Source of the DNA: Mediterraneibacter catenae
Lineage (GTDB): Bacteria > Bacillota > Clostridia > Lachnospirales > Lachnospiraceae
NCBI RefSeq assembly: GCF_008691045.1
Contig: NZ_VMSO01000004.1
Coordinates: 62,001 to 126,000 of the forward strand
Direction: 5' to 3'
DNA: 64,000 bases
In this document: in pieces, positions 1 to 64,000 of the stretch
Layout: the number at the start of each line of letters is the position of its first letter
How positions within the stretch are numbered: position 1 is the first letter of the stretch
Notes under the pieces: generated by a model
What the model saw: the letters and a program-made list of their open reading frames with translations, nothing else
Databases searched by the model: none
What the model was told of the DNA's origin: nothing
Program-made: the position numbers and the translations under genes

Positions 1-1
1 T

Positions 2-145
2 CACGCTAATATCGAGAAATGGCGCAGGGAGCAGTCGATTATACGCACATACGAGCGGCGTCCGGATCTGTTGGAGAAATGCGAATTGACAGAGAAAGAG
101 AAGCAGTGGCTGAACAGCTACAAAATTTCCGGAAATGGTACTTGA
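2..145 (+). CDS. trmD: tRNA (guanine-N1)-methyltransferase TrmD, C-terminal end (partial)
   Basis: The window opens inside a gene whose last 47 codons can be read in frame from base 2 to a TGA at 143-145. The peptide begins [20 protein letters not shown], which matches the conserved C-terminal region of TrmD (NH-x-IxxWRRxQS). TrmD makes m1G37 in tRNAs reading CNN and some other codons and prevents +1 frameshifting. It directly precedes rplS, the usual order in Firmicutes. The rplS promoter -35 hexamer overlaps the stop codon. The N-terminal SAM-binding knot lies outside the window. Confidence 0.85.
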
Positions 146-170
146 AAATCCTGTAGAAATATGGTAAACT
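142..170 (+). promoter_or_regulatory. Sigma-A-type promoter for rplS
   Basis: TTGAAA at 142-147 and TAAACT at 165-170 are separated by 17 bases. The -35 overlaps the trmD stop codon, so rplS can be transcribed independently of the upstream operon. The resulting leader would be about 75 nt before the AAGGAGG ribosome binding site at 237-243. Confidence 0.6.
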
Positions 171-252
171 ACAACAGTTGTGAAAAGAAGAGCGATGGTC
201 CTCTGGCACGATAAGGTGTTAAGAACGTCAAATATTAAGGAGGTCACACAAA

Positions 253-600
253 ATGAATGAGATTATTAAAAAGATTGAAGCAGAGCAGTTAAAAGAAAAT
301 GTACCGCAGTTTCATGTTGGAGATACTGTAAGAGTACACGCTAAGATCAAAGAGGGTAACCGTGAAAGAATCCAGGTATTTGAAGGAACAGTCCTGAAGA
401 AACAGGGCGGCGGTGCAAGAGCTACTTTTACAGTAAGAAAGACATCTAACGGAATCGGCGTTGAAAAGACATGGCCGATCCACTCGCCGCACGTTGAGAA
501 GGTTGAGGTTGTTCGCAGAGGTAAAGTAAGAAGAGCAAAACTGAACTACTTAAGAAAACGTGTAGGAAAAGCTGCAAAGGTAAAAGAATTAGTAAAATAG
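253..600 (+). CDS. rplS: 50S ribosomal protein L19
   Basis: A 115-residue protein of the usual L19 length. It starts [20 protein letters not shown] and carries the family core [28 protein letters not shown] across residues 20-48, then the basic C-terminus typical of an rRNA-binding protein. L19 sits at the 30S-50S interface. The start is supported by AAGGAGG ten bases upstream. An intrinsic terminator at 611-646 ends the unit, so rplS appears to be transcribed alone or with trmD. Confidence 0.97.
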
Positions 601-610
601 TAACCATGAG

Positions 611-646
611 AGGGACAATTACAGAACTGTATATTGTCCCTTTTTA
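611..646 (+). terminator. Intrinsic terminator after rplS
   Basis: A 9-bp stem AGGGACAAT / ATTGTCCCT with a loop of about 12 bases, followed by TTTTT, lies 11 bases after the rplS stop. Confidence 0.85.
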
Positions 647-673
647 AATATCAGGATCTGATCTGGAGGGAGT

Positions 674-1363
674 ATGCAGGGTTTAGATTTCCGCAGAAAG
701 AGAAGGAAGAGTGACAGCAGAGCAACAGGCAGACCGCGCAGGTCGAGAAGGAGAACGGTGCACAGGGGGCTCCATTTTGATAACGGGAAAGTCCCGCTGC
801 ATTTTGCCAGAGAAAAGACCGGGGTTAACAGGCTGAATGTCAGAGGCATTGTCGTATGGGCGGTAGAGATCCTGATCGTATGCATGCTTGCGGTATTTCT
901 GGTGGCGGCTTTCGGACAACGTGTCAGTACTGCGGGAGATTCCATGTCGCCCGCATTGAAAAACGGAGATGTCCTTTTGATCAATCGGGCGGCTTATCAT
1001 ATTAAGAGTCCTGCAAGAGGAGATATTGTCGCATTCCGGCAGGAGGATAACGGTCATTATTCTGTTAAGAGAATTGTAGGGCTTCCCGGTGAGACAGTGC
1101 AGATCGCAGACGGCAAGGTGCTCATTGACGGGGAAGAAATGACAAAAGATATCTACGTGTCAGATATTGAGTATGCCGGCGAAGCAGTACAGCCGGTTGA
1201 ACTGGGCGATGACGAGTATTTTGTGATAGGTGATAATCATGCGGCAAGTGATGACAGCAGACTGCCGGGGATTGGAAGCATAAGCAGAACGGAAATCTAT
1301 GGTCAGGCATGGTTCATTGTGAGTCCGTTTGAGGATTTTGGATTCATATCGAATGAAGGCTGA
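674..1363 (+). CDS. lepB: Signal peptidase I with a long basic N-terminal extension
   Basis: This is a membrane-anchored serine protease that cleaves signal peptides from exported proteins. Residues 1-55 are strongly basic (RRKRRKSDS, RPRRSRRRT) and presumably cytoplasmic. One membrane segment spans about residues 59-80. The catalytic region follows: GDSMSPAL with Ser90, and SVKRIVGLPGE with Lys132 as general base. The C-terminal box GDNHAASDDSR is also present. At 229 residues it is longer than typical Gram-positive SipS proteins because of the N-terminal tail. The start is supported by GGAGGGAG just upstream. A second paralogue lies at 2307, separated by rbgA. Confidence 0.93.
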   Translation: MQGLDFRRKRRKSDSRATGRPRRSRRRTVHRGLHFDNGKVPLHFAREKTGVNRLNVRGIVVWAVEILIVCMLAVFLVAAFGQRVSTAGDSMSPALKNGDVLLINRAAYHIKSPARGDIVAFRQEDNGHYSVKRIVGLPGETVQIADGKVLIDGEEMTKDIYVSDIEYAGEAVQPVELGDDEYFVIGDNHAASDDSRLPGIGSISRTEIYGQAWFIVSPFEDFGFISNEG

Positions 1364-1407
1364 TTTATATCTGACAGGCAAAGCAGAACTTGATAAGGAG
1401 GGAAATC

Positions 1408-2253
1408 ATGCATTTTCAGTGGTATCCGGGACATATGACGAAAGCCCGGAGGATGATGCAGGAAAATATAAAACTGATCGATCTGATCATTGAACTGGTG
1501 GACGCGAGGATTCCGCTTTCGAGCAGAAATCCTGATATTGACGAACTGGGAAAAGGCAAAGCGCGCCTGATCCTTCTCAATAAAGCAGATCTGGCAGAGG
1601 ATCGTATAAATGACGAGTGGATCGCTTATTTTAAAGATAAGGGATATTCTGCTGTGAAGGTGAATTCAAAAAAAGGCGGCGGGATCAAATCGATTCAGTC
1701 GGTTATTCAGGAAGCCTGCCGGGAAAAGACGGAACGTGACAGGAAAAGAGGTATTTTAAACCGTCCCGTGCGAGCAATGGTGGTAGGGATCCCGAATGTT
1801 GGAAAATCCACGTTTATCAATGCTCTTGCTGGAAAAGCCTGTGCAAAGACGGGAAATAAACCGGGAGTGACAAAAGGAAAGCAGTGGATCAGGCTCAATA
1901 AAAGTGTGGAGCTCCTCGATACACCGGGAATCCTCTGGCCGAAGTTTGAAGATCAGGAAGTCGGCCTGAAACTTGCTTTTATCGGTTCGATCAAAGATGA
2001 AATCCTTCAGACAGAAGAACTGGCAGCGGAGCTGGTGAAGTTTATGGGAAATTCGTATCCCGGTGTCCTGGAAGAGAAATATGCCATTCCGGAACCGGGG
2101 GACGCGTATGAATGTCTTGCAGAAATTGCAAAGAGCAGACACTGCCTTGTGCGGGGCAGCGAACTGGATACGGAGAAAGCTGCCGCTATCCTTTTGGACG
2201 ATTTCAGAGGAGGAAGACTGGGCAGGATCACACTTGAGACACCTGAGAAATAG
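1408..2253 (+). CDS. rbgA: Ribosome biogenesis GTPase RbgA (YlqF)
   Basis: A circularly permuted GTPase needed for late 50S assembly. The G motifs appear in the permuted order: NKAD (G4) at residues 58-61, GIPNVGKST (G1) at 127-135 and DTPG (G3) at 171-174. The N-terminus MHFQWYPGHMTKA is the family hallmark. I chose ATG 1408 because AAGGAGGG sits 7-8 bases upstream; a TTG at 1390 would add six residues but lacks support. The product has 281 residues, the usual length. It lies between two lepB genes, as in other Clostridia. Confidence 0.95.
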   Translation: MHFQWYPGHMTKARRMMQENIKLIDLIIELVDARIPLSSRNPDIDELGKGKARLILLNKADLAEDRINDEWIAYFKDKGYSAVKVNSKKGGGIKSIQSVIQEACREKTERDRKRGILNRPVRAMVVGIPNVGKSTFINALAGKACAKTGNKPGVTKGKQWIRLNKSVELLDTPGILWPKFEDQEVGLKLAFIGSIKDEILQTEELAAELVKFMGNSYPGVLEEKYAIPEPGDAYECLAEIAKSRHCLVRGSELDTEKAAAILLDDFRGGRLGRITLETPEK

Positions 2254-2306
2254 AAATGGGTGTTTATAGACATGCGTACAGACGCAGCAGGAAAGGCGGG
2301 CGTAAT

Positions 2307-2843
2307 ATGAAAGGCATTATAAAAGAGCTCTTAGGCTGGATTGTATTTATATTTATTGTTGTGGCGGCATCCTATCTGGTCGTTACATATGTAGGTCAGA
2401 GAACGGAGGTGAGCGGTTCTTCAATGGAAACGACGCTCTCGGACGGGGATCAGCTTATTGTGGATAAGATATCTTACAGGTTCAGAGAACCGAACCGTTA
2501 CGATATCGTTGTATTCCCTTACCATTACGAAGAGAATACATACTATATAAAGAGGATCATCGGGCTTCCGGGAGAGACGGTGCAGATCGTGGACGGAACT
2601 GTATGGATAGACGGCCAGCCACTGAATGAACATTATGGAAATGAAGTGATGGAAGATCCCGGACTTGCCGCAGATCCGATCACCCTGGGGGATGACGAAT
2701 ATTTTGTGCTTGGGGACAACCGCAATAACAGCCAGGACAGCCGTGCCGCAAATGTGGGGCTGATACACCGGGACGAACTGCTTGGTCGGGCGTGGGTAAA
2801 AATATGGCCGCTCAGTGATTTTGGAGTAATAAAGCATGAGTAA
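2307..2843 (+). CDS. lepB: Signal peptidase I, second copy
   Basis: A 178-residue signal peptidase with a short cytoplasmic N-terminus, a membrane segment at about residues 9-28, catalytic Ser39 in SGSSMETTL, and Lys82 in YIKRIIGLPGETVQI. The C-terminal box GDNRNNSQDSR is intact. ATG 2307 gives the standard N-terminus MKGIIKELLGW; an upstream ATG at 2256 would add 17 basic residues but has no ribosome binding site. The C-terminus overlaps the rnhB start by 8 bases, indicating translational coupling. Compared with the copy at 674 it lacks the long basic tail, so the two may differ in partners or substrates. Confidence 0.93.
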   Translation: MKGIIKELLGWIVFIFIVVAASYLVVTYVGQRTEVSGSSMETTLSDGDQLIVDKISYRFREPNRYDIVVFPYHYEENTYYIKRIIGLPGETVQIVDGTVWIDGQPLNEHYGNEVMEDPGLAADPITLGDDEYFVLGDNRNNSQDSRAANVGLIHRDELLGRAWVKIWPLSDFGVIKHE

Positions 2844-3600
2844 AAGCGTTGCAGAGATAAAACAGGAGTTTGAGAAGGCTGGGGAAAAGGAATGGCCGCT
2901 CCTGTGGGAAAGATATAGTACTGATGAGCGGTCAGGAGTCATAAATATAATAAAAAAATATCAAAAGAAATTTATAAATTTACAAGAAGAGAGGGCGCGG
3001 CTTGTCTCAATGAGAAAATACGAGGAGCAGTACAGGGACTGCCGGCTCATCTGCGGTATTGACGAAGCCGGGCGGGGCCCATTGGCCGGTCCTGTGGTTG
3101 CAGGGGCAGTCATTCTGCCGGCAGACTGCGAGATCCTCTATCTCAATGACTCAAAGAAACTTTCCGCAGCAAAGAGGGAACAGCTCTATGACGAGATCAT
3201 GGAGAAAGCCGTTGCGGTCGGAGTCGGTATGGCGGGGCCTGCCCGGATCGATGAGATCAATATTCTTCAGGCAACATATGAAGCTATGAGAGCAGCGGTA
3301 TTTGATCTGGGAGTGAAACCGGACATTCTGCTGAATGACGCTGTAACGATCCCCGGGATAGAGATTCCGCAGGTGCCGATCATAAAGGGAGATGCCAGGA
3401 GCGTGTCCATCGCGGCGGCGAGTATCATTGCAAAGGTGACGAGGGACCGGCTGATGGTCCAGTATGATGAAGTGCTGCCCGGATATGGCTTTGCAAGGCA
3501 TAAAGGCTATGGATCAAAGGAGCATATAGAGGCAATCCGGGAACTGGGACCGACGCCGATCCACAGGAGGTCTTTTATCGGCAACTTTATCGGCGGCTGA
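2836..3600 (+). CDS. rnhB: Ribonuclease HII
   Basis: This enzyme removes ribonucleotides and RNA-DNA hybrids. The core begins at about residue 72 with CGIDEAGRGPLAGPVVAGAV, supplying the acidic pair Asp76/Glu77; a further metal-site Asp lies in LLNDAVTI, and AAASIIAKVTRD follows. The 70-residue N-terminal extension is typical of Firmicutes RNase HII. The start overlaps the end of lepB. The C-terminus HRRSFIGNFIGG is typical. Confidence 0.95.
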   Translation: MSKSVAEIKQEFEKAGEKEWPLLWERYSTDERSGVINIIKKYQKKFINLQEERARLVSMRKYEEQYRDCRLICGIDEAGRGPLAGPVVAGAVILPADCEILYLNDSKKLSAAKREQLYDEIMEKAVAVGVGMAGPARIDEINILQATYEAMRAAVFDLGVKPDILLNDAVTIPGIEIPQVPIIKGDARSVSIAAASIIAKVTRDRLMVQYDEVLPGYGFARHKGYGSKEHIEAIRELGPTPIHRRSFIGNFIGG

Positions 3601-3631
3601 TATGCATATACAAAGAGAAAATTGTTGATCT

Positions 3632-4015
3632 ATGACAGAAATTGAAGAAAAGAGAAATAAAAGACAGACCGGTGCGTATTATGAGCAGGCGGCAGGATGT
3701 TATCTTGAGCGGCTCGGATATGAGGTGCTGGAATATAATTACAGGTGCAGGTCGGGCGAGATTGACATTGTTGCAAAAGATGGTGAATATATCGTGTTCT
3801 GCGAGGTGAAGTTCCGTTCTGATGAGCGGAAGGGGAATCCGCTGGAGGCGGTGGACTCTAGAAAGCAGAAGGTTATCTTCCGATGTGCAATGCATTATTT
3901 GTCTGAACACCGTCTAAAAGACGCGTCCTGCCGGTTCGATGTAATAGGGATTGAGGGAAACGACGGGATGAGAAGTGCAAAAGTAACACATATTAAAAAT
4001 GCATTTACCGGGTAA
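3632..4015 (+). CDS. yraN: YraN family (UPF0102) putative endonuclease-fold protein
   Basis: A 127-residue protein with the UPF0102 signature: an N-terminal GAYYEQAAGCYLERLGY helix, then SGEIDIVAKDGEYIVFCEVK. Glu43, Asp45, Glu58 and Lys60 form a PD-(D/E)XK-like set. Its cellular substrate is not established. It commonly follows rnhB, as here, pointing to a link with nucleic-acid maintenance. The next gene starts within about 30 bases, so the two are probably cotranscribed. Confidence 0.85.
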   Translation: MTEIEEKRNKRQTGAYYEQAAGCYLERLGYEVLEYNYRCRSGEIDIVAKDGEYIVFCEVKFRSDERKGNPLEAVDSRKQKVIFRCAMHYLSEHRLKDASCRFDVIGIEGNDGMRSAKVTHIKNAFTG

Positions 4016-4042
4016 ATGGGTGAGGACAGGAGAAGTACAGTC

Positions 4043-4891
4043 ATGAGTCTTGGTCTGATTTATAAAAATGAAACACATATATTTAATGAAATAGAAAAAG
4101 AAACACCATATCTTTCCTACCCGCTGTTTGAGAAAACAGGACTGGTGAGACATGCATTTTCTACACGGCTGGGCGGAGTGAGCGGGGGATATTATTCCTC
4201 GCTGAACTTAAGCTTTGACCGCGGTGATAAAAAGGAAGCTGTGGCAGAGAACTTCAGGCGCATCGGAGATGCAATAGGGGTAAGTTGTGAGGATATGGTG
4301 CTCTCAAAGCAGACTCACACTACAAATGTACGCGTGGTCACGGAAGAGGACAGAGGAAAAGGGATCACAAGAGACAGGGACTATACAGATGTCGACGGTC
4401 TTGTGACGAATATCCCTGGGATCTGTCTGGTGACATCATATGCGGACTGTGTGCCGCTCTATTTCGTAGATCCGGTCCGGAAAGTGATCGGACTGAGCCA
4501 TTCGGGCTGGCGCGGAACCGTCGGAAAGATCGGGAAGAAAACAGTACAGATCATGCAGGAGAAATTTTCTTCTGATCCCGCAGATATACTTGCGGCGGTA
4601 GGACCGTCTGTCTGCATGGACTGTTACGAAGTGAGTGAGGATGTAATCATCAAATTTAAACATAATTTTGATAAAAGATTCTGGGGAGAACTCTTCTATG
4701 AGAAGGCGGACGGAAAATATCAGCTTGATCTCTGGAAAGCGAACGAATTGATCTTCCTTGAGTCGGGGATCATTCCGGAACATATTGCAGTAACTAATGT
4801 CTGTACGCACTGCAACAGTCGGATTCTCTACTCTCATCGTGCGATGGGGGATAAGAGAGGAAATCTGTGTGCGTTTCTGGCATTGAAATAA
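4043..4891 (+). CDS. pgeF: YfiH/LACC1-type peptidoglycan editing factor / purine nucleoside phosphorylase family
   Basis: A 282-residue member of the multicopper polyphenol oxidase-like family, now linked to peptidoglycan proofreading and purine nucleoside phosphorolysis. The three zinc ligands are visible: His92 in SKQTHT, Cys136 in SYADCVPL, and His153 in LSHSGWRGT. GPSVCMDCYEV follows. I prefer ATG 4043 because AGGAGA lies 9 bases upstream; ATG 4016 overlaps the yraN stop but has no clear site. It is in the same orientation as yraN and mscS. Confidence 0.88.
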   Translation: MSLGLIYKNETHIFNEIEKETPYLSYPLFEKTGLVRHAFSTRLGGVSGGYYSSLNLSFDRGDKKEAVAENFRRIGDAIGVSCEDMVLSKQTHTTNVRVVTEEDRGKGITRDRDYTDVDGLVTNIPGICLVTSYADCVPLYFVDPVRKVIGLSHSGWRGTVGKIGKKTVQIMQEKFSSDPADILAAVGPSVCMDCYEVSEDVIIKFKHNFDKRFWGELFYEKADGKYQLDLWKANELIFLESGIIPEHIAVTNVCTHCNSRILYSHRAMGDKRGNLCAFLALK

Positions 4892-4909
4892 GGTCGGGAG
4901 GTATGTGAC

Positions 4910-5884
4910 ATGATTTGGGATATCATGCAGACGGGAAGAAGTATAATGGCAGGAACAGCAGGAGTCACAGATGCGACGGACGAATCGGTCAGTGATATGA
5001 TCGATACGGCAGCAGAGGCAACAAGCGAAGCTGCGCAGGAAGTCAACCAGCTTGTGAAGTTCGTACAGGATAACATTCCGAATATTATCGGATTCGGGAT
5101 TAAAGTGCTGCTTGCACTTCTGTTTTTCTTTCTGGGCGGTAAACTGATAAAATGGCTCAGGAAAGTTGTACGCCGTTCCTTTGAACGGACGAATATGGAT
5201 GCAGGGGTAGCACAGTTTGTTGATTCCATGCTGAAATTCGGACTTTATGCGCTGCTGATTTTTATGATTGCGACAAATTTCGGTATTGAGACATCTTCGA
5301 TTGCAGCCCTGATCGCATCTGCCGGTGTTGCGGTAGGTCTTGCGCTGCAGGGCAGCCTCTCTAATTTTGCAGGCGGTATTCTGATCCTGTTGCTAAAACC
5401 ATTTGCAGTAGGCGATTATATTGTGGTGACTCAGGAAGGAATCGAAGGAACTGTAAAAGAAATCCAGATTTTCTATACAAAGATGGCCACAGTGGATAAT
5501 CAGACCGTTGTTGTTCCGAACAGTATTCTGACAAGCAATAGCCTGACAAATGTGACCGCGAGACCGGAAAGACAGCTTGACCTCAAAGTCGGGATTGGTT
5601 ACGAGTCAGACCTGAAAAAGGCTAAGAAGCTGATCGAAGATATGCTGTATACCGATCCTTCCGTGATCCAGGACGAAGAAATCAAAGTATTTGTGGACTC
5701 TCTCGGAGACAGCGCTGTGGTGATCGGTCTGCGTGCATGGGTAAAAACCGAAGAATACTGGGCGACAAGATGGCGTCTTCTGGAGCAGATTAAGGTGACG
5801 TTTGACGCGGAGGGAATCGAGATTCCGTACAATCAGCTCACGGTAAATGTGAAGACGGAACAGCCAGAACTGTTGCGAAAATGA
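4910..5884 (+). CDS. MscS-type small-conductance mechanosensitive channel
   Basis: A 324-residue membrane protein. An N-terminal acidic, Ala/Glu-rich stretch (residues 15-55) precedes three membrane segments at roughly 63-80, 105-125 and 130-165. The third is the Gly/Ala-rich pore helix (ASAGVAVGLALQGSLSNFAGG), followed by GDYIVVTQEGIEGTVKEI and VVVPNSILTSNSL of the MscS beta domain. It would release solutes on hypo-osmotic shock. GGGAGG lies 9-10 bases before the start. It ends shortly before the tRNA-Thr promoter. Confidence 0.93.
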   Translation: MIWDIMQTGRSIMAGTAGVTDATDESVSDMIDTAAEATSEAAQEVNQLVKFVQDNIPNIIGFGIKVLLALLFFFLGGKLIKWLRKVVRRSFERTNMDAGVAQFVDSMLKFGLYALLIFMIATNFGIETSSIAALIASAGVAVGLALQGSLSNFAGGILILLLKPFAVGDYIVVTQEGIEGTVKEIQIFYTKMATVDNQTVVVPNSILTSNSLTNVTARPERQLDLKVGIGYESDLKKAKKLIEDMLYTDPSVIQDEEIKVFVDSLGDSAVVIGLRAWVKTEEYWATRWRLLEQIKVTFDAEGIEIPYNQLTVNVKTEQPELLRK

Positions 5885-5903
5885 GAATTCTATGAAAAAA
5901 CAG

Positions 5904-5932
5904 TTGAAATTTAATCTGAAAAGAGATATAAT
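5904..5932 (+). promoter_or_regulatory. Strong promoter for tRNA-Thr
   Basis: TTGAAA at 5904-5909 and a consensus TATAAT at 5927-5932 with a 17-base spacer, about 30 bases upstream of the tRNA. Confidence 0.8.
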
Positions 5933-5962
5933 ATCTAAGGTTCGTCGAGGTACGAGCCATAA

Positions 5963-6035
5963 GCCGGAATAGCTCAGTCGGTAGAGCACTTCACTCGTAA
6001 TGAAGGGGTCGTCAGTTCAAGTCTGATTTCCGGCT
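5963..6035 (+). tRNA. tRNA-Thr (anticodon CGU)
   Basis: A 73-nt cloverleaf. The acceptor stem is GCCGGAA / TTCCGGC, the D arm GCTC/GAGC, the anticodon stem CTTCA/TGAAG with loop CTCGTAA (anticodon CGT at 5996-5998), and the T arm GTCAG-TTCAAGT-CTGAT. The discriminator base is T and CCA is not encoded. It reads ACG codons. It has its own promoter and a terminator at 6046-6086, so it is a single-gene unit. Confidence 0.95.
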
Positions 6036-6045
6036 TTATCAAAAA

Positions 6046-6086
6046 GAGGCGCAATCCCAGTGGTTTTAAGGGGCTGCGCCTTTTTC
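6046..6086 (+). terminator. Intrinsic terminator after tRNA-Thr
   Basis: Stem AGGCGCA / TGCGCCT followed by TTTTTCT. The A-run before the stem means it could also act on the other strand. Confidence 0.8.
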
Positions 6087-6125
6087 TAAAATATAGGATA
6101 TATAATAATATAAGGAGGAGAGAAT

Positions 6126-6521
6126 ATGAAACCGTCAAAAGAGACTGTGGAGCTGTTTCAGAACGACCGGTTTGCGACAGAGAACGGAGCGGTGATCGAG
6201 GAAGTTGACGACCACTATGCGAAATGCAGTCTGAAGATTGAGAACCGGCACCGCAATGCCATGGGCGCGGTCATGGGCGGCGTTTATTTCACACTTGCAG
6301 ACTTTGCCCTGGCGGTAGCGAGCAACTGGCAGAAAATGGGATATGTCTCTCTGAATTCGGAGATTACGTATCTGACAGCGGCAAAAGGCGGGAAGCTGAT
6401 TGCGGAAGCGTCCTGCGTGAAGAACGGCAGGACGACAGGATACTATCGGATCGATGTCAGAGACGAACTGGGAAATCTGGCGGCGGCGGTTACAGCTACA
6501 ACATTTTGTGTGGCAAAATAG
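6126..6521 (+). CDS. PaaI-type hotdog-fold acyl-CoA thioesterase
   Basis: A 131-residue single-domain hotdog protein. The motif RHRNAMGAVMGGVYFTLADFA (residues 41-61) matches the PaaI/4HBT hotdog helix, where NxxGxxHGG is usual; here His is replaced by Met (AVMGG), as in some family members. It would hydrolyse an acyl-CoA or acyl-thioester; the substrate cannot be told. AAGGAGGAG precedes the start. It is followed 34 bases later by a DUF362/ferredoxin gene in the same orientation. Confidence 0.82.
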   Translation: MKPSKETVELFQNDRFATENGAVIEEVDDHYAKCSLKIENRHRNAMGAVMGGVYFTLADFALAVASNWQKMGYVSLNSEITYLTAAKGGKLIAEASCVKNGRTTGYYRIDVRDELGNLAAAVTATTFCVAK

Positions 6522-6555
6522 AGTGCTCTGAATTTAGCAGGAGGAAAAACAGATT

Positions 6556-7680
6556 ATGGAAAAATCAAAAGTATACTTTACAGATATGCGAGCTCTTCCG
6601 GGTACAAATCTTCCGGACAAGTTAAAGAAACTGATTCTCAAAGCGGGAATCGGTGAGATTGATTTCGAGAAGAAGATGACGGCTATTAAGATCCATTTCG
6701 GGGAACCGGGCAATCTTTCTTTTCTGAGGCCGAATTATGCGAAAGCGGTTGCGGATGTAGTGAAAGAGCTGGGAGGCCGCCCCTTCCTGACAGATTGCAA
6801 TACCCTGTATGTAGGCCGGAGAAAAGATGCGCTTGAGCATCTGAGCGCAGCGTATGAGAATGGTTTCAATCTTCTCTCCACGGGATGTCACATTATCATC
6901 GGAGACGGACTGAAAGGAACAGATGATGTCAGTGTCCCGGTGGAGGGCGGAACCCTTGTCAAAGAGGCGAAGATCGGCAAAGCTATTATGGATGCGGACG
7001 TGTTCATCAGCCTGAGCCATTTCAAGGGACATGAGATGACAGGATTCGGCGGGTGCTTCAAAAATATCGGCATGGGATGCGGGAGCCGTGCGGGTAAGAT
7101 GGAGCAGCATAACAGTGGAAAACCTTCTGTGGATCAGTCAGTCTGCGTGGGATGTCGTGTCTGTTCGAGAAACTGCGCCCATGGAGCGATATCATTTCCG
7201 GAGAAGAAAGCGGTCATTGACCACGGAAAATGTGTCGGATGCGGACGGTGTCTCGGAGCATGTAACTTCGATGCGATCTACAATGAGAATTCATCTGCAG
7301 TAAAAGAGCTGAATATCAAGATGGCAGAGTACACTAAAGCTGTTGTGTCCGGACGACCGGCCTTTCATATCAGCCTTGTTATTGATGTGTCCCCTTACTG
7401 TGACTGCCACCCGGAGAATGACGTGCCGATCCTGCCGGATGTAGGGATGTTTGCAAGCTTTGATCCGGTAGCTCTGGATCAGGCTTGTGCGGATGCATGC
7501 AATGCACAGCAGCCGATGCAGGGAAGTATCCTGGACGAGCACATCCATGAAGAGGGTTTCTGTGATCATCATGACCACTTTGCCAATACGACTCCGGAGA
7601 GCGAGTGGGAGACCTGCCTGGCACATGCGCAGGAGATCGGGCTTGGCAGCAGGGAGTATGAGCTGATCGAGGTGAAATAA
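6556..7680 (+). CDS. DUF362 protein with two [4Fe-4S] ferredoxin motifs
   Basis: A 374-residue protein with DUF362 halves flanking a bacterial ferredoxin insert. Two C-x2-C-x2-C-x3-C clusters are intact: Cys197/200/203/207 and Cys226/229/232/236. The DUF362 part includes KIHFGEPGNLSFLRP and SHFKGHEMTGFGGCFKNIGMG. It is presumably a cytoplasmic electron carrier or redox-linked enzyme; the biochemical role of the family is not settled. CAGGAGG precedes the start. No signal peptide or membrane segment is seen. Confidence 0.87.
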   Translation: MEKSKVYFTDMRALPGTNLPDKLKKLILKAGIGEIDFEKKMTAIKIHFGEPGNLSFLRPNYAKAVADVVKELGGRPFLTDCNTLYVGRRKDALEHLSAAYENGFNLLSTGCHIIIGDGLKGTDDVSVPVEGGTLVKEAKIGKAIMDADVFISLSHFKGHEMTGFGGCFKNIGMGCGSRAGKMEQHNSGKPSVDQSVCVGCRVCSRNCAHGAISFPEKKAVIDHGKCVGCGRCLGACNFDAIYNENSSAVKELNIKMAEYTKAVVSGRPAFHISLVIDVSPYCDCHPENDVPILPDVGMFASFDPVALDQACADACNAQQPMQGSILDEHIHEEGFCDHHDHFANTTPESEWETCLAHAQEIGLGSREYELIEVK

Positions 7681-7773
7681 AGACGGAGAAAAGGTGTGCG
7701 GGCATAAGACATGATTTGAAATAGATAGTCGGCCGGACACTGATAGAAAAAAGGAAAAGAGAGGAAAGCTACA

Positions 7774-9144
7774 ATGAAAAGAGAAAAATTCGGTTCCCGT
7801 ATCGGGTTTATCCTGATATCAGCAGGATGCGCGATCGGGCTGGGAAATGTATGGCGTTTCCCTTATATTACAGGTCAGTATGGCGGAGCTGCGTTCGTGC
7901 TTATCTACCTTTTATGCCTTGTCCTGTTAGGACTGCCGATCATGATCATGGAGTTCTCGATCGGACGAGGGGCAGGCTGCAGTATTGCAAAGGCGCTTGA
8001 CAGACTGGAGCCTCTTGGAACAAAGTGGCACTGGTACAAGTGGTTCGGTATGGCAGGAAACTATCTCCTGATGATGTTCTATACAACGATCGGAGGCTGG
8101 CTCCTGATCTACCTGTTCAAGATGGGTGCAGGCAGTTTTGAGGGGATGGATGCGGCACAGATCGAAGGTGAATTCGGCGAGCTGATGGGTCAGCCGGTCC
8201 TTATGACTGTATGTATGGCAATCGTTGTTGTTATGTGTTTCGGTATTGTGAGTCTCGGACTTCAGAAAGGCGTTGAGGGGATTACCAAGATCATGATGGT
8301 GATGTTGCTTGTTCTTCTGATCGTCCTTGCGGTCCGTTCTATTATGCTGCCCGGCGCAACTGCAGGTCTTAAGTTCTATCTCCTGCCTGATTTTAACAAA
8401 ATGAAAGAGGCGGGAATAATGGAAGTCGTTTCTGCGGCCATGAACCAGTCCTTCTTTACTTTGAGTCTCGGTATCGGCGCCATGGCCATTTTTGGAAGTT
8501 ATATCGATAAGAAGAGAAGACTAGCAGGCGAAGCGGTGGCGATCACAGTGCTCGATACGAGCGTTGCTCTGATATCTGGCCTGATCATCTTCCCGGCAAG
8601 CTTTGCATTCGGCGTAAATCCGGACAGCGGACCGAACCTGATCTTTATCACCCTGCCGAATATCTTTAATTCAATGGCAGGCGGAAGACTGTGGGGAGCA
8701 ATCTTTTTCCTCTGCATGTTCTTTGCATCAGCTTCAACGATCATCGCTGTGTTTGAGAACATCATTGCTTTTGCGATGGATCTGACCGGATGCTCCAGAG
8801 GAAAAGCAGTAGCAATTAACCTTGTTGCAATCCTGCTCCTTTCCATGCCGTGCGTGCTTGGTTACAATGTCCTGAGCGGATTCGCACCGTTCGGAGAAGG
8901 AACAGCGATTCTCGATCTCGAGGACTTCATTGTGAGCAATAACCTTCTCCCATTAGGAAGCCTCGTATACGTACTCTTCTGTACTACACGTTACGGCTGG
9001 GGATGGGACAACTTCCTGGCAGAGGCCAACAGCGGAGAAGGACCTAAATTCCCTAAGTGGGTAAGACCATACGTAACATACATCGTACCCCTGATCGTCA
9101 TCTTCCTGTTCGTACAGGGCTACTGGAGCAAATTTGCAGGCTAG
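7774..9144 (+). CDS. Sodium:neurotransmitter symporter family (NSS) amino-acid transporter
   Basis: A 456-residue polytopic membrane protein of the bacterial NSS type. The first helix carries ISAGCAIGLGNVWRFPYITG, the unwound sodium and substrate site characteristic of LeuT/MhsT-like proteins. About 11-12 hydrophobic segments follow. Bacterial members import amino acids such as Trp, Leu or Tyr with sodium; the exact substrate is not predictable. GAGAGGAAAG precedes the start. A strong hairpin terminator follows at 9162-9216. Confidence 0.93.
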   Translation: MKREKFGSRIGFILISAGCAIGLGNVWRFPYITGQYGGAAFVLIYLLCLVLLGLPIMIMEFSIGRGAGCSIAKALDRLEPLGTKWHWYKWFGMAGNYLLMMFYTTIGGWLLIYLFKMGAGSFEGMDAAQIEGEFGELMGQPVLMTVCMAIVVVMCFGIVSLGLQKGVEGITKIMMVMLLVLLIVLAVRSIMLPGATAGLKFYLLPDFNKMKEAGIMEVVSAAMNQSFFTLSLGIGAMAIFGSYIDKKRRLAGEAVAITVLDTSVALISGLIIFPASFAFGVNPDSGPNLIFITLPNIFNSMAGGRLWGAIFFLCMFFASASTIIAVFENIIAFAMDLTGCSRGKAVAINLVAILLLSMPCVLGYNVLSGFAPFGEGTAILDLEDFIVSNNLLPLGSLVYVLFCTTRYGWGWDNFLAEANSGEGPKFPKWVRPYVTYIVPLIVIFLFVQGYWSKFAG

Positions 9145-9161
9145 GCTCAAGCCTTGCGTCA

Positions 9162-9216
9162 TAAAAAAGAGTGTTCACATCATGCTTGCATGAATGTGGA
9201 TACTCTTTTTTTATGA
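9162..9216 (+). terminator. Intrinsic terminator after the NSS transporter
   Basis: AAAAAAGAGTGTTCACA pairs imperfectly with TGTGGATACTCTTTTTTT around a CATGCTTGCATG inner palindrome. T and A tracts flank it on both sides, so it may act in both directions. Confidence 0.8.
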
Positions 9217-9221
9217 CATAG

Positions 9222-9323
9222 GGCGCAGCCCGTGAGCGAGATGAAGCGCAAAGCGCGGAATCGAGCTGCAAGGCTAGAGCCGGACGGATAGAGGCGCAGC
9301 CCGGTTATTCCTGATGGCTGAAC
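9222..9323. repeat. GC-rich dispersed repeat fragments in the gap before the MerR gene
   Basis: Bases 9222-9275 contain GAGCGAGATGAAGCG...GGAATCGAG, which resembles 31948-31996 (CGAGATGAAACGGAGTGGAATCGAG). Bases 9297-9323 are the reverse complement of 19113-19139 with one mismatch. Neither lies in an ORF. They look like copies of short, hairpin-forming intergenic repeats. Confidence 0.5.
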
Positions 9324-9349
9324 TATTCCTCAAAATATTATGAAAATTC

Positions 9350-9433
9350 TTGACTGTATACCGGTTATATACTTTAACATGTGTGTATATCGTTAGTGTA
9401 CATTGACGATAGCGTTAGTGTACACTGACGCTA
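9350..9433 (+). promoter_or_regulatory. MerR-type promoter/operator region
   Basis: TTGACT at 9350-9355 and TAACAT at 9375-9380 are 19 bases apart, the elongated spacing typical of MerR-controlled promoters; the spacer holds the dyad GTATA...TATAC. Downstream, CGTTAGTGTACATTGACG (9391-9408) is nearly repeated inside a 24-base palindrome at 9410-9433 centred on AGTGTACACT. These are plausible operator sites for the MerR product that starts at 9488. Confidence 0.45.
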
Positions 9434-9487
9434 AACAGACCGGAGCAGCAGTTTCTCCGGAATAAAGATCAGACAGGAGGTGCGGGC

Positions 9488-10804
9488 TTGAATACGAAAC
9501 AGGTAGAGGAACTGACCGGGATGTCCCGGCAGAATATACGGTATTATGAGCGGATGGGGCTGCTGGAACCAGCCAGAGACGACAGCAACGCTTACCGGGA
9601 TTATTCAGAAGAGGATGTCCGGAGACTGAAACTGATCAGGATGCTTCGCATGCTCGATATGCCGCTGAAAGATATTCAGGACATTATAAACGAAAAAGTA
9701 TCTTTGAGAGAGGCGGTCAGGCATCAGAAAGAAATCCTGCAGACTCAGCAGAAGCAGTTGAATGCGGCGATTGAGGTTTGCACGAGCATAGGACGGGAGA
9801 AAGACGACCGGCCGGATGTGGACGGATATCTCAGCCGCATGGAGACGATGGAGAAAAACGGCGGGCTCTTCGCCCGGTTTGTGGACGATTATAAACAGGT
9901 GGTCCATGAGGAGCAGGAAAGGAAATTTTCCTTTTATACAGAGTCTCCGGTCAATACGGCGGCTGCATTTGAGAAAGTGCTGAGAAAATATGCGGCAGAT
10001 CACGGGCAGAAATTCCGTATGCTGAAAAAGGGAAAGTATCCTGAATTTGTAATGGGAACAGAGACTTACACTGCAGTCCAGATACTGGAGAAGAGAAAGG
10101 ATGACGAAAAACCGTCAGTGAAGATCGTGTGCGAGAAAAAGGAACCGGATCAGAGGAACGGACAGATGCCGGCAAAGCGCAGAAGAGCGCTCAGGGGCAT
10201 TCATATCGTTGCGACGAATATACGCAGATACGGGCGGAAGAGTATCCTGAATCTGCTACTTAGCATGCTGACCGTGATGATCCTGGCATTTTATCTCGGG
10301 AATATAGCGGGCACCCGTCGTCAGCTTGAGGAGATGCCGGAGAAGTTTACCATATCCGGAGAGATATGGAATGGATGCGGCGAGATGAACCACGGGCTGT
10401 TTATTTCCCATCGGGTGCTGGATGATCTGTATGAGTCTCCGCTGTTTGGCAGTATTGCCGAGAGTGCGGAACTTGTCGGGAATATCGCTATGGGTGATCC
10501 GGATAGTGGAGAGTTGGACAGTGAAGAAAAAAACGGGACAGATCCGGGAGAGAATGATATTTCCCTTACAGGAGTCAACCGGACAGAGTGTCTGGAGGGG
10601 ATGAAGGACGAAGATATCGTATGGGGAGATGGAGTGGACTGGGAGTCTTTTCAGAAAAGCAGCGATACCTGCCTGGTAAGCGAGATATTTGCCAAAGAAT
10701 CAGGGCTGGCGATCGGAGATACAGTCAGGTTTGATCTGGCGAGATATTCTCAGGGGCTTGCAGGCGTAACTCTGACAAGAGAAGAACTGTTCTGGTTACT
10801 CTGA
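9488..10804 (+). CDS. MerR-family HTH protein fused to a truncated ABC-permease-like membrane segment
   Basis: Residues 1-70 are a MerR winged helix (TGMSRQNIRYYERMGLLEPARD). A helical dimer region follows to about 110, then a stretch of unclear fold to about 225. From about residue 231 the protein changes to RRALRGIHIVATNIRRYGRKS and a membrane helix (251-271), resembling the start of MacB/FtsX-type permeases (cytoplasmic lead, TM1, extracytoplasmic domain). The protein stops after the first part of that domain, with no later helices. It uses a TTG start with AGGAGGTG upstream. The 3' end abuts nucleotidyltransferase remnants, suggesting a deletion joined unrelated sequence. It may act as a membrane-tethered regulator or be nonfunctional. 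Confidence 0.6.
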   Translation: MNTKQVEELTGMSRQNIRYYERMGLLEPARDDSNAYRDYSEEDVRRLKLIRMLRMLDMPLKDIQDIINEKVSLREAVRHQKEILQTQQKQLNAAIEVCTSIGREKDDRPDVDGYLSRMETMEKNGGLFARFVDDYKQVVHEEQERKFSFYTESPVNTAAAFEKVLRKYAADHGQKFRMLKKGKYPEFVMGTETYTAVQILEKRKDDEKPSVKIVCEKKEPDQRNGQMPAKRRRALRGIHIVATNIRRYGRKSILNLLLSMLTVMILAFYLGNIAGTRRQLEEMPEKFTISGEIWNGCGEMNHGLFISHRVLDDLYESPLFGSIAESAELVGNIAMGDPDSGELDSEEKNGTDPGENDISLTGVNRTECLEGMKDEDIVWGDGVDWESFQKSSDTCLVSEIFAKESGLAIGDTVRFDLARYSQGLAGVTLTREELFWLL

Positions 10805-10983
10805 CAGAGGAAAAGATAAAGAAAATATCTGATGAGATTAGTGATATGGCTTTTGAATATTTGATGAGATTCGGAGCAGATATTTCGCCGGTGATAATCA
10901 ATGTAGATCATTTTAACTACTGGGTAGATAATCTGCCATACTATCGCAGTGTAAGAGATGAGGGGGTAAAGCTCAGTGCATGA
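10795..10983 (+). pseudogene. Remnant of an MNT-type nucleotidyltransferase (C-terminal part)
   Basis: Read from 10795 to the TGA at 10981-10983, this frame gives VTLTEEKIKKISDEISDM and, further on, RFGADISPVIINVDHF and YYRSVRDEGVKLSA. This resembles the C-terminal half of small nucleotidyltransferases of MNT/HEPN toxin-antitoxin modules (LEYGVDISPIIxS, FYRNVxxEGVxL). The N-terminal GSxxxG and DxD catalytic motifs are missing, and no start codon serves this frame. It overlaps the following HEPN remnant by 8 bases, as expected of such operons. Confidence 0.6.
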
Positions 10984-11130
10984 TATCGATAAAGATATAG
11001 AATTATCAAAGTACAGGTACTCTTTTTTATTGCTTCTGCAGATGAAGCGCAAACACAGATTCAGTCGGTTGAATATATGCTTCCACTGATAAAAGAATAT
11101 TTAAAAGGACATGGTGTAGAAATAATGTAA
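10976..11130 (+). pseudogene. Internally deleted HEPN-domain remnant
   Basis: A GTG at 10976 starts HDIDKDIELSKYRY, like the N-terminus of HEPN proteins. The frame then breaks, and a different frame gives FFIASADEAQTQIQSVEYML and a C-terminal KEYLKGHGVEIM ending at 11130, like a HEPN C-terminal helix. The middle, including the RxxxxH motif, is absent. Together with the preceding remnant it marks a decayed MNT/HEPN pair. The assignment is by pattern only. Confidence 0.5.
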
Positions 11131-11248
11131 ATTGCGGAATGCAGTGGAACTGGAATTTCAGTAGACGAAACGAAGCAGAGAAGTCTGGAAATTGTGAGAT
11201 CAAAATTGGAAATATAAAATTCATAGGATACAGAAAAAGAAATTTTAA
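11131..11248. other. Non-coding gap with a possible further gene remnant
   Basis: No intact gene. One open frame ends with GTGISVDETKQRSLEIVRSK and a stop near 11218. It looks like the tail of some lost protein but cannot be assigned. Confidence 0.3.
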
Positions 11249-11291
11249 ATACCCTCAGACAAATTTATCTTTAGAACTGTCTGAGGGTATG
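11249..11291. terminator. Bidirectional terminator between the remnant locus and the ABC operon
   Basis: A perfect 13-bp stem ATACCCTCAGACA / TGTCTGAGGGTAT, followed on the plus strand by GTTTTATTTT. It lies 15 bases beyond the stop of the minus-strand permease gene. Confidence 0.8.
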
Positions 11292-11305
11292 TTTTATTTT
11301 AGATT

Positions 11306-12118
11306 TCAAAATCGTTTCTGATACAATTTCTCCACCACCCCGATCACCGCATACAGCACCATCGCCATGATGCACAGCAGCACGATCGACATGAGCAGCC
11401 AGTTCATCTTGAACACCTGGCTGGAATAGATGATGAGATACCCCAGTCCGTTCCTTGCAGCCAGGAATTCCCCGATCACTACGCCCACAAGACACAGCCC
11501 GATATTGACTTTCATATTGCTGATGATGGCCGGCACGGAGCTTGGCAGTACGACTTTGAACAGTGCGTGCCTGCGGTTTCCGTGGAGCGTATATATGAGT
11601 TTGATCTTTTCCTTATCAACCGTTGTGAAGCTTGTGTACAGGTTCATGATGCTCCCGAACACGGCGACGGACATGCCGGCTACGATAATCGTTGTCGGGG
11701 TAGCGCCAAGCCATACGATAAGAAGCGGCGCCAGTGCGGATTTGGGAAGGCTGTTCAGCACGACCAGATAGGGCTCGAGTATCTCGGAGAGTCCCCGGCT
11801 GCACCAGAGCAGGACGGCGATCAGGATACCGGAAAAGGTTACGAGCAGGAAACTTACGATCGTCTCATACAGTGTGATACCGATGTGCAGGAAGATCGAC
11901 CGGTCCAGCACCATCTCCCAGAAGCACAGCGCGATCCGTGCAGGACTGCTGAAGATAAACGAATCGATAATGCCCCGGTCAGCGCAGATCTCCCACAAAA
12001 ACAAAAACAGAATAAGAATCAGGATACGTGCTGTGCGCACGGTAAAACGGTGTCGGCGCAGCTTCTTTAAAAAGAGTTCCTGTCCGTCAGACAGCTTTTT
12101 TGGTGATTTGTCCATCAT
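11306..12118 (-). CDS. ABC transporter permease, SsuC/TauC/ThiX type
   Basis: A 270-residue inner-membrane permease with about six helices. It carries the BPD_transp_1 EAA-type motif region (NSLPKSALAPLLIVWLGATPTT), close to the SsuC/TauC/ThiX group that imports sulfonates, taurine, nitrate or thiamine precursors. The gene overlaps its ATPase partner by 32 bases. No substrate-binding protein gene is adjacent, so the substrate cannot be inferred. Confidence 0.85.
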   Translation of the reverse strand: MMDKSPKKLSDGQELFLKKLRRHRFTVRTARILILILFLFLWEICADRGIIDSFIFSSPARIALCFWEMVLDRSIFLHIGITLYETIVSFLLVTFSGILIAVLLWCSRGLSEILEPYLVVLNSLPKSALAPLLIVWLGATPTTIIVAGMSVAVFGSIMNLYTSFTTVDKEKIKLIYTLHGNRRHALFKVVLPSSVPAIISNMKVNIGLCLVGVVIGEFLAARNGLGYLIIYSSQVFKMNWLLMSIVLLCIMAMVLYAVIGVVEKLYQKRF

Positions 12119-12875
12119 GGTTCAGCTCCTTCCATATTTCATTAAAATACGTTTTGAATTCAGGCGCATTCCTGCGGATCAGTGGTGTATCCTGTTCCAG
12201 GGCAAATGATATCGGTACGATACGCGCCACAGTCGCCGGACGTTTTGTGAGGATGATCACCCGGTCGGAGAGGCTGACCGCCTCCGAGAGATCGTGGGTG
12301 ACGAGCAGTGCGGTCTTTCCGGATCGACGGATGATCTGGCCGATGTCATCGCTGACGGTCAGGCGTGTCTGGTAATCGAGGGCGGAGAAGGGCTCGTCGA
12401 GAAGCAGAAGCTCCGGCTCCAGAAGCAGCGTGCGGATCAGCGCTGCTCTCTGCCGCATACCGCCGGACAATTCGGAGGGCTTTGACCGGGCGAACTGCTT
12501 TAAACCATACTGCTCAAGCATTTCTTCGGCACGCTTTTTTATCTCAGGGGTGAGTGTTCCTCTGATTTCTGCGCCGAGCAGGATATTGCGGTACACGCTG
12601 CGCCACTCAAAGAGGTGGTCATGCTGCAGCATATACCCGATCTTTGAGGAGTTCTCTGTAAGCGGTTCGCCGTTCATCAGCAGTTCACCGCTCTCTGCCT
12701 TCATCAGACCGTCGATCAGGGAGAGCAGAGTGGATTTGCCGCAGCCCGACGGACCTACGACAGCAGTGAACTCCCCCTTTGTAAGAGAAAATGAAATATT
12801 GGACAGGGCCTTTGTCTCCCCGTCCAATGTATGATAGGAATAATCGATATTTTTTAATTCCAGTATTGGAGTCAT
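12087..12875 (-). CDS. ABC transporter ATP-binding protein, SsuB/TauB/ThiZ type
   Basis: A 262-residue ATPase. Walker A is GPSGCGKST, followed by a Q-loop at YMLQHDHL, the signature LSGGMRQR, Walker B LLLLDEPFSAL and the switch His in LVTHDL. I chose the inner ATG at 12875 (MTPILELKNIDYSY), preceded by GGAAGTGA; an ATG at 12893 would add six residues without a ribosome binding site. It is the first gene of the two-gene unit and overlaps the permease. Confidence 0.88.
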   Translation of the reverse strand: MTPILELKNIDYSYHTLDGETKALSNISFSLTKGEFTAVVGPSGCGKSTLLSLIDGLMKAESGELLMNGEPLTENSSKIGYMLQHDHLFEWRSVYRNILLGAEIRGTLTPEIKKRAEEMLEQYGLKQFARSKPSELSGGMRQRAALIRTLLLEPELLLLDEPFSALDYQTRLTVSDDIGQIIRRSGKTALLVTHDLSEAVSLSDRVIILTKRPATVARIVPISFALEQDTPLIRRNAPEFKTYFNEIWKELNHDGQITKKAV

Positions 12876-13031
12876 AAGGTCACTTCCATCCATATTGTAT
12901 ATCTATAATTAGTGTATGAAAAAAGAGATCCTGTGTGAGGGGAAAAGTGTGAAATCCCATTGTCTGTCTGCCTGAAGAGGGGTATAATATGAGTATCAGA
13001 TGACGTGAAAAACCGGAAAGGAGGAATCTAT

Positions 13032-13649
13032 ATGACCGGACATAAGATTATTACGATCGGACGCGAATTCGGAAGCGGCGGGCATGAGATCGGACAGAAA
13101 CTCGCAGACAGACTGGGGATCCCGCTCTATGACAACAGACTTGTGAGCATGGCGGCGGAAGAACTGGGCGTGAAAACAGAGGACGCCGAGCGCGTAGATG
13201 AATCGAGCCTGAATACATTTGTAACCGGATACACTGTGACGCCCGGTATGTATACGGAGTTTATCAATGCGGCTTCATACATTCCGTCTTTTGATACGGA
13301 GGTCTACCGAAAACAGGCAGAGATCATCAAGAGCCTTGCGGAAAAAGGTCCGTGTGTGATCGTGGGACGGTGCGCGGACTATGTTCTGAAAGACCGTGAC
13401 GACTGCATCAATGTGTTTATCTGTGCGGACAAGGCGGATCGGAAGAAACGGATCATGGAACTGTATGGACTGAATGAGAGAAAGGCGGCTGACCGCATCC
13501 GCAAGACCGACAAAGAACGCAGATACTATTATGAAGTACACACCGGACAGGATTGGGGCAGTATCCGTTCCCATCAGATGCTCTTTAATGTGAGCATGCT
13601 TGGGATTGATCGTATTGTCGAAATCCTGGCGATGATGTATAATGCATAA
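13032..13649 (+). CDS. Cytidylate-kinase-like family protein (copy 1)
   Basis: A 205-residue P-loop protein of the cytidylate-kinase-like family. The N-terminal motif IGREFGSGGHEIGQKLA replaces the usual GxxGxGKS loop. Other conserved blocks are YDNRLV, EKGPCVIVGRCADYVLKD (Arg-rich lid side) and RIRKTDKERRYYYE. ATG 13032 has AAAGGAGGA upstream; a GTG at 13005 is in frame but unsupported. A close paralogue of equal length lies at 57614-58231, and a third is fused to a membrane domain at 38287-39639. The physiological substrate is unknown; it is not the housekeeping Cmk by length or motif. Confidence 0.85.
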   Translation: MTGHKIITIGREFGSGGHEIGQKLADRLGIPLYDNRLVSMAAEELGVKTEDAERVDESSLNTFVTGYTVTPGMYTEFINAASYIPSFDTEVYRKQAEIIKSLAEKGPCVIVGRCADYVLKDRDDCINVFICADKADRKKRIMELYGLNERKAADRIRKTDKERRYYYEVHTGQDWGSIRSHQMLFNVSMLGIDRIVEILAMMYNA

Positions 13650-13693
13650 GCATTCAGCATCTGAATACATTTCATGCCTTATGTAGTGTGATC

Positions 13694-13764
13694 ATACCGG
13701 AACTGCATCGGGAAAAGAATTCTGGGATCAGATATCAGAGATTTTTCCGTCACAGTTCCGGTAT
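13694..13764. repeat. 71-nt hairpin upstream of queH
   Basis: A 12-bp perfect inverted repeat (ATACCGGAACTG / CAGTTCCGGTAT), with inner GGGAAAA / TTTTTCC pairing. There is no T-run after it, so a simple terminator is unlikely. It lies between the kinase-like gene and queH. Confidence 0.6.
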
Positions 13765-13834
13765 ATTATGCGGGTGAAATGCGGAACGCTGCCTGCCCGG
13801 CTATATTAAAGTAAATTTTACAGGAGATTCGCAG

Positions 13835-14464
13835 ATGAACGTACAGAAAATAAATTACCAGAAAGAACTTGAAAAGCTGCTCAAACAGCTCGGGGAGGAA
13901 CAGCGGGTCCCATCTCTTCTGATCCACAGCTGCTGTGCACCATGCAGCAGCTATGTGCTAGAGTATCTGTCGGAGTACTTTAAGATAACGATATTTTACT
14001 ACAATCCGAATATCTATCCTGAGAGTGAGTACACGAAGCGCATCCTGGAGCAGCAGAAACTGATCCGGGATATGAAATTCCGGTATCCTGTTTCATTTCT
14101 CGCAGGGAAATATGATAAAGAAAAGTTCTACGAGATGGCGGCGGGCATGGAAGACTTAAAAGAAGGGGGCGCCCGCTGTATGAAATGTTACGAACTGCGG
14201 CTTACTGAGACAGCGAGGCAGGCTGTGGCAGGAGAATTCGATTATTTCACGACTACGCTCAGTATCAGTCCCATGAAAAACGCGCAGAAGCTTAATGAGA
14301 TCGGCGTTCGGGTTGGTGAGGAGTACGGCGTGAAATATCTTGTGTCGGATTTTAAAAAGAAAAACGGATACAAGCGTTCCATTGAACTGTCAAAAGAATA
14401 CGGACTGTACAGGCAGGATTACTGCGGATGCGAATTTTCCATGAGGCAGGCGGGAACAGAATAA
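13835..14464 (+). CDS. queH: Epoxyqueuosine reductase QueH
   Basis: A 209-residue protein of the DUF208/QueH family, which performs the last step of queuosine synthesis as a non-orthologous replacement of QueG. Its metal-binding cysteines are visible: HSCCAPCSSYV near residue 30, CMKCYELR near 110-116, and QDYCGCEFS at the C-terminus. ACAGGAG precedes the start. No other queuosine genes lie nearby, so it may salvage precursors or be encoded apart from the pathway. Confidence 0.92.
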   Translation: MNVQKINYQKELEKLLKQLGEEQRVPSLLIHSCCAPCSSYVLEYLSEYFKITIFYYNPNIYPESEYTKRILEQQKLIRDMKFRYPVSFLAGKYDKEKFYEMAAGMEDLKEGGARCMKCYELRLTETARQAVAGEFDYFTTTLSISPMKNAQKLNEIGVRVGEEYGVKYLVSDFKKKNGYKRSIELSKEYGLYRQDYCGCEFSMRQAGTE

Positions 14465-14485
14465 AGTAAAAAATGAACTTTTAAG

Positions 14486-14514
14486 TAGACATTCGCACTT
14501 TAGTGTGGTAAACT
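14486..14514 (+). promoter_or_regulatory. Promoter for argH
   Basis: TAGACA at 14486-14491 and TAAACT at 14509-14514 with a 17-base spacer. The leader to the argH start is about 120 nt. Confidence 0.5.
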
Positions 14515-14519
14515 AAGTC

Positions 14520-14641
14520 GAAAATGCAGGACAGACAAAAATGCGCTGGACTGTATTTTATTTGCAAAGGCGACGAGCCAAAGCCCGGACGGCAGCAGTA
14601 CTGCGGCCATACGGCGAAAAGAGAGAAAAGAGGAAAGAGAA
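14520..14641 (+). other. GC-rich argH leader with hairpin potential, class unknown
   Basis: The leader holds GGCGACGAGCC, GCCCGGACGGC and GCAGCAGTACTGCGGC, several short dyads in a row. It does not match a riboswitch consensus I can recognise. Confidence 0.35.
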
Positions 14642-16021
14642 ATGGCACAGTTATGGGGCGGCCGTTTTACAAAGGAGACGGACAAACTGGTATATGATTT
14701 TAACGCATCGATCTCTTTCGACAAGAGATTTTACGAGCAGGATATCCGCGGCAGCATCGCTCATGTGACGATGCTCGCAAAGCAGGGAATTCTCACGGAG
14801 GAAGAGAAAGAGCAGATCATAAAAGGGCTTGAGAGTATCCGGACAGATGTGGAGAACGGCACTCTTAAGATCACAGAAGAATATGAGGACATTCACAGTT
14901 TTGTGGAGGCGAATCTGATCGACCGGATCGGCGACGCGGGAAAGAAACTTCACACCGGACGCAGCCGGAATGATCAGGTGGCGCTCGATATGAAGCTCTA
15001 CACGAGAGATGAGATCCTCGAGCTTGACAGCCTTTTAAAAGAGATGCTGGAAGTGCTCTTAAAGCTGATGAAAGAGAATCTCGAGACGTATATGCCGGGA
15101 TTTACACATCTGCAGAAAGCGCAGCCAATCACCCTGGCTCACCACATGGGAGCATATTTCGAGATGTTTAAGAGGGATCGTTCCCGCATGAAGGATATAT
15201 ATAAGAGAATGAATCTCTGCCCGCTCGGGTCCGGCGCCCTGGCAGGTACGACATATCCGCTGGACAGAGAATACACGGCAGAGCTTCTGGACTTTGACGG
15301 TCCTACGCTCAACAGCATGGATTCCGTATCGGATAGAGACTATCTGATCGAGCTCCTCTCGGCAATGTCCACGGTGATGATGCACCTGAGCAGATTTTCC
15401 GAGGAGGTCATCATCTGGAACTCCAACGAGTACAAGTTTGTGGAGATCGATGATGCCTACAGCACAGGCAGCAGTATCATGCCGCAGAAGAAGAACCCGG
15501 ATATCGCCGAACTGGTGCGGGGCAAGACCGGAAGAGTGTACGGGGCGCTCACCGCTCTGCTTACGACTATGAAAGGAATCCCGCTTGCATACAATAAGGA
15601 TATGCAGGAAGATAAGGAGTTTGTATTTGACGCCATCGATACGACGAAAGGGTGTCTCGCTCTGTTTACTGGTATGTTAAAGACGATGAAGTTCAATGCC
15701 GGAAGGATGGAAGAGAGTGCGAAACACGGCTTCACCAATGCCACGGATGCGGCGGATTATCTCGTGAACCACGGGGTACCGTTCCGTGATGCCCACGGGA
15801 TCGTAGGGCAGCTTGTCCTCTATTGTATAGATAAAGGGATCGCGCTGGACGATATGAGTCTGGAAGAGTTTAAAGCAATCTCCCCGGTATTTGAGGAAGA
15901 TATCTATGACGCCATCAGCATGAAGACATGCGTGGAGATGAGAAATACCATCGGCGCGCCGGGAAAAGCGGCGATGGAGAAAGTAATCCGGGCGGAAGAA
16001 GAATATCTTGCCGGCGAGTAG
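14642..16021 (+). CDS. argH: Argininosuccinate lyase
   Basis: A 459-residue enzyme cleaving argininosuccinate to arginine and fumarate. It opens with [24 protein letters not shown], typical of ArgH. It has [13 protein letters not shown] near residue 105, and the fumarase/lyase signature [12 protein letters not shown] at about 278-289, with the catalytic Ser in the mobile loop. Length is normal. No argG is adjacent. GAGGAAAGAGA precedes the start. Confidence 0.97.
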
Positions 16022-16087
16022 ATCAGGTATGATACAGGAATGACGCGTTAAGATAATACAGATCAAGAGAGAAAGGATGTAGAGAAA

Positions 16088-17173
16088 ATGGATCAGAAAT
16101 TAAAAGTTGGAATTTTGGGAGCAACAGGTATGGTCGGACAGAGATTTATCTCTCTGCTTGAGAATCATCCGTGGTTTGAGGTGGTAACAGTTGCGGCGAG
16201 CCCGCGTTCCGCCGGAAAGACATATGAAGAGGCAGTGGGCGGCCGGTGGAAGATGGATACTCCGATGCCGGAAGCAGTGAAAAAGCTTGTCGTGCTCAAT
16301 GTAAATGACGTGGAGCATGTGGCTGCAACAGTTGACTTTGTATTCAGTGCAGTAGATATGAGCAAAGATGAGATCCGCGCGATCGAGGAGGCCTATGCAA
16401 AGACAGAGACACCTGTTGTGTCAAACAACAGCGCACACCGCTGGACGCCGGATGTGCCGATGGTAGTGCCGGAGATCAATTCCGAACACTTCGATGTGAT
16501 CCCGGATCAGAAGAAACGTCTCGGTACAACACGCGGCTTCATTGCCGTAAAACCGAACTGCTCTATCCAGAGCTACGCTCCCTGCCTTGCAGCATGGAAA
16601 GAGTTTGGCCCGAAGGAGCTTGTTGTTACGACATATCAGGCAATCTCCGGAGCAGGAAAGACATTCAAAGACTGGCCGGAGATGGAAGGAAATATAATCC
16701 CGTTCATCGGCGGTGAGGAAGAGAAGAGCGAGCAGGAACCGCTCCGTGTACTTGGTAAAGTTGAGAACGGGCAGATCGTAAAGGCAGAACTGCCGAAGAT
16801 CACATGCCAGTGTGTGCGTGTTCCGGTTCTGAACGGACATACGGCAGCAGTTTTCATTAACTTTGAGAAGAAAGTTACAAAAGAGCAGCTTATCGAAAAG
16901 CTTGTAAACTTCAAAGGATTCCCGCAGGAGGCAGAGCTTCCGAGCGCTCCGAAGCAGTTCATCCAGTATCTGGAAGACGACAATCGTCCGCAGGTGACAC
17001 TGGATGTAGATTACGAGAACGGTATGGGCGTATCCATCGGACGTCTGAGAGAGGATACGATGTACGACTACAAGTTCATCGGTCTTTCCCACAATACAGT
17101 CAGAGGTGCGGCAGGCGGTGCAGTCCTGTGTGCAGAGGCACTGACAGCAAAAGGATATATTGCGAAAAAATAA
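16088..17173 (+). CDS. asd: Aspartate-semialdehyde dehydrogenase
   Basis: A 361-residue NADP-dependent enzyme producing L-aspartate semialdehyde for Lys, Met and Thr synthesis. The Rossmann start KVGILGATGMVGQRFI is clear. The catalytic Cys158 lies in VKPNCSIQS, and the active-site His region in VPVLNGHTAAV. Length and motif spacing fit the form also found in archaea and fungi rather than the E. coli type. A strong terminator follows at 17215-17250. Confidence 0.93.
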   Translation: MDQKLKVGILGATGMVGQRFISLLENHPWFEVVTVAASPRSAGKTYEEAVGGRWKMDTPMPEAVKKLVVLNVNDVEHVAATVDFVFSAVDMSKDEIRAIEEAYAKTETPVVSNNSAHRWTPDVPMVVPEINSEHFDVIPDQKKRLGTTRGFIAVKPNCSIQSYAPCLAAWKEFGPKELVVTTYQAISGAGKTFKDWPEMEGNIIPFIGGEEEKSEQEPLRVLGKVENGQIVKAELPKITCQCVRVPVLNGHTAAVFINFEKKVTKEQLIEKLVNFKGFPQEAELPSAPKQFIQYLEDDNRPQVTLDVDYENGMGVSIGRLREDTMYDYKFIGLSHNTVRGAAGGAVLCAEALTAKGYIAKK

Positions 17174-17214
17174 TCCGGAACAGACGGATTTTAAAGAACC
17201 GCTGTGAGGCGGAC

Positions 17215-17250
17215 AAAAGAGGATCGCAGATTAGTCTGCGGTCTTCTTTT
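17215..17250 (+). terminator. Intrinsic terminator after asd
   Basis: A 16-bp stem with AAGAGGATCGCAGA and TCTGCGGTCTTCTT arms and a 4-base loop, ending in a T-run. Confidence 0.85.
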
Positions 17251-17344
17251 GTAAGTAGAAGATATTAATTTCTTCCCTTTTTTTTCTCACTTTCCTGTGG
17301 TAAAATGACAAAATAGACGTTTAAAGAAAGAGGAGGCTGTCATT

Positions 17345-18619
17345 ATGGGAATGACAATGACGCAGAAGATCCTGGCGGCACACGCAGGGCTCGACTCTGT
17401 TGAGGCAGGTCAGCTGATCGAGGCAAAGCTTGACGTGGTCATGGCAAATGACATCACAGGGCCGATGGCTCTGCCGATCATCAAACAGATGTCAGATCAC
17501 GTATTTGACAAAGATAAAGTAGTATTTGTTCCGGATCATTTCACACCGAACAAAGATATCAAATCAGCGGAGAACTCCAAAGCCATCCGCGAGTATGCAA
17601 AGGAGCAGGGGCTGACCTGGTATTTCGAGCAGGGCAAGTCCGGAGTGGAACACGCAATCCTGCCGGAGGCGGGTGTTGTGACAGCCGGCGAGTGTATCAT
17701 CGGTGCTGACTCCCACACATGTACATACGGCGCGCTCGGCGCATTCTCCACGGGTATGGGAACAACAGACATCGCAACAGGCATGGCGACCGGAGAGATC
17801 TGGTTCAAGGTGCCGAGCGCTATCAAGTTCGTGCTCACCGGGAAGCCGGGAAAATATGTGAGCGGCAAGGACGTCATCATCCACATCATCGGAAAGATCG
17901 GTGTGGACGGTGCTCTCTACAAATCGATGGAATTCACCGGAGACGGTATCGCGAACCTGTCCATGGACGATCGTTTCACTATGGCTAACATGGCGATCGA
18001 GGCAGGAGCGAAGAATGGTATCTTCCCCGTGGATGATCAGGCTCTCGCATATATCAAAGAGCACTCAAAGAAACCGTACACGATCTACGAGGCGGATGAG
18101 GACGCGCAGTATGACGATGTTATCACCATCGATCTGTCCGAGGTTCGTCCGACAGTGGCATTCCCACACCTTCCTGGAAATGCAAAGACGATCGATGAGA
18201 TCGAGGCGATGGAGCCGATTAAGATCGACCAGGTTGTGATCGGATCCTGTACTAACGGACGTATGGAAGATATGAGAAAAGCAGCCGCAATCCTGAAAGG
18301 ACACACGGTACATCCGGATGTTCGTGTCATGGTTGTTCCGGCAACGCAGAAGATATATAAGCAATGTATTGAAGAAGGGCTTCTGGAGATCTTCGTGGAT
18401 GCAGGCTGTGCGGTGAATACACCGAGCTGCGGACCGTGCATGGGCGGACATATGGGCGTTATGGCAGCAGGAGAGAAATGTGTCTCAACGACGAACCGCA
18501 ACTTCGTCGGACGTATGGGACATGTGGATTCCCTGATCTACCTCGCGTCTCCTGAAGTGGCGGCTGCGAGCGCGATCGCAGGCTGCATCGCAAATCCTGA
18601 GAAAGTGGGTGACATGTAA
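17345..18619 (+). CDS. leuC: 3-isopropylmalate dehydratase large subunit
   Basis: A 424-residue [4Fe-4S] aconitase-family subunit for leucine synthesis. The cluster cysteines are Cys302 in GSCTNGR and Cys362/Cys365 in [21 protein letters not shown] and the 424-residue length place it in the shorter (thermophile/archaeal-type) LeuC class. AGAGGAGG precedes the start. It overlaps leuD by one base. Confidence 0.93.
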
Positions 18620-19110
18620 TGAAGGCAAAAGGACATGTTTTTAAATATGGCGACAATGTAGATACGGACGTGATCATCCCGGCAAGATATCTGAACTCTT
18701 TTGACGCACAGGAATTGGCGAGCCACGCCATGGTGGATATCGATCCGGATTTTGTGAAGAGAGTACAGCCGGGAGACCTGATCGTTGCAAACAAGAACTT
18801 CGGCTGCGGTTCTTCCAGAGAACATGCGCCTCTCTGTCTGAAGACGGCGGGCGTGAGCTGCATCATTGCAGAGACATTTGCACGTATTTTTTATCGCAAT
18901 GCTATTAACATAGGACTTCCGATCATCGAATGTCCGGAAGCTGCCAGAGGCATCGAGGCGGGAGATGAAGTGGAAGTGGATTTTGACAGCGGTAAGATTT
19001 ACAATCTGACAAAAGGTACAGAATTCCAGGGTCAGGCTTTTCCGGAATTTATGCAGAAGCTGATCGCGGCAGGCGGTCTGGTCAATTACACGAACAATAA
19101 AAGGAAATAG
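18619..19110 (+). CDS. leuD: 3-isopropylmalate dehydratase small subunit
   Basis: A 163-residue partner of LeuC, with [16 protein letters not shown] at the N-terminus and [12 protein letters not shown] in the middle, both diagnostic of the swivelling domain. The 163-residue length matches the short LeuD paired with the short LeuC. Its ATG overlaps the leuC TAA (TAATG), so the subunits are translationally coupled. leuA and leuB are not in the window. Confidence 0.95.
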
Positions 19111-19112
19111 TC

Positions 19113-19139
19113 CAGCCATCAGGAATAAGCGGGCTGAAC
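19113..19139. repeat. Short dispersed repeat, inverted copy of 9297-9323
   Basis: CAGCCATCAGGAATAA then G, CGGGCTGAAC matches the reverse complement of 9297-9323 except one base. CAGCC and GGCTG within it can form a short hairpin. It sits just after leuD. Confidence 0.5.
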
Positions 19140-19170
19140 TGTTGTAAATAAGAGAATAAGCATCAGGGAA

Positions 19171-19227
19171 GAAAAAAGGATGCCGTATGTGGTAGATTCG
19201 GAATATTCACACGGCATCCTTTTTGTA
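19171..19227 (+). terminator. Intrinsic terminator after leuCD
   Basis: AAAAAAGGATGCCGTATGTG pairs with CACACGGCATCCTTTTT, an approximately 15-bp stem ending in T5. Confidence 0.85.
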
Positions 19228-19258
19228 AATACGGTGGGAAACTATGAAAGGGGAAATT

Positions 19259-20578
19259 ATGGAAAAGGAAAATCAGGGTACCCGTAACAATCAGACCGAA
19301 GGAGTTGCGGAAAATAGTGCGGGAAGAGCCTCTGCGCTCCTTCCAATCGGAATTTTCCTCATCATCTTTCTGGGTGCGGGAGTTGTGTTCCGGGATTTCT
19401 ATGCGATGCCTGCGATCGTTGCATTCCTCATTGCACTGTTTGCGGCATTCCTGCAGAACAGAAAGGTGAGTTTTGATGAGAAGATCAGGATGATTGCAAA
19501 AGGCGTGGGGGAGGAGAATATTATTACGATGAGTCTGATCTTCCTCTGTGCAGGTGCTTTTTCAGGCGCGGTGAGTGCGGCAGGCGGTGTGGAGAGCACT
19601 GTTAATCTCGGGCTGTCGCTTATACCGGCACATTTTATCGTGTCCGGACTTTTTATCATCAGTTGTTTTATCTCGGTTTCCATGGGAACTTCTATGGGGA
19701 CGATCGCTGCTCTTGCGCCGATCGCGGTAGGGATCAGTGAGGAAGCCGGATTTCCGATGACGGTCTGTATCGCGGCGGTAGTGTGCGGCTCCATGTTCGG
19801 AGATAATCTGTCAATGATCTCGGACACGACGATCGCAGCAGTCAAGACCCAGGGGTGCGAGATGAAGGACAAATTCAAGGCGAATTTTCTTATTGTACTG
19901 CCGGCGGCAGTCATTACTATCGTCTTCTTCTGGTTCATCACGAGAAATATGAGCTATGATATCAGCAGCGGGGAATATAATCTGCTTCGGGTTATTCCGT
20001 ATCTTGTCGTGCTTATCGGTGCGCTGATCGGGATCAACGTATTTCTGGTGCTGATCGCAGGCACTGTGCTTTCGCTGATTGTGGGCGTGGGAACAGGGAC
20101 GATTGCTTTACCGGAGATGTTTACCGTAGTGGGTGACGGAATCGTTTCTATGTATGATATTACGGTCATTTCTATTATCGTAGCGTGTATTGTGTCCCTT
20201 GTCCGTGCAAACGGCGGTATCCAGTTTATCCTGAATCTGATTAAGAACAGGATACGAGGGAAGAAAGGCGCCCAGGCGGGAATAGCTGCGCTGGCTCTGC
20301 TTGTAGATCTATGTACGGCAAATAACACGGTGGCTATTGTAATGTCCGGTCCTATTGCAAAAGAGATCAGCGAGGAGTACGGAGTGGATCCTAAGAGGTC
20401 GGCATCACTTCTGGATATGTTTACGTCAGTAGGTCAGGGACTGATTCCGTACGGCGCGCAGCTTCTTTCAGCAGCAACGCTTACCGGACTGACGCCGTTT
20501 GATATGATACCGTATCTCGTCTATCCGATCCTGATGGCGGTGTGCGGCATTGTGGCGATTGCAATATCAAAACGGTAA
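19259..20578 (+). CDS. NhaC-family sodium/proton antiporter-like membrane protein
   Basis: A 439-residue membrane protein with about 11 hydrophobic segments, GTSMGTIAALAPIAVGISE, and SMFGDNLSMISDTTIAAVKTQGCEMKDKF in the middle, characteristic of the NhaC group. It presumably exchanges Na+ for H+; some relatives exchange organic acids or amino acids. ATG 19259 (MEKENQGT) has AAGGGG upstream; ATG 19244 is in frame and adds five residues. It has its own unit after the leuD terminator. Confidence 0.82.
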   Translation: MEKENQGTRNNQTEGVAENSAGRASALLPIGIFLIIFLGAGVVFRDFYAMPAIVAFLIALFAAFLQNRKVSFDEKIRMIAKGVGEENIITMSLIFLCAGAFSGAVSAAGGVESTVNLGLSLIPAHFIVSGLFIISCFISVSMGTSMGTIAALAPIAVGISEEAGFPMTVCIAAVVCGSMFGDNLSMISDTTIAAVKTQGCEMKDKFKANFLIVLPAAVITIVFFWFITRNMSYDISSGEYNLLRVIPYLVVLIGALIGINVFLVLIAGTVLSLIVGVGTGTIALPEMFTVVGDGIVSMYDITVISIIVACIVSLVRANGGIQFILNLIKNRIRGKKGAQAGIAALALLVDLCTANNTVAIVMSGPIAKEISEEYGVDPKRSASLLDMFTSVGQGLIPYGAQLLSAATLTGLTPFDMIPYLVYPILMAVCGIVAIAISKR

Positions 20579-20619
20579 AACCGGTATGCCAAAACGATAT
20601 GTCGAACATCCGGACGCTA

Positions 20620-20649
20620 TGGACAGGGAAGCAGAACCTGTGCTATAAT
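20620..20649 (+). promoter_or_regulatory. Promoter for thrC
   Basis: TGGACA at 20620-20625 and consensus TATAAT at 20644-20649, 18-base spacer, about 40 bases before the thrC start. Confidence 0.6.
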
Positions 20650-20690
20650 TCAGTGCAGTAACACGGAGAAAAGAAAAAGAGGGTAAAATC

Positions 20691-22178
20691 ATGAATCTAC
20701 TATATAAAAGCACGAGAAACTCTGACAAAACAGTGACTGCATCCGAGGCAATCTTAAAAGGACTTGCCGATGACGGCGGCCTGTTTGTGCCGGAGAGTAT
20801 TCCGAGACTTGATGTAACGATGGACGAACTTAAGAACATGACATATCAGGAGACTGCATATGCTGTCATGAAACAGTTCCTCACTGATTTTACAGAGGAA
20901 GAGCTGAAGCACTGTATTGACAGCGCATATGACTCCAAGTTCGATACAGAGGTGATCGCGCCTCTTGTTAAAGTGGAAGATACTTATCACCTGGAATTGT
21001 TCCACGGTGCGACCATTGCATTCAAGGATATGGCGCTCTCCATTCTGCCGCATCTTTTGACAACGGCTGCGAAGAAAAATCATGTTACAAATGATATTGT
21101 GATTCTGACTGCAACATCGGGGGATACAGGGAAAGCAGCTCTCGCGGGATTTGCAGATGTTCCCGGAACAAGGATTATCGTATTCTATCCGAAGGGAGGC
21201 GTGAGCCGCGTACAGGAACTGCAGATGGTGACCCAGAAAGGGGATAATACTTCTGTCGTGGCTATCCATGGGAATTTTGATAATGCGCAGAGCGGCGTGA
21301 AGGCCCTCTTTGAAGATAAAGAATTGGAGAAGGAGCTTGCAGGAGCCGGTTATCAGTTCTCGTCAGCAAACTCCATCAATATAGGACGCCTTGTTCCTCA
21401 GGTGGTTTATTATGTCTACGCATACGCAAAGCTTCTTGAAAATGAGGAGATTACGTCCGGTGAGGAGATAAATGTAACCGTCCCGACCGGAAACTTCGGA
21501 AATATCCTTGCAGCATATTATGCGAAACAGATGGGTGTACCGATTGCAAAACTGATCTGTGCGTCCAATGAAAATAAGGTTCTTTTTGATTTCTTCCGCA
21601 CAGGAGTGTATGATAAGAACAGGGAATTCATCCTTACATCTTCTCCGTCTATGGATATTCTGATTTCCAGTAATCTGGAACGGCTGATCTATACGATCGC
21701 AGGCCGTGACGCGCAGAAAAATGCAGAACTGATGGCACAGCTCCGGGAGAAAGGGACATATGAGATTACTCCGGAAATGAAAGAGCGGCTTGGCGATTTT
21801 GTCGGCGGATATGCCACGGAAGAAGAGACGGCAGCGACGATCAGGACGACATATGAGAAGACAGGATATGTGATGGATACACATACAGCAGTGGCTGCAT
21901 ATGTCTGCGCACAGTACAGGAAAGACAGCGGAGATGATAAAAAATGTCTTGTGGCATCTACGGCAAGCCCGTATAAATTCATCCACAGTGTGATGTCTGC
22001 AATCGATGTGAAATATGCGGATGTCGATGAGTTTGAATTAATCGATGAGCTGAGCCGGATTTCCGGTACTGAGATACCGAACGCAATCGAGGAAATCAGA
22101 AATGCTGATATTCGTCATACAAGAGAGTGCGAAGCCGGCGATATGAAAGCTGCAGTAAAAGAGATTCTGGGAGTTTAA
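20691..22178 (+). CDS. thrC: Threonine synthase
   Basis: A 495-residue PLP enzyme converting O-phosphohomoserine to threonine. It begins MNLLYKSTRNSDKTVTASEA and has the PLP lysine at Lys112 in ATIAFKDMALS. ATSGDTGKAALAGF and NSINIGRLVPQVVYY follow, all typical of the long (fungal/enterobacterial-like) ThrC class. AGAGGG precedes the start. Together with asd it covers part of the aspartate pathway, though the two are not in one operon. Confidence 0.96.
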   Translation: MNLLYKSTRNSDKTVTASEAILKGLADDGGLFVPESIPRLDVTMDELKNMTYQETAYAVMKQFLTDFTEEELKHCIDSAYDSKFDTEVIAPLVKVEDTYHLELFHGATIAFKDMALSILPHLLTTAAKKNHVTNDIVILTATSGDTGKAALAGFADVPGTRIIVFYPKGGVSRVQELQMVTQKGDNTSVVAIHGNFDNAQSGVKALFEDKELEKELAGAGYQFSSANSINIGRLVPQVVYYVYAYAKLLENEEITSGEEINVTVPTGNFGNILAAYYAKQMGVPIAKLICASNENKVLFDFFRTGVYDKNREFILTSSPSMDILISSNLERLIYTIAGRDAQKNAELMAQLREKGTYEITPEMKERLGDFVGGYATEEETAATIRTTYEKTGYVMDTHTAVAAYVCAQYRKDSGDDKKCLVASTASPYKFIHSVMSAIDVKYADVDEFELIDELSRISGTEIPNAIEEIRNADIRHTRECEAGDMKAAVKEILGV

Positions 22179-22191
22179 GGAGTAAGATACT

Positions 22192-22545
22192 ATGGAGAAT
22201 ACGGACAGCATATGGGGATTTATCGGAATCATTGTATTTGCCTGCGGTATATATGCAATCTATGCATATATAAAGATGAAAATGACGGGAGAGATCAATG
22301 CGACTCTTCTGCTCGGAAAAGATTATACATATAAGAAATGCAAGAATAAAGAGGCTTATATTCAAAAAGCCGGTCCGGCACTTCTTGTGTTCGGTATAGT
22401 GGCTCTTGTGTATGGCATACTTGATGTTATTCACTGTTATGTGTACACTATGACAGTTGTTGATACAGTGGGAATGGTTGTCTTTTTCATTGTACTCGTC
22501 TGGTTTGCAGTTTATACATCTAAGATCAAAAGAGAGTATTTCTGA
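22192..22545 (+). CDS. Small three-helix membrane protein of unknown function
   Basis: A 117-residue protein with hydrophobic segments at about residues 7-26, 63-84 and 91-109. A charged loop contains LLLGKDYTYKKCKNKEAY. It lies 13 bases after thrC with AAGGAG overlapping the gap, so it is probably cotranscribed. I do not recognise the family with certainty; the topology resembles short DUF3784-like proteins. Confidence 0.65.
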   Translation: MENTDSIWGFIGIIVFACGIYAIYAYIKMKMTGEINATLLLGKDYTYKKCKNKEAYIQKAGPALLVFGIVALVYGILDVIHCYVYTMTVVDTVGMVVFFIVLVWFAVYTSKIKREYF

Positions 22546-22594
22546 TACATTTGTGCATATTTTCTTTAATCCTGCGGAAAACGGAGGGAATGAC

Positions 22595-22984
22595 ATGGAT
22601 CGTAAAGAACTGATCAGACAGGCGTTATCTGCCAGAGAGAATTCGTATAGCCCATATTCACACTTCCGGGTAGGCGCGGCTCTGCTGTGTAATGACGGCA
22701 CGGTGTACACGGGATGCAATATAGAGAACCGGGCTTATGGTCCCACGAATTGTGCGGAGAGGACGGCATTCTTTAAGGCTGTCTCGGAAGGACAAAGGGA
22801 TTTCTCGGCCATCGCTATTGTCGGCGGCGGGGAAGAAGGACCTGTCTGGTGCTATCCCTGTGGTGTGTGCCGGCAGGTTATGGCAGAATTTTGTGATCAG
22901 GATTCGTTCGAGATTATCTGTGGCAGATCAGATAAGGAGTATCAGACGTATACATTGCGTGAACTTCTGCCGAAAATGTTCTGA
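22595..22984 (+). CDS. cdd: Cytidine deaminase
   Basis: A 129-residue homotetrameric-type cytidine deaminase for pyrimidine salvage. Zinc ligands are Cys53 in TNCAERTAF (with Glu55 as proton shuttle) and Cys89/Cys92 in YPCGVCRQ. SPYSHFRVGAAL at 19-30 forms the substrate pocket. ATG 22595 has CGGAGGGA upstream and gives the standard length; longer in-frame starts overlap the preceding gene. A terminator follows at 23039-23074. Confidence 0.96.
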   Translation: MDRKELIRQALSARENSYSPYSHFRVGAALLCNDGTVYTGCNIENRAYGPTNCAERTAFFKAVSEGQRDFSAIAIVGGGEEGPVWCYPCGVCRQVMAEFCDQDSFEIICGRSDKEYQTYTLRELLPKMF

Positions 22985-23038
22985 AAGACAGTAAGGCTGC
23001 AGAAGATAAAAGTTTGTTAAAATTATGTTTATCACTTT

Positions 23039-23074
23039 TAAAATGCAGGATTTGTATTCGAATCCTGCATTTTC
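23039..23074. terminator. Hairpin terminator after cdd
   Basis: AAAATGCAGGATT / AATCCTGCATTTT with a short loop; A and T ends make it bidirectional in appearance. Confidence 0.8.
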
Positions 23075-23172
23075 TGTGCGTAAAAATCGAAAGTTTACGA
23101 TGAGAAACAGCAATAAATGAATCGGATTTCAATAAAACTTTCATAAAAAAATGAAATTATGTAAGATTGTTA

Positions 23173-23201
23173 TTGATTTTTCAATCGTAATTTTGTATAA
23201 T
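23173..23201 (+). promoter_or_regulatory. Promoter for pckA
   Basis: TTGATT at 23173-23178 and TATAAT at 23196-23201, 17-base spacer. The rest of the 22985-23268 gap holds only the preceding terminator. Confidence 0.7.
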
Positions 23202-23268
23202 GGGGACGTATTGGGGGTCAGTAAATGAATTCCCACAAAGATTTTAGAAAGAGAGAGGTAGAAGAGGT

Positions 23269-24873
23269 ATGGCAAATATTGATTTAACTCAGTATGGCAT
23301 TACAGGAACTACGGAAATCGTTCACAATCCTTCCTATGAGATGTTGTTTGAGGAAGAGACAAACCCGAATCTGGAAGGTTTTGACAAAGGTCAGGAGAGT
23401 GAACTCGGTGCAGTAAACGTTATGACAGGTATTTACACAGGCCGTTCACCGAAAGACAAATATATCGTTATGGATGAGAACTCTAAAGACACTGTATGGT
23501 GGACATCTGATGAGTATCCGAACGACAACCATCCGGCATCTCAGGAAGCTTGGAATGCAGTAAAAGACATCGCAAAGAATGAGCTCTCCAACAAGAGACT
23601 TTTCGTTGTAGATGCATTCTGCGGAGCTAACAAAGACACACGTATGGCAATCCGTTTCATCGTTGAGGTTGCTTGGCAGGCTCACTTTGTAACAAATATG
23701 TTCATCCGTCCGACAGCAGAAGAGCTGGAGAACTTCGAGCCTGACTTCGTAGTATACAATGCTTCCAAGGCAAAAGTAGAAAACTACAAAGAGCTGGGAC
23801 TCAGATCTGAGACAGCAGTTATGTTCAATATTACAAGCCGCGAGCAGGTTATCGTTAACACATGGTACGGCGGAGAGATGAAGAAAGGTATGTTCTCCAT
23901 GATGAACTACTATCTGCCGCTTAAGGGAATCGCTTCCATGCACTGCTCTGCAAACACAGATATGAACGGCGAAAATACAGCTATCTTCTTCGGTCTTTCC
24001 GGAACAGGTAAGACAACTCTTTCCACAGATCCGAAGAGACTTCTCATCGGTGATGACGAGCACGGCTGGGATGACAACGGCGTATTCAACTTTGAGGGCG
24101 GATGCTACGCAAAAGTTATCGACCTTGACAAAGATTCTGAGCCGGATATCTACAATGCAATCAAGAGAAACGCTCTTCTTGAGAACGTTACACTTGACGC
24201 AGAGGGACATATTGACTTTACAGATAAGAGCGTGACAGAGAATACACGTGTATCCTACCCGATCGATCACATCGAGAAGATTGTTCGCCCGGTATCTGCA
24301 GCACCGGCAGCAAAGAATGTAATCTTCCTGTCAGCTGACGCTTTCGGAGTACTTCCGCCGGTATCTGTACTTACACCGGAGCAGACAGAGTACTACTTCC
24401 TGTCCGGTTTCACAGCTAAACTTGCCGGTACAGAGCGCGGTATCACAGAGCCGACACCGACATTCTCCGCATGTTTCGGACAGGCATTCCTTGAGCTGCA
24501 TCCGACAAAATATGCAGAAGAGCTCGTTAAGAGAATGAAAGAGAGCGGAGCGAAAGCTTACCTCGTAAATACAGGATGGAACGGAACAGGAAAACGTATC
24601 TCCATCAAAGATACACGTGGTATCATCGATGCTATCTTAAGCGGAGCAATCCTTGACGCACCGACAAAGACAATCCCGCACTTCAACTTCGAAGTTCCGA
24701 CAGAGCTTCCGGGAGTTGATCCGGCAATCCTTGATCCTCGCGACACATATGCTGACGCTTCCGAGTGGGAAGAAAAAGCAAAAGATCTTGCTGCAAGATT
24801 CATCAAGAACTTCAAGAAATACGAGAGCAACGAGCTTGGAAAAGCACTTGTTGCAGCAGGTCCGCAGGAGTAA
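23269..24873 (+). CDS. pckA: Phosphoenolpyruvate carboxykinase (ATP)
   Basis: A 534-residue enzyme interconverting oxaloacetate and PEP with ATP/ADP. The kinase P-loop [13 protein letters not shown] starts at about residue 241. [14 protein letters not shown] and [24 protein letters not shown] are also intact, the latter carrying the metal site. Codon use looks biased to a small codon set relative to neighbours, as expected for a highly expressed gene. In such fermenters it likely runs in the carboxylating direction; that is inference. Confidence 0.97.
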
Positions 24874-24910
24874 GATACTGACGTATCAAAAAAATCAATT
24901 ATATAAAATA

Positions 24911-24947
24911 GCAACAGGCTGTCCGATAATACCGGGCGGCCTGTTTT
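24911..24947 (+). terminator. Intrinsic terminator after pckA
   Basis: AACAGGC-TG-TCCG and CCGG-GCG-GCCTGTT arms followed by TT; about 11 paired bases. Confidence 0.75.
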
Positions 24948-25011
24948 AGCGTAAAAAGTTTTTGCCTCCTTTTTGGCTGTCGTGTGTTAGAGATGGCAAC
25001 CGCAAAGTTGC

Positions 25012-25046
25012 GCTATAGTTGGTAGAAGCAACTGCGCTTTTTTGAT
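25012..25046 (+). terminator. Second hairpin with T-run before the HTH gene
   Basis: GCGC...AGTTG pairs with CAACT-GCGC, followed by TTTTTT. It lies between pckA and the XRE gene, possibly ending read-through or a short transcript. Confidence 0.6.
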
Positions 25047-25083
25047 ATGATACAGATATCAAATAAATAAGGAGGACAAAATA

Positions 25084-25440
25084 ATGCAGATGACGTTTAT
25101 TATGTTTATAATCATCCTTCCTGTTTTTCTAGGCATCACCGGTGCGGCTGTGTATCTTTTTGTATTGATTGTCAAAGCACTGAAAAGCTACATTAATTCT
25201 CAGGATGTGAGAAAAGAAAAGTCAGAGACACGAAAATCGCTGGGAGAAGTGTTAAAGAAGTACCGCACGGATAATAAAATGACTCAGGAGTTCGTGGCGG
25301 AATCTCTGGGAGTCAGCAGGCAGGCTGTCTCAAAATGGGAGCAGGGAACATCTGAGCCAAGCACATCCAATATGATCGCATTGGCGAAGCTGTATGGTGT
25401 AACACCTGAAGAACTGCTGAGCAAAGTGAAGAGTGAGTGA
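25084..25440 (+). CDS. Membrane-anchored XRE-type helix-turn-helix protein
   Basis: A 118-residue protein. Residues 3-33 form one hydrophobic helix (FIMFIIILPVFLGITGAAVY). A short charged linker follows, then a complete Cro/CI HTH at about 56-112 (VLKKYRTDNKMTQEFVAESLGVSRQAVSKWEQGTS). The order membrane-then-HTH suggests a DNA-binding domain tethered to the membrane. AAGGAGG precedes the start. Target genes cannot be told; the next gene is far downstream past a hairpin array. Confidence 0.8.
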   Translation: MQMTFIMFIIILPVFLGITGAAVYLFVLIVKALKSYINSQDVRKEKSETRKSLGEVLKKYRTDNKMTQEFVAESLGVSRQAVSKWEQGTSEPSTSNMIALAKLYGVTPEELLSKVKSE

Positions 25441-25472
25441 ATTTCGGATTTATCTGACTGAGAAAGAGTCCG

Positions 25473-25601
25473 CCGGGAGGTATGTATTGTTAGCGCACAC
25501 GTTTTCACTCGGTCGCGGCGTAACGGTACATAAGAGCGCAAAAGACGCGCTCTAAGTGCCGACGCCGCTCCAACGGTGCGTACACAATACATACCTCCCG
25601 G
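25473..25601. repeat. Hairpin element 1: 18-bp perfect inverted repeat with inner stems
   Basis: CCGGGAGGTATGTATTGT at 25473-25490 is exactly mirrored by 25584-25601. Inside, AGAGCGC / GCGCTCT forms a further stem, and weaker pairing links GCGCAC...CGGCGT to the opposite arm. No gene is convincing here. Confidence 0.8.
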
Positions 25602-25618
25602 CTGCTTTCTTTCCCATC

Positions 25619-25686
25619 CCGAAAATCGAATTCCAAACAGAAGGAACAAAGCTCCCACTTCTTTTTGTTTGTATGAGGATTTTCGG
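25619..25686. repeat. Hairpin element 2
   Basis: CCGAAAATC (25619-25627) pairs with GATTTTCGG (25678-25686); inside, CAAACAGAAG pairs imperfectly with CTTCTTTTTGTTTG. Confidence 0.7.
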
Positions 25687-25745
25687 ATTGGTTTGTTAGT
25701 TGGTAAAACGTCAAAATGGACGATTACAGACGTTTGGATGCACCT

Positions 25746-25957
25746 TACGCAGAGGGAGAAAAAGGTTGAGAACGGCGACTTTGGAAGGAAATTAGGAAAA
25801 GTTAAAAGCAGGGAAATGGTGTTAAGTGAAAAAATGAGGTTGTTTGAGCTTGCGAGTTCGTCATTTTTTCACTTGCTTTTAACCATTTTCCTGCTTTGTT
25901 ACTTTGAGTTATTTCCTGTAACCGGAGCCGGGATCAACCTTTTTCTCCGCCTGCGTA
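25746..25957. repeat. Hairpin element 3: about 210-base imperfect palindrome
   Basis: The outer arms at 25746-25769 and 25934-25957 share GAGAAAAAGGTTGA and its complement. Inner arms pair GTTAAAAGCAGGGAAATGG with CCATTTTCCTGCTTT, and TGAAAAAATGA (25827-25837) with TCATTTTTTCA (25861-25871). The gap 25441-26033 holds these three hairpins and no gene I can support. Confidence 0.75.
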
Positions 25958-26033
25958 CACGTGAGTCGGGTGGCTGTATATTACTGTATTTCGGACGTTT
26001 TCCGTACTATCAGCCAGTACGATAAATACGAAT

Positions 26034-26897
26034 TTATTTTGTCAGGACTTCGATACCGTTTTCTGTTACGAGTACCATATACTCAATCTGTGCGGACAGG
26101 CCGTCATCGATTGTGTACACGGTCCATCCGTTATCTTCATCTACAAAGTAATCGGGGCTGCCCTCGTTGATCATCGGCTCGATGGTGAACATCATGCCGG
26201 GTACGAGGAGCATCTCGCTTCCTTTAGGTGTTACGTAGCTTACGAACGGATCTTCGTGGAACTCAAGTCCGATGCCGTGGCCGCCGATCTCTTCGACTAC
26301 AGAGTAGCCGTTTGCCTTGGCATGTGTGTTGATCGCATCAGCGATATCACCTAAATGCCCCCAAGGTTTAGCGGCTGCAAGACCGAGTTCTACGCATTCT
26401 TCCGTGACACGGATCAGGCGTTCGGCGCGTTCAGAGATTTTTCCCATCTTGAACATACGCGATGCATCAGAAAAGTATCCGTCAACAATCGTTGACACAT
26501 CCACATTGATGATATCGCCTTCTTTCAGGATGATATTCTTATCCGGTATGCCGTGGCAGATCTCGTTATTGAGCGATGTACACACACTTTTTGGAAAGCC
26601 CTGATAATCTAAAGGAGCAGGGATTCCGCCGTGCTCTGTAGTAAACCGGTATACGATGTCATCGATCTCGGCGGTACTCATACCGATGCAAATATGTTTG
26701 GCTACTTCGTCAAGCACGGCCGTATTCAGGGCTGCGCTTGTCTTTATCTTTTCTATCTGAGCCGGTGTCTTGAGAAGTTTGCGGGTTGGAACAATCTCAC
26801 CCTTCTCTGCATGTAACAGCATTTTTTCTTCAATAGGCATGTGGCATTTTTTGTATTTTTTGCCGCTGCCGCACCAGCATAGTTCATTTCTTTCCAT
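26034..26897 (-). CDS. map: Methionine aminopeptidase type I with N-terminal SEC-C zinc motif
   Basis: A 287-residue enzyme removing N-terminal Met. Residues 7-19 form a SEC-C metal-binding motif ([13 protein letters not shown]). The catalytic domain then shows ICHGIPD (His), VDVSTIVDGYFSDASRMF (two metal-ligand Asp), GGHGIGLEFHEDP (His) and MMFTIEPM (Glu). The SEC-C extension is known from some Firmicute MetAPs and may aid ribosome or protein contacts. It lies 86 bases downstream of the DUF1015 gene on the same strand, so cotranscription is possible. Confidence 0.95.
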   Translation of the reverse strand: MERNELCWCGSGKKYKKCHMPIEEKMLLHAEKGEIVPTRKLLKTPAQIEKIKTSAALNTAVLDEVAKHICIGMSTAEIDDIVYRFTTEHGGIPAPLDYQGFPKSVCTSLNNEICHGIPDKNIILKEGDIINVDVSTIVDGYFSDASRMFKMGKISERAERLIRVTEECVELGLAAAKPWGHLGDIADAINTHAKANGYSVVEEIGGHGIGLEFHEDPFVSYVTPKGSEMLLVPGMMFTIEPMINEGSPDYFVDEDNGWTVYTIDDGLSAQIEYMVLVTENGIEVLTK

Positions 26898-26983
26898 GAA
26901 TTACATCTCCTCTAAAATAAAATTATAAAATGGCAGATTACAGACTGCCGCATGATAACAGTCTCTGGGACCTTTGTGTCAGA

Positions 26984-28219
26984 TCAGAAACGGTGGATGA
27001 ACAGTCCGCTTCGAAGTTTTGGCTCAAACCATGTAGATTTCGGCGGCATGAGCATTCCGGCATCAGCCACGGACAAGAGTTCGTCCAGTGATGTAGGATA
27101 CATAGAAAATGCAAATCCGCCGGATTCGTCGGCTGCTTCCTCGAGTGCTTTCAGTCCGCGGATTCCTCCGATAAAGCGGATGCACGGATCGGTCTTTGGA
27201 TCACTGATCCCGAAGACCGGTGACAGGATATATTCCTGAAGGACCGACACATCCAGTCTCCTGACAGGATCATCAGAATACAGCGCCGGCGAGGCGGTAA
27301 GCTGATACCAGTTTCCCTCGCAGTACAGACCGAATTCGCCTTTCCGTTCCGGACGGCAGGCTTCTTTTCCTGTCTTTCTGATCTTGAAACCACCTTTTAT
27401 CTTATCAAGAAATGAATCAAATGTACACCCATTCCTGTCTGTGACTACGCGGTTATAGTCATAGATCCGGAGTTCGTCCGACGGAAATAGAACCGAGAGA
27501 AAGAAGTTATACTCCTCGCTGCCGGAATAGCTGGGATCTGCGGCTCTTCGCATCTGACCGACCCTGACGGCGGAGGCGGCTCTATGATGGCCATCCGCGA
27601 TATATAAATGAGGGATTTCTGTAAATAAATGAGAAATGTTATCGATATATTCCCGGTTATCTATCTTCCATACCTGATGACGTATTCTGTCATCGCTGGT
27701 AAAATCATACAAAGACGGTCCGGCTTTAACTTTATCGATGATTCGGCGGAGCGCCGTGCAGGGGCGGTAAGTGAGAAAAATCGGTCCTGTCTGTGCGCTG
27801 CAGGCATCAACGTGGCGTACACGATCTTCTTCTTTGGCTGCCAGTGTATTCTCGTGTTTAAGAATCACACCGTCTGTATAGTCATCGATAGAGGCACATC
27901 CGACAAGTCCGGTCTGTGTCCTTCCATTCATGGTAAGCGCATATATATAATAACACGCAGAAGGATCTTGTATAAACGCCCTGTTTTCTATCATAGCATC
28001 AAGCGTACGGCGTGCGGTTTTGTATACTTCCGGTGAATAGATATCCGTGCCCTCGGGTAAAAGGGTTTCCGCGCGGTCGATCTTCAGGAATGATAAAGGA
28101 TTGGCTTTGACGACTTTACGGGCCTCGTCACTGCTGTACACATCATAAGGAAGCGCTGCAATCGAGGCTGCCAGATTTTCGGCCGGGCGTATTCCTTTAA
28201 ATGGACGGATGGTACTCAT
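26984..28219 (-). CDS. DUF1015 family protein
   Basis: A 411-residue cytoplasmic protein of the DUF1015 family. It begins MSTIRPFKGIRPAENLAASI and contains LPYDVYSSDEAR, YIADGHHRAASA and a C-terminal PKSTWFEPKLRSGLFIH, all family hallmarks. The His-rich GHHR motif suggests a catalytic or metal site, but the reaction is unknown; the family is sometimes linked to serine kinase-like function. AAAGGAG precedes the start. It precedes map. Confidence 0.85.
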   Translation of the reverse strand: MSTIRPFKGIRPAENLAASIAALPYDVYSSDEARKVVKANPLSFLKIDRAETLLPEGTDIYSPEVYKTARRTLDAMIENRAFIQDPSACYYIYALTMNGRTQTGLVGCASIDDYTDGVILKHENTLAAKEEDRVRHVDACSAQTGPIFLTYRPCTALRRIIDKVKAGPSLYDFTSDDRIRHQVWKIDNREYIDNISHLFTEIPHLYIADGHHRAASAVRVGQMRRAADPSYSGSEEYNFFLSVLFPSDELRIYDYNRVVTDRNGCTFDSFLDKIKGGFKIRKTGKEACRPERKGEFGLYCEGNWYQLTASPALYSDDPVRRLDVSVLQEYILSPVFGISDPKTDPCIRFIGGIRGLKALEEAADESGGFAFSMYPTSLDELLSVADAGMLMPPKSTWFEPKLRSGLFIHRF

Positions 28220-28377
28220 GAGATAATCTCCTTTTTGATAATTATGTACTTTTTACCATCGATATTTTATCACATATAAAATGGTTTTACTACCGCGTGT
28301 TTCGACAAAAAATGTTATTTTACTTGCCCGTAGGTGAAAAGTATAGTAGTATTAATATCCGAAGGAGAGATAATTTT

Positions 28378-28935
28378 ATGTGGTATTGGATCGTGATGTT
28401 TATACTCATTGCCGGCAGCATCGTGATGCTGGGAGTATCATTCAGCAGTATAAAGAAAAACAGGGCGATTGCAGATGCGCAGGAGAGCGGCGGCCGCCGG
28501 CGCAGACGGCGTAATGAAGACGAAGACGATGAATATGATATGCCTCAGAGACGGAGAAGACGTCCGGAACCGGAGGAGGAAGAACCGCCTTCACGCCGGA
28601 AGAAAAAGCGTCAGTGGAAGATTATTCTGGAAGATATCGACAGCTGGGATAAATACAGCTTTACTTTTTATGATGTGGTAGGCATCGGAAGAGGAAAAGA
28701 CGGAAGTATGTATGAAAAGTATCTTCCGATCATGGGAGATGGGAGAATATCTAAAATGCACTGTGCTATCGTTCATAGAGGCGATAAGCTCTACCTGAAA
28801 GATGAGGGATCGAGGAACGGTACTTATCTTAACGGCGAACGCATTGACCGCCCGGTTGTCATCCAGCGGGATGATGTTATCGGGATCGGGGAGACAAGAC
28901 TGGAGATTCAGAGAATTTTGAGAGAAAGTGAATAA
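28378..28935 (+). CDS. Membrane-anchored FHA-domain protein
   Basis: A 185-residue protein. A single membrane helix (residues 2-24) is followed by a highly charged linker (RRRRRRNEDEDDEYDMPQRR, then acidic and basic runs, about 35-78). A forkhead-associated domain follows at about 95-180, with VGIGRGKDGS, ISKMHCAIVH and DEGSRNGTYLNGERI, the phosphothreonine-binding loops. It likely docks phosphorylated partners at the membrane; no Ser/Thr kinase is nearby. ATG 28378 has GAAGGAGAG upstream. A terminator follows at 28946. Confidence 0.88.
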   Translation: MWYWIVMFILIAGSIVMLGVSFSSIKKNRAIADAQESGGRRRRRRNEDEDDEYDMPQRRRRRPEPEEEEPPSRRKKKRQWKIILEDIDSWDKYSFTFYDVVGIGRGKDGSMYEKYLPIMGDGRISKMHCAIVHRGDKLYLKDEGSRNGTYLNGERIDRPVVIQRDDVIGIGETRLEIQRILRESE

Positions 28936-28945
28936 AGCTACAGGT

Positions 28946-28983
28946 AATCGTCCGTATTGGAATTCAGTGCGGGCGATTTTGTT
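28946..28983 (+). terminator. Terminator after the FHA gene
   Basis: AATCGTCC pairs with GGGCGATT (one G-T pair), followed by TTGTT. Confidence 0.65.
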
Positions 28984-29094
28984 ACATCAGGGGATACGGT
29001 TTTTGTATACTTTGACGGCTGCATGTGACGGGAACGGATTATATCTGCGCTGCATATAATAGCCATATAATGTCTCCGTGGGAGTGAATACGTT

Positions 29095-29547
29095 ATGGAC
29101 ACAAAAATGCCTTATTATATGGCGTATCCAATGCCATTTTCCTATGACGATGAGAGAACAGAGTGTATGGATTATGAATATCTCAAAAGTATGTATCCCG
29201 ATGCGGCGAAACGCATTATGCCTTATGTGGAGGAAGAATGTGACCGGATGGAGTATGAAAACAGTATGGTATATGATGAATATCCGGATAAACTGCAGCT
29301 TAAACTGATGTGTAGAAGAGTGTATGATAATGTCAGAAAGCATGAGAGAATGTTTTATGAAGATGAAGACCAGCGGATAAGCGAAGGAAACACCGAAGGA
29401 GAGAAAATCAGCGCGACTGTACGTGAACGCGGCAGGAACAGAGACAACAGTCCTGCATCACTGCGCGATTTTATTGAAGTGATGCTTTATCAGGAACTTT
29501 ATAAGCGCAGATGTGATCATCGGAGAAGATGCAGGCGATTTTACTAA
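29095..29547 (+). CDS. Small charged protein of unknown function
   Basis: A 150-residue protein rich in Tyr, Met, Asp, Glu and Arg. The conserved-looking core is YPDAAKRIMPYVEEECDRME, then MVYDEYPDKLQLKLMCRRVY; the C-terminus (RRCDHRRRCRRFY) is strongly basic. I recall similar proteins only from Lachnospiraceae and relatives and know no function. There is no membrane segment or signal peptide. It lies between the FHA gene and shikimate kinase, in the same direction. Confidence 0.7.
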   Translation: MDTKMPYYMAYPMPFSYDDERTECMDYEYLKSMYPDAAKRIMPYVEEECDRMEYENSMVYDEYPDKLQLKLMCRRVYDNVRKHERMFYEDEDQRISEGNTEGEKISATVRERGRNRDNSPASLRDFIEVMLYQELYKRRCDHRRRCRRFY

Positions 29548-29624
29548 TCAGACAATTCATGGTACAATGATTGCGCAGAGAGTAAGATGATGTGAAAATA
29601 CGAGATAAAAAGAGAGAATAAGTT

Positions 29625-30185
29625 ATGAAGAAAAATATAGTATTTATTGGTATGCCGGCGGTAGGTAAGAGTACGGTCGGCATAGTTGTGGCAAAACGGT
29701 TGGGCATGCGTTTTATTGATACAGATCTTCTGATCCAGGAACAGGAAGGCAAACTGCTGCGGGAAATTATCGCAGAAAAAGGTGAGGAAGGATTTCTGGA
29801 GATAGAGAATCAAGTGAATGCTTCGGTAAAAGCTCAAAATTCCGTGATATCACCCGGCGGTAGTGTGATCTACTGTAAAGATGCGATGAAGCATTACAAA
29901 AAAATCGGAACGATAGTATATTTAAAAGCTTCTTATCAGACAATAAAAAGGAGAATCAGAAATCCTAAAAAACGCGGTGTAGTGCTTAAGGAAGGACAGT
30001 CGCTGCGGGATCTCTATTATGAGCGCGTACCGTATTTTGAAAAATATGCTGATATAACTGTGTGTGAAGACGGATGCCGTATAGAAGATACGATAAAAAA
30101 TGTATTAAATGCAGTAAAAAAATATAGAAAAACGACGGAATTCAGGAAAAAACTTGACAATGAAGCAAAAAGGAAACTAAAATAA
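29625..30185 (+). CDS. aroK: Shikimate kinase-like protein
   Basis: A 186-residue P-loop kinase. Walker A is GMPAVGKST at residues 9-17. The shikimate-binding Asp lies in FIDTDLLI, and SPGGSVIYCKDAMKHY matches the GGG-containing substrate loop. It would phosphorylate shikimate in aromatic amino-acid synthesis. The lid (RNPKKRGVVL) and the basic C-terminal tail (EFRKKLDNEAKRKLK) are a little unusual, so a related small kinase is possible. No other aro genes are adjacent. Confidence 0.8.
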   Translation: MKKNIVFIGMPAVGKSTVGIVVAKRLGMRFIDTDLLIQEQEGKLLREIIAEKGEEGFLEIENQVNASVKAQNSVISPGGSVIYCKDAMKHYKKIGTIVYLKASYQTIKRRIRNPKKRGVVLKEGQSLRDLYYERVPYFEKYADITVCEDGCRIEDTIKNVLNAVKKYRKTTEFRKKLDNEAKRKLK

Positions 30186-30342
30186 GAATTTGGACCGGGG
30201 AAATCCTGTGGAACCGCGGTGAAAAAGCAATTTTAAATTAAAGGATTTTATGATATAATAATTGCGCAAAGCGCAAACGACAGACATTAAGATACAGAGG
30301 GGAAATACAAATAAGATAATAAGATTGAGGTCGAGGTGCAAA

Positions 30343-31635
30343 ATGGAGCAATATATAATTAAGGGCGGCAATCCGCTTGTGGGAGAAGTGGAAATCGGCG
30401 GCGCTAAAAATGCAGCGCTCGCTATTCTGGCAGCGGCGATCATGACGAATGAGACAGTTCTGATCGAGAATCTGCCGGATGTCAATGACATTAATGTAAT
30501 GCTGGAGGCAATCAGCGAGATTGGCGCGGTGGTCCAGCGCATTGACAGACATACAGTCAAGATTAACGGAAGCACAATAGGGGATTTCAGCATTGAATAC
30601 GATTATATCAAGAAGATAAGGGCATCGTATTATTTGCTCGGAGCCCTTCTGGGAAAATATAAGCGTGCGGAAGTAGCTCTTCCAGGCGGATGTAATATCG
30701 GCAGCAGACCGATCGATCAGCATTTGAAAGGATTTCGTGCGCTTGGGGCGGATGTTGATATTGAGCACGGAAAGATTGTGGCTGAGGCAGAATATCTGCG
30801 CGGCACACATCTGTATTTCGATGTTGTGAGTGTAGGCGCGACGATCAATGTGATGATGGCGGCAGCCATGTCCGAGGGTCTGACCATTATGGAAAATGTG
30901 GCGAAAGAGCCTCATGTTGTCGACGTTGCAAACTTCCTGAACAGTATGGGCGCAAATATCAGAGGTGCGGGAACAGATGTGATCAAGATCAGAGGAGTGC
31001 ATTCTCTGCATAAGACAGAATATTCCATTATTCCGGATCAGATAGAGGCGGGAACGTTTATGTTTGCTGCTGCGGCGACAAAGGGAGACGTAACGGTCAT
31101 GAACGTTATTCCGAAGCATCTCGATGCAACGATATCCAAGCTCATAGATATCGGCTGCGAAGTTGAGGAATTTGATGATGCGGTGCGTGTGGTGGCAAAA
31201 GGACGCCTGAGAAGCACACAGGTGAAGACTCTTCCGTATCCGGGCTATCCGACAGACATGCAGCCCCAGATCGGCGTAGTCCTTGCGCTGGCAAAAGGCA
31301 CGAGTACTATCACGGAAAGCATTTTCGAGAACCGTTTTAAATATCTTGGTGAGCTGGCACGCATGGGCGCACAGGCAAAAGTGGAAGGTAACTCTGCAAC
31401 GATTGAAGGAATAGAGAAATTCTCCGGAGCAAGAGTGAGCGCACCTGACCTGAGAGCCGGCGCGGCTTTGTGTATTGCAGGGCTTGCAGCAGATGGAATC
31501 ACGATCGTAGACGATATCGTCTATATTCAGAGAGGATATGAGCGGTTTGAGGAAAAGCTCAGAAGTCTCGGCGGCATGATTGAAAAAGTAACAAATGAGA
31601 AGGAAATTCAGAAATTTAAACTTAAGGTAGGATAA
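30343..31635 (+). CDS. murA: UDP-N-acetylglucosamine 1-carboxyvinyltransferase
   Basis: A 430-residue enzyme for the first committed step of peptidoglycan synthesis. It starts MEQYIIKGGNPLVGEVEIGG with GAKNAALAIL. The PEP/fosfomycin-target Cys117 lies in LPGGCNIGSRPIDQH. ATG 30343 has GAGGTGCAA upstream and gives the standard N-terminus; a longer in-frame start at 30262 has no support. Cys at the active site predicts fosfomycin sensitivity of this enzyme. Firmicutes often carry two murA genes; which copy this is cannot be told. Confidence 0.95.
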   Translation: MEQYIIKGGNPLVGEVEIGGAKNAALAILAAAIMTNETVLIENLPDVNDINVMLEAISEIGAVVQRIDRHTVKINGSTIGDFSIEYDYIKKIRASYYLLGALLGKYKRAEVALPGGCNIGSRPIDQHLKGFRALGADVDIEHGKIVAEAEYLRGTHLYFDVVSVGATINVMMAAAMSEGLTIMENVAKEPHVVDVANFLNSMGANIRGAGTDVIKIRGVHSLHKTEYSIIPDQIEAGTFMFAAAATKGDVTVMNVIPKHLDATISKLIDIGCEVEEFDDAVRVVAKGRLRSTQVKTLPYPGYPTDMQPQIGVVLALAKGTSTITESIFENRFKYLGELARMGAQAKVEGNSATIEGIEKFSGARVSAPDLRAGAALCIAGLAADGITIVDDIVYIQRGYERFEEKLRSLGGMIEKVTNEKEIQKFKLKVG

Positions 31636-31652
31636 AAAATCTATAAATTCTA

Positions 31653-31681
31653 TTGACATTTCAGCATATACGCTGTAAAGT
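31653..31681 (+). promoter_or_regulatory. Promoter for the SAM-riboswitch/metK unit
   Basis: TTGACA at 31653-31658 and TAAAGT at 31676-31681, 17-base spacer, about 30 bases upstream of the riboswitch. Confidence 0.7.
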
Positions 31682-31715
31682 TCTTTACTGGAACAAAACT
31701 AAATTATAGAAACTT

Positions 31716-31815
31716 TCTCTTATTCAGAGCAGTGGAGATACAAAGGATCTGTGAAGCTGCGGCAACCCCTTACATGGAAGGTGCCAACCTGAGCGAGTGA
31801 TCGAACAATAAGAGG
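31716..31815 (+). ncRNA. SAM-I (S-box) riboswitch
   Basis: P1 is formed by CTCTTATT (31717-31724) and AATAAGAG (31807-31814). Between them are the S-box core segments AGAGCAGTGGAG, GAAGCTGCGGCAACC, GGAAGGTGCCAACCTGAGC and GATCGAACA. A terminator hairpin follows at 31834-31866, so SAM binding should favour termination and switch metK off. Confidence 0.93.
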
Positions 31816-31833
31816 ATTGTAGCGATAGATATC

Positions 31834-31866
31834 GGCAGTCCGCTTTGCGGACTGCCTTCTTTATTT
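31834..31866 (+). terminator. Riboswitch expression-platform terminator
   Basis: GGCAGTCCGC-TTT-GCGGACTGCC followed by TTCTTTATTT, 18 bases after the S-box P1. Confidence 0.9.
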
Positions 31867-31877
31867 CCGTCTGGCAA

Positions 31878-32054
31878 GGATTGCCTGCGCCGGAAGAATT
31901 TCGACGGATGCCGTGCTTGCACGGCAGGGCGGAGAAATCTTCCGGGATAGGCAGGCTGCCCGCGACCGAGATGAAACGGAGTGGAATCGAGGTCTGCGCA
32001 GGCAATCCGAAAAAAAGGCCTGCGCCGGAAGAATTTCGACGGACGCCGTGCTAA
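31878..32054. repeat. Palindromic repeat element between riboswitch terminator and metK
   Basis: GGATTGCCTGCGC near 31880 is mirrored by GCGCAGGCAATCC near 32000. Inside, CCGGAAGA-ATTTC pairs with GAAAT-CTTCCGG and TGCCGTGC with GCACGGCA. After it, the block GCCTGCGCCGGAAGAATTTC is repeated directly at about 32020. Part of the interior resembles 9222-9275. Confidence 0.7.
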
Positions 32055-32122
32055 TGTATGACGGACAATCCCAAGGAGAAAGTTAAACCGGAATTTCGGT
32101 ATGCAGAGAGGAGTTTTATCGT

Positions 32123-33310
32123 ATGGAGAAATTATTATTTACGTCTGAGTCAGTTACCGAGGGACATCCGGACAAGATGTGCGACCAGATTTCTGACGCC
32201 ATCCTGGATGCTCTTATGGAGCAGGATCCCATGAGCCGCGTTGCGTGCGAGACGTGCTGTACCACAGGTATGGTAATGGTCATGGGAGAGATTACTACAA
32301 AGGCCTATGTGGATATCCCGAAGATTGTGCGCGACACAGTCCGTGAGATCGGATACACTAGAGGAAAATTCGGATTCGATGCGGACACCTGCGGCGTGAT
32401 CACAACGATCGATGAGCAGTCTGCAGATATTGCACTGGGAGTTGACAAGGCTCTGGAGGCAAAGGAACATACAATGTCGGAGGATGATATTGAGGCGATT
32501 GGAGCCGGGGATCAGGGAATGATGTTCGGCTATGCATCCGATGAGACAGAAGAGTATATGCCTTATCCGATTGCAATGGCGCATAAACTGGCGCGTCAGC
32601 TTACAAAAGTGAGAAAAGACGGTACACTGCCGTATCTTCGTCCGGACGGAAAGACACAGGTGACGGTAGAGTATGATGAAAATCATATGCCGAAGCGCCT
32701 GGATGCGGTTGTCCTTTCCACACAGCATGATCCGGATGTGACGCAGGAGAAGATCCATGCGGATATTAAGAAATATGTTTTCGATGAGATCATCCCGGCC
32801 GATATGGTAGATGACGACACGAAGTTCTTCATCAATCCGACAGGAAGATTCGTCATCGGCGGCCCCCACGGCGACAGCGGACTGACGGGACGTAAGATCA
32901 TTGTTGATACATACGGCGGCATGGCACGCCACGGCGGCGGCGCATTTTCCGGAAAGGACTGCACAAAGGTGGACCGCTCCGCAGCATATGCGGCGCGTTA
33001 TGCGGCCAAGAATATTGTCGCTGCGGGACTGGCAAAACGCTGTGAGATCCAGCTTTCCTATGCCATTGGCGTGGCTCAGCCTACATCAATCTCTGTAGAT
33101 ACATTCGGTACAGGTAAAGTTTCCGATTCTCAGCTTGTTGAGATCCTGCGGGAAAACTTTGATTTCCGTCCGGCAGGGATTATAAGAATGCTCGGTCTGC
33201 GCAGACCGATTTACAAGCAGACGGCGGCGTACGGACACTTCGGGCGCACGGATCTGGATCTTCCGTGGGAGAAACTGGATAAGGTTGACGAGCTTAAGAA
33301 ATATTTGTAA
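32123..33310 (+). CDS. metK: S-adenosylmethionine synthetase
   Basis: A 395-residue enzyme making SAM from Met and ATP. The N-terminus [22 protein letters not shown] includes the ATP/metal-binding His and Asp. [12 protein letters not shown] and [18 protein letters not shown] carry other catalytic lysines and aspartates. AGAGAGGAG precedes the start. Expression is under the SAM-I riboswitch at 31716, giving product feedback. A terminator follows at 33332. Confidence 0.97.
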
Positions 33311-33331
33311 AATATTCTGATAATAGTCGTC

Positions 33332-33374
33332 AAAAGTACCGGGTACTTTTGTAAGGGTGCCCGGTACTTTTTAT
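33332..33374 (+). terminator. Intrinsic terminator after metK
   Basis: AAAAGTACCGGGTAC pairs with GCCCGGTACTTTT, ending in T5. Confidence 0.85.
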
Positions 33375-33429
33375 ACAACAGGGAAATCAAAGCGGACCTG
33401 TTTAACGAGTCCTGGGAAAGGAGTGTTCG

Positions 33430-34485
33430 ATGAAACTCAGAACAAAACTGGTTATTGTATTCCTGGCGGTCATGATTCTTCCGATGATATTTATGACAGT
33501 TGCCGTAAACACCATCGGAACCGGTGAAGCAAACGAGATCCAGCAGCTGTACATGATTCTTGTATGTATAACAACGGGGCTGCTTATATACTGGATCTAT
33601 CGTTCGGTATCTGTTCCTCTGACCAAGCTGCAGAAAGCGGCGCGCAATATCAAAGAAGGAAATCTGGATTTTGAGATCAGGCAGGAGTCTGACGACGAGA
33701 TCGGACAGCTTTGTCAGGATTTTGAGGAGATGCGCCTGCGGCTGAAAGCAAATGCAGAAGAAAAGGTTCAGTTCGACAGGGAAAATAAAGAGCTCATCAG
33801 TAATATTTCCCATGATCTTAAGACCCCGATCACTGCCATTAAAGGTTATGTAGAGGGAATCATGGACGGAGTGGCAGATACGCCGGAAAAGATGGACAGA
33901 TATATCAAGACCATATATAATAAGGCTAATGAGATGGATCTGCTTATCAATGAGCTGACGCTGTATTCCAAGATAGATACCAACAGGATCCCGTATAATT
34001 TTGCCACGATCTCCGCGAAAGAGTATTTCGAGGACTGCGCGGAGGATCTTCATATGGAGCTGGAGGCGAAAGGGGTATCTTTCAGCTACCGCAATGCTAT
34101 GGAGGAAGACTCTAAGGTGATCGTAGATCCGGAGCAGCTCAGGAGAGTCATCAACAACATTGTGTCAAATTCCCTGAAATATATGGATAAACCTAAGGGA
34201 AAGATCACGATGGAGGTAAAGGATGTGGGAGATTTTGTCCAGATCGAACTGGGCGACAATGGAAAGGGAATTGCGTCAAAAGATCTGCCATATATCTTTG
34301 ACAGATTTTACCGTACGGACGCATCGAGAAATTCGTCTAAAGGCGGCAGCGGCATAGGACTTTCTATTGTGAAGAAAATCGTCGAGGAGCACGGAGGCAA
34401 TATCTGGGCCACCAGTGAAGAGGGCGCTGGTACGACAATGTATTTTGTAATCAGAAAATATCAGGAGGTACCGATTGATGAGTAA
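33430..34485 (+). CDS. Sensor histidine kinase with minimal sensing region
   Basis: A 351-residue kinase. Two membrane helices (about 7-27 and 38-57) are separated by only about ten residues, so there is almost no extracellular sensor. A HAMP-like region follows (RSVSVPLTKLQKAARNIKEG), then HisKA with phospho-acceptor His128 in ISHDLKTPITAI. The ATPase domain has NNIVSNSLKYM (N box), DNGKGI (G1) and GSGIGLSIVKKI (G2). It overlaps its response regulator by 8 bases. A short-loop sensor suggests intramembrane sensing of envelope stress; that is inference. Confidence 0.93.
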   Translation: MKLRTKLVIVFLAVMILPMIFMTVAVNTIGTGEANEIQQLYMILVCITTGLLIYWIYRSVSVPLTKLQKAARNIKEGNLDFEIRQESDDEIGQLCQDFEEMRLRLKANAEEKVQFDRENKELISNISHDLKTPITAIKGYVEGIMDGVADTPEKMDRYIKTIYNKANEMDLLINELTLYSKIDTNRIPYNFATISAKEYFEDCAEDLHMELEAKGVSFSYRNAMEEDSKVIVDPEQLRRVINNIVSNSLKYMDKPKGKITMEVKDVGDFVQIELGDNGKGIASKDLPYIFDRFYRTDASRNSSKGGSGIGLSIVKKIVEEHGGNIWATSEEGAGTTMYFVIRKYQEVPIDE

Positions 34486-35170
34486 GCGTATTTTGATTGT
34501 GGAAGACGAGGAGAGCATCGCAGATCTTGAGAAAGATTATCTGGAACTTAGCAGCTTTGAAGTGGAAGTGGCAAATGACGGAGAAACCGGACTTAAAAAA
34601 GGTCTTGAGGGTGATTTTGACCTGATCATTCTTGATCTGATGCTTCCCGGCGTGGACGGGTTCGAGATCTGCCGTCAGATCAGAGACAGGAAGAACACGC
34701 CGATTATTATGGTGTCGGCTAAGAAGGACGATATCGACAAGATAAGAGGACTGGGGCTTGGCGCAGATGATTATATGACAAAACCGTTCAGTCCGAGCGA
34801 GCTGGTGGCGCGTGTAAAAGCTCATCTGGCAAGATATGAGAGACTGATCGGAAGCAATGTAGAAGAGAATAAAGTCATAGAGATCCGTGGCCTGAAGATA
34901 GACACAACGGCGCGGCGCGTGTGGGTGAACGGCGAGGAGAGGTCGTTTACCACAAAGGAATTTGACCTTCTGACATTTCTTGCAGGGCACCCGAACCATG
35001 TATACACGAAGGAAGAGCTTTTCCGCGAGATTTGGGATATGGAGTCCATCGGTGATATTGCAACGGTAACAGTGCATATCAAGAAGATCAGAGAGAAAAT
35101 AGAGTACGATACATCACATCCGCAGTATATCGAGACAATCTGGGGTGTGGGATACCGGTTTAAAGTATAA
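34478..35170 (+). CDS. OmpR/PhoB-family response regulator
   Basis: A 230-residue regulator. The receiver domain has acidic residues in VEDEES, phospho-acceptor Asp53 in LIILDLMLPG, and Lys in YMTKPFSPSEL. The C-terminal winged helix ends ETIWGVGYRFKV. ATG 34478 has AGGAGG nine bases upstream; a TTG three bases earlier is less likely. It is coupled to the preceding kinase. A terminator follows at 35190. Confidence 0.95.
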   Translation: MSKRILIVEDEESIADLEKDYLELSSFEVEVANDGETGLKKGLEGDFDLIILDLMLPGVDGFEICRQIRDRKNTPIIMVSAKKDDIDKIRGLGLGADDYMTKPFSPSELVARVKAHLARYERLIGSNVEENKVIEIRGLKIDTTARRVWVNGEERSFTTKEFDLLTFLAGHPNHVYTKEELFREIWDMESIGDIATVTVHIKKIREKIEYDTSHPQYIETIWGVGYRFKV

Positions 35171-35189
35171 ACAAAAACAGAACAGACAT

Positions 35190-35236
35190 CTGCCGTTCGG
35201 CGATACCAGTCAGGTATAGCCGGGCGGTTTTTTATT
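35190..35236 (+). terminator. Terminator after the two-component pair
   Basis: GCCGTTCGGCGATACC pairs imperfectly with GGTATAGCCGGGCGG, followed by TTTTTT. Confidence 0.75.
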
Positions 35237-35351
35237 TAGCAGGAAACTTCCGATGATTTGTAACAGTTTATGTCAGACAGATGTTATATTAGTAGAAGAA
35301 GCAATATACAGGAAGGGAAGATAAGCGTTAACAGACAAAGGGGGTGAGGGC

Positions 35352-35879
35352 TTGGACAAAGAAATTCTGGAAGAACTGTATCACAGATACGGGCAGGAAA
35401 TATGCAGATATCTGACCGCCATATGCAGGGACCGGTTTATGGCGGAGGATATCCTGCAGGATGTATTCTGCAAAGCAATTCTCTCACTTCCCTCAGGCCA
35501 TGTAAATGCCCGGGCGTGGCTCTATATGGTAGGAAGAAATCTTCTCCTCAATGAATTAAAAAAACAGAGGAGACAGATATATTCGGAAGAACCGGAAACA
35601 AGAGCGGAAGACAGAATGAACAATTCCGACGGGATATCCGGCGGGAATCCGGAGGAACAGACGATTAAAGAAGAGGAAAGCAAACTCCTCAGGCAGGCCC
35701 TGCTCTCGCTGGATATAAGGAAGAGAGAAATACTGATCTTAAACTATTTTGAACATTTTACATTGAAAGAGGCGGCCGCGATTATGGGAATATCCTATGA
35801 AAATGCAAGAATACTGAGTATGCGGGCAAAGCGGGAAATCCGCAGAATAATGGAGGTGAACGGTTATGAAGTATCATGA
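35352..35879 (+). CDS. ECF-type RNA polymerase sigma factor
   Basis: A 175-residue sigma-70 family protein. Region 2 is at residues 5-70 (LYHRYGQEICRYLTAICRD, then MAEDILQDVFCKA). Region 4 is near the C-terminus (LRQALLSLDIRKREILILNYFEHFTLKEAAAIMGIS). It uses a TTG start with GGGTGAGGG upstream. It overlaps the following gene by 14 bases, and that gene encodes a membrane protein fitting an anti-sigma factor. TGTAACA...TGTTATA at 35259-35288 may be its own promoter type, but this is weak. Confidence 0.88.
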   Translation: MDKEILEELYHRYGQEICRYLTAICRDRFMAEDILQDVFCKAILSLPSGHVNARAWLYMVGRNLLLNELKKQRRQIYSEEPETRAEDRMNNSDGISGGNPEEQTIKEEESKLLRQALLSLDIRKREILILNYFEHFTLKEAAAIMGISYENARILSMRAKREIRRIMEVNGYEVS

Positions 35880-37125
35880 GCTGCTTGAATTATATAAAAA
35901 GAAAGAACTCGGAGAAGAACAGCGCGAGATGGTTGAGCGGGATCTGGAGCGGCACGAGGCCATCAGCGAGTATCTGTTTGAAAAGGAAGAGGCGGATATT
36001 CTGCAGGGGTCCGCGGAAATGGCGAAAGGATCTGAGAGACAGTCTGCCGGAAAAGGAAAAAATGCGGAAGATGATTTTACAAAGCGTGTGAACCGTGCGA
36101 TCCGGCGGGCATTTCTGAAGATGGGAGCAGCAGTATGCGCCGTGACACTGATCGTTGTTCTTCTGATCCTGTTTGTGCTCCCGAACACTGTCTCGAACTT
36201 TTATTATGACCCGGGGCGTATCGTGAGCGAAAACAATTATGGGGGGACAACTAACCAGATGAGCCTCGATCTGGCAGTGTATACGGAACTCGCCCTGCCG
36301 GGCACTTACAGGGATGATGTACAGGTGGAAGACAGGGGGTACGGAAACTATGATATTACTATCTATCAAAGCGTGAGCAGGAGTGGGGAATCTCGTCATG
36401 TGGCGGGGCGGATAGAGAAAAACAAACTCAGGCTGTATGATATCAACTTGTTTAATAATCCGTCTGCAAATAACTTCGGATGGTTTCAGATGAATATGGA
36501 CCGGAAAGATACTCTGACTGAGCAGGTGGAAAAGGGAGTGGGCAGTTTTGCCTATACGCCGGAGAGAAAAGAGCAGTCAGCCGAATATCTGGAGGAGCTG
36601 GACGATAATAAACTTTATCTGGCATGTGTGACGTTGGATAAGATACTTTCCTATGATGAATTTATCAGGTTCACGGAAAAATATTCGGAACAAATGTTGG
36701 ATATCTGGTGTGTACCGAGGACTGCGGAGGATTCTCATATGCCCATAGGAAGACCTGCAAATCTGGGATTTTATATTCAGCTGGGGCAGTCTTCGATGCT
36801 GGAATGGGACCGTGAGAAATATCCGGATCTGATACTCTGGTCTTTTGACGATCCGTCAGAATGGGATGAAGCGGAAGAAAAAATAAAAGATGGAACATTT
36901 GCAGCAGAGCATTTTGCCGTAATGCTGGACTATATGTCCGAACAGGATGAATTCCTTGGAATGATGAGAGAGCAGACAGGGGAAACGTACGCTGAGGCTG
37001 CGGACTATATCAGGGAAAACGGACTGCAGATCTATGGATTTGCCTGTGTGGCCAACAAAGAAACGCTGCTTGAGCTGAATGCGGAGGAAGAAGTATTTGG
37101 GATCCGTACGGAAGATGCCGGTTAA
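35866..37125 (+). CDS. Membrane-bound anti-sigma factor-like protein
   Basis: A 419-residue protein. The N-terminal cytoplasmic region (about 1-80, highly charged, MKYHELLELYKKKELGEEQR) resembles the sigma-binding part of Sigma_reg-type anti-sigma factors but lacks a zinc HxxxCxxC motif. One membrane helix spans about 87-107, and a large extracytoplasmic domain (about 110-419) follows. It overlaps the sigma gene. By position and topology it should hold the sigma factor at the membrane until a signal is sensed outside. Confidence 0.8.
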   Translation: MKYHELLELYKKKELGEEQREMVERDLERHEAISEYLFEKEEADILQGSAEMAKGSERQSAGKGKNAEDDFTKRVNRAIRRAFLKMGAAVCAVTLIVVLLILFVLPNTVSNFYYDPGRIVSENNYGGTTNQMSLDLAVYTELALPGTYRDDVQVEDRGYGNYDITIYQSVSRSGESRHVAGRIEKNKLRLYDINLFNNPSANNFGWFQMNMDRKDTLTEQVEKGVGSFAYTPERKEQSAEYLEELDDNKLYLACVTLDKILSYDEFIRFTEKYSEQMLDIWCVPRTAEDSHMPIGRPANLGFYIQLGQSSMLEWDREKYPDLILWSFDDPSEWDEAEEKIKDGTFAAEHFAVMLDYMSEQDEFLGMMREQTGETYAEAADYIRENGLQIYGFACVANKETLLELNAEEEVFGIRTEDAG

Positions 37126-37131
37126 TTTTAC

Positions 37132-37190
37132 TTGACTAATATATCATCTTACGATATATTATAATTACAATATATCATTTAACGATATAT
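37132..37190 (+). promoter_or_regulatory. padR promoter with two PadR-type operators
   Basis: TTGACT (37132-37137) and TATATT (37155-37160) with a 17-base spacer. Two 21-base sites at 37139-37159 and 37170-37190, each with ATATATCAT on the left and ACGATATAT on the right, are 31 bases apart. The first covers the spacer and -10; both fit binding by the PadR product for autoregulation. Confidence 0.75.
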
Positions 37191-37245
37191 CAGGAGACGA
37201 AAACAGAATCGAAATATAAAGGAAAAACCGGAGAGAGGTGAGAGA

Positions 37246-37578
37246 ATGTCAGAAAAAGAAACACCGTTGACAGAAGCGTTTTTCTATATATTACTGGCAC
37301 TCAGAAGGCCGAACCATGGTTACGGTGTTATTCAGGAAGTGGAGAAACTGACAAAAGGAAGGGTAGTTCTTGGCGCCGGAACACTGTATGGAGCACTGCA
37401 GACCATGCAGAAGAGAGACTGGATCAGGATCTACAGCGAGGATACGGAATCAAGGAGAAAGAAAGAGTATATAATCACGGATACGGGACGATATGTGTTT
37501 GACGCCGAGAAAAAACGGCTCGCGGAACTTCTTGACAATGCAAAGCTCATGGAGGTGGAGAGCGATGATCAGATTTAG
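37246..37578 (+). CDS. PadR-family transcriptional regulator
   Basis: A 110-residue winged-helix protein with the PadR core EAFFYILLALRRPNHGYGVIQEV and LGAGTLYGALQTMQKRDWI, followed by the beta wing and a short C-terminal helix. GAGAGGTGAG precedes the start. It overlaps the DUF2812 gene by 14 bases. Two operators in its promoter imply autoregulation and joint control of the partner gene. Confidence 0.92.
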   Translation: MSEKETPLTEAFFYILLALRRPNHGYGVIQEVEKLTKGRVVLGAGTLYGALQTMQKRDWIRIYSEDTESRRKKEYIITDTGRYVFDAEKKRLAELLDNAKLMEVESDDQI

Positions 37579-38257
37579 ACTGTATTTTGATAAAGATAAA
37601 GAAACTGCATGGCTTAATGAGATGTCCGGATGCGGATGGGCGATGAACGGGTTTTTTGCGGGATTCTACAGATTTGAAAAATGTGAGCCGGGAGAGTATA
37701 CATATCAGATTGATTTTGGAGATGAATTATACAGTGTAAGTGATGAATACCGCGGACTGATGGAAGATATCGGAGCCGAGATCGTTGCGCTCTGGGGCTA
37801 TTGGATTATCCTGCGTAAACCTGCGGCTGAGGGGCCGTTCGAGCTGTATACGGATCCCGAATCAATGATCGAGCATTATACGAAAATACGCAGGATGTTT
37901 AAAGCCGTGACAATTCTGGAACTAGTAGGCCTTTTCATAGAAATCGGGTGTGGAATGGACGGGAATATGTTCGGATGGGCGTTTGCCGTTCTTATTGCGG
38001 CGCTGGTTCTTGTATGTATAAATGCGGTGATACGGACAAACGAGGTGATTGCAGAGCTGGAGGAACAAAAGAGCGGGATTGCGGCAGAAAAGAATGGCAG
38101 ATATATTTCCGTACTGCTTCCGATCGGACTTCTGATCAACAGCGGCTTGATTATGATAGAGGAATCAGTCTCATCGTTTATCAGTTACCCGCTGCATTTT
38201 TTTGCGATCATTATGATGGCTGTCGGCCTTGTGCAGACAATGAGGAAGAGAAAGTAG
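37565..38257 (+). CDS. DUF2812 membrane protein
   Basis: A 230-residue protein. Its N-terminal soluble DUF2812 domain (about 1-110, FDKDKETAWLNEMSGCGWAM, with ALWGYWIILRKPA) is followed by about four membrane helices in the C-terminal half. Genes of this family usually pair with padR, as here. Function is unknown; it may be the regulated membrane-stress effector. ATG 37565 is preceded by GGAGGTGGAGAG inside padR. Confidence 0.85.
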   Translation: MIRFRLYFDKDKETAWLNEMSGCGWAMNGFFAGFYRFEKCEPGEYTYQIDFGDELYSVSDEYRGLMEDIGAEIVALWGYWIILRKPAAEGPFELYTDPESMIEHYTKIRRMFKAVTILELVGLFIEIGCGMDGNMFGWAFAVLIAALVLVCINAVIRTNEVIAELEEQKSGIAAEKNGRYISVLLPIGLLINSGLIMIEESVSSFISYPLHFFAIIMMAVGLVQTMRKRK

Positions 38258-38286
38258 AAAACAAAAGGCGGGCTGTTCCGGCATGA

Positions 38287-39639
38287 TTATGCCGGGCTGC
38301 CTGCCTCGATTAATTTTATCTCAAGCAATTCTTTGATTATATTCTGAACAGCTGCTGTTCCTATTTCAGTATTGACGGTGAGATCATAATTCTGTGCCCG
38401 TCCCCAGAGGCGTCCGGTATAATAGCGATAGTTGTCAGAGCGTCTGTGATCCATTCTGCGTATCTTCTGAAGGGCGTCTTCTTTTGAAAGATTTTCTGTC
38501 TTCATGATTCGTTTTGTGCGATAATGTTCCGATGCGTGCAGGTAAACTTTCAGAGTGGCGGGACGGTCACGAAGTACATAATCCGCGCAGCGCCCTACGA
38601 TCACACAGTTTCCTTTCTCTGCCAGATTCCGGATGACATTTGCCTCGGATTCAAAAATCTCATCGTGAGGGGACTCCTGAGTTTCTGAATACACATACAT
38701 CTGGCTCATAAGGTCGTAAAGAAAACTGTTGGTCATGTTCTCTTCTCTGTCTCTGATAAACTGCGGATCGTATCCGGTAGATCCGGCAGTCATCTGAATG
38801 ATTTCGTTATCGTAGAAAGCATATCCCAGTCTTTCGGCAAGTGCTTTCCCGATATCGTGCCCTCCGCTGCCATACTGCCGTCCGATCACAATGACAGGGC
38901 GTGGGGAAGAGCTGGTATTGCCGGCAGCGCTGCCGGATATGATATCCGGTGCGGTATTATTTTCAGTGGGAGCGGGAACGGCAGACTGCCGCAGGCTTTC
39001 GTCTGAATGAAAAAGTAATGTATCCAGAAAAGAAAGCTTCCTTCCGAACAGTCTGGCGATGAATCCGACCAGAAGCGCGGCGATAACTGTTCCCTCTCTG
39101 ACGCCGTCCAGGCGGCGGGCGAAAATTATTGAGAGTACAGCTGCGATGACAGTCAGTGATACATCAAAAGCGACTTTGGTTGTACCGAATTCAGTCTTCC
39201 ATGTGGATGAAACAGCCCGGACAAATGATTCACCCGGCAGCATAGCCACATTAGCCAGAACTTCCGTATATACGCCAAATCCCAGGATCAGACATCCGAT
39301 CAGAAGATAGGCCACGCTTGATATGTATGATTGCGGATCGACGAAGAAAAGCATTACCATGGTCAGGTCAATAAAGTATCCGAACAGGATTGAAACCGGA
39401 ATCTGCAGCAGATGTTCCGCCTTAAAATTCCTGCGGAGTATGATGAGCTGGATGAGAATCAGCAGGAGACTGAAAGCAATGGTGAACTGTCCCAGTGTAA
39501 ACGGAAAATTAAGGCTGAGTACATAAGGGATCGAAGAAATCGGGGAGGTCCCCAGATTCGCTTTTGTGATCAGACTGACGCCCAGTGAATTTATGAAAAG
39601 TCCGATCAGAAATACAATATAACGTTTTAGTTTTTCCAT
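38287..39639 (-). CDS. Fusion of YczE/YitT-like membrane domain with cytidylate-kinase-like domain (copy 2)
   Basis: A 450-residue two-domain protein. Residues 1-205 hold about five to six membrane helices of the YczE/YyaS/YitT type (LGVSLITKANLGTSPISSIP, MLPGESFVRAVS). After a linker of about 40 residues, a cytidylate-kinase-like domain spans about 248-440, with VIGRQYGSGGHDIGKALAE and KGNCVIVGRCADYVLRD. The kinase half matches the free-standing proteins at 13032 and 57614. Fusion to a membrane domain suggests the kinase acts at the membrane; the substrate is unknown. Confidence 0.85.
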   Translation of the reverse strand: MEKLKRYIVFLIGLFINSLGVSLITKANLGTSPISSIPYVLSLNFPFTLGQFTIAFSLLLILIQLIILRRNFKAEHLLQIPVSILFGYFIDLTMVMLFFVDPQSYISSVAYLLIGCLILGFGVYTEVLANVAMLPGESFVRAVSSTWKTEFGTTKVAFDVSLTVIAAVLSIIFARRLDGVREGTVIAALLVGFIARLFGRKLSFLDTLLFHSDESLRQSAVPAPTENNTAPDIISGSAAGNTSSSPRPVIVIGRQYGSGGHDIGKALAERLGYAFYDNEIIQMTAGSTGYDPQFIRDREENMTNSFLYDLMSQMYVYSETQESPHDEIFESEANVIRNLAEKGNCVIVGRCADYVLRDRPATLKVYLHASEHYRTKRIMKTENLSKEDALQKIRRMDHRRSDNYRYYTGRLWGRAQNYDLTVNTEIGTAAVQNIIKELLEIKLIEAGSPA

Positions 39640-39701
39640 TTTTTGTCATTCCTTTTCTTTATAGATTTGTACGCATGATTTACGTATGTGCAAAACGGGT
39701 G

Positions 39702-40136
39702 TTATTCCCCATTTGGATGCAAACGGGCTGTGTTTTTATAAATTTTCTGGAACAGCTCGGTGAATTTTGCCCTTTCATCAGTGGAGATACCCCGGAAAGC
39801 TTCCTCTTCCAGTTCGCTGAAGGCGTCTGTTACCAGTTTTAACTTTGATTTTCCCAGATCTGTCATGAAAACATAAAAACTTCTGCGGTTGCCTCCGAGC
39901 ATACGGCGTTCTGCAAGTCCGATCTCTTCCATGCGGTTTAAGAGTGTAGTGAGAGTACCCGGTTCGATATGACATCCGTGCGCAATGTCTTTCTGGCTGG
40001 CACCGTCGTGATCGCTCAGATAGTCAAGTATCTTTGGCTGTCCGCTGGTCAGACCTGTGCCTTTGAGTTTTGCCAGGAGCTTTTTTTGAAACATGGAGTG
40101 TTCAGCCATAACAAGATAGTGAAAAGAACTGCTCAT
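39702..40136 (-). CDS. MarR-family transcriptional regulator
   Basis: A 144-residue winged-helix protein with the family pattern TSGQPKILDYLSDHDGASQK, IEPGTLTTLLNRMEEIGLAERR and a wing of basic residues (GGNRRSFYV). It is divergent from the AT-rich patch at 40200, and palindromes lie just upstream at 40168-40195. It precedes the membrane-kinase fusion gene on the same strand by about 60 bases, so it may control that gene. Confidence 0.88.
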   Translation of the reverse strand: MSSSFHYLVMAEHSMFQKKLLAKLKGTGLTSGQPKILDYLSDHDGASQKDIAHGCHIEPGTLTTLLNRMEEIGLAERRMLGGNRRSFYVFMTDLGKSKLKLVTDAFSELEEEAFRGISTDERAKFTELFQKIYKNTARLHPNGE

Positions 40137-40167
40137 GATAGTGCGTGTCCCCCTTTTATAATAGATT

Positions 40168-40195
40168 ATTTGAAAACAAATAGTTTGAATTCAAA
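40168..40195. promoter_or_regulatory. Likely MarR operator
   Basis: ATTTGAAAACAAAT (40168-40181) and the perfect palindrome TTTGAATTCAAA (40184-40195) lie side by side just upstream of the marR start. Confidence 0.5.
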
Positions 40196-40231
40196 TTAAA
40201 CAACAATATCTATTATAGGAGGATGAAAGAA

Positions 40232-40381
40232 TATGTCAAGAATAAATTATAATGATAAAAAAGTGCATAATAAAAATCCACTGTATCGATTTCTTCTTCG
40301 TACAGTGGATTTTCAGATTATTACATCCATTGGATTCTGCCTCCTTTATTTAGTTTTTTATCTATGTAAAACTATTCATTG
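40232..40381 (+). CDS. Possible 49-residue single-helix membrane peptide
   Basis: An ORF beginning near 40232 (MSRINYNDKKVHNKNPLYRF) has a basic N-terminus and one hydrophobic helix (ITSIGFCLLYLVFYL). AGGAGGATG lies upstream at about the right distance. Its coding region contains a 13-bp inverted repeat that looks like a terminator, which argues against it. AT-rich composition unlike its neighbours. Low confidence. Confidence 0.3.
40276..40316. terminator. Hairpin resembling a bidirectional terminator
   Basis: AAAATCCACTGTA and TACAGTGGATTTT with a 15-base loop: a perfect 13-bp stem flanked by A and T runs. Confidence 0.6.
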
Positions 40382-40442
40382 AATAGTGTTTTTGAATTTT
40401 TGTTTACCTTCCCATTGGACTATACCTCTTTTCTTTTATATT

Positions 40443-40631
40443 ATGGAGTTTCGATTAAGTTTTTGGTGGTCCGTCCTCCTTTTATTTATTTTCTTTTTCT
40501 CTTTTGATGTAACTATAATAACTCACAACAAAAGAAATGTCAATACAAAATCTGATAAAAAATTTCTAAAATTAAAATATACAGAAAATTCAGAAAAATA
40601 TAGTGAAAAACGTAGATATACAAAACAGTGA
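40443..40631 (+). CDS. Possible 62-residue single-helix membrane peptide
   Basis: ATG 40443 starts MEFRLSFWWSVLLLFIFFFS, one hydrophobic helix followed by a basic, Lys-rich tail. Very AT-rich, no good ribosome binding site. A longer GTG start at 40386 is in frame. Could be a real small membrane protein or noise. The rest of 40137-40711 holds only operators and the hairpin. Confidence 0.3.
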   Translation: MEFRLSFWWSVLLLFIFFFSFDVTIITHNKRNVNTKSDKKFLKLKYTENSEKYSEKRRYTKQ

Positions 40632-40711
40632 TTAAAGAGTATAATCGAAAAGATCAGAGAAGGAATTGTTATGAAAATGAAGGGGAAGGCAGCCGGTGAA
40701 GGAAGATGATC

Positions 40712-41266
40712 ATGAGGAGAAGAGTTTTTTTAATACTGATGATATTGTGGATGGCAGGTATTTTTGTGTTTTCCTCGCGCTCCGGAGATGAATCGACAGA
40801 GGACAGTTATTTTGTGGGGGCTATGGTCGGAGATTTTTTTGTGCCGGGGTTTGACGAGTGGAGCCCGGAGAAACAGCAGGAGTTTGCAGAGAAGATCGAT
40901 CATCCGGTACGCAAAACAGCCCATGCGGCAGAGTATGCGGTACTGGGACTTCTGGCGGCGGGAGTATGTATTCCGTCAATCGCGAGCAGGAGCGATGAAA
41001 ACGAGATACAGGAAGAAGCCGGATATGGCGGTTTTATAAATAGCAGAGTGGGAAAAGCGGGCAAAGAACTGCTGGTTCCATGGGTGATCGCAGTGGCATA
41101 TGCCGCGACGGATGAGTTTCATCAGCTCTTTGTGCCGGGCAGGAGCGGTCAGATTTCAGATGTGGTATTGGACAGCGCAGGTGCGCTGGCGGGACTTTTG
41201 ATACTGACGGTGGTGCGGGGAATTATGAAAAACAGGCGGAACAGAGTGAAAAACAGCACAGAGTAA
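40712..41266 (+). CDS. VanZ-like membrane protein
   Basis: A 184-residue protein of the VanZ family. There are membrane helices at the N-terminus (about 4-20), the middle and the C-terminus. The family motifs are FSSRSGDES, RKTAHAAEYAVLGLL and AYAATDEFHQLFVPGRSGQISDVVLDSAGAL. VanZ relatives can affect teicoplanin and lipoglycopeptide susceptibility, but a housekeeping role is common. I prefer ATG 40712 with GAAGGAAG upstream; ATG 40706 is also in frame. Confidence 0.88.
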   Translation: MRRRVFLILMILWMAGIFVFSSRSGDESTEDSYFVGAMVGDFFVPGFDEWSPEKQQEFAEKIDHPVRKTAHAAEYAVLGLLAAGVCIPSIASRSDENEIQEEAGYGGFINSRVGKAGKELLVPWVIAVAYAATDEFHQLFVPGRSGQISDVVLDSAGALAGLLILTVVRGIMKNRRNRVKNSTE

Positions 41267-41308
41267 TTTGAAATTCAAAATAAAAATAGAGTGCAATCTA
41301 ATTTTCTA

Positions 41309-41336
41309 TTGACAAACCGGATTTTTGAGATATAAT
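41309..41336 (+). promoter_or_regulatory. Promoter for the T-box/cstA unit
   Basis: TTGACA at 41309-41314 and consensus TATAAT at 41331-41336, 16-base spacer. Confidence 0.8.
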
Positions 41337-41354
41337 AAAACCGGATTGAAAAAA

Positions 41355-41706
41355 GCCAATGCGAAGAACAGGACAGGACTTCTATGGCCGGTATGCTTTC
41401 AGAGAGTTTCCGTATGGTGCGAGGAAACAGCATGGTCAGGAACGCTATCACCTGCGAGCAGTCAGGGCGAAAGGAATCAGGGCAGATCCACAATAAACAG
41501 GAATGCCATGAGCTGATTAACCCGGACCGGAATTCCCCCGTTATAGGGAAATCTGTTGAACCGCAGTATAAAACCGATGATCCGGATACATATGCGGGAG
41601 ACAGGACAGAGAGACCGGAAAATATCCGGTAACAGAAGTGGTAACGCGGAGGAAAAGCTTCGTCTTCTGACAGAGTAATCTGGCAGAGGGCGATTTTTTT
41701 GTGCCG
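41355..41706 (+). ncRNA. T-box leader upstream of cstA
   Basis: Stem I is recognisable. GCGAAGAACAGGACAGG lies at the base, AGAGAG (41401-41406) and GGTGCGAGG (41416-41424) in the distal part, and ATGCTTTC pairs with GAAACAGCAT. The specifier loop 3' strand reads AACGCTATCA before CCTGCGAGC, making ATC (41447-41449, Ile) the likely specifier. The T-box proper is GAAGTGGTAACGCGG at 41635-41649. A GC-rich terminator (41661-41692) with a T-run to 41700 follows. Binding of uncharged tRNA should allow antitermination. Confidence 0.8.
41661..41700 (+). terminator. T-box-controlled terminator
   Basis: CGTCTTCTG-ACAGA pairs with TCTG-GCAGAGGGCG (several G-T pairs), followed by ATTTTTTT. Confidence 0.8.
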
Positions 41707-41743
41707 GAAGGCAGTAATGCCTATCGGGAGTTGGCTTTGGTCC

Positions 41744-41767
41744 GAAAATATCTGAAAAGATATTTTC
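41744..41767 (+). repeat. Hairpin between T-box terminator and cstA
   Basis: GAAAATATCT-GAAA-AGATATTTTC is a perfect 10-bp stem with a 4-base loop, about 40 bases before the cstA start. No T-run follows. Confidence 0.7.
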
Positions 41768-41807
41768 TAACTTATCACAGTTTTTCTTTAACAAAGGAGA
41801 GAGGATT

Positions 41808-43496
41808 ATGAACACTTTAGTAATCGTACTGATCGCCGCTGTATGTCTGATCGCAGCATATGCGCTGTACGGACGATGGCTGGCGAAGAAATGGGGAATC
41901 GACCCGAAAGCAAAGACACCTGCAGTTCTTCATAATGACGGGCAGGATTATGTGCCGACAGACGGATGGACAGTATTTGCCCACCAATTTTCGTCAATAG
42001 CAGGTGCAGGACCGGTTACCGGAGCAATACAGGCCGCTGCATTCGGATGGCTGCCGGTACTTCTGTGGATCATCCTCGGAGGTATCTTCTTCGGTGCTGT
42101 TACAGACTTCGGTGCACTGTACGCAAGTGTGAAGAACGACGGCAAATCCATGGGACTTCTGATAGAGAAATATATCGGAAAAGCAGGACGTAAGCTGTTC
42201 CTGGGATTCTGCTGGCTGTTCTGCTTGATCGTTATTGCTGCGTTTGCAGATATGGTGGCTGATACATTTAACGCATATGTAGTGACAGACGGCGTACAGA
42301 CACTTGCTGAAAATGCTACTGTAAACGGTGCGGCAGGAAGTATTTCCCTGTTCTTTATTCTGTTCGCGGTGGTATTCGGTGTAGTACAGCATAAAGTACA
42401 CTTTACCGGATGGAAAGAAGTGGTATTCGGACTGGTATGTACGGTACTTGCATTTGTATTTGGTATGAACTTCCCAGTGATCCTGGGAAAAGATATGTGG
42501 GTATACATTGCATTTATCTATATCTTCCTTGCAGCGGTGCTGCCGATGTGGTTTGTGATGCAGCCACGAGACTACATGTCCACATTTATGTTTGTCGGAA
42601 TGATCGCCGGTGCGGTGCTCGGCCTCCTGTTTGCGCATCCGTCAATGAACCTTCCGGCATTTACAGGATTCCAGAATGAGAGCTTGGGAACACTTTTCCC
42701 GATCCTGTTTGTAACGGTTGCCTGCGGTGCGGTATCCGGATTCCACAGTCTGGTATCCTCCGGTACTTCATCTAAGACAATTTCAAATGAGAAAGATATG
42801 CTGAAAGTCGGATATGGCGCAATGGTACTGGAAAGTCTTCTGGCTGTTATCGCTCTCTGTGTGGCAGGTGCTGCGGCAGGGGCGGACGGAACAGCGGCAG
42901 TGGGAACACCGTTCCAGATCTTCTCATCAGGAGTTGCAGGATTCCTTGAGATGTTCGGTATCCCGGTCTATGTGGCACAGAGCTTCATGACGATGTGTGT
43001 ATCCGCGCTGGCATTTACCACGCTGGATTCTGTTGCGCGTATCGGACGTATGTCCTTCCAGGAGCTGTTCAGCGTGGACGACATGGAACACGCTGAGGGA
43101 TGGAGAAAAGTCCTCTGCAATAAATATTTTGCGACGATCATCACACTGGTATTCGGCTACATACTGACACAGGTGGGATACTCTAATATCTGGCCGCTGT
43201 TCGGAAGTGCCAATCAGCTGCTGAGCGCACTTGTCCTGATCACACTGTGCGTATTCCTGAAAGTGACAGGCAGAACGCTTAAGACGCTCGTCCCGCCGTT
43301 CGTGATCATGCTGATCGTGACATTCTCAGCACTGGTGCAGAGATTTATTTCTCTTGTAAAAGCATTCTCAGCCGGAACGGGAGTGTTCATGGTTGAGGGA
43401 CTGCAGCTTATCGTAGCCGTGCTTCTTATGATCTTGGGAGTGACGATCGTGGTTACTTCCGGGAAAGAACTTATAAAGAAGAAAGCTGCAAACTAA
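41808..43496 (+). CDS. cstA: Carbon starvation protein CstA-type peptide/pyruvate transporter
   Basis: A 562-residue membrane protein with about 16 hydrophobic segments. The CstA hallmarks are present: ALYGRWLAKKWGIDPKAKTPA, NDGQDYVPTDGWTVFAHQFSSIAGAGPVTGAI and a C-terminal segment with GSANQLLSALVLITL. The family imports peptides or pyruvate. AAAGGAGAGAGG precedes the start. Its leader is a T-box, so expression should respond to an uncharged tRNA rather than to carbon starvation. It ends overlapping the convergent gene at 43493 by 4 bases. Confidence 0.92.
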   Translation: MNTLVIVLIAAVCLIAAYALYGRWLAKKWGIDPKAKTPAVLHNDGQDYVPTDGWTVFAHQFSSIAGAGPVTGAIQAAAFGWLPVLLWIILGGIFFGAVTDFGALYASVKNDGKSMGLLIEKYIGKAGRKLFLGFCWLFCLIVIAAFADMVADTFNAYVVTDGVQTLAENATVNGAAGSISLFFILFAVVFGVVQHKVHFTGWKEVVFGLVCTVLAFVFGMNFPVILGKDMWVYIAFIYIFLAAVLPMWFVMQPRDYMSTFMFVGMIAGAVLGLLFAHPSMNLPAFTGFQNESLGTLFPILFVTVACGAVSGFHSLVSSGTSSKTISNEKDMLKVGYGAMVLESLLAVIALCVAGAAAGADGTAAVGTPFQIFSSGVAGFLEMFGIPVYVAQSFMTMCVSALAFTTLDSVARIGRMSFQELFSVDDMEHAEGWRKVLCNKYFATIITLVFGYILTQVGYSNIWPLFGSANQLLSALVLITLCVFLKVTGRTLKTLVPPFVIMLIVTFSALVQRFISLVKAFSAGTGVFMVEGLQLIVAVLLMILGVTIVVTSGKELIKKKAAN

Positions 43497-44020
43497 TGCT
43501 GTTTATATCGCAGCCAGTCAGTCAAAAGCAGCGCGCCTGTAAAGACAGTGCAGAAAATCAGGGCATAACCGAGCTGGGGCATCGTCTGTGCGATCGGTGC
43601 ATTGTGTCCGAAGACTGTGAATGTCACCGCAAGAAAGATGATCAGGCTGCCGATATAGAAAAGAACCGCGCCGCGCAGGAGCAGGAGTGCTTTTGCGCGG
43701 TACATTTTTGCAATATCCACAGGGGCAAAGCGGTATTTGATGAGAACAGGCAGTACGCGGCCCTGCTCGCGGATCTGGAACAGCGCGCTGTTTAGCGGCG
43801 GCAGGGTGATCACAAAGCATAGAACAAACCACGCAAGATCAAAAGTGTAAGATTCCACTGCGGCATCGGACGTCCCGATATTCTGAAGGGCGTGGGATGC
43901 ATTGCCCGCCACAGAGGCATCCAGTGCTGTCCTCAAAAAGAGAGAAAAGAAAGCGAGAATCAGCAATACCCGGAAAGTGGTACATTTCCTGTGTTGGTTT
44001 TCATATTTGTAGTAATTCAT
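43493..44020 (-). CDS. Small membrane protein of the ABC operon
   Basis: A 175-residue protein with about four hydrophobic segments (about 17-35, 63-84, 112-140, 151-168). It is the last gene of the five-gene minus-strand operon and is likely a membrane component paired with the preceding ATPase. ATG 44020 (MNYYKYENQ) has AGGAGGTG upstream; an ATG at 44035 overlaps the previous stop. The family is not recognised with certainty. Confidence 0.7.
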   Translation of the reverse strand: MNYYKYENQHRKCTTFRVLLILAFFSLFLRTALDASVAGNASHALQNIGTSDAAVESYTFDLAWFVLCFVITLPPLNSALFQIREQGRVLPVLIKYRFAPVDIAKMYRAKALLLLRGAVLFYIGSLIIFLAVTFTVFGHNAPIAQTMPQLGYALIFCTVFTGALLLTDWLRYKQH

Positions 44021-44031
44021 GGCGCACCTCC

Positions 44032-44775
44032 TCATCTATCCTTTGATCTTGTGCCATTCGTGTGTTCCAGATCCAACAGATCCCTGATGCGCGGAGCTGC
44101 CTTGCCGGTGTATTCTTTGTATTTATCATTAAGAGATTCTCTGGGAGCACATTCGACGAGACGGCCGTTCTCCAGGATCAGCAGATAGTCCGCGAGACGA
44201 TCTACATCTTCCGTGATATGAGTGGACAGCAGAATCCCCATATCCTGATCGAGCAGTTCTCCAAGCAGAGAGAGAAACTCATGGCGGAACACCGGATCGA
44301 AACCTTCAAGCGGCTCATCAAGGATGAGAAAATCCGGATGATGTGCCAATGAGAAGCAGATCTGAAGCTTCATAAATTCCCCTTTGGAGAGTTCATAGAT
44401 CCGTTTGGACGGACTTACGTTCAGTCTGTCCAGATATGCGGAGTAATCCCGAACCGACCAGTCCGGATAGAATTCTCCATAGGTAAGGCCGTTCGATGCG
44501 ACCGACTCCTCCATAAAGAACGGACATTTTTCGCTGATATAACCGAGCTTCTGCCGATACAGGACAGGAGAAGCTTTGAATGAGATTCCGTCAATCTGTG
44601 TCTCTCCGGAAAATCCCTGAGAGACTCCGCTGATGCAGTCCAGAAGAGTTGTCTTGCCGGAACCGTTGACTCCGGCAAGGACGTAGAAGTAGCCGCTCTC
44701 CATGGAAAATGAGATGCTGTCGAGACAGAAATGACGGTATCGTTTTGTAATATTTGTGCAGGTAAACGACGACAT
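44032..44775 (-). CDS. ABC transporter ATP-binding protein
   Basis: A 247-residue ATPase. Walker A is GVNGSGKTT, Walker B LILDEPLEGFDP and the switch His STHITED. The signature region is YELSKGEFMKLQ (LSKGE in place of LSGGQ), as in the YtrB/YtrE/bacitracin-type subfamily. It lies just downstream of the GntR gene and upstream of a membrane protein, so these two may form a transporter distinct from the first ATPase/permease pair. Confidence 0.88.
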   Translation of the reverse strand: MSSFTCTNITKRYRHFCLDSISFSMESGYFYVLAGVNGSGKTTLLDCISGVSQGFSGETQIDGISFKASPVLYRQKLGYISEKCPFFMEESVASNGLTYGEFYPDWSVRDYSAYLDRLNVSPSKRIYELSKGEFMKLQICFSLAHHPDFLILDEPLEGFDPVFRHEFLSLLGELLDQDMGILLSTHITEDVDRLADYLLILENGRLVECAPRESLNDKYKEYTGKAAPRIRDLLDLEHTNGTRSKDR

Positions 44776-44777
44776 GT

Positions 44778-45158
44778 TTACTCACCTCCCTTATCCCAGA
44801 ACATACGGACCATATCAGACACTTCCTCCGGAGAGAGCCCCAGACTTTTCCCTTCCTGTATCATATCGCGGAGCCTTTTCTCGTATTCCCGAAGCCGGCT
44901 TTCCATGAGAAGACTATGATTCACTTCGCTTACGAAGAAGCCCTTTCCCTGTTCGGAATAGACCAGTCCCTGTTTTTCCAGTTCTTCATATGCCCGTTTG
45001 GTCGTGATGACGCTGATACTTAGTTCTCTTGCAAGAGAACGGATCGAGGGCAGCATGTCACCGGGACTGAGTTCGTGGTTCACTATAGAATTTTTGACCG
45101 CCAGTACGATCTGTTCATAGATCGGCCGGGGACTGTTTTCGTTAATAAAAATCTTCAC
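44778..45158 (-). CDS. GntR-family regulator, YtrA subfamily
   Basis: A 126-residue protein. The winged HTH spans about 10-78 (PIYEQIVLAVKNSIVNHELSPGDMLPSIRSLARELSIS), with only a short C-terminal dimerisation helix pair, the YtrA type. Such regulators repress their own ABC operon and respond to cell-wall-active agents. A palindrome overlaps the operon promoter at 46861-46879. It sits in the middle of the operon, not first as in Bacillus. Confidence 0.9.
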   Translation of the reverse strand: MKIFINENSPRPIYEQIVLAVKNSIVNHELSPGDMLPSIRSLARELSISVITTKRAYEELEKQGLVYSEQGKGFFVSEVNHSLLMESRLREYEKRLRDMIQEGKSLGLSPEEVSDMVRMFWDKGGE

Positions 45159-45170
45159 GTTATCTCTTCC

Positions 45171-45959
45171 TTATTCTCTGATCGGAAAATACAGTTTCTC
45201 ATAATCCAGCATGATCTCCAGTACCGGTGTCACATGCCTTCTGGTCAGCCAGATATTCAATGCCAGGGCGGGAAGCCACCACAGGGTATCGAACCAGCTG
45301 AAATTCGGTTTTACATACAGTACGGAATAGAAAATGGTATTTTCCAGTATAAGCAGTCCGCTCCAGTAAACGGATACGAATGTCTTGCTGCTACGTTCGG
45401 TTACGATATCCGGGCATTTTTTCAATGCTTCCTTGCGGTTGCCCGGATCCGGATTCAGGCTGAAGGCAAGGAACAGGAATGCCGTCAGGCTGATCTGCAC
45501 GACGAGCGCGGGAGGCTGAAGATAGAAGAAAAATCCGCCCCAACCGGTGTATGTGATTATCAGGAGAAGGAGCACCAGCAGCGTGATCTTTCCCGCAAGG
45601 TAAAGCCTCAGGTAGTGAAGTTTATCTGCCTTCCCCGCAGGACATACATACAGCGCGCCGGGCAACTGTAAAGGCAGACGCAGCGAGAAAAGCCAGATGA
45701 GCGCAAGGGTGAACAGAGCGGATATGCAGTGATATACCGTCTGGTTTTCTATAATGATCTGGAAGACAAGATCCTGGAGCAAAGACCGGTCACCGGTCCT
45801 GACTATGGATATAAAGTCCGGATAATCAAACGCAAGCCAGTATGTCACATGGTTTATGACGACTATAGAAAGTACAAGATAGCATACCATATAAAAGAGA
45901 AACAGAAGTATGTTCCGTCTGAGTGACAGCATAAGTCTGTAAAATGCAAGCTTCTTCAT
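45171..45959 (-). CDS. ABC-2-type membrane protein
   Basis: A 262-residue protein with about six hydrophobic segments (first at about 15-38), no enzyme motifs, and a basic first turn MKKLAFYRLMLSLRRN. It is the likely permease partner of the ATPase encoded just upstream, overlapping it by 4 bases. ATG 45959 has GGGAGGT 7 bases upstream; a GTG at 45968 is less likely. Confidence 0.75.
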   Translation of the reverse strand: MKKLAFYRLMLSLRRNILLFLFYMVCYLVLSIVVINHVTYWLAFDYPDFISIVRTGDRSLLQDLVFQIIIENQTVYHCISALFTLALIWLFSLRLPLQLPGALYVCPAGKADKLHYLRLYLAGKITLLVLLLLIITYTGWGGFFFYLQPPALVVQISLTAFLFLAFSLNPDPGNRKEALKKCPDIVTERSSKTFVSVYWSGLLILENTIFYSVLYVKPNFSWFDTLWWLPALALNIWLTRRHVTPVLEIMLDYEKLYFPIRE

Positions 45960-46813
45960 GAGATGCACCTCCCTTTCTGGAGATAGAAGAGCAGTTCGGC
46001 AAGGGTCGGGCGGGAAACGTCCAGTCCGGAAATGAGGGATTCATCCGGATATTCCGCCAGTGCCGTGCTGCCGTACGGTTCGTGTACCGTGGCCAGGATA
46101 TGCGGGCTGTGCAGAGCTGAGATCTCCTGTTCAGTGCCTTTGACCAGTACAAAACGTTCCTGCAGGCTTTCCATATCCATGCAGAAGCAGAACCGTCCTT
46201 CGTCGATCAGTGCGATATAGTCTCCTATCTGATCCAGATCTGACGTCAGGTGAGTGGAGAAAAGGATGCTCCGTGTGCCGTTCTCGACCAGTTCCTGCAT
46301 ATACCCGGTCAGCTCGCGGCGAAAGAGCGGATCAAGACCTGCTGCGGGTTCGTCCATAATAAACAGTTTCGCCTGATGGGACAGGGCAAAGGCAAGCTGA
46401 AAGCGGGCTTTCTGCCCTTTGGAAAGTTTCCCTGTCTTCTGCTTCGGATTCAGCCCGAAGCGGCTGCAGAATCTGAGAAAAAGCTCATGGTCATAGGCGG
46501 TGTAGGTGGCGCCGAAGAGCTTTCCGTTGGCCGCGATACTCAGCTTCTCCTCGAACAGGAATTCATCGAGGACAAAACCGATCTGATCCTTGGCCTCCCG
46601 TTCCATGGTATCCATAGGACATCCGTTTACAATGACGTTGCCGGAATCCTTACGGTACAGATTCATGATCGTGCGGATCAGAGAAGTCTTGCCGGCGCCG
46701 TTGCGCCCGATCAGTCCGAAGATGTAGCCCGGTTCAAGCGTAAAGGAAATATCCTGCAGATGCAGAGTGCCGATCTGTTTGTCGAGATGGGAGATTTCTA
46801 ATAATGGTTTCAT
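45956..46813 (-). CDS. ABC transporter ATP-binding protein (first gene of operon)
   Basis: A 285-residue ATPase. Walker A is GRNGAGKTS, the signature KLSKGQKAR, Walker B LFIMDEPAAGLDP and the switch His in FSTHLTSD. The extra C-terminal region (about 215-285) is typical of the CcmA/YtrB group. It is the first gene after the promoter, and with the next gene it would form an exporter or sensor-type transporter. Confidence 0.9.
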   Translation of the reverse strand: MKPLLEISHLDKQIGTLHLQDISFTLEPGYIFGLIGRNGAGKTSLIRTIMNLYRKDSGNVIVNGCPMDTMEREAKDQIGFVLDEFLFEEKLSIAANGKLFGATYTAYDHELFLRFCSRFGLNPKQKTGKLSKGQKARFQLAFALSHQAKLFIMDEPAAGLDPLFRRELTGYMQELVENGTRSILFSTHLTSDLDQIGDYIALIDEGRFCFCMDMESLQERFVLVKGTEQEISALHSPHILATVHEPYGSTALAEYPDESLISGLDVSRPTLAELLFYLQKGRCIS

Positions 46814-46860
46814 ATAGCGTCCCTCCTTTCAGTCGTAAAAGGAACACAACTGTGCATGCT

Positions 46861-46899
46861 TATATATACAGTATATATACACTTAGGACGGAATGTCAA
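46861..46899 (-). promoter_or_regulatory. Operon promoter with GntR-type palindrome
   Basis: On the minus strand, TTGACA (46899-46894) and TATACT (46875-46870) are 18 bases apart. The palindrome TATATATAC-A-GTATATATA (46861-46879) covers the -10 and would allow repression by the YtrA-type regulator. Confidence 0.65.
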
Positions 46900-46997
46900 G
46901 TATTAGTGAGGAGATTTATATGCAGGCATAAATTCACCTCGTGACCTCAGATGGCTGAACTGTATTACCCCAAATGCATCCAAATTAACCATCCGCC

Positions 46998-47026
46998 TTG
47001 CAATCTGCCGCCCTCTGGTCTATACT
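46998..47026 (+). promoter_or_regulatory. Promoter for the Wadjet operon
   Basis: TTGCAA at 46998-47003 and TATACT at 47021-47026 with a 17-base spacer, 34 bases before the jetA start. This placement rules out a longer jetA reading frame starting at 46998. Confidence 0.6.
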
Positions 47027-47060
47027 ACGCTTATGGACTCAGGCTGGAGGAGCGCAGAAG

Positions 47061-48554
47061 ATGCATGTTACAGAAAAACTTACAAGACCGCTGACAGAGG
47101 CGAAGTATTTAAATGCGGATAATGCTGACCGATATCGGAGCATTATGCGCATTTTTTATGAGAATTATGAGAAGCTGCGGTACTGGATGTACCAGGAGGA
47201 AGTGTATGCCCAGATGACGGCGGATCCGTATTTCGCGGATTACCGGATGGAGCAGTGCCAGCAGGATCTCGCTATGCTGACAGAGTGGAAGAACCTGAAC
47301 ACGATCCAGGACACGCGCCGGGTGTCTTCGATCGAAGAATTTAAGAACAAGAAGTTCCGCTACCAGATGTCAGAGTACAGCGTGGAGATCGAGCGTCTGG
47401 TGATCCGGCTTGAGAATCTGTTTGTAGAAGGGGCGTCCCTGGAGCCCACGCTGCTGGAGCGGATCCGGCTGAATGTGGAGCGCTTCCCGAAGATGTCCGG
47501 GGAGGATCCGAATACGGTCTATGCGTGGTGGAATGACCTGAACAATGATTTCATCCGGTTGAATCAGAACTATCAGGACTATATCCGCGACCTGAACAGC
47601 GTGAAAGCAGAGGAAATGATGCGGACAAAGGAGTTCCTTGTATTTAAGGACAAGCTGGTGGAATATCTGCGGAACTTCATCAAGGGGCTTCAGAAAAATG
47701 TGGGCGTCATCGAGGAAACGCTGCGTCTCCTCGAGCCGGAGCTTCTTAAGCATGTGCTTGATAAGGTGAATGACTATGAGATGTCGATCCCGAGGATGGA
47801 TGTGGAAGTTTCCAGGGAAATGATCGAAGAGAAGACGACGGGGAGGTTTGAGAGCATCCGGAACTGGTTCGTGGCAGGGGAAGGGCGCGAGAATGAAGCC
47901 GGAAGGCTTTTCGACGCGACGAATGAGATCATACGCAGGATCACCCGTTACGCCGCGCAGCTCAGCGAGAAGAACGCGCTTGGGGCGAACCGGCGGGAGG
48001 AGTACAGAAAAGTGGCGGAGATCTTCCTGCGTTGTAAGGACATGGACGAGGCGCACCGGATGTCAGCCATGGTATTCGGGCTGGAACGTCCTTTCCATCT
48101 GAGCGCGGAAGCGGATCGGGAGACGGACAGCATGAATCAGAGTGTTTATGATGAGCCGGCCGCGGAGCTGACGCTCAGGCCCAGAGTCAGGACATACCGG
48201 GAGAAGACCGGGCGCACATCGATCCGGGATACGGCGCAGGAGAAGGCGCAGGCGAGAAGGCAGGCAGTGGAGCAGATGAAACAGGACTGGAAACGGATCG
48301 GCGAACTGGAGCGGGGCGGCAGGATCGACTTCTCTGATCTGCCTGTGATCGAGCCGAGAGTCAGGGGAATCCTTCTGAAATGGCTCTCTGACGCGCTGGA
48401 GGACGGGGACTATGCGGCAAGGACAGGGGACGGAAGAAACTTCGCGCTGGATATGACGCAGGCGGATGAGCGGTGCGTGGTCCGGTGTGAGGACGGAAAC
48501 TTTACGATGCCGAAGATCAGCATTGTATTTCAGGACAGGTACGGCGAATTATAG
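47061..48554 (+). CDS. jetA: Wadjet component JetA (MukF-like kleisin)
   Basis: A 497-residue helical protein, charged throughout, with no catalytic motif. The N-terminal part (HVTEKLTRPLTEAKYLNADN, MRIFYENYEKLRYWMYQEEV) reads as winged-helix/helical; coiled-coil-like stretches follow at about 150-300. It is first of four genes ending in an SMC ATPase and a TOPRIM nuclease, which fits the JetA kleisin of Wadjet. I recall this sequence type as the DUF5716 JetA family, not the DUF3375 JetA of type I; not verified. ATG 47061 has GGAGG 10 bases upstream. In Wadjet, JetA bridges JetC dimers and recruits JetB. Confidence 0.82.
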   Translation: MHVTEKLTRPLTEAKYLNADNADRYRSIMRIFYENYEKLRYWMYQEEVYAQMTADPYFADYRMEQCQQDLAMLTEWKNLNTIQDTRRVSSIEEFKNKKFRYQMSEYSVEIERLVIRLENLFVEGASLEPTLLERIRLNVERFPKMSGEDPNTVYAWWNDLNNDFIRLNQNYQDYIRDLNSVKAEEMMRTKEFLVFKDKLVEYLRNFIKGLQKNVGVIEETLRLLEPELLKHVLDKVNDYEMSIPRMDVEVSREMIEEKTTGRFESIRNWFVAGEGRENEAGRLFDATNEIIRRITRYAAQLSEKNALGANRREEYRKVAEIFLRCKDMDEAHRMSAMVFGLERPFHLSAEADRETDSMNQSVYDEPAAELTLRPRVRTYREKTGRTSIRDTAQEKAQARRQAVEQMKQDWKRIGELERGGRIDFSDLPVIEPRVRGILLKWLSDALEDGDYAARTGDGRNFALDMTQADERCVVRCEDGNFTMPKISIVFQDRYGEL

Positions 48555-48627
48555 GGAGCCGGCACATTGACGTATTTTTTGCTGTATCAGACAGATAAAA
48601 AACACTCAGAGAGGAACAGGGAGATTG

Positions 48628-49794
48628 ATGAAAGAACTGGAGATGCTTCTGAACCGGCGGTGGATCCTGAAATCTGAGGATCGGGAGCTGTACTATAAGA
48701 TCCGGGATTCCATCGGGGAGATCCGGAAGTTTGCCACAGAAAAGATGGGATGTCAGGTGATCGAGAACGCGCTGCTTGTAAAGATGGAGAAGATCCCGGC
48801 GCTGCCGGAGACATGCATGGGAATTGACGCGTTCGCCTCGAAAGAAGAGTATGCCTTCCTGTGTATCCTGCTGATGTTTCTGGAAGACCGGGACGCGCAG
48901 GAGCAGTTTATCCTGTCCCAGCTCACGGAGTATATCGCGGCGAATATGCCGGGAGAGGGCGTGGACTGGACATTGTATACAAGCAGGCGGAGGCTGGTGA
49001 AAGTGCTGCGGTATGCGGCTGACCAGGGGATCCTCCGTGTGACGGACGGAAGCGACGACGCATTTATGGATCAGGAGACCGGGGAAGTGCTGTATGAAAA
49101 TACCGGGGCGTCCAGATATTTTATGCGGAATTTCAGTCGGGATATCATGGAATACACGCGCCCGGAAGATTTTCAGGAGAGCGACTGGTTCGCCATGGAT
49201 GAGGACCGGGGGATCGCCAGGCGCCACCGTGTGTACAAACGGCTTTTGTTCTCTGTGGGCATGTACCGGGGCGAAGGGGCGGATGAGGATTTTGAGTATC
49301 TGAAATATTACGGGCGCAGGCTGGCGGACGATCTGGAGCAGAATTTTCAGTGCCAGCTTCACATTCACAGGGGGAGCGCTTTTTTCATGCAGGGAGAAGA
49401 CTGCAGGATCGGGGAGACGTTTCCGGGGAATACCGGGATGTCGGATATCCTGCTCCTGTGCTGCAGTGAGATCCGCAGAAAGGTGGAGACCGGAGAGTGG
49501 GAACCGCAGAAAGATGATATGATCCGGGTACAGATCGTGGAGTTTGAGCAGATGATCCGGAAGGTAAAAGTAGCATATGGTCACGGATTCATCAAGGGAC
49601 ACCGGGAGATGCCGGAAGGAGAGTTTGTGCGGGAAGTGGTGCGGGAGATGGAGCGGTGGACGCTGATCCGCAAGGATGTCCGGGAACAGACAGTGACCAT
49701 CTGCCCGTCGGCAGGAAAGCTGACCGGGCGCTATCCGGAGGACTTCATGAGCGGGAAGAAGAGTACAGAGAATAAAGGAGAAACAGGAAAATGA
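48628..49794 (+). CDS. jetB: Wadjet component JetB (MukE-like)
   Basis: A 388-residue mixed alpha/beta protein (MKELEMLLNRRWILKSEDRE). By position between JetA and JetC it is the MukE-like JetB subunit. The C-terminal part (FVREVVREMERWTLIRKD) may form a winged helix. It is longer than type I JetB (DUF4194, about 200 residues), suggesting another Wadjet subtype. ATG 48628 overlaps a TTG three bases earlier. It overlaps jetC by 4 bases (ATGA), so translation is coupled. Confidence 0.8.
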   Translation: MKELEMLLNRRWILKSEDRELYYKIRDSIGEIRKFATEKMGCQVIENALLVKMEKIPALPETCMGIDAFASKEEYAFLCILLMFLEDRDAQEQFILSQLTEYIAANMPGEGVDWTLYTSRRRLVKVLRYAADQGILRVTDGSDDAFMDQETGEVLYENTGASRYFMRNFSRDIMEYTRPEDFQESDWFAMDEDRGIARRHRVYKRLLFSVGMYRGEGADEDFEYLKYYGRRLADDLEQNFQCQLHIHRGSAFFMQGEDCRIGETFPGNTGMSDILLLCCSEIRRKVETGEWEPQKDDMIRVQIVEFEQMIRKVKVAYGHGFIKGHREMPEGEFVREVVREMERWTLIRKDVREQTVTICPSAGKLTGRYPEDFMSGKKSTENKGETGK

Positions 49795-52700
49795 ACAGCA
49801 GATGGCAGGCGAGCAGGATCGGTTTGATTAATTTCTGGTATTATGACGAGCAGGAATTTCCTTTTGTGAAAGGACGCATGCTCTTAAGGGGCTCCAACGG
49901 ATCGGGAAAATCTGTCACGATGCAGAGCGTCATCCCGCTTCTGCTGGACGGAAATATGAGCCCGGAGCGCCTGGACCCTTTCGGCTCGAGAGATAGGAAG
50001 ATGAGCAGTTACCTTCTGGAAGAGGACGACGGACGGGATGAGAGGACCGGGTATCTGTACCTGGAATTTAAACGCCGGGAAAGCGATACCTGGCTGACGG
50101 TCGGCATGGGGATCCGCGCCCGTCGGGGAAAGCCGCTGGATAAGTGGTATTTCAGCTTATCGGACGGCAGGAGAGTGGGAAAGGATTTCCTGCTTTACAA
50201 GGAGATCGGGGAGAAGGTGACACTCTCGAAGAAGGAACTGGAGAACCGGATCGCCGGAGGCGGACAGGTGTTTGACCGCCAGGCAGATTACATGGAATAT
50301 GTCAACCGCCAGATCTTCGGGTTTGAGACAGTGGAAGAATATAAGGAGATGATCGATCTTCTGATCCAGCTCCGCACGCCGAAGCTGTCAAAAGACTTCA
50401 AACCCTCTGTGGTCAGCGACATCCTGAGTGATTCTCTCCAGCCCCTGTCTGACGAAGATCTCAGACCAATGTCTGAGGCGATTGAAAACATGGACACCAT
50501 GAATCTGAACTTAAAGGCAAGAGAGGCGGGGCATCAGGCGGCGGAGAAGATCCAGAGAGTGCTCGACCGCTACAACCGCCTCACGCTTTTTGAGAAGGCG
50601 GACCGGTGCTGTGAGAACCAGAAGAAACTATCTGAGGCAGAGCGGGAGGCGAGGTTCCAGGCCGAAGAGACAGAACGCAGCCGGAAACGGGTCCTTGCGC
50701 TGGAGCAGGAGATATCAGAGCTGGACGCGCGCAGAGACGCCCTGGAGAAGGAGCGGGAGTCCTTAAGCAAAAGCGACGCGGTGAGCTTAAAGAGCCGTGA
50801 ACTGGATCTGGCTGCCAGGATCAGGACGAGAGAAAGCCTGCTGGAGGAAAAGCAGCGGCAGCTCGATGCAAAACAGGAACAGTATACGGAGATAGAGGGG
50901 AAAAAGAAGCAGGAAGAAGACCGGGCGTATGAAAAAGAGCGTGAGCTTGACAGTATTCTGGAGGAAATGCAGTCGGAAGCCGGAGAGATGTCCTTTGAGG
51001 AGCACGATTTCTTCCAGGATGAACTGAAAGAAAACTTTGATAAGGCATTTTCCTGGGATACCCATGAGGCGCAATTTCAGAAAGTAAAGGATGAGATCAG
51101 CCGGGGCACGGAGCTTCTCCGGGAGGCCGAAACACGCCAGAGGGAGGCGGACGACCTGCTGAAGAAGCGGGAACGGCAGCAGAGGGAGACCGACGCTGCC
51201 CAGCGGCGCGAGGGAGAACTGGAGGCGGTGCTGGTCCAGGTGGAGAACGAGTGGAAAGAGGCGCTGTACAGCTGGAACGGGCGGAATGAGGAATTGAAAT
51301 TTACTCCGGAGCAGATGCGGGAAATAGCACGGTTTGCCGACGAGTACGGGGAGTCATCAGACTTTGCCCGGGTGCGTCAGACTGCGGCGGATCTGTGGAT
51401 CGGGCGAAAAGGAGAGATCAGCGGAAAAGTCCGCCGCAGACAGGATGAACTCCGGGATCTGGAAAATGTCCGACGGGAGATCGAGGAGGAGCTTGCGCAA
51501 TGGGAGAGCACCCGCGAGCCGGAGCCGCCCCGGAGCGACACCGTGCGTAAGAACAGGGAAAGACTGCGGGAGAAAGGGATTCCCTATCAGGAGTTCTACA
51601 AGGTCGTGGAGTTCGGGCGGGAACTGTCCGGGGATCCTAAGCGGTGCGGCAGGCTGGAGGAAGCCCTCCTGGAGATGGGGATCCTGGACGCGCTTGTGAT
51701 CGAAGAGCAGTACCGGGAACAGGTGATGAAAGCCGATCCCGGCTGCGCGGACAGATATCTGTTCGTACAGCCGCACCATGCGGAGAAGAGCCTGCTGGAT
51801 GTGCTGGATCTCAATGACTCGGTAAATGATATTTTCATGAACCAGAGAATCACGGGAATCCTGGGAAATATCGGCATAAGCGGAAGTGAGGAGCCGGAGG
51901 GAGCTGCTTCCGGCGAATCTGTTCACGCCGGATCTGCCGGTATTAGCGCATCTATGACTGCAGTGCACCCGGACGGCTCCTATCAGATCGGCGTGGTCAG
52001 CGGAACCGTATCCGGGGAACATGAGGCGGGCTTCATCGGCGTGCAGGCAAGGGAGAAGAACCGGCAGGCGAAGATCGCGTCCTGCCGGGAACTGCTGGCG
52101 GAGAATGAGCAGAGGCAGGAGGTCCTGCGCGGTGAAGTGGCCGTACTCGAACAGCGCATCAGCCGGCTGCAGGAAGAATACGAAAGTCTTCCGGAAGACA
52201 CAGACATGCGAGAGGCGTGGAAGATGCTGAGCGAAGCCAGGCGGACGGTGGAGCGTATGCGGGAAGAAGGAGCGAGGCTGGAGCGGGAACTGATGGAAGT
52301 CGGCGAGGCGCTGGGAGAGCTTAAGCGTCAGGCGGCGGAGATCGCCCGGAAACTATACCTGACCTGCAGCTATGAGACCTTCCGAAGAGCAGACGAGGCG
52401 GCGTCAGATTACAGACAGCATTTCTATCAGCTCAGATCCGGTCACGAGCTCTTTCTGCAGATCCGGTCTCACATGGAAGAACTGGGAGAGCGGCAGGAGA
52501 TCCTCGATGGTGAGATGGATCAGATCCGATATGAGGCGGGCGGCGTGAAGAAAGAGCTTAAGAAGGAGCAGGAGGAATACGATTCCATCCTGCGTCAGCT
52601 CGAGCTGACAGACTATGAGCAGATCCGGCAGAAGCTGGATGAATGCATGGAGTGGCTGAAAGACTATCCGGAACGTCTCCAGTCCTGCGTGGCGGAAAAG

Positions 52701-53963
52701 ACTCTGAACGAAGAGCGCATCCGGGCGCTTTCAGAGCAGGCCGCGCAGAATGAAGAACGGATCAGTGAGCTGCGGCGCAGGGCGGAGTACCTTGAAACAT
52801 GCTTTGCGGCAGAGCGAAGCCTGCACTATGTGGAACTGCCGGGAGAGGAAGCTGAGGCAGCGGAATCGGCGGAGAAGATCCGCAGTCTCCTTGCCGGCGA
52901 GTGCAGGGATATGGATAAGGAGCAGATCATCCGCAGCCTGAACCAGGTTTACTTTGAGAACAGAGGATTCCTGACGGATTATCAGATCATGCAGACAGAG
53001 CTTTTTGAAGAGCTGGACCGGGAAGCCCAGAAAGGCGATCCGTCAGCAAAGCGTCTGGATATTGCGGCGCGCTATCAGGGCGTGCGGATTCCTTTCGGGC
53101 GTCTTCTTACGCATCTGGCGGAAGAGATCGCGGAACTGAAGGATCTGATCAAAGCCGGAGACAGGGAGCTCTTTGAGGATATTCTTGCGAATACGGTGAG
53201 CCGGAAGATCCGTGGAAAGATCAACAGCTCGAATGCCTGGGTGGAGAAGATGAATTCCCTGATGGGAGCCATGAATACGTCCAGCGGGCTGAAGCTGAAT
53301 TTAAGATGGCGCAGCCGCACGGCGGAGACTGAGGATCAGCTTGATACGAAAGAACTGGTCGAGCTGCTGAAAAAGGACTACCGCCTTATGCGGGAGGACG
53401 AGGCGGCGAAGCTCTCTGCCCATTTCCGTTCAAAGGTGGAAGAGGCCAGACGCCATGCACGTGACAGCGGCGGCATGATCTCTTTCTATCAGGTTATGAA
53501 GGAGACTCTGGATTATCGGAAATGGTTTGAGTTCCAGCTTTTCTTCCAGAAGGGCGGGGAAAGAGTGAAGGAGCTGACGAACAGTGTATTCGGAACATTC
53601 AGCGGAGGAGAGAAAGCGATGGCAATGTATGTGCCCCTTTTCTCGGCGGTGGTGGCAAAATATCAGGGCGGACGTCCGGACGCGCCGCGGCTGATCTCCC
53701 TGGACGAAGCTTTTGCGGGCGTTGACAACCGGAACATCCGGGATATGTTCCGTCTGATGGCTGAATTTGAGTTTGATTTTATCATCAATTCGCAGGTGCT
53801 CTGGGGCGACTGCGATACGCTGGATGCCCTGGCGATCTATCAGCTCCTGCGCCCGGAGAATGCGAAATTCGTGACCGTCATGCCCTATCTGTGGAACGGC
53901 CATGCGCGGGTCATGCTGGAGGATGAGTCTGAGATGGAGAAACGGGCGGCACAGGAGGCTTAG
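49791..53963 (+). CDS. jetC: Wadjet component JetC (SMC-like ATPase)
   Basis: A 1390-residue MukB/SMC-like motor. Walker A GSNGSGKS is at residues 34-41. Long coiled-coil arms (roughly 260-430 and 800-1060) surround a central region; HPDGSYQIGVVSGTVSGEH with FIGVQAREKNRQ near residues 724-755 resembles the TIGR02680 group. At the C-terminus are the signature FSGGEKAMAMY (Ser1271) and Walker B LISLDEAFAGVD (1301-1312). In Wadjet it extrudes plasmid DNA loops until stalled, licensing JetD cleavage. All ATPase motifs are intact. Confidence 0.92.
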   Translation: MNSRWQASRIGLINFWYYDEQEFPFVKGRMLLRGSNGSGKSVTMQSVIPLLLDGNMSPERLDPFGSRDRKMSSYLLEEDDGRDERTGYLYLEFKRRESDTWLTVGMGIRARRGKPLDKWYFSLSDGRRVGKDFLLYKEIGEKVTLSKKELENRIAGGGQVFDRQADYMEYVNRQIFGFETVEEYKEMIDLLIQLRTPKLSKDFKPSVVSDILSDSLQPLSDEDLRPMSEAIENMDTMNLNLKAREAGHQAAEKIQRVLDRYNRLTLFEKADRCCENQKKLSEAEREARFQAEETERSRKRVLALEQEISELDARRDALEKERESLSKSDAVSLKSRELDLAARIRTRESLLEEKQRQLDAKQEQYTEIEGKKKQEEDRAYEKERELDSILEEMQSEAGEMSFEEHDFFQDELKENFDKAFSWDTHEAQFQKVKDEISRGTELLREAETRQREADDLLKKRERQQRETDAAQRREGELEAVLVQVENEWKEALYSWNGRNEELKFTPEQMREIARFADEYGESSDFARVRQTAADLWIGRKGEISGKVRRRQDELRDLENVRREIEEELAQWESTREPEPPRSDTVRKNRERLREKGIPYQEFYKVVEFGRELSGDPKRCGRLEEALLEMGILDALVIEEQYREQVMKADPGCADRYLFVQPHHAEKSLLDVLDLNDSVNDIFMNQRITGILGNIGISGSEEPEGAASGESVHAGSAGISASMTAVHPDGSYQIGVVSGTVSGEHEAGFIGVQAREKNRQAKIASCRELLAENEQRQEVLRGEVAVLEQRISRLQEEYESLPEDTDMREAWKMLSEARRTVERMREEGARLERELMEVGEALGELKRQAAEIARKLYLTCSYETFRRADEAASDYRQHFYQLRSGHELFLQIRSHMEELGERQEILDGEMDQIRYEAGGVKKELKKEQEEYDSILRQLELTDYEQIRQKLDECMEWLKDYPERLQSCVAEKTLNEERIRALSEQAAQNEERISELRRRAEYLETCFAAERSLHYVELPGEEAEAAESAEKIRSLLAGECRDMDKEQIIRSLNQVYFENRGFLTDYQIMQTELFEELDREAQKGDPSAKRLDIAARYQGVRIPFGRLLTHLAEEIAELKDLIKAGDRELFEDILANTVSRKIRGKINSSNAWVEKMNSLMGAMNTSSGLKLNLRWRSRTAETEDQLDTKELVELLKKDYRLMREDEAAKLSAHFRSKVEEARRHARDSGGMISFYQVMKETLDYRKWFEFQLFFQKGGERVKELTNSVFGTFSGGEKAMAMYVPLFSAVVAKYQGGRPDAPRLISLDEAFAGVDNRNIRDMFRLMAEFEFDFIINSQVLWGDCDTLDALAIYQLLRPENAKFVTVMPYLWNGHARVMLEDESEMEKRAAQEA

Positions 53964-53972
53964 GAATTGCTT

Positions 53973-55493
53973 ATGGGTGAAAGACTTGCAGAGGATGGCG
54001 TTGTGAATGGAAGACCTGCGGGGGCAAGTCCTGAAGATGAGAAGCTGCAGGCTGAGTGTCTGCGGTACTTTCGGGAGCGGCCGGTTTTGGGGAAGCTTCT
54101 GCGCGGATTCCGGGAGAAATATCTCTCTTACGGCAGGTTCGCGGGGACAGTGACATTGAAGAACCTTAAAGAATCCGAGCGGGAAGATCTGGAAGGCTTC
54201 CTTCTGCGGAACTATCACGGAAAGAAGTCGGCGTCCGTTTCCGCGGAGCGCTTCGAGAAGGCGCTGTCCGGGAGCCGTTTCGCGGGAATAAGCGGGAAGG
54301 ATGTGCTGGAACTGTACTTTCGGGAGCCTGTGGAGGGAAGAAAAGAACAGAGGCAGCGTGGGGACAGACGGTGGACGGCGATTCTTGACGGGGCAAAAAA
54401 AGAGGCGGGGGCACTGTCTGCGCGGTGGATCGATGAGATCAGTGAGATGCAGAGCAGCGGATTCATGCCATATCTGAAAAGGCGTGACCGGGAAGCAGGC
54501 GGAAATCTGGACGAGGCGGAGCGTCTGCTGATGCTGGGTGTACAGATTTTGGACGCTCTCCCGGTGAGAAAAGTGTCGGAAACGATCGATGACTGTGCGG
54601 CCGGTGACCGGGCAGGCGGCATTGAAGAAAGGGGGAAGAAAGCGCCGGATCTGTCCGGAATGCCTGCCCGGTATCTTGCTGTGTTCGCGGCGGAGATCAC
54701 GGGAAATCCCCATGCCTTCGACGCGGGCACAAAGGACGGAAAATATCTGGAAATGCTGGTGGAATGGTATGTGCGGCGGACAGAGGCGGAAGCGGGCGCA
54801 AACGGAGAGCACGGCGGGAAAAACAGTTTGGACAGAGCTTTCCCTGCGTTCAGGAAACAGAAGCTGTTTCTGAAAGCGGGAATTTTGAGTGATGATGTAT
54901 CAAACTATGCTCTGGCGGCGGGGATCCGTGCCTGCGACAGAAGGGGAAAGCCCCATGCGGGAATGGAAGGATTTCTTGAAGAGGGAGAGCCTGTACAGAT
55001 CCCGTTATCTGTGATCGCGGGATGGAAGTCTGCCTCCTGTCCGGGAAAACGGATGTATATTGTGGAAAACCCGTCCGTTTATGCGGTCCTTTGTGGAAAA
55101 TGGGATCGGAAATGTGGTCTGATGTGTATGAACGGACAGCCCAGGTTCAGCTCCCTGCTGCTTCTTGACCTGCTGGCACAGTCCGGGATAGAAGTATGGT
55201 ACGGCGGCGATATCGATCCGGAGGGGCTTCTGATCGCGCAGAGGCTGAAACAGTACTACCAGGGCGAATTCCACTGCTGGCATATGTCGGCGGATGACTA
55301 TGAGATGTCCATGTCAGCAGAAGAAATCTCGCAGAGGAGACAGAAGATGCTGGAGAAGGTGGAGGATCCGGAACTGAAGGAGACGGCGGAAGCCCTGCAG
55401 AAGAGCGGAAAAGCCGGGTATCAGGAGAATATGCTGCAGGTGTATCTGGAGATATTCCGGAGGGATGAAGACAGAAAGGGAGAAGAGAGTTAA
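53973..55493 (+). CDS. jetD: Wadjet component JetD (TOPRIM nuclease)
   Basis: A 506-residue protein. The C-terminal TOPRIM-type domain has the acidic triad region: Glu365 in [13 protein letters not shown], and Asp413/Asp415 in [14 protein letters not shown]. This matches the DUF2220/DUF2399 JetD nuclease that cuts plasmids stalled by JetABC. A conserved-looking GNPHAFD is at about 244-250. ATG 53973 has AGGA upstream; a TTG at 53967 with AGGAGG 8 bases away is also possible. Only 9 bases separate it from jetC. All catalytic acids are present. Confidence 0.88.
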
Positions 55494-55494
55494 T

Positions 55495-56589
55495 ATGGCA
55501 AATAAAAGGTTAAAAAAGACAATACTGCAGGTAGTCAATAATCAGTTGAAAGATCCTGCGACAGCTTATGTAAAAGAGGCATATGATAAAATGAGAAATA
55601 TGGGATATACATCCGCTGAGGCAAAGGAAGCTATAGCGGCAGTCCTTCTTAGTGAAATGTATACCATGCTTGGTGAAATGAAAGAATTCAGTGAAGAAAG
55701 CTATCGGAACGGGCTTGAAGAGATGCTGGAGGATTACGGTCTTGGCGGACAGGAAGAACCCTGGCCGGGAATGAGTGAGATGCTGAAACAGGGATATGAC
55801 GCACTGGAAAGAGATTTCAGAGATCCTTCCTCGATAGAACCATGGGAGAAGGCATGGGAGATCGTAAAAGAAAAGGTGAAAAATGCTGAAATGCCTCTGG
55901 AGATTTATGAGGCGGACGAGGCGACAGATTACGAGTATAATCTGGAAGAGTGGATTTCAGAAATGACGGATTCTTATCGTAGGATGGGAGAGGATGACAG
56001 ATGTATCAGTTTCTGCAAAGAAGTGATTGATACATTTACATGGCAGCAGTTCCCGCCGTCCGAGTTTAAAAATTGTATCGGAAATTGTCTTATGAGGCTT
56101 GGGAGAATTGAAGAGAGTGATGCATGGTATGAGGCATGGCTGGATGAAGGCCGGGAGCCGGATGCGGTCACCGCGTGCACGGGCTACTGGATGGCAAGAA
56201 GAGAATACAGGAGAGCTGAGGAACTTCTGGACCATATTCTGAAAGTGTGCGAAGGCGGAAATGATTATGACGGATTTTATGATATCGGAGCAGAATATTG
56301 CAGACAGATCGGTCAGGAGAATAAGGCCAGAGAATTTGACAGGATTCAGGAAGAATATGAAGAGCGCATGAAAGAGTATGAAACGGAGTATGAGGACTGG
56401 GAAATGCCGTTTTTCGGTGAAGGATCAGAACAGGATCCATGGAGTATGAAAGGCGGACTGGGGGATATGGATGCCAAAAGACAGCAAAGACAGGAGCCAG
56501 TTGTAAAACCGAAGAAAGTATACCCGAATGATCCGTGCCCCTGTGGGAGCGGGAAGAAATATAAAAAATGCTGCGGCAGAAAAGAGTAA
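55495..56589 (+). CDS. TPR-like protein with C-terminal SEC-C motif, coupled to jetD
   Basis: A 364-residue acidic protein. The N-terminus ([20 protein letters not shown]) leads a helical domain to about 80 resembling DUF1841-like folds. TPR-like helical pairs follow (about 140-290: [40 protein letters not shown]). The last residues form a SEC-C zinc motif, [16 protein letters not shown]. The start codon lies one base beyond the jetD stop, indicating coupling with the Wadjet operon. Function is unknown; SEC-C motifs often mediate protein or nucleic-acid contacts. Confidence 0.8.
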
Positions 56590-56594
56590 GGCGT

Positions 56595-57566
56595 ATGAAA
56601 GTTCAGGAATTAAGACAGATGCTCGGCAGTGCGGAGCGCAGCCGGGTTGAAAAAGCGTTTGTCGAGAGTTATAAACAGCTTAAAAAATATCAAAAAGAAG
56701 AGGCAGATATCCTGATCAGGGATATTTTATCCGGACAGAGCGAAAAATCAGGAGTGAAAAAGGAAAAGCAGAGTTTTGCGGAACTGGAAGCGCAGATAGA
56801 AACATTTCTTGAAAATGCAAAAGCGGGAAACTATTATGCGCCGAATCGTGTGATCCCCAAAAGCCAGCGCCCAAAGTGGCGGTTCTTGGTGAAAGGATAT
56901 ATTAAAGAGCTGGAAAAAATCGTTCCGGACAGCGAACATTATGAAAGGACATCGGTACTTCTGCGTGAGATTTATGCATTGTTGTGCGAGGCGTGCAATT
57001 ATTATCTGTTTTCAACGGAGGATGCTTTTCGATCAGTAGGCTGGCGGCAGGATGAACTGTTTCATCTGCTGGTGTCGAAGACATTTGGAAGCGGATTCAG
57101 CAAAGATAATGTTACGGAGATGACCGTTATGGCATGTACGGGCGGGCTGAGCAGAGAATCTCTTTATTATGAACAGCAGGCAGTGCTTCTTTCTGAACTG
57201 AAGACAAGCGATGTAAAGCATATGGCGATGGAAACAGCAAAGAAAGAGATCCGGGAACGGAAGGAGAAACTGCATGGACTGGGAAAGTATGATCAACAGA
57301 GATATTATCTGGAAGAAGAAATCAATAATTTTTGCGACCTGTTTCTTATGCTTTCACTCTCACTGGCAGAGGCAGAGTCAGGAGTAAAATATTATTTTAA
57401 GAATAGTATAAAGCGGGATAAAGAGACTATTTTATACTGCGCGCTTCGGGTGGCGGATATTATTGATGATGATGAGATGTGGAAGGAAATTTATAAATAC
57501 GGTCTTTCTCAGAAGATCAAACCAAGAGATGAGCTGACGAGGGAATATCGTGAAAAGACCAGATAA
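56595..57566 (+). CDS. 323-residue helical protein of unknown family
   Basis: A soluble, mostly helical and basic protein (MKVQELRQMLGSAERSRVEK at the start). Other notable stretches are FLENAKAGNYYAPNRVIPK, FRSVGWRQDELFHLLV and YDQQRYYLEEEINNFCDLFL. I do not recognise the family and see no catalytic motif. It starts 5 bases after the SEC-C gene stop, so it is part of the same transcript as the Wadjet genes unless an internal terminator exists; none is visible. ATG 56595 fits AAGG upstream; a longer start at 56568 overlaps the SEC-C gene. Confidence 0.7.
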   Translation: MKVQELRQMLGSAERSRVEKAFVESYKQLKKYQKEEADILIRDILSGQSEKSGVKKEKQSFAELEAQIETFLENAKAGNYYAPNRVIPKSQRPKWRFLVKGYIKELEKIVPDSEHYERTSVLLREIYALLCEACNYYLFSTEDAFRSVGWRQDELFHLLVSKTFGSGFSKDNVTEMTVMACTGGLSRESLYYEQQAVLLSELKTSDVKHMAMETAKKEIRERKEKLHGLGKYDQQRYYLEEEINNFCDLFLMLSLSLAEAESGVKYYFKNSIKRDKETILYCALRVADIIDDDEMWKEIYKYGLSQKIKPRDELTREYREKTR

Positions 57567-57567
57567 A

Positions 57568-57613
57568 AAGAAAGCCGCGGGAGAGAAGAAAAATCTTTCC
57601 TGCAGCTTCCTTT
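57568..57613. terminator. Bidirectional hairpin between convergent genes
   Basis: AAGCCGCGGGAGAG pairs with CTTTCCTGCAGCTT (one mismatch, two G-T pairs), followed by CCTTTT. It ends the Wadjet-led transcript and the convergent kinase gene. Confidence 0.65.
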
Positions 57614-58231
57614 TCATGTGCGATATACCAGCTCAAGAAAATCAACGATTTTGTCGATCCCGAGAAGACTGGCGTTCAGCAGCGCCTGGTGGGAATAGAT
57701 ACTTCCCCATTCAAGCCCGGTGTAGGTCTCATAGTAGAATTTCCTTTCCCTGTCTGTTTTGCGGATTCTGTCCCAGGCTTTTTTCTCTGTCAGATCATAG
57801 CGCTCTGCGATTCGTTTGATCCGATCGGCCTTTTCGGCGCAGATAAAGACATTGATACAGTCATATTTGTCCCGCAGTATGTAGTCGGCACAGCGTCCAA
57901 CGATGACACAGGGTCCCTTCTCTGCGAGACTGAGAATGATCTCGGTCTGTTTCTGATACACCTTCATGTCGAGAGACGGCATATAGGACGCAGAGTTGAT
58001 GAAACTGGCGTAGCTTATGGGAGATTTGCCATAGGAAGTGATGAAAGCATTCAGTGCGGATTCATCCGCCCGGCCAACACTTTCCTCGGTATAGCCCAGC
58101 TTTTCTGCCGCCATGGTTACGAGCTGGTTGTCGTAGAGCGGAATCCCAAGACGTTCAGCCAGTTTTTCTCCGATTTCATGTCCGCCGCTTCCGAACTGAC
58201 GGCTGATGGTAATGATTTTGTATTCCGACAT
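57614..58231 (-). CDS. Cytidylate-kinase-like family protein (copy 3)
   Basis: A 205-residue P-loop protein nearly co-linear with the one at 13032-13649. It has ITISRQFGSGGHEIGEKLAE, RLGIPLYDNQLVTMAAEKLG, EKGPCVIVGRCADYILRD and RIRKTDRERKFYYE. The high similarity over the full length indicates a recent duplication. AAAGGAGGG precedes the start. It faces the Wadjet-led genes. The substrate is unknown. Confidence 0.85.
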   Translation of the reverse strand: MSEYKIITISRQFGSGGHEIGEKLAERLGIPLYDNQLVTMAAEKLGYTEESVGRADESALNAFITSYGKSPISYASFINSASYMPSLDMKVYQKQTEIILSLAEKGPCVIVGRCADYILRDKYDCINVFICAEKADRIKRIAERYDLTEKKAWDRIRKTDRERKFYYETYTGLEWGSIYSHQALLNASLLGIDKIVDFLELVYRT

Positions 58232-58454
58232 ATCAATCCCTCCTTTGAAAAATTAAAATAATATTCCGAACATTTTTTATCTGCCTTTATTATAACTCCG
58301 GCGGAAGGGGGAAACAAGGGCATTGAAGGCGTACGACGGAAAGAAGATATGCGAAAGATGGTGCCAAAGACGATAAAATCCGGTATAATAAATTAGTATG
58401 TCTGCCAGAGAAATAATGACCGGCAGATCAGAAAAAAGCAGAGGATAAGAAAAC

Positions 58455-58649
58455 ATGAGGAAGAAGAGCAAAGAGAGGACAAGCTGCGAGACTTGTGCAT
58501 TCTACGTCTATGACGATGAATACGGGGCGTATCTGTGCGACATGAACATGGACGAGGACGACTATGTGAGGATCATGTCGGACAGATATTATCAGTGCCC
58601 GTATTATCGGAATGGGGACGAGTATGCTGTGGTCAGAAAGCAGATGTAG
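58455..58649 (+). CDS. Small four-cysteine protein (DUF6472-like)
   Basis: A 64-residue protein with Cys at CETCAFYVYDDEYGAYLCDM and YYQCPYY, a likely zinc-binding arrangement, and an acidic middle. I recall similar short proteins in Lachnospiraceae annotated as DUF6472. ATG 58455 has AGAGGATAAG upstream. It overlaps nothing and precedes the TPR gene by 31 bases. Function unknown. Confidence 0.7.
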   Translation: MRKKSKERTSCETCAFYVYDDEYGAYLCDMNMDEDDYVRIMSDRYYQCPYYRNGDEYAVVRKQM

Positions 58650-58680
58650 TATAAGGGCGATCGAGTTGGAGGATACCATT

Positions 58681-59588
58681 ATGGATTTCAAGTTATTTAT
58701 GAATTCAGTTGAAGAAAATCTCTCTCTAATTAAAACCGAAGAGGAACTCAGGAACTGGATCAGAAACTATGCCCGCAGCATTCCGGAAGAAGAACGCGGA
58801 AGTTTTCTGGAACAGATACAGATCAGAAAATCGCGCAGTCACAAAGAAATACTGCAGGAGCTTACAGACTGGTGTGCAAAGATCGAAGAGGGCGAAATTA
58901 CGCTTTCCTGCAGCGGCTATGAAGAATATGGAGAAAGCTGGTGGGACCGCGACTGGGTAACGGAATATGAAGACCCGATGGGAATCGGGGCACAGTTAAA
59001 ATGCTATTATGAAGAAGCGGAGCAGGCTGTCTATGACAGAGATTATGAATCTGCGGGCCAGATGTATTGGAGTCTTGGAGTACTGAACATTACAGCCGAC
59101 GATGTATATGGCGGCGAACCGGCAGAATTGGGGAATCTGTCTGCCGGAAGCTGCTGGGGATGTTTGCATGGGAAGAGGAATCCCCTTCGGATATCCGTTT
59201 CCTGCTGGCGTCTGCCCTGGAGGGGCAGGGGAAAACGCAGGAGTCGCTGAATTTATGCAGAGAATGGACAGCGAAAGAACCGGATAATCCGTATGCCGTT
59301 GCCGCGCTCGTCTATGCAAAGATGAATGCAAATGATCTGGAAGGCGCGGAAGAAATCGTGAAACAGCATATATCGGATAGTGCTGTGTGTGATGAAGATA
59401 ATGATGTGATCTTTGCGGCGGCTGTACGGCTGTATCAGAAAAACGGAAATAAAGAGATGGAAAAGAAGATGGATAATGCGCGGGAAGAATATGACAAAAA
59501 ACTGGGGGCATACCTGATGGGCCTGGGGGACGAATTTGAATTTGGGGATGAAGAGGAGTTTGTGGATGATGAATTACCGTTTAACTGA
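58681..59588 (+). pseudogene. TPR-like protein with a frameshift at a G tract
   Basis: From ATG 58681 (GGAGGAT upstream) the protein reads MDFKLFMNSVEENLSLIKTE to DDVYGGEPAELGN, then goes into a basic nonsense tail ending at 59250. A second frame continues from the same point as ESVCRKLLGMFAWEEESPSD and a TPR-like stretch to MGLGDEFEFGDEEEFVDDEL at 59588. Adding one G to GGGG at 59130-59133 joins them into about 302 residues. It may be a real mutation, a phase-variable tract or a sequence error. It overlaps the HAD gene start. Confidence 0.7.
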
Positions 59589-60330
59589 TAAAACTGGTCT
59601 TATCACCGGAAAAAAGGCAATATTATTTGATGTGGATGATACACTGTACGACCAGACAATCCCGTTTAAAGAAGCGTATGCACAATATTTCGGAAATGAG
59701 CCGGCGATACCGGCGGAGGTGATCTATCCTGTCACGAGAAAATACAGTGACCAGGTGTATTCGCAGGCTATGTCGGGACAGATCACGATGGAAGAATTGT
59801 ATATATACAGAGTGCAGAAAGCATTTGAAGAATATAACATTACGATTACAGTTGAAGAGGCCCTGGCATTTCAAAAAGTATATGCGGACTGCCAGAAACA
59901 TATCCATATGTCGGAAACGATGGAGAAGTTACTGGACTACTGCTCAGAAAAAGCGGAACTCGGAATCATCACAAACGGTCCGTCGGCACACCAGTGGAAT
60001 AAGGTGAGGAGCCTGCAGGCGGAGAGGTGGATCCCTCATGAAAATATATTTGTATCGGGAGATGTGGGCGCGGAGAAGCCGGATAAGAAGATCTTTGATC
60101 ATGCGAAGCGAATGATGAAGCTGGAAGATGCGGAAATATGGTTTGTCGGGGATTCATATGAGCTGGATATGAAAGGCGCGTTAAATGCCGGATGGAATGC
60201 GGTGTGGATGAACAGGAGAGGGCGCGAAAAAACGGATGATAATGTGAAAGGAATGTATGAAGTCGGGACGGAAGATGAATTATTTGAGAAGATTAAAGAA
60301 ATTAATCTCGGTTATGATGGAGTAGAATGA
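59566..60330 (+). CDS. HAD-superfamily hydrolase
   Basis: A 254-residue phosphatase-type HAD protein. Motif I is ILFDVDDTLYD (Asp22, Asp24), motif II IITNGPSAHQW, motif III AEKPDKKIF, and motif IV WFVGDSYELDMKGALNAG. A helical cap lies between motifs I and II, as in the YjjG/REG-2 group that dephosphorylates nucleotides or sugars. ATG 59566 has GAGGAG 7 bases upstream and lies inside the preceding reading frame. A strong terminator follows at 60371. Confidence 0.9.
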   Translation: MMNYRLTDKTGLITGKKAILFDVDDTLYDQTIPFKEAYAQYFGNEPAIPAEVIYPVTRKYSDQVYSQAMSGQITMEELYIYRVQKAFEEYNITITVEEALAFQKVYADCQKHIHMSETMEKLLDYCSEKAELGIITNGPSAHQWNKVRSLQAERWIPHENIFVSGDVGAEKPDKKIFDHAKRMMKLEDAEIWFVGDSYELDMKGALNAGWNAVWMNRRGREKTDDNVKGMYEVGTEDELFEKIKEINLGYDGVE

Positions 60331-60370
60331 TGTAAAAAATGGATATGGATGCTTCATCCCGTATTTTTGG

Positions 60371-60414
60371 ACTCATTTTTTGTTAAGGTAAGTATAACAA
60401 AAAGTGAGTTTTTT
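60371..60414 (+). terminator. Intrinsic terminator after the HAD gene
   Basis: ACTCATTTTTTGTTA and TAACAAAAAGTGAGT form a 15-bp stem (one mismatch), followed by TTTTT. Confidence 0.85.
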
Positions 60415-60449
60415 AATGTTCGGAACTCCGGGCAGAAAGGATGGGTGTT

Positions 60450-60809
60450 ATGAAAGAAATCAATCTGACGATTACAGGGATGAGACATTATTACGGTAAT
60501 GGTGTATTTCATGTGGGCGATATTCTCCGCTGCAGGAAAGAGCCCGAGAATGAATATGATGCAGAGGCTATACAGGTGCTGCTTCCGGTATACGGAAAAG
60601 TCGGCTATATTGCAAACAGCCCGTATACTGTAGCGAAAGGGACTTTAAGCGCCGGGCGGGCGTATGACCAGGTTAAGAAGAAGTTCTATATACGCGTGCT
60701 GTATATCTGTACGAATCAGATTATCTGCAAAGTAGAAGAGGGCAGGAAAGAAGATATGGAGAGCAGGATCAGCAGACAGCTTAAGGAGATCGATGATACT
60801 GAGTTTTAA
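60450..60809 (+). CDS. HIRAN-domain protein
   Basis: A 119-residue protein consisting almost wholly of a HIRAN domain: ITGMRHYYGNGVFHVGDILR, CRKEPENEYDAEAIQVLLP and GKVGYIANSPYTVAKGT. HIRAN binds 3' ends of single-stranded DNA or damaged DNA in helicases such as HLTF; a free-standing copy may act as an adaptor. ATG 60450 has GAAAGG upstream; ATG 60441 is also in frame. It is followed 52 bases later by the WYL regulator. Confidence 0.85.
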   Translation: MKEINLTITGMRHYYGNGVFHVGDILRCRKEPENEYDAEAIQVLLPVYGKVGYIANSPYTVAKGTLSAGRAYDQVKKKFYIRVLYICTNQIICKVEEGRKEDMESRISRQLKEIDDTEF

Positions 60810-60861
60810 CAAAGCGGCGCATATGCTACAATGGCTTTATGAAGTCAAAGGAGATTAAGCC

Positions 60862-61782
60862 ATGGTTAAATCATACAGCCAGAAATTAAGAGTGTTATAT
60901 GTGATGCAGATCCTGCTTCGGTATTCGGACGAAGAACATCCGATCTCTCAGGCGGAAATATCGGAGCGGCTGAACGCTTACGGCATACAGGCGGACCGTA
61001 AAAGCATTTACGATGATATTAAGGTCTTAAATGAGTTTGGTATGGAGATAGAAAACCGCAGAGCTAAGCCGTCGGGATTCTATGTGTCGGAGAGAAGCTT
61101 TGAACTGCCGGAGCTGAAGCTGCTGGTCGATGCGGTTCAGTCATCGAAATTTATTACAGCGAAGAAGTCAAATGAGCTGATCCGAAAGCTGGAAGAGCTG
61201 GCAAGCGTACATGAGGCAAAGACGCTCCAGAGACAGGTGTTCGTCGGAAACCGCATTAAGACGATGAACGAAAGCATCTATTATAATGTGGACAAGATAC
61301 ACCAGGCGATCTCTCAGAACCGGCTGATTCGTTTTCGCTACTATGAGTGGACGCCGCAGAAAGAAATGCATCTGCGAAGGAACGGGAAGGCCTATGAAAT
61401 CAGCCCGTGGGGACTGACCTGGGACGATGAAAATTATTATATGGTCGGTTATGACGGCGAGGCGGAAATGATCAAACATTTCCGGGTGGATAAGATGCTG
61501 GGTATAGAAATAACGGATCAGTCCCGAAGCGGAAAAGAACACTTCGAAAAATTTGATCTTGCAAATTATGCTATGATTGACCGCTTTGGGAGAGATGTCA
61601 TGGTGCATTCTGTTGATGAGGAACATTTTTCCGTGAGTGCGGCGGTCAATGTAAGCCCACAGTTCTTCGGCTGGCTTGTGGCGCTTGGGAAGGGCGTTGT
61701 GATAGAGGGGCCGGAGGATGTGAGAGAGGAGTTCGGGGGATGGATGAGAGCGGTGATGAGGGAGTATGAAAATGAAGGATGA
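60862..61782 (+). CDS. WYL-domain transcriptional regulator
   Basis: A 306-residue DNA-binding protein. The N-terminal winged helix (about 10-75, VLYVMQILLRYSDEEHPISQ, IQADRKSIYDDIKVLNEFG) is DeoR/HTH_11-like. A WYL ligand domain follows at about 150-225, with RLIRFRYYEWTPQ, AYEISPWGLTWDDENYYMVGYD and HFRVDKM, and a WCX-type C-terminus. WYL proteins often control defence genes through nucleic-acid ligands. GGAG precedes the start. Three short repeats follow its stop. Confidence 0.92.
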   Translation: MVKSYSQKLRVLYVMQILLRYSDEEHPISQAEISERLNAYGIQADRKSIYDDIKVLNEFGMEIENRRAKPSGFYVSERSFELPELKLLVDAVQSSKFITAKKSNELIRKLEELASVHEAKTLQRQVFVGNRIKTMNESIYYNVDKIHQAISQNRLIRFRYYEWTPQKEMHLRRNGKAYEISPWGLTWDDENYYMVGYDGEAEMIKHFRVDKMLGIEITDQSRSGKEHFEKFDLANYAMIDRFGRDVMVHSVDEEHFSVSAAVNVSPQFFGWLVALGKGVVIEGPEDVREEFGGWMRAVMREYENEG

Positions 61783-61786
61783 GAAA

Positions 61787-61828
61787 GCGGTCTGCTGAGG
61801 GCGGTCTGCTGAGAAAGGCGGTCTGCTT
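61787..61828. repeat. Three copies of GCGGTCTGCT after the WYL gene
   Basis: Copies start at 61787, 61801 and 61818 (two share the longer GCGGTCTGCTGAG), directly after the WYL stop codon. Confidence 0.7.
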
Positions 61829-61916
61829 GTTATTTGGGTGAGGCAATGGTAGAATAGTATATACATATATCCGACGTGTTTTCAGGGAAAATAATCAGAG
61901 CGGGGAGGAATGTGTG

Positions 61917-62506
61917 ATGAGCAGAACATTTAATATCACGGCAGACAGTAAGCCGTCGTTTCACTATATGGTGGATATAACGGATCGTCTTGAGCAGATT
62001 AAAAAAATGATAGATGCAGGGCAGTATTTTACAATAAACCGTGCCCGGCAGTATGGAAAAACCACGACCCTGCGCGCGCTGGCAAAATATCTGGTGCAGG
62101 ATTATGTTGTTGTAAGTCTTGATTTTCAGCTGATGAGCCATAAAGATTTTGCGGAGGAAGGGGCCTTTGTAAAAGCTTTCTCGAAGAAGCTGGGCGCAGA
62201 TATTTTATGCTGTTTTTAAAACCAATCATTAACGGAACGGGAAACTGCTATGTGGAACCGGAGACGAGAAACCGGGAACGAATGGATTTGGTTGTAGACT
62301 ACCGGGGAGAGCAGTTTGTTGTCGAGCTTAAGATATGGCATGGGGATGCTTATAATAAGCGAGGAGAAAAGCAGATTGCGGAGTACCTGGAATATTATGA
62401 ATTGAAGAAAGGGTATATGATCAGCTTTAATTTCAATAAGAAAAAAGAGATTGGCGTAAAGGATATTGTTGTGGGGGATAAACTGCTGGTGGAAGCGGTG
62501 GTGTGA
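61917..62506 (+). pseudogene. Internally deleted AAA-ATPase / PD-(D/E)XK nuclease gene
   Basis: ATG 61917 (GGGGAGGAA upstream) starts MSRTFNITADSKPSFHYMVD, then a P-loop-like NRARQYGKTTTLRALAKYL, ending prematurely at 62219. From about 62207 another frame carries the family C-terminus: PIINGTGNCYVEPETRNRER, then MDLVVDYRGEQFVVELKIWH (a PD-(D/E)XK core with Asp and ExK). Intact members of this AAA-like/DUF1703-type family are about 500 residues, so roughly 300 residues are missing. Likely a nonfunctional remnant. Confidence 0.8.
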
Positions 62507-62559
62507 TTATATAAAACAGGCATGTATAGCTAAAAAAACAATAAGGATTTTTAAGTATT

Positions 62560-64000
62560 ATGAAACTTATATTAACTGATCAAATGAAAGATGGCTTTAA
62601 TACTGCTTATATAGACAAAACATATTCTTCAAATCTTGCTTATAAACCGCAATTCATTTCAAACAACTACAAAGAAGGCCGCAAGGTTCTCTCATCCATT
62701 GAGGATGAGCTTTTGTCATGTAAAGAATTTTTTATCAGCGTAGCATTTATTACCATGGGCGGTGTTACCCCGCTTCTTCAGACACTAAAAGAATTGGAAA
62801 GACGTCATATACCTGGAAAGATTCTTACAACAGATTACCAGAATTTCAGTGAACCAAGAGCGCTTCGCAAGCTTGCGGAGTTAAGCAATATTACGTTAAA
62901 AATGTATCGGACGGATGAAGCACAGGAGGGTTTTCATACCAAAGGATATATTTTTAAGAACGAAGAGCTCTACAGAATTATTGTTGGAAGCTCGAATTTG
63001 ACATTAAGTGCGCTGACAAAAAACAGAGAATGGAATACTAGGATTGTCTCGACAGATCAGGGGGAATATGTTGAGGATTTGATGGCAGAGTTTACAGATC
63101 TGTGGAACTCTAAATATGCTGTTGCATTTGATGATTTTATCGATGAATATTCGTTAAACTATCGTGTTATTCAAAAACAGAGAAAAATTGCGAAACAAGC
63201 ACAGACCCCGTCGCTGGAACAGTATAAATTGCAGCCAAATTCAATGCAGTTAGGATTTATTGCAAATCTTGAGAAAATACAAAAGTCCGGAGAATCAAAA
63301 GCATTATTGATTTCGGCCTCGGGAACAGGGAAAACATATGCATCAGCATTTGCTTTGCGTGAAGAAGAAACAAAGAAAGTGTTGTTCTTAGTGCATAGAG
63401 AACAGATTGCAAAGCAGGCAATTGCCAGCTATAAGAAAGTATTTGGAAATACAAGAACATTTGGATTGCTTTCTGGAAATTCAAAGGATTTTGATGTAGA
63501 TTATTTGTTTTCCACAATGCAGATGATGGCAAAACAGGAGACGCTTTCAAGGTTTCATAAAGATGAATTTGAAACCATTATTATAGACGAAGCGCATCGG
63601 ACCGGAGCGGCCAGCTATCAGAATATTATGCATTATTTTACGCCTAAGTTCTGGCTGGGAATGACAGCTTCACCGGAGCGAACAGACTCTTTTGATGTTT
63701 ATGAGGCGTTTGATCATAACATAGCTTATGAGATTCGACTTCAGCAGGCATTAGAAGAGAATTTGTTATGCCCTTTCCACTATTTTGGAATTACGGATCT
63801 GCAGATTAATGGAGAGACCGTGGATGAAGAAACAGGATTGAAGGATTTCAATAAGCTTACCTGTGATGAACGTGTTAACTATGTGATCGCGCAGATGGAA
63901 TATTATGGATATTGTGGAAGAGCTCCCAAAGGATTAATCTTTTGCAGTTCGAAAAAAGAAGCACGAGCTTTAAGTGAAAAGTTTAATAAAAGAGGATATA
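62560..64000 (+). CDS. PLD-nuclease/DEAH helicase (partial, runs off the window)
   Basis: 480 residues are visible with no stop. Residues 45-190 form a phospholipase-D-type domain (FHTKGYIF with His126/Lys128, then VGSSNLTLSAL). A superfamily 2 helicase follows: Walker A ISASGTGKT (251-259), DEAH at 343-346 in IIIDEAHRTGA, and GMTASPERTD (motif III). The layout matches the PLD-DEAD/DEAH-DUF3427 proteins found in defence and repair loci. ATG 62560 has AAGGA upstream at a longer than usual distance. Base composition is more AT-rich than the Wadjet genes. Confidence 0.88.
   Translation, partial: MKLILTDQMKDGFNTAYIDKTYSSNLAYKPQFISNNYKEGRKVLSSIEDELLSCKEFFISVAFITMGGVTPLLQTLKELERRHIPGKILTTDYQNFSEPRALRKLAELSNITLKMYRTDEAQEGFHTKGYIFKNEELYRIIVGSSNLTLSALTKNREWNTRIVSTDQGEYVEDLMAEFTDLWNSKYAVAFDDFIDEYSLNYRVIQKQRKIAKQAQTPSLEQYKLQPNSMQLGFIANLEKIQKSGESKALLISASGTGKTYASAFALREEETKKVLFLVHREQIAKQAIASYKKVFGNTRTFGLLSGNSKDFDVDYLFSTMQMMAKQETLSRFHKDEFETIIIDEAHRTGAASYQNIMHYFTPKFWLGMTASPERTDSFDVYEAFDHNIAYEIRLQQALEENLLCPFHYFGITDLQINGETVDEETGLKDFNKLTCDERVNYVIAQMEYYGYCGRAPKGLIFCSSKKEARALSEKFNKRGY

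Follow-up and report, generated by a model that had tools for sequence, protein, structure and literature searches.

The cstA gene of Mediterraneibacter catenae is very likely controlled by a T-box riboswitch that recognises tRNA-Ile(GAU) and acts by transcription attenuation. The gene lies within the window, by which we mean the whole 64,000-nucleotide stretch of contig NZ_VMSO01000004.1 that was analysed, and the coordinates of the switch and its surroundings are collected in Table 1. Sequence, conservation and compensatory base changes show every RNA part, ATC as the specifier and the connection with cstA, and by analogy with other members of the T-box class the leader would respond to tRNA charging. 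Judging from the promoter, transcription should start near 41343. When tRNA-Ile is charged, the terminator would form and cstA would be off; uncharged tRNA-Ile would pair through its anticodon with ATC in stem I and through its ACCA end with the TGGT bulge, and the tRNA-bound leader would then hold the antiterminator, so that cstA would be read. A palindromic DNA site that also occurs at ilvN-ilvC may add a second input in the window's lineage. Many related gut bacteria have the same switch in front of cstA, which makes a role of CstA in the synthesis or acquisition of isoleucine probable.

Table 1. Features of the cstA promoter, leader and gene (positions are those of the window).
Feature	Position	Strand	Basis
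Candidate operator AATAGAGTGCAATCTAAT	41285-41302	.	11/14 of AACAGA-N2-GC-N2-TCTGTT; six bases 5' of the -35
Sigma-70-type promoter TTGACA-16-TATAAT	41309-41336	+	12/12 positions
T-box stem I with specifier loop	41361-41459	+	sequence, RF00230 alignment, 57-leader alignment
AG bulge AGAGAG in stem I	41401-41406	+	read from sequence
Distal loop GGTGCGAG (GGTG-type) in stem I	41416-41423	+	read from sequence
Specifier triplet ATC (Ile)	41447-41449	+	RF00230 alignment; 57/57 distinct leaders
Stem II	41461-41467 with 41521-41527 (region 41461-41550)	+	compensatory changes
Stem IIA/B pseudoknot	41528-41530 with 41538-41540; 41533-41537 with 41546-41550	+	IIB arm, compensatory changes; IIA almost invariant
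Stem III	41614-41630	+	each of its 6 pairs changed on both sides
Antiterminator	41634-41668	+	local fold of 41632-41670 is exactly this structure, -12.2 kcal/mol; its helices 97-99% paired
T-box sequence	41634-41649	+	read from sequence
T-box bulge TGGTAAC	41639-41645	+	TGGT is complementary to tRNA ACCA
Intrinsic terminator	41662-41700	+	local fold of 41658-41701, -20.1 kcal/mol, z -5.4, 0/200 shuffles as stable; paired in 97.5% of cells across 57 leaders
cstA, 562-aa CstA-family transporter, behind the T-box leader	41808-43496	+	PF02554, E 1.3e-143

A promoter, a stem I with AGAGAG, a T-box sequence and a terminator had been proposed in front of cstA in the initial annotation, and all of them were located between 41309 and 41700. 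The gap that holds them is longer than the 470 bases first given, as 541 bases separate the end of the upstream vanZ-like gene (41266) from cstA. Behind cstA the next gene-sized frame, at 43493-44035, is convergent. An 82-codon open frame on the + strand (41384-41632) lies wholly within the T-box leader and is most likely spurious. The specifier loop reads ACGCT-ATC-A, followed by a CCTG strand, and its 3' strand deviates from the RF00230 model by a gap. The bulge differs from the usual T-box form, TGGNACC, in having AAC for ACC. The antiterminator and the terminator share bases 41662-41668 and are therefore mutually exclusive. A simple terminator scan of the leader found no terminator, because its rule permits no internal mismatch and the stem has one. 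The global minimum-energy fold of the whole leader favoured the terminator state and did not reproduce the stem I of RF00230, and we therefore took the RF00230 model, the local folds and the covariation as the basis for the structure instead.

The Rfam scan that had been proposed as a check gave, in a relaxed search, a full-length match to RF00230 (model positions 1-219) at 41355-41670 on the + strand, with an E-value of 2.5e-19 and a score of 86.1 bits that is about 7 bits short of the 93-bit gathering cut-off, which is a curation threshold and not an anatomical feature, and a strict one for this genome. Searched at the gathering threshold, the whole 64-kb window yielded only a tRNA and a SAM riboswitch, and the cstA T-box was missed. 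The SAM riboswitch (RF00162, 31717-31814, + strand) scored 69.2 bits, over its gathering score. As 7 of the 15 T-box matches in the same genome, including one before ileS, also fall below the RF00230 gathering score, the sub-threshold score is no argument against a T-box before cstA. Annotation at the Rfam cut-off would miss about half of this genome's T-boxes. With the match, all of the RNA parts and the covariation described below, the T-box class initially given to the leader was borne out.

In order to follow the leader across relatives, cstA loci were taken from public genomes and confirmed by tblastn, and the best 80 of 270 were kept. Among these best 80 there were 56 loci with a T-box, one with a remnant, four from which the sensor was deleted, 17 spirochaete loci without a T-box and two without upstream sequence (L069 and L123). 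Stem I was present in 55 of the 56 T-box loci and was cut by a contig end in the other. The alignment (A1) was made up of the window, 53 of the T-box loci and three further loci (L018, L129 and L131), giving 57 distinct leaders, 51-91% identical to that of the window, and at every aligned locus cstA followed the T-box directly. Changes on both sides were found at 41 of the 56 scored base pairs, and 217 cells had such changes against a mean of 78.4 after shuffling. The proportion of paired cells was 89.7%, compared with 36-52% (at most 51.5%) when the partners were slid, the structure having been drawn from the window sequence, which somewhat favours this paired-cell figure and not the figure for compensatory changes. 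The helices of stem II, the IIA/B pseudoknot and stem III had 84-98% of cells paired, and the weakest part was the middle helices of stem I, with 68% paired across the set. Covariation in the terminator was slight: both partners had changed in 2 of 12 pairs, a level reached by 116 of 500 shuffles. The bulge TGGT was invariant (57/57) and was followed by AAC in 50 leaders, ACC in five and ATC in two. The features of the leader that weigh against T-box control of cstA are thus the score below gathering, the AAC in the bulge, the model gap in the specifier loop and the 68% pairing in the middle of stem I.

The ATC (Ile) specifier originally read from this leader was upheld, since ATC occupied 41447-41449 in all 57 leaders while the flanking bases varied, and no other codon was found in the loop. 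The gap by which the specifier-loop strand departs from the RF00230 model does leave room for a shift of frame, in which GCT (Ala), TCA (Ser) or TAT (Tyr) would be the specifying codon. We consider such a shift extremely improbable, given that the triplet at -1 was TAT in 31 leaders, CAT in 25 and GAT in one, and that at +1 was TCA in 36, TCC in 20 and TCT in one, against the constancy of ATC, and given that the TBDB description puts the specifier 2-4 bases from the end of the bulge (PMC7778990). The same description gives AUC as 0.99 of Ile specifiers (PMC7778990). A pattern search of this draft genome (G000) found no tRNA-Ile(GAT), which is a further point against T-box control of cstA; perhaps the gene is missing because rRNA operons are absent from drafts. 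tRNA-Ile(GAT) with discriminator A, a base that can pair with the T of TGGT, was found in 6 of 23 genomes of the genus and adjoined tRNA-Ala(TGC) in five of the six. The sole other T-box of the window's own genome whose specifier was read by eye as ATC precedes ileS (gene name given by eye from the translation), and an acetolactate-synthase-like gene is under a T-box whose specifier, again judged by eye, is GTA. On the same contig, outside the window, lies a T-box with a TGG specifier, also read by eye (L009, G000:C34:48767-49022), preceding genes that by eye are metal-dependent alcohol-dehydrogenase-like and permease-like, an unusual target for Trp.

A T-box before cstA1 was tabulated in 2015 for Bacillus methanolicus MGA3 (PMC4342826, Table 5), where the authors, according to the part of the report that concerns this gene, doubted that it regulates and thought it a possible remnant, a reading they also gave to a break in RNA-seq transcription between the start site and cstA1 (PMC4342826). 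Such a break would also fit attenuation. The doubt published for B. methanolicus, together with the loss of the sensor in four relatives, is what favours the explanation that the T-box studied here is likewise a relic with no effect on cstA. We regard this as very improbable in view of the compensatory changes throughout the leader, the invariant specifier and TGGT, the retained terminator and the position of cstA directly behind it. The sensor losses do indicate that T-box control is dispensable in the four close relatives concerned, and to that extent they count against control by the T-box. In these four (L051, from NZ_LT635549; L059; L070; and L072) the sensor upstream of cstA is deleted and the promoter is kept; in L051, L059 and L072 a bare terminator hairpin lies close behind the promoter and should silence cstA. 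At L121 the T-box is eroded, with a recognisable antiterminator and terminator, a bulge that reads TGGCAGC and the stem I motifs lost.

The pairing of T-box and cstA is common in one branch of the Lachnospiraceae and rare elsewhere. Of 398 genomes sampled across the phylum, 135 gave a CstA match at E <= 1e-40, and 2 of the 60 upstream regions read from this sample contained a T-box at E <= 1e-3 (L129 and L131). The CstA proteins of these two loci are 57-58% identical to that of the window and that of L018 is 52% identical, and ATC is the specifier at all three. The CstA proteins of gut spirochaetes (L104-L120) share about 81-88% identity with that of the window, and no T-box motif was found in the DNA upstream of cstA at these 17 loci, six of which were also scanned with Rfam. 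In a CstA tree, which was made by a quick method and has some long branches, the spirochaete proteins formed one clade (99) that joined two T-box loci of Lachnospiraceae type (support 86). The nesting of this clade beside T-box loci suggests, from the protein sequences, that cstA was transferred into spirochaetes without its switch.

The control of cstA had initially been ascribed to tRNA charging rather than carbon status, and this exclusion was not borne out. In the window's lineage a second conserved element flanks the promoter. The palindromic box (Table 1) lies upstream of the promoter and so is a DNA site. Scoring at least 10 of 14 positions, it was present at the same place by the cstA promoter in 31 of 78 distinct named upstream regions, compared with none of the 78 for the reversed motif; before cstA at Blautia-, Enterocloster- and Fusicatenibacter-type loci it was not seen. 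The exact core ACAGANNGCNNTCTGT occurred in 46 of 47 genomes of the genus, at 74 sites versus 11 for the reversed control. Forty-two of these sites precede ilvN-ilvC, in 42 of the 47 genomes, and 40 of the 42 have a TTGACA-type promoter upstream, the box lying between the -10 and the start (for example at about 2809-2824 of L210). In the window's genome the single exact copy is the one before ilvN-ilvC. Six sites precede cstA, and among the other 26, of which 17 were inspected, five are upstream of a gene for the gamma subunit of a pyruvate/2-ketoisovalerate oxidoreductase (one gene tested, a match to TIGR02175) and one is before leuB. These associations are regulon-like and, as read from sequence, mark the box as a candidate operator of a branched-chain/2-oxoacid regulator. 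The ilvN promoters of L219, L223 and L273 carry an extra half site, ACAGAGTGCAG, in the -35/-10 spacer beside the full box, which suggests two binding sites.

The product of cstA scored 480 bits against the PF02554 profile (cut-off 27) and clearly belongs to the family, and it reached 239 bits against NF011590, the equivalog for the E. coli-type pyruvate/proton symporter CstA, whose cut-off is 1188 bits. A search by sequence for solved structures of CstA relatives found none. The same genome has a second CstA-family gene, on contig C27, and no T-box was detected at E <= 0.1 in the stretches around it.

The Ile specifier and the ilvN-ilvC box make supply of pyruvate or of an isoleucine-pathway 2-oxoacid the leading reading of what CstA does, to which we give a little less than an even chance. 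CstA would bring in pyruvate or another 2-oxoacid (2-oxobutyrate or 3-methyl-2-oxopentanoate) as an input to the isoleucine branch; the T-box would open cstA when isoleucine is short, and the operator would be common to ilvN-ilvC. The genes that share the box (ilvN-ilvC in 42 of 47 genomes, the oxidoreductase gamma gene in five and leuB in one) point to 2-oxoacid and branched-chain amino-acid supply. This agrees with E. coli CstA, which transports pyruvate with a Km of 242 uM, only pyruvate and bromopyruvate having competed among the compounds tried (PMC7730263). Also supporting this reading are, in the window's own genome, a threonine ammonia-lyase (448 bits), IlvC and the acetolactate-synthase-like gene under the GTA T-box; PF00585 was absent from that genome and no citramalate synthase scored over its cut-off. 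Isoleucine auxotrophy, considered as another explanation, was unsupported because threonine ammonia-lyase and IlvC are present. On the other side, the window's CstA falls far below the E. coli equivalog cut-off, pyruvate feeds valine and leucine too and yet the specifier is Ile only, and the Blautia-, Enterocloster- and Fusicatenibacter-type loci have no box before cstA.

T-boxes commonly control amino-acid transporters, and this counts for the role originally suggested for CstA, the import of peptides as an amino-acid source, with isoleucine charging reporting amino-acid hunger. Defects of peptide utilisation in cstA mutants of Campylobacter and Salmonella, as cited in PMC7730263, are in its favour as well, whereas E. 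coli CstA was found to be specific for pyruvate (PMC7730263) and nothing recognisably peptide-related was seen beside the shared-box sites inspected. The functional clue came instead from the genes that share the box, leaving peptide import unsupported and, in our judgement, unlikely. We think it somewhat less doubtful, and still well behind the supply of a 2-oxoacid, that CstA imports isoleucine itself, or pyruvate as a source of carbon and energy with Ile-tRNA charging as a general gauge of starvation. An Ile-specific T-box kept over the whole set of 57 leaders would suit either form, and the genome encodes a BrnQ homologue whose 5-kb surroundings gave no T-box at E <= 0.1. The presence of BrnQ also means that a branched-chain amino-acid importer is not missing, and no CstA homologue is known to carry isoleucine. 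A more specific form of the leading reading, in which this branch of CstA carries an isoleucine-pathway 2-oxoacid (2-oxobutyrate or 3-methyl-2-oxopentanoate) and is controlled both by tRNA-Ile charging and by a branched-chain/2-oxoacid regulator of Lachnospiraceae, is speculative, and we rate it as improbable as peptide import; if true, the substrate would be one not known for the CstA family.

The specifier of a T-box is an accepted clue to what an uncharacterised transporter does. Here, in a major family of gut bacteria, it offers isoleucine as a physiological handle on a widespread transporter family whose name comes from carbon starvation and whose substrate is disputed, with pyruvate and peptides as the contenders. 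A T-box before cstA, elsewhere set aside as a remnant, is in this broad lineage under selection. Within the open-access literature, the main T-box surveys and the TBDB tables being outside the search, the B. methanolicus report was the sole direct precedent for a T-box before cstA. As far as open-access searches reach, what is new is the assignment to isoleucine, backed by signs of selection, the distribution of the switch within Lachnospiraceae, and the box that cstA and ilvN-ilvC have in common.

By its sequence, the cstA leader is an ordinary Ile T-box of the transcriptional type, and what is unusual is the gene that it precedes. It has the same parts in the same order as the transcriptional T-boxes of RF00230 with stems I, II, IIA/B and III (for example, ileS leaders), the same place for the specifier and the same antiterminator/terminator switch, and it departs from their norm in the AAC of the bulge and the score under gathering. 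Unlike their usual targets, the gene behind it is cstA and not a synthetase, biosynthetic or classical amino-acid transport gene. The (T-box)-cstA1 arrangement of B. methanolicus likewise has a T-box upstream of a CstA-family gene (PMC4342826), but no amino acid is assigned to it in the part of that report that concerns cstA1, and the likeness lies in the arrangement as described there. CstA and BtsT of E. coli, a species among the control genomes matched, belong to the same protein family (PF02554) as the window's CstA. The E. coli CstA has 701 aa compared with 562 aa in the window's protein, which scores below the equivalog cut-off, and E. coli cstA is described as controlled by cAMP-CRP and CsrA (PMC7730263, PMC2784878), in contrast to the T-box found at cstA in the window.

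Follow-up and report, generated by a model that had tools for sequence, protein, structure and literature searches.

The window, a 64,000-nt stretch of Mediterraneibacter catenae DNA, contains four successive open reading frames on the forward strand in the order jetA-jetB-jetC-jetD, and all four frames are open (Table 1). ORF calling placed them where a preliminary description had reported four consecutive genes that overlap or nearly touch. We observed that jetB and jetC share an overlap of 4 nt, and that the stop of jetC lies about 3-9 nt ahead of jetD, depending on which jetD start is used. The exact start of jetD is uncertain, with TTG 53967 and ATG 53973 as the two candidates. A gap of 73 nt separates jetA from jetB. 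The gene content, the motifs and the promoter described below were read directly at this locus.

Table 1. Features of the jet locus and of the two genes that follow it (window coordinates).
Feature	Position	Strand	Basis or remark
Predicted sigma-70-type promoter of the jet operon, TTGCAA-17-TATACT	46998..47026	+	Scan and conservation in relatives
Shine-Dalgarno sequence GGAGGAG of jetA	47046..47052	+	Read from the sequence; mostly kept in relatives
jetA, kleisin, type II, DUF2397/TIGR02677, 497 aa	47061..48554	+	PADLOC, Pfam, NCBIfam and PDB matches
jetB, KITE-type subunit, DUF2398/TIGR02678, 388 aa	48628..49794 (alternative start 48625)	+	PADLOC, Pfam, NCBIfam, PDB
jetC, SMC ATPase, TIGR02680, 1390 aa	49791..53963	+	PADLOC, NCBIfam, PDB, motifs
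jetD, nuclease with C-terminal TOPRIM, DUF3323-DUF2399, about 506 aa	53973..55493	+	PADLOC, Pfam, acidic residues
Gene for SEC-C motif protein	55465-56589		Overlaps jetD
Gene for 332 aa protein, no Pfam match	56568-57566		Overlaps the SEC-C gene

We searched the four proteins against PADLOC, Pfam and NCBIfam models. The best PADLOC model was of type II in every case, with matches covering nearly the full length of each protein: JetA2 (E=2e-207), JetB2 (E=2e-145), JetC2 (E=0, residues 1-1381) and JetD2 (E=4e-120). Pfam assigned JetA to PF09660 (DUF2397), JetB to PF09661 (DUF2398) and JetD to PF11796 (DUF3323) and PF09664 (DUF2399); JetC matched SbcC_Walker_B. Three proteins scored above the NCBIfam cut-offs, namely JetA (TIGR02677, 346.9 bits; cut-off 165.85), JetB (TIGR02678, 174.4 bits; cut-off 124.65) and JetC (TIGR02680, 824.9 bits; cut-off 462.85). 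JetD reached 189 bits against TIGR02679, 7 below the cut-off of 196. The preliminary description had proposed PADLOC and TIGR02677-02680 as checks on a complete Wadjet gene set: four of four proteins matched the former, all as type II, and three of the four latter families were recovered outright, with TIGR02679 falling just short. Four genes in one operon in the order A-B-C-D, as in type II, were also found.

Neither JetA1 nor JetB1 was among the PADLOC matches, and JetC1 and JetD1 matched far more weakly than their type II counterparts, in agreement with the earlier statement that the system is not type I. Type I Wadjet (E. coli GF4-3 ecJET, P. aeruginosa PA14 JetABCD and C. glutamicum MksBEFG) follows a like subunit logic of SMC, kleisin, KITE and TOPRIM nuclease (PMC10586767), but its JetA and JetB belong to different families. 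The earlier suggestion that a DUF5716-type JetA points to type III, which its author marked as unverified, was not borne out. A JetA that is not DUF3375 and a long JetB would both fit some type other than I. However, the four best PADLOC models are of type II, JetA and JetB belong to DUF2397 and DUF2398, and no type III model was found among the PADLOC, Pfam and NCBIfam matches of the four proteins, which leaves a type III Wadjet with a next to negligible probability.

Solved structures agreed with the family models. JetA, JetB and JetC matched PDB 9qe0 (JetABC complex 9qe0/9qe1) with E=7e-82, 5e-68 and 2e-209, respectively. This entry is listed in the PDB table by its chains only, and we take it to be the Neobacillus vireti type II complex. 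Because the best family models are all of type II and JetABC matches a solved JetABC, we assign the cluster to type II and not to type III. JetA, JetB and JetC are homologous to those of N. vireti JetABCD, a system of the same type, over nearly their whole length; the differences are limited to sequence divergence and to extra low-complexity stretches in JetD of the window. A solved type II Wadjet structure from N. vireti (Structure 2025) is cited in PMC12647877, and the N. vireti complex cuts circular DNA in vitro (PMC12647877).

We then considered the catalytic residues. The three ATPase motifs of JetC are intact (Walker A GSNGSGKS at residues 34-41, signature FSGGEK at 1270, Walker B LISLDEA at 1301), as the preliminary description had read them. 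It had also credited JetD with the acidic residues of a TOPRIM nuclease, and E365, D413 and D415 (EN...GDxDPEG motif; numbering from ATG 53973) were invariant in all 26 JetD proteins of an alignment from Lachnospiraceae. These homologues reached the Pfam families JetD_C (21/26), Toprim (4/26) and TOP6A-Spo11_Toprim (1/26). Two low-complexity stretches of JetD, at about residues 197-232 and 268-292, are lineage-specific, being absent or shorter in distant homologues. An AlphaFold model of JetD, built from an alignment of 8 rows (the window and 7 close homologues), had a pLDDT of 60.5. Because confidence was low in the C-terminal TOPRIM half of this model, our assignment of a TOPRIM fold draws on sequence families. 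A PDB sequence search with JetD or its profile gave no meaningful match to any solved structure.

Upstream of jetA, a promoter scan returned the TTGCAA-17-TATACT site with 9 of 12 matches, which is weak alone; by scan alone, such promoter-like sites occurred at chance level (15 found, 11.3 expected). We aligned the region of about 200 nt surrounding the jetA start in the window and 11 Lachnospiraceae relatives. All 12 sequences had an identical TATACT, the −35 box varied in the more distant ones, and no common pattern was seen further upstream. Because the site can still be aligned in the relatives while the sequence farther upstream diverges, it is very probably the promoter of the jet operon. 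The conservation thus strengthens the earlier claim that the cluster has its own promoter. The start of the cluster, which had been placed at 46998, needs correction: the TTG at that position belongs to the −35 box of this promoter, and jetA starts at the conserved ATG 47061, with GGAGGAG in front of it.

Taken together, these data make us highly confident that the cluster encodes a type II Wadjet (JetABCD) anti-plasmid system that is complete, probably functional and under one promoter just upstream of jetA. We also considered that this Wadjet might be decayed or silent. Further downstream, a deletion at about 59133 has truncated a gene, a sign that the region is prone to decay, but four open frames, intact catalytic motifs and a conserved promoter make decay of the jet genes themselves very improbable. 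The locus is an ordinary, intact type II Wadjet of a kind already known. Nothing in it is new in kind, and it raises no new question about Wadjet.

By analogy with characterised Wadjet systems (PMC10586767, PMC12647877, PMC12287153), the locus likely carries out DNA extrusion, cleavage and plasmid exclusion. JetC (SMC), JetA (kleisin) and JetB (KITE) would assemble into a dimeric motor for loop extrusion, which loads on DNA and draws it in. If the DNA is a small closed circle, the supply would run out, upon which the TOPRIM nuclease JetD would be activated and would cut the circle without sequence specificity. The chromosome would escape cutting by being too large, and linear DNA by having free ends. 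The locus adds one more well-preserved type II Wadjet from a gut member of the Lachnospiraceae, and the predicted system probably reduces uptake of small plasmids by the strain. Because deletion of jetABCD in Clostridium cellulovorans raised conjugation about 10^5-fold (PMC12287153), a knock-out might make genetic work in this group easier.

JetC was found above the family cut-off in 24 of 299 family genomes and in 12 of 58 congeners. The order jetA-B-C-D recurs in almost all relatives with a complete JetD, and the flanks vary. No JetD relative was detected in viral contigs at the search sensitivity used. The contigs with the nearest relatives belong to Mediterraneibacter glycyrrhizinilyticus and other Mediterraneibacter. 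JetABCD of M. glycyrrhizinilyticus An427 (L126/L093) is 98% (JetC), 95% (JetD) and 94% (JetA) identical to that of the window, and the two loci share operon order, promoter and the genes that follow; unlike the window, An427 has different genes upstream of jetA and lacks a deletion matching window 59133. In one locus (L101, G321:C1), the jet strand yielded no full-length jetB frame between jetA and the jetC start; jetB may be damaged there, or the assembly or the simple ORF caller may be at fault.

DNA homology to three genomes (G309, G335 and G312) starts abruptly at window 46950-46954, and their genes upstream of jetA differ from those of the window. Homology to G312 (L094/L133) breaks off at 55469, shortly ahead of the JetD stop, and picks up again at 58624. 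Judged by these edges, jetABCD and its promoter behave as a portable unit (about 46950-55470). Two related species (G306/L108 and G352/L111) carry stretches that flank the jet genes in the window, with the jet genes absent. On the reverse strand upstream of jetA (43493-46813), the window encodes a GntR regulator and two ABC transporter ATPase genes with membrane-protein-like partners. G307 (L100) shares this group, but no such group was seen next to the jet genes of G309 or G335.

With the two genes that follow jetD, the locus could be a Wadjet variant of six genes, the SEC-C protein and the 332 aa protein serving as accessory subunits of JetABCD. We searched the 299 family genomes and the 58 congeners for both proteins and compared neighbourhoods. 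The coding sequences of jetD, the SEC-C protein and the 332 aa protein overlap and are probably co-transcribed, the order is identical in the two closest species (L092 and L093), and a different SEC-C motif protein comes after another Wadjet (L089). However, only the window and these two closest relatives have the two genes after JetD, both are absent from most other Wadjet loci, and another gene stands directly after JetD in L094, L102 and L103. Of the 58 congeners, 6 carry an orthologue of the 332 aa gene, counting the window's own genome, and in three of them (L107, L108 and L111) no jet genes adjoin it. Close homologues of the SEC-C protein have unrelated neighbours (L104-L106), and the SEC-C motif itself is present in nearly all genomes searched. 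The chance that the two proteins are accessory subunits is therefore slim. It is equally doubtful that, within this Mediterraneibacter sub-lineage, a co-transcribed SEC-C zinc-motif protein, perhaps with the next protein, extends the type II Wadjet by modulating JetABCD. With linkage confined to the closest species, we rejected both proteins as parts of the four-gene type II Wadjet and treated them as neighbours.

Further downstream, the window lacks about 1.56 kb at 59132/59133 compared to M. glycyrrhizinilyticus An427 (L126: 15162 to 16726), with the affected region at 58612-59588. The deletion truncates a gene for a 574-588 aa product and fuses it to the remainder of the next gene, whose 238 aa product is a distant relative of the SEC-C protein. 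A profile search of the window's own genome with PF04465 (DUF499) gave no match. Window 60862-61782 encodes a WYL-domain regulator-like protein (PF13280, E=2e-12) with a sub-threshold FokI_D3 match.
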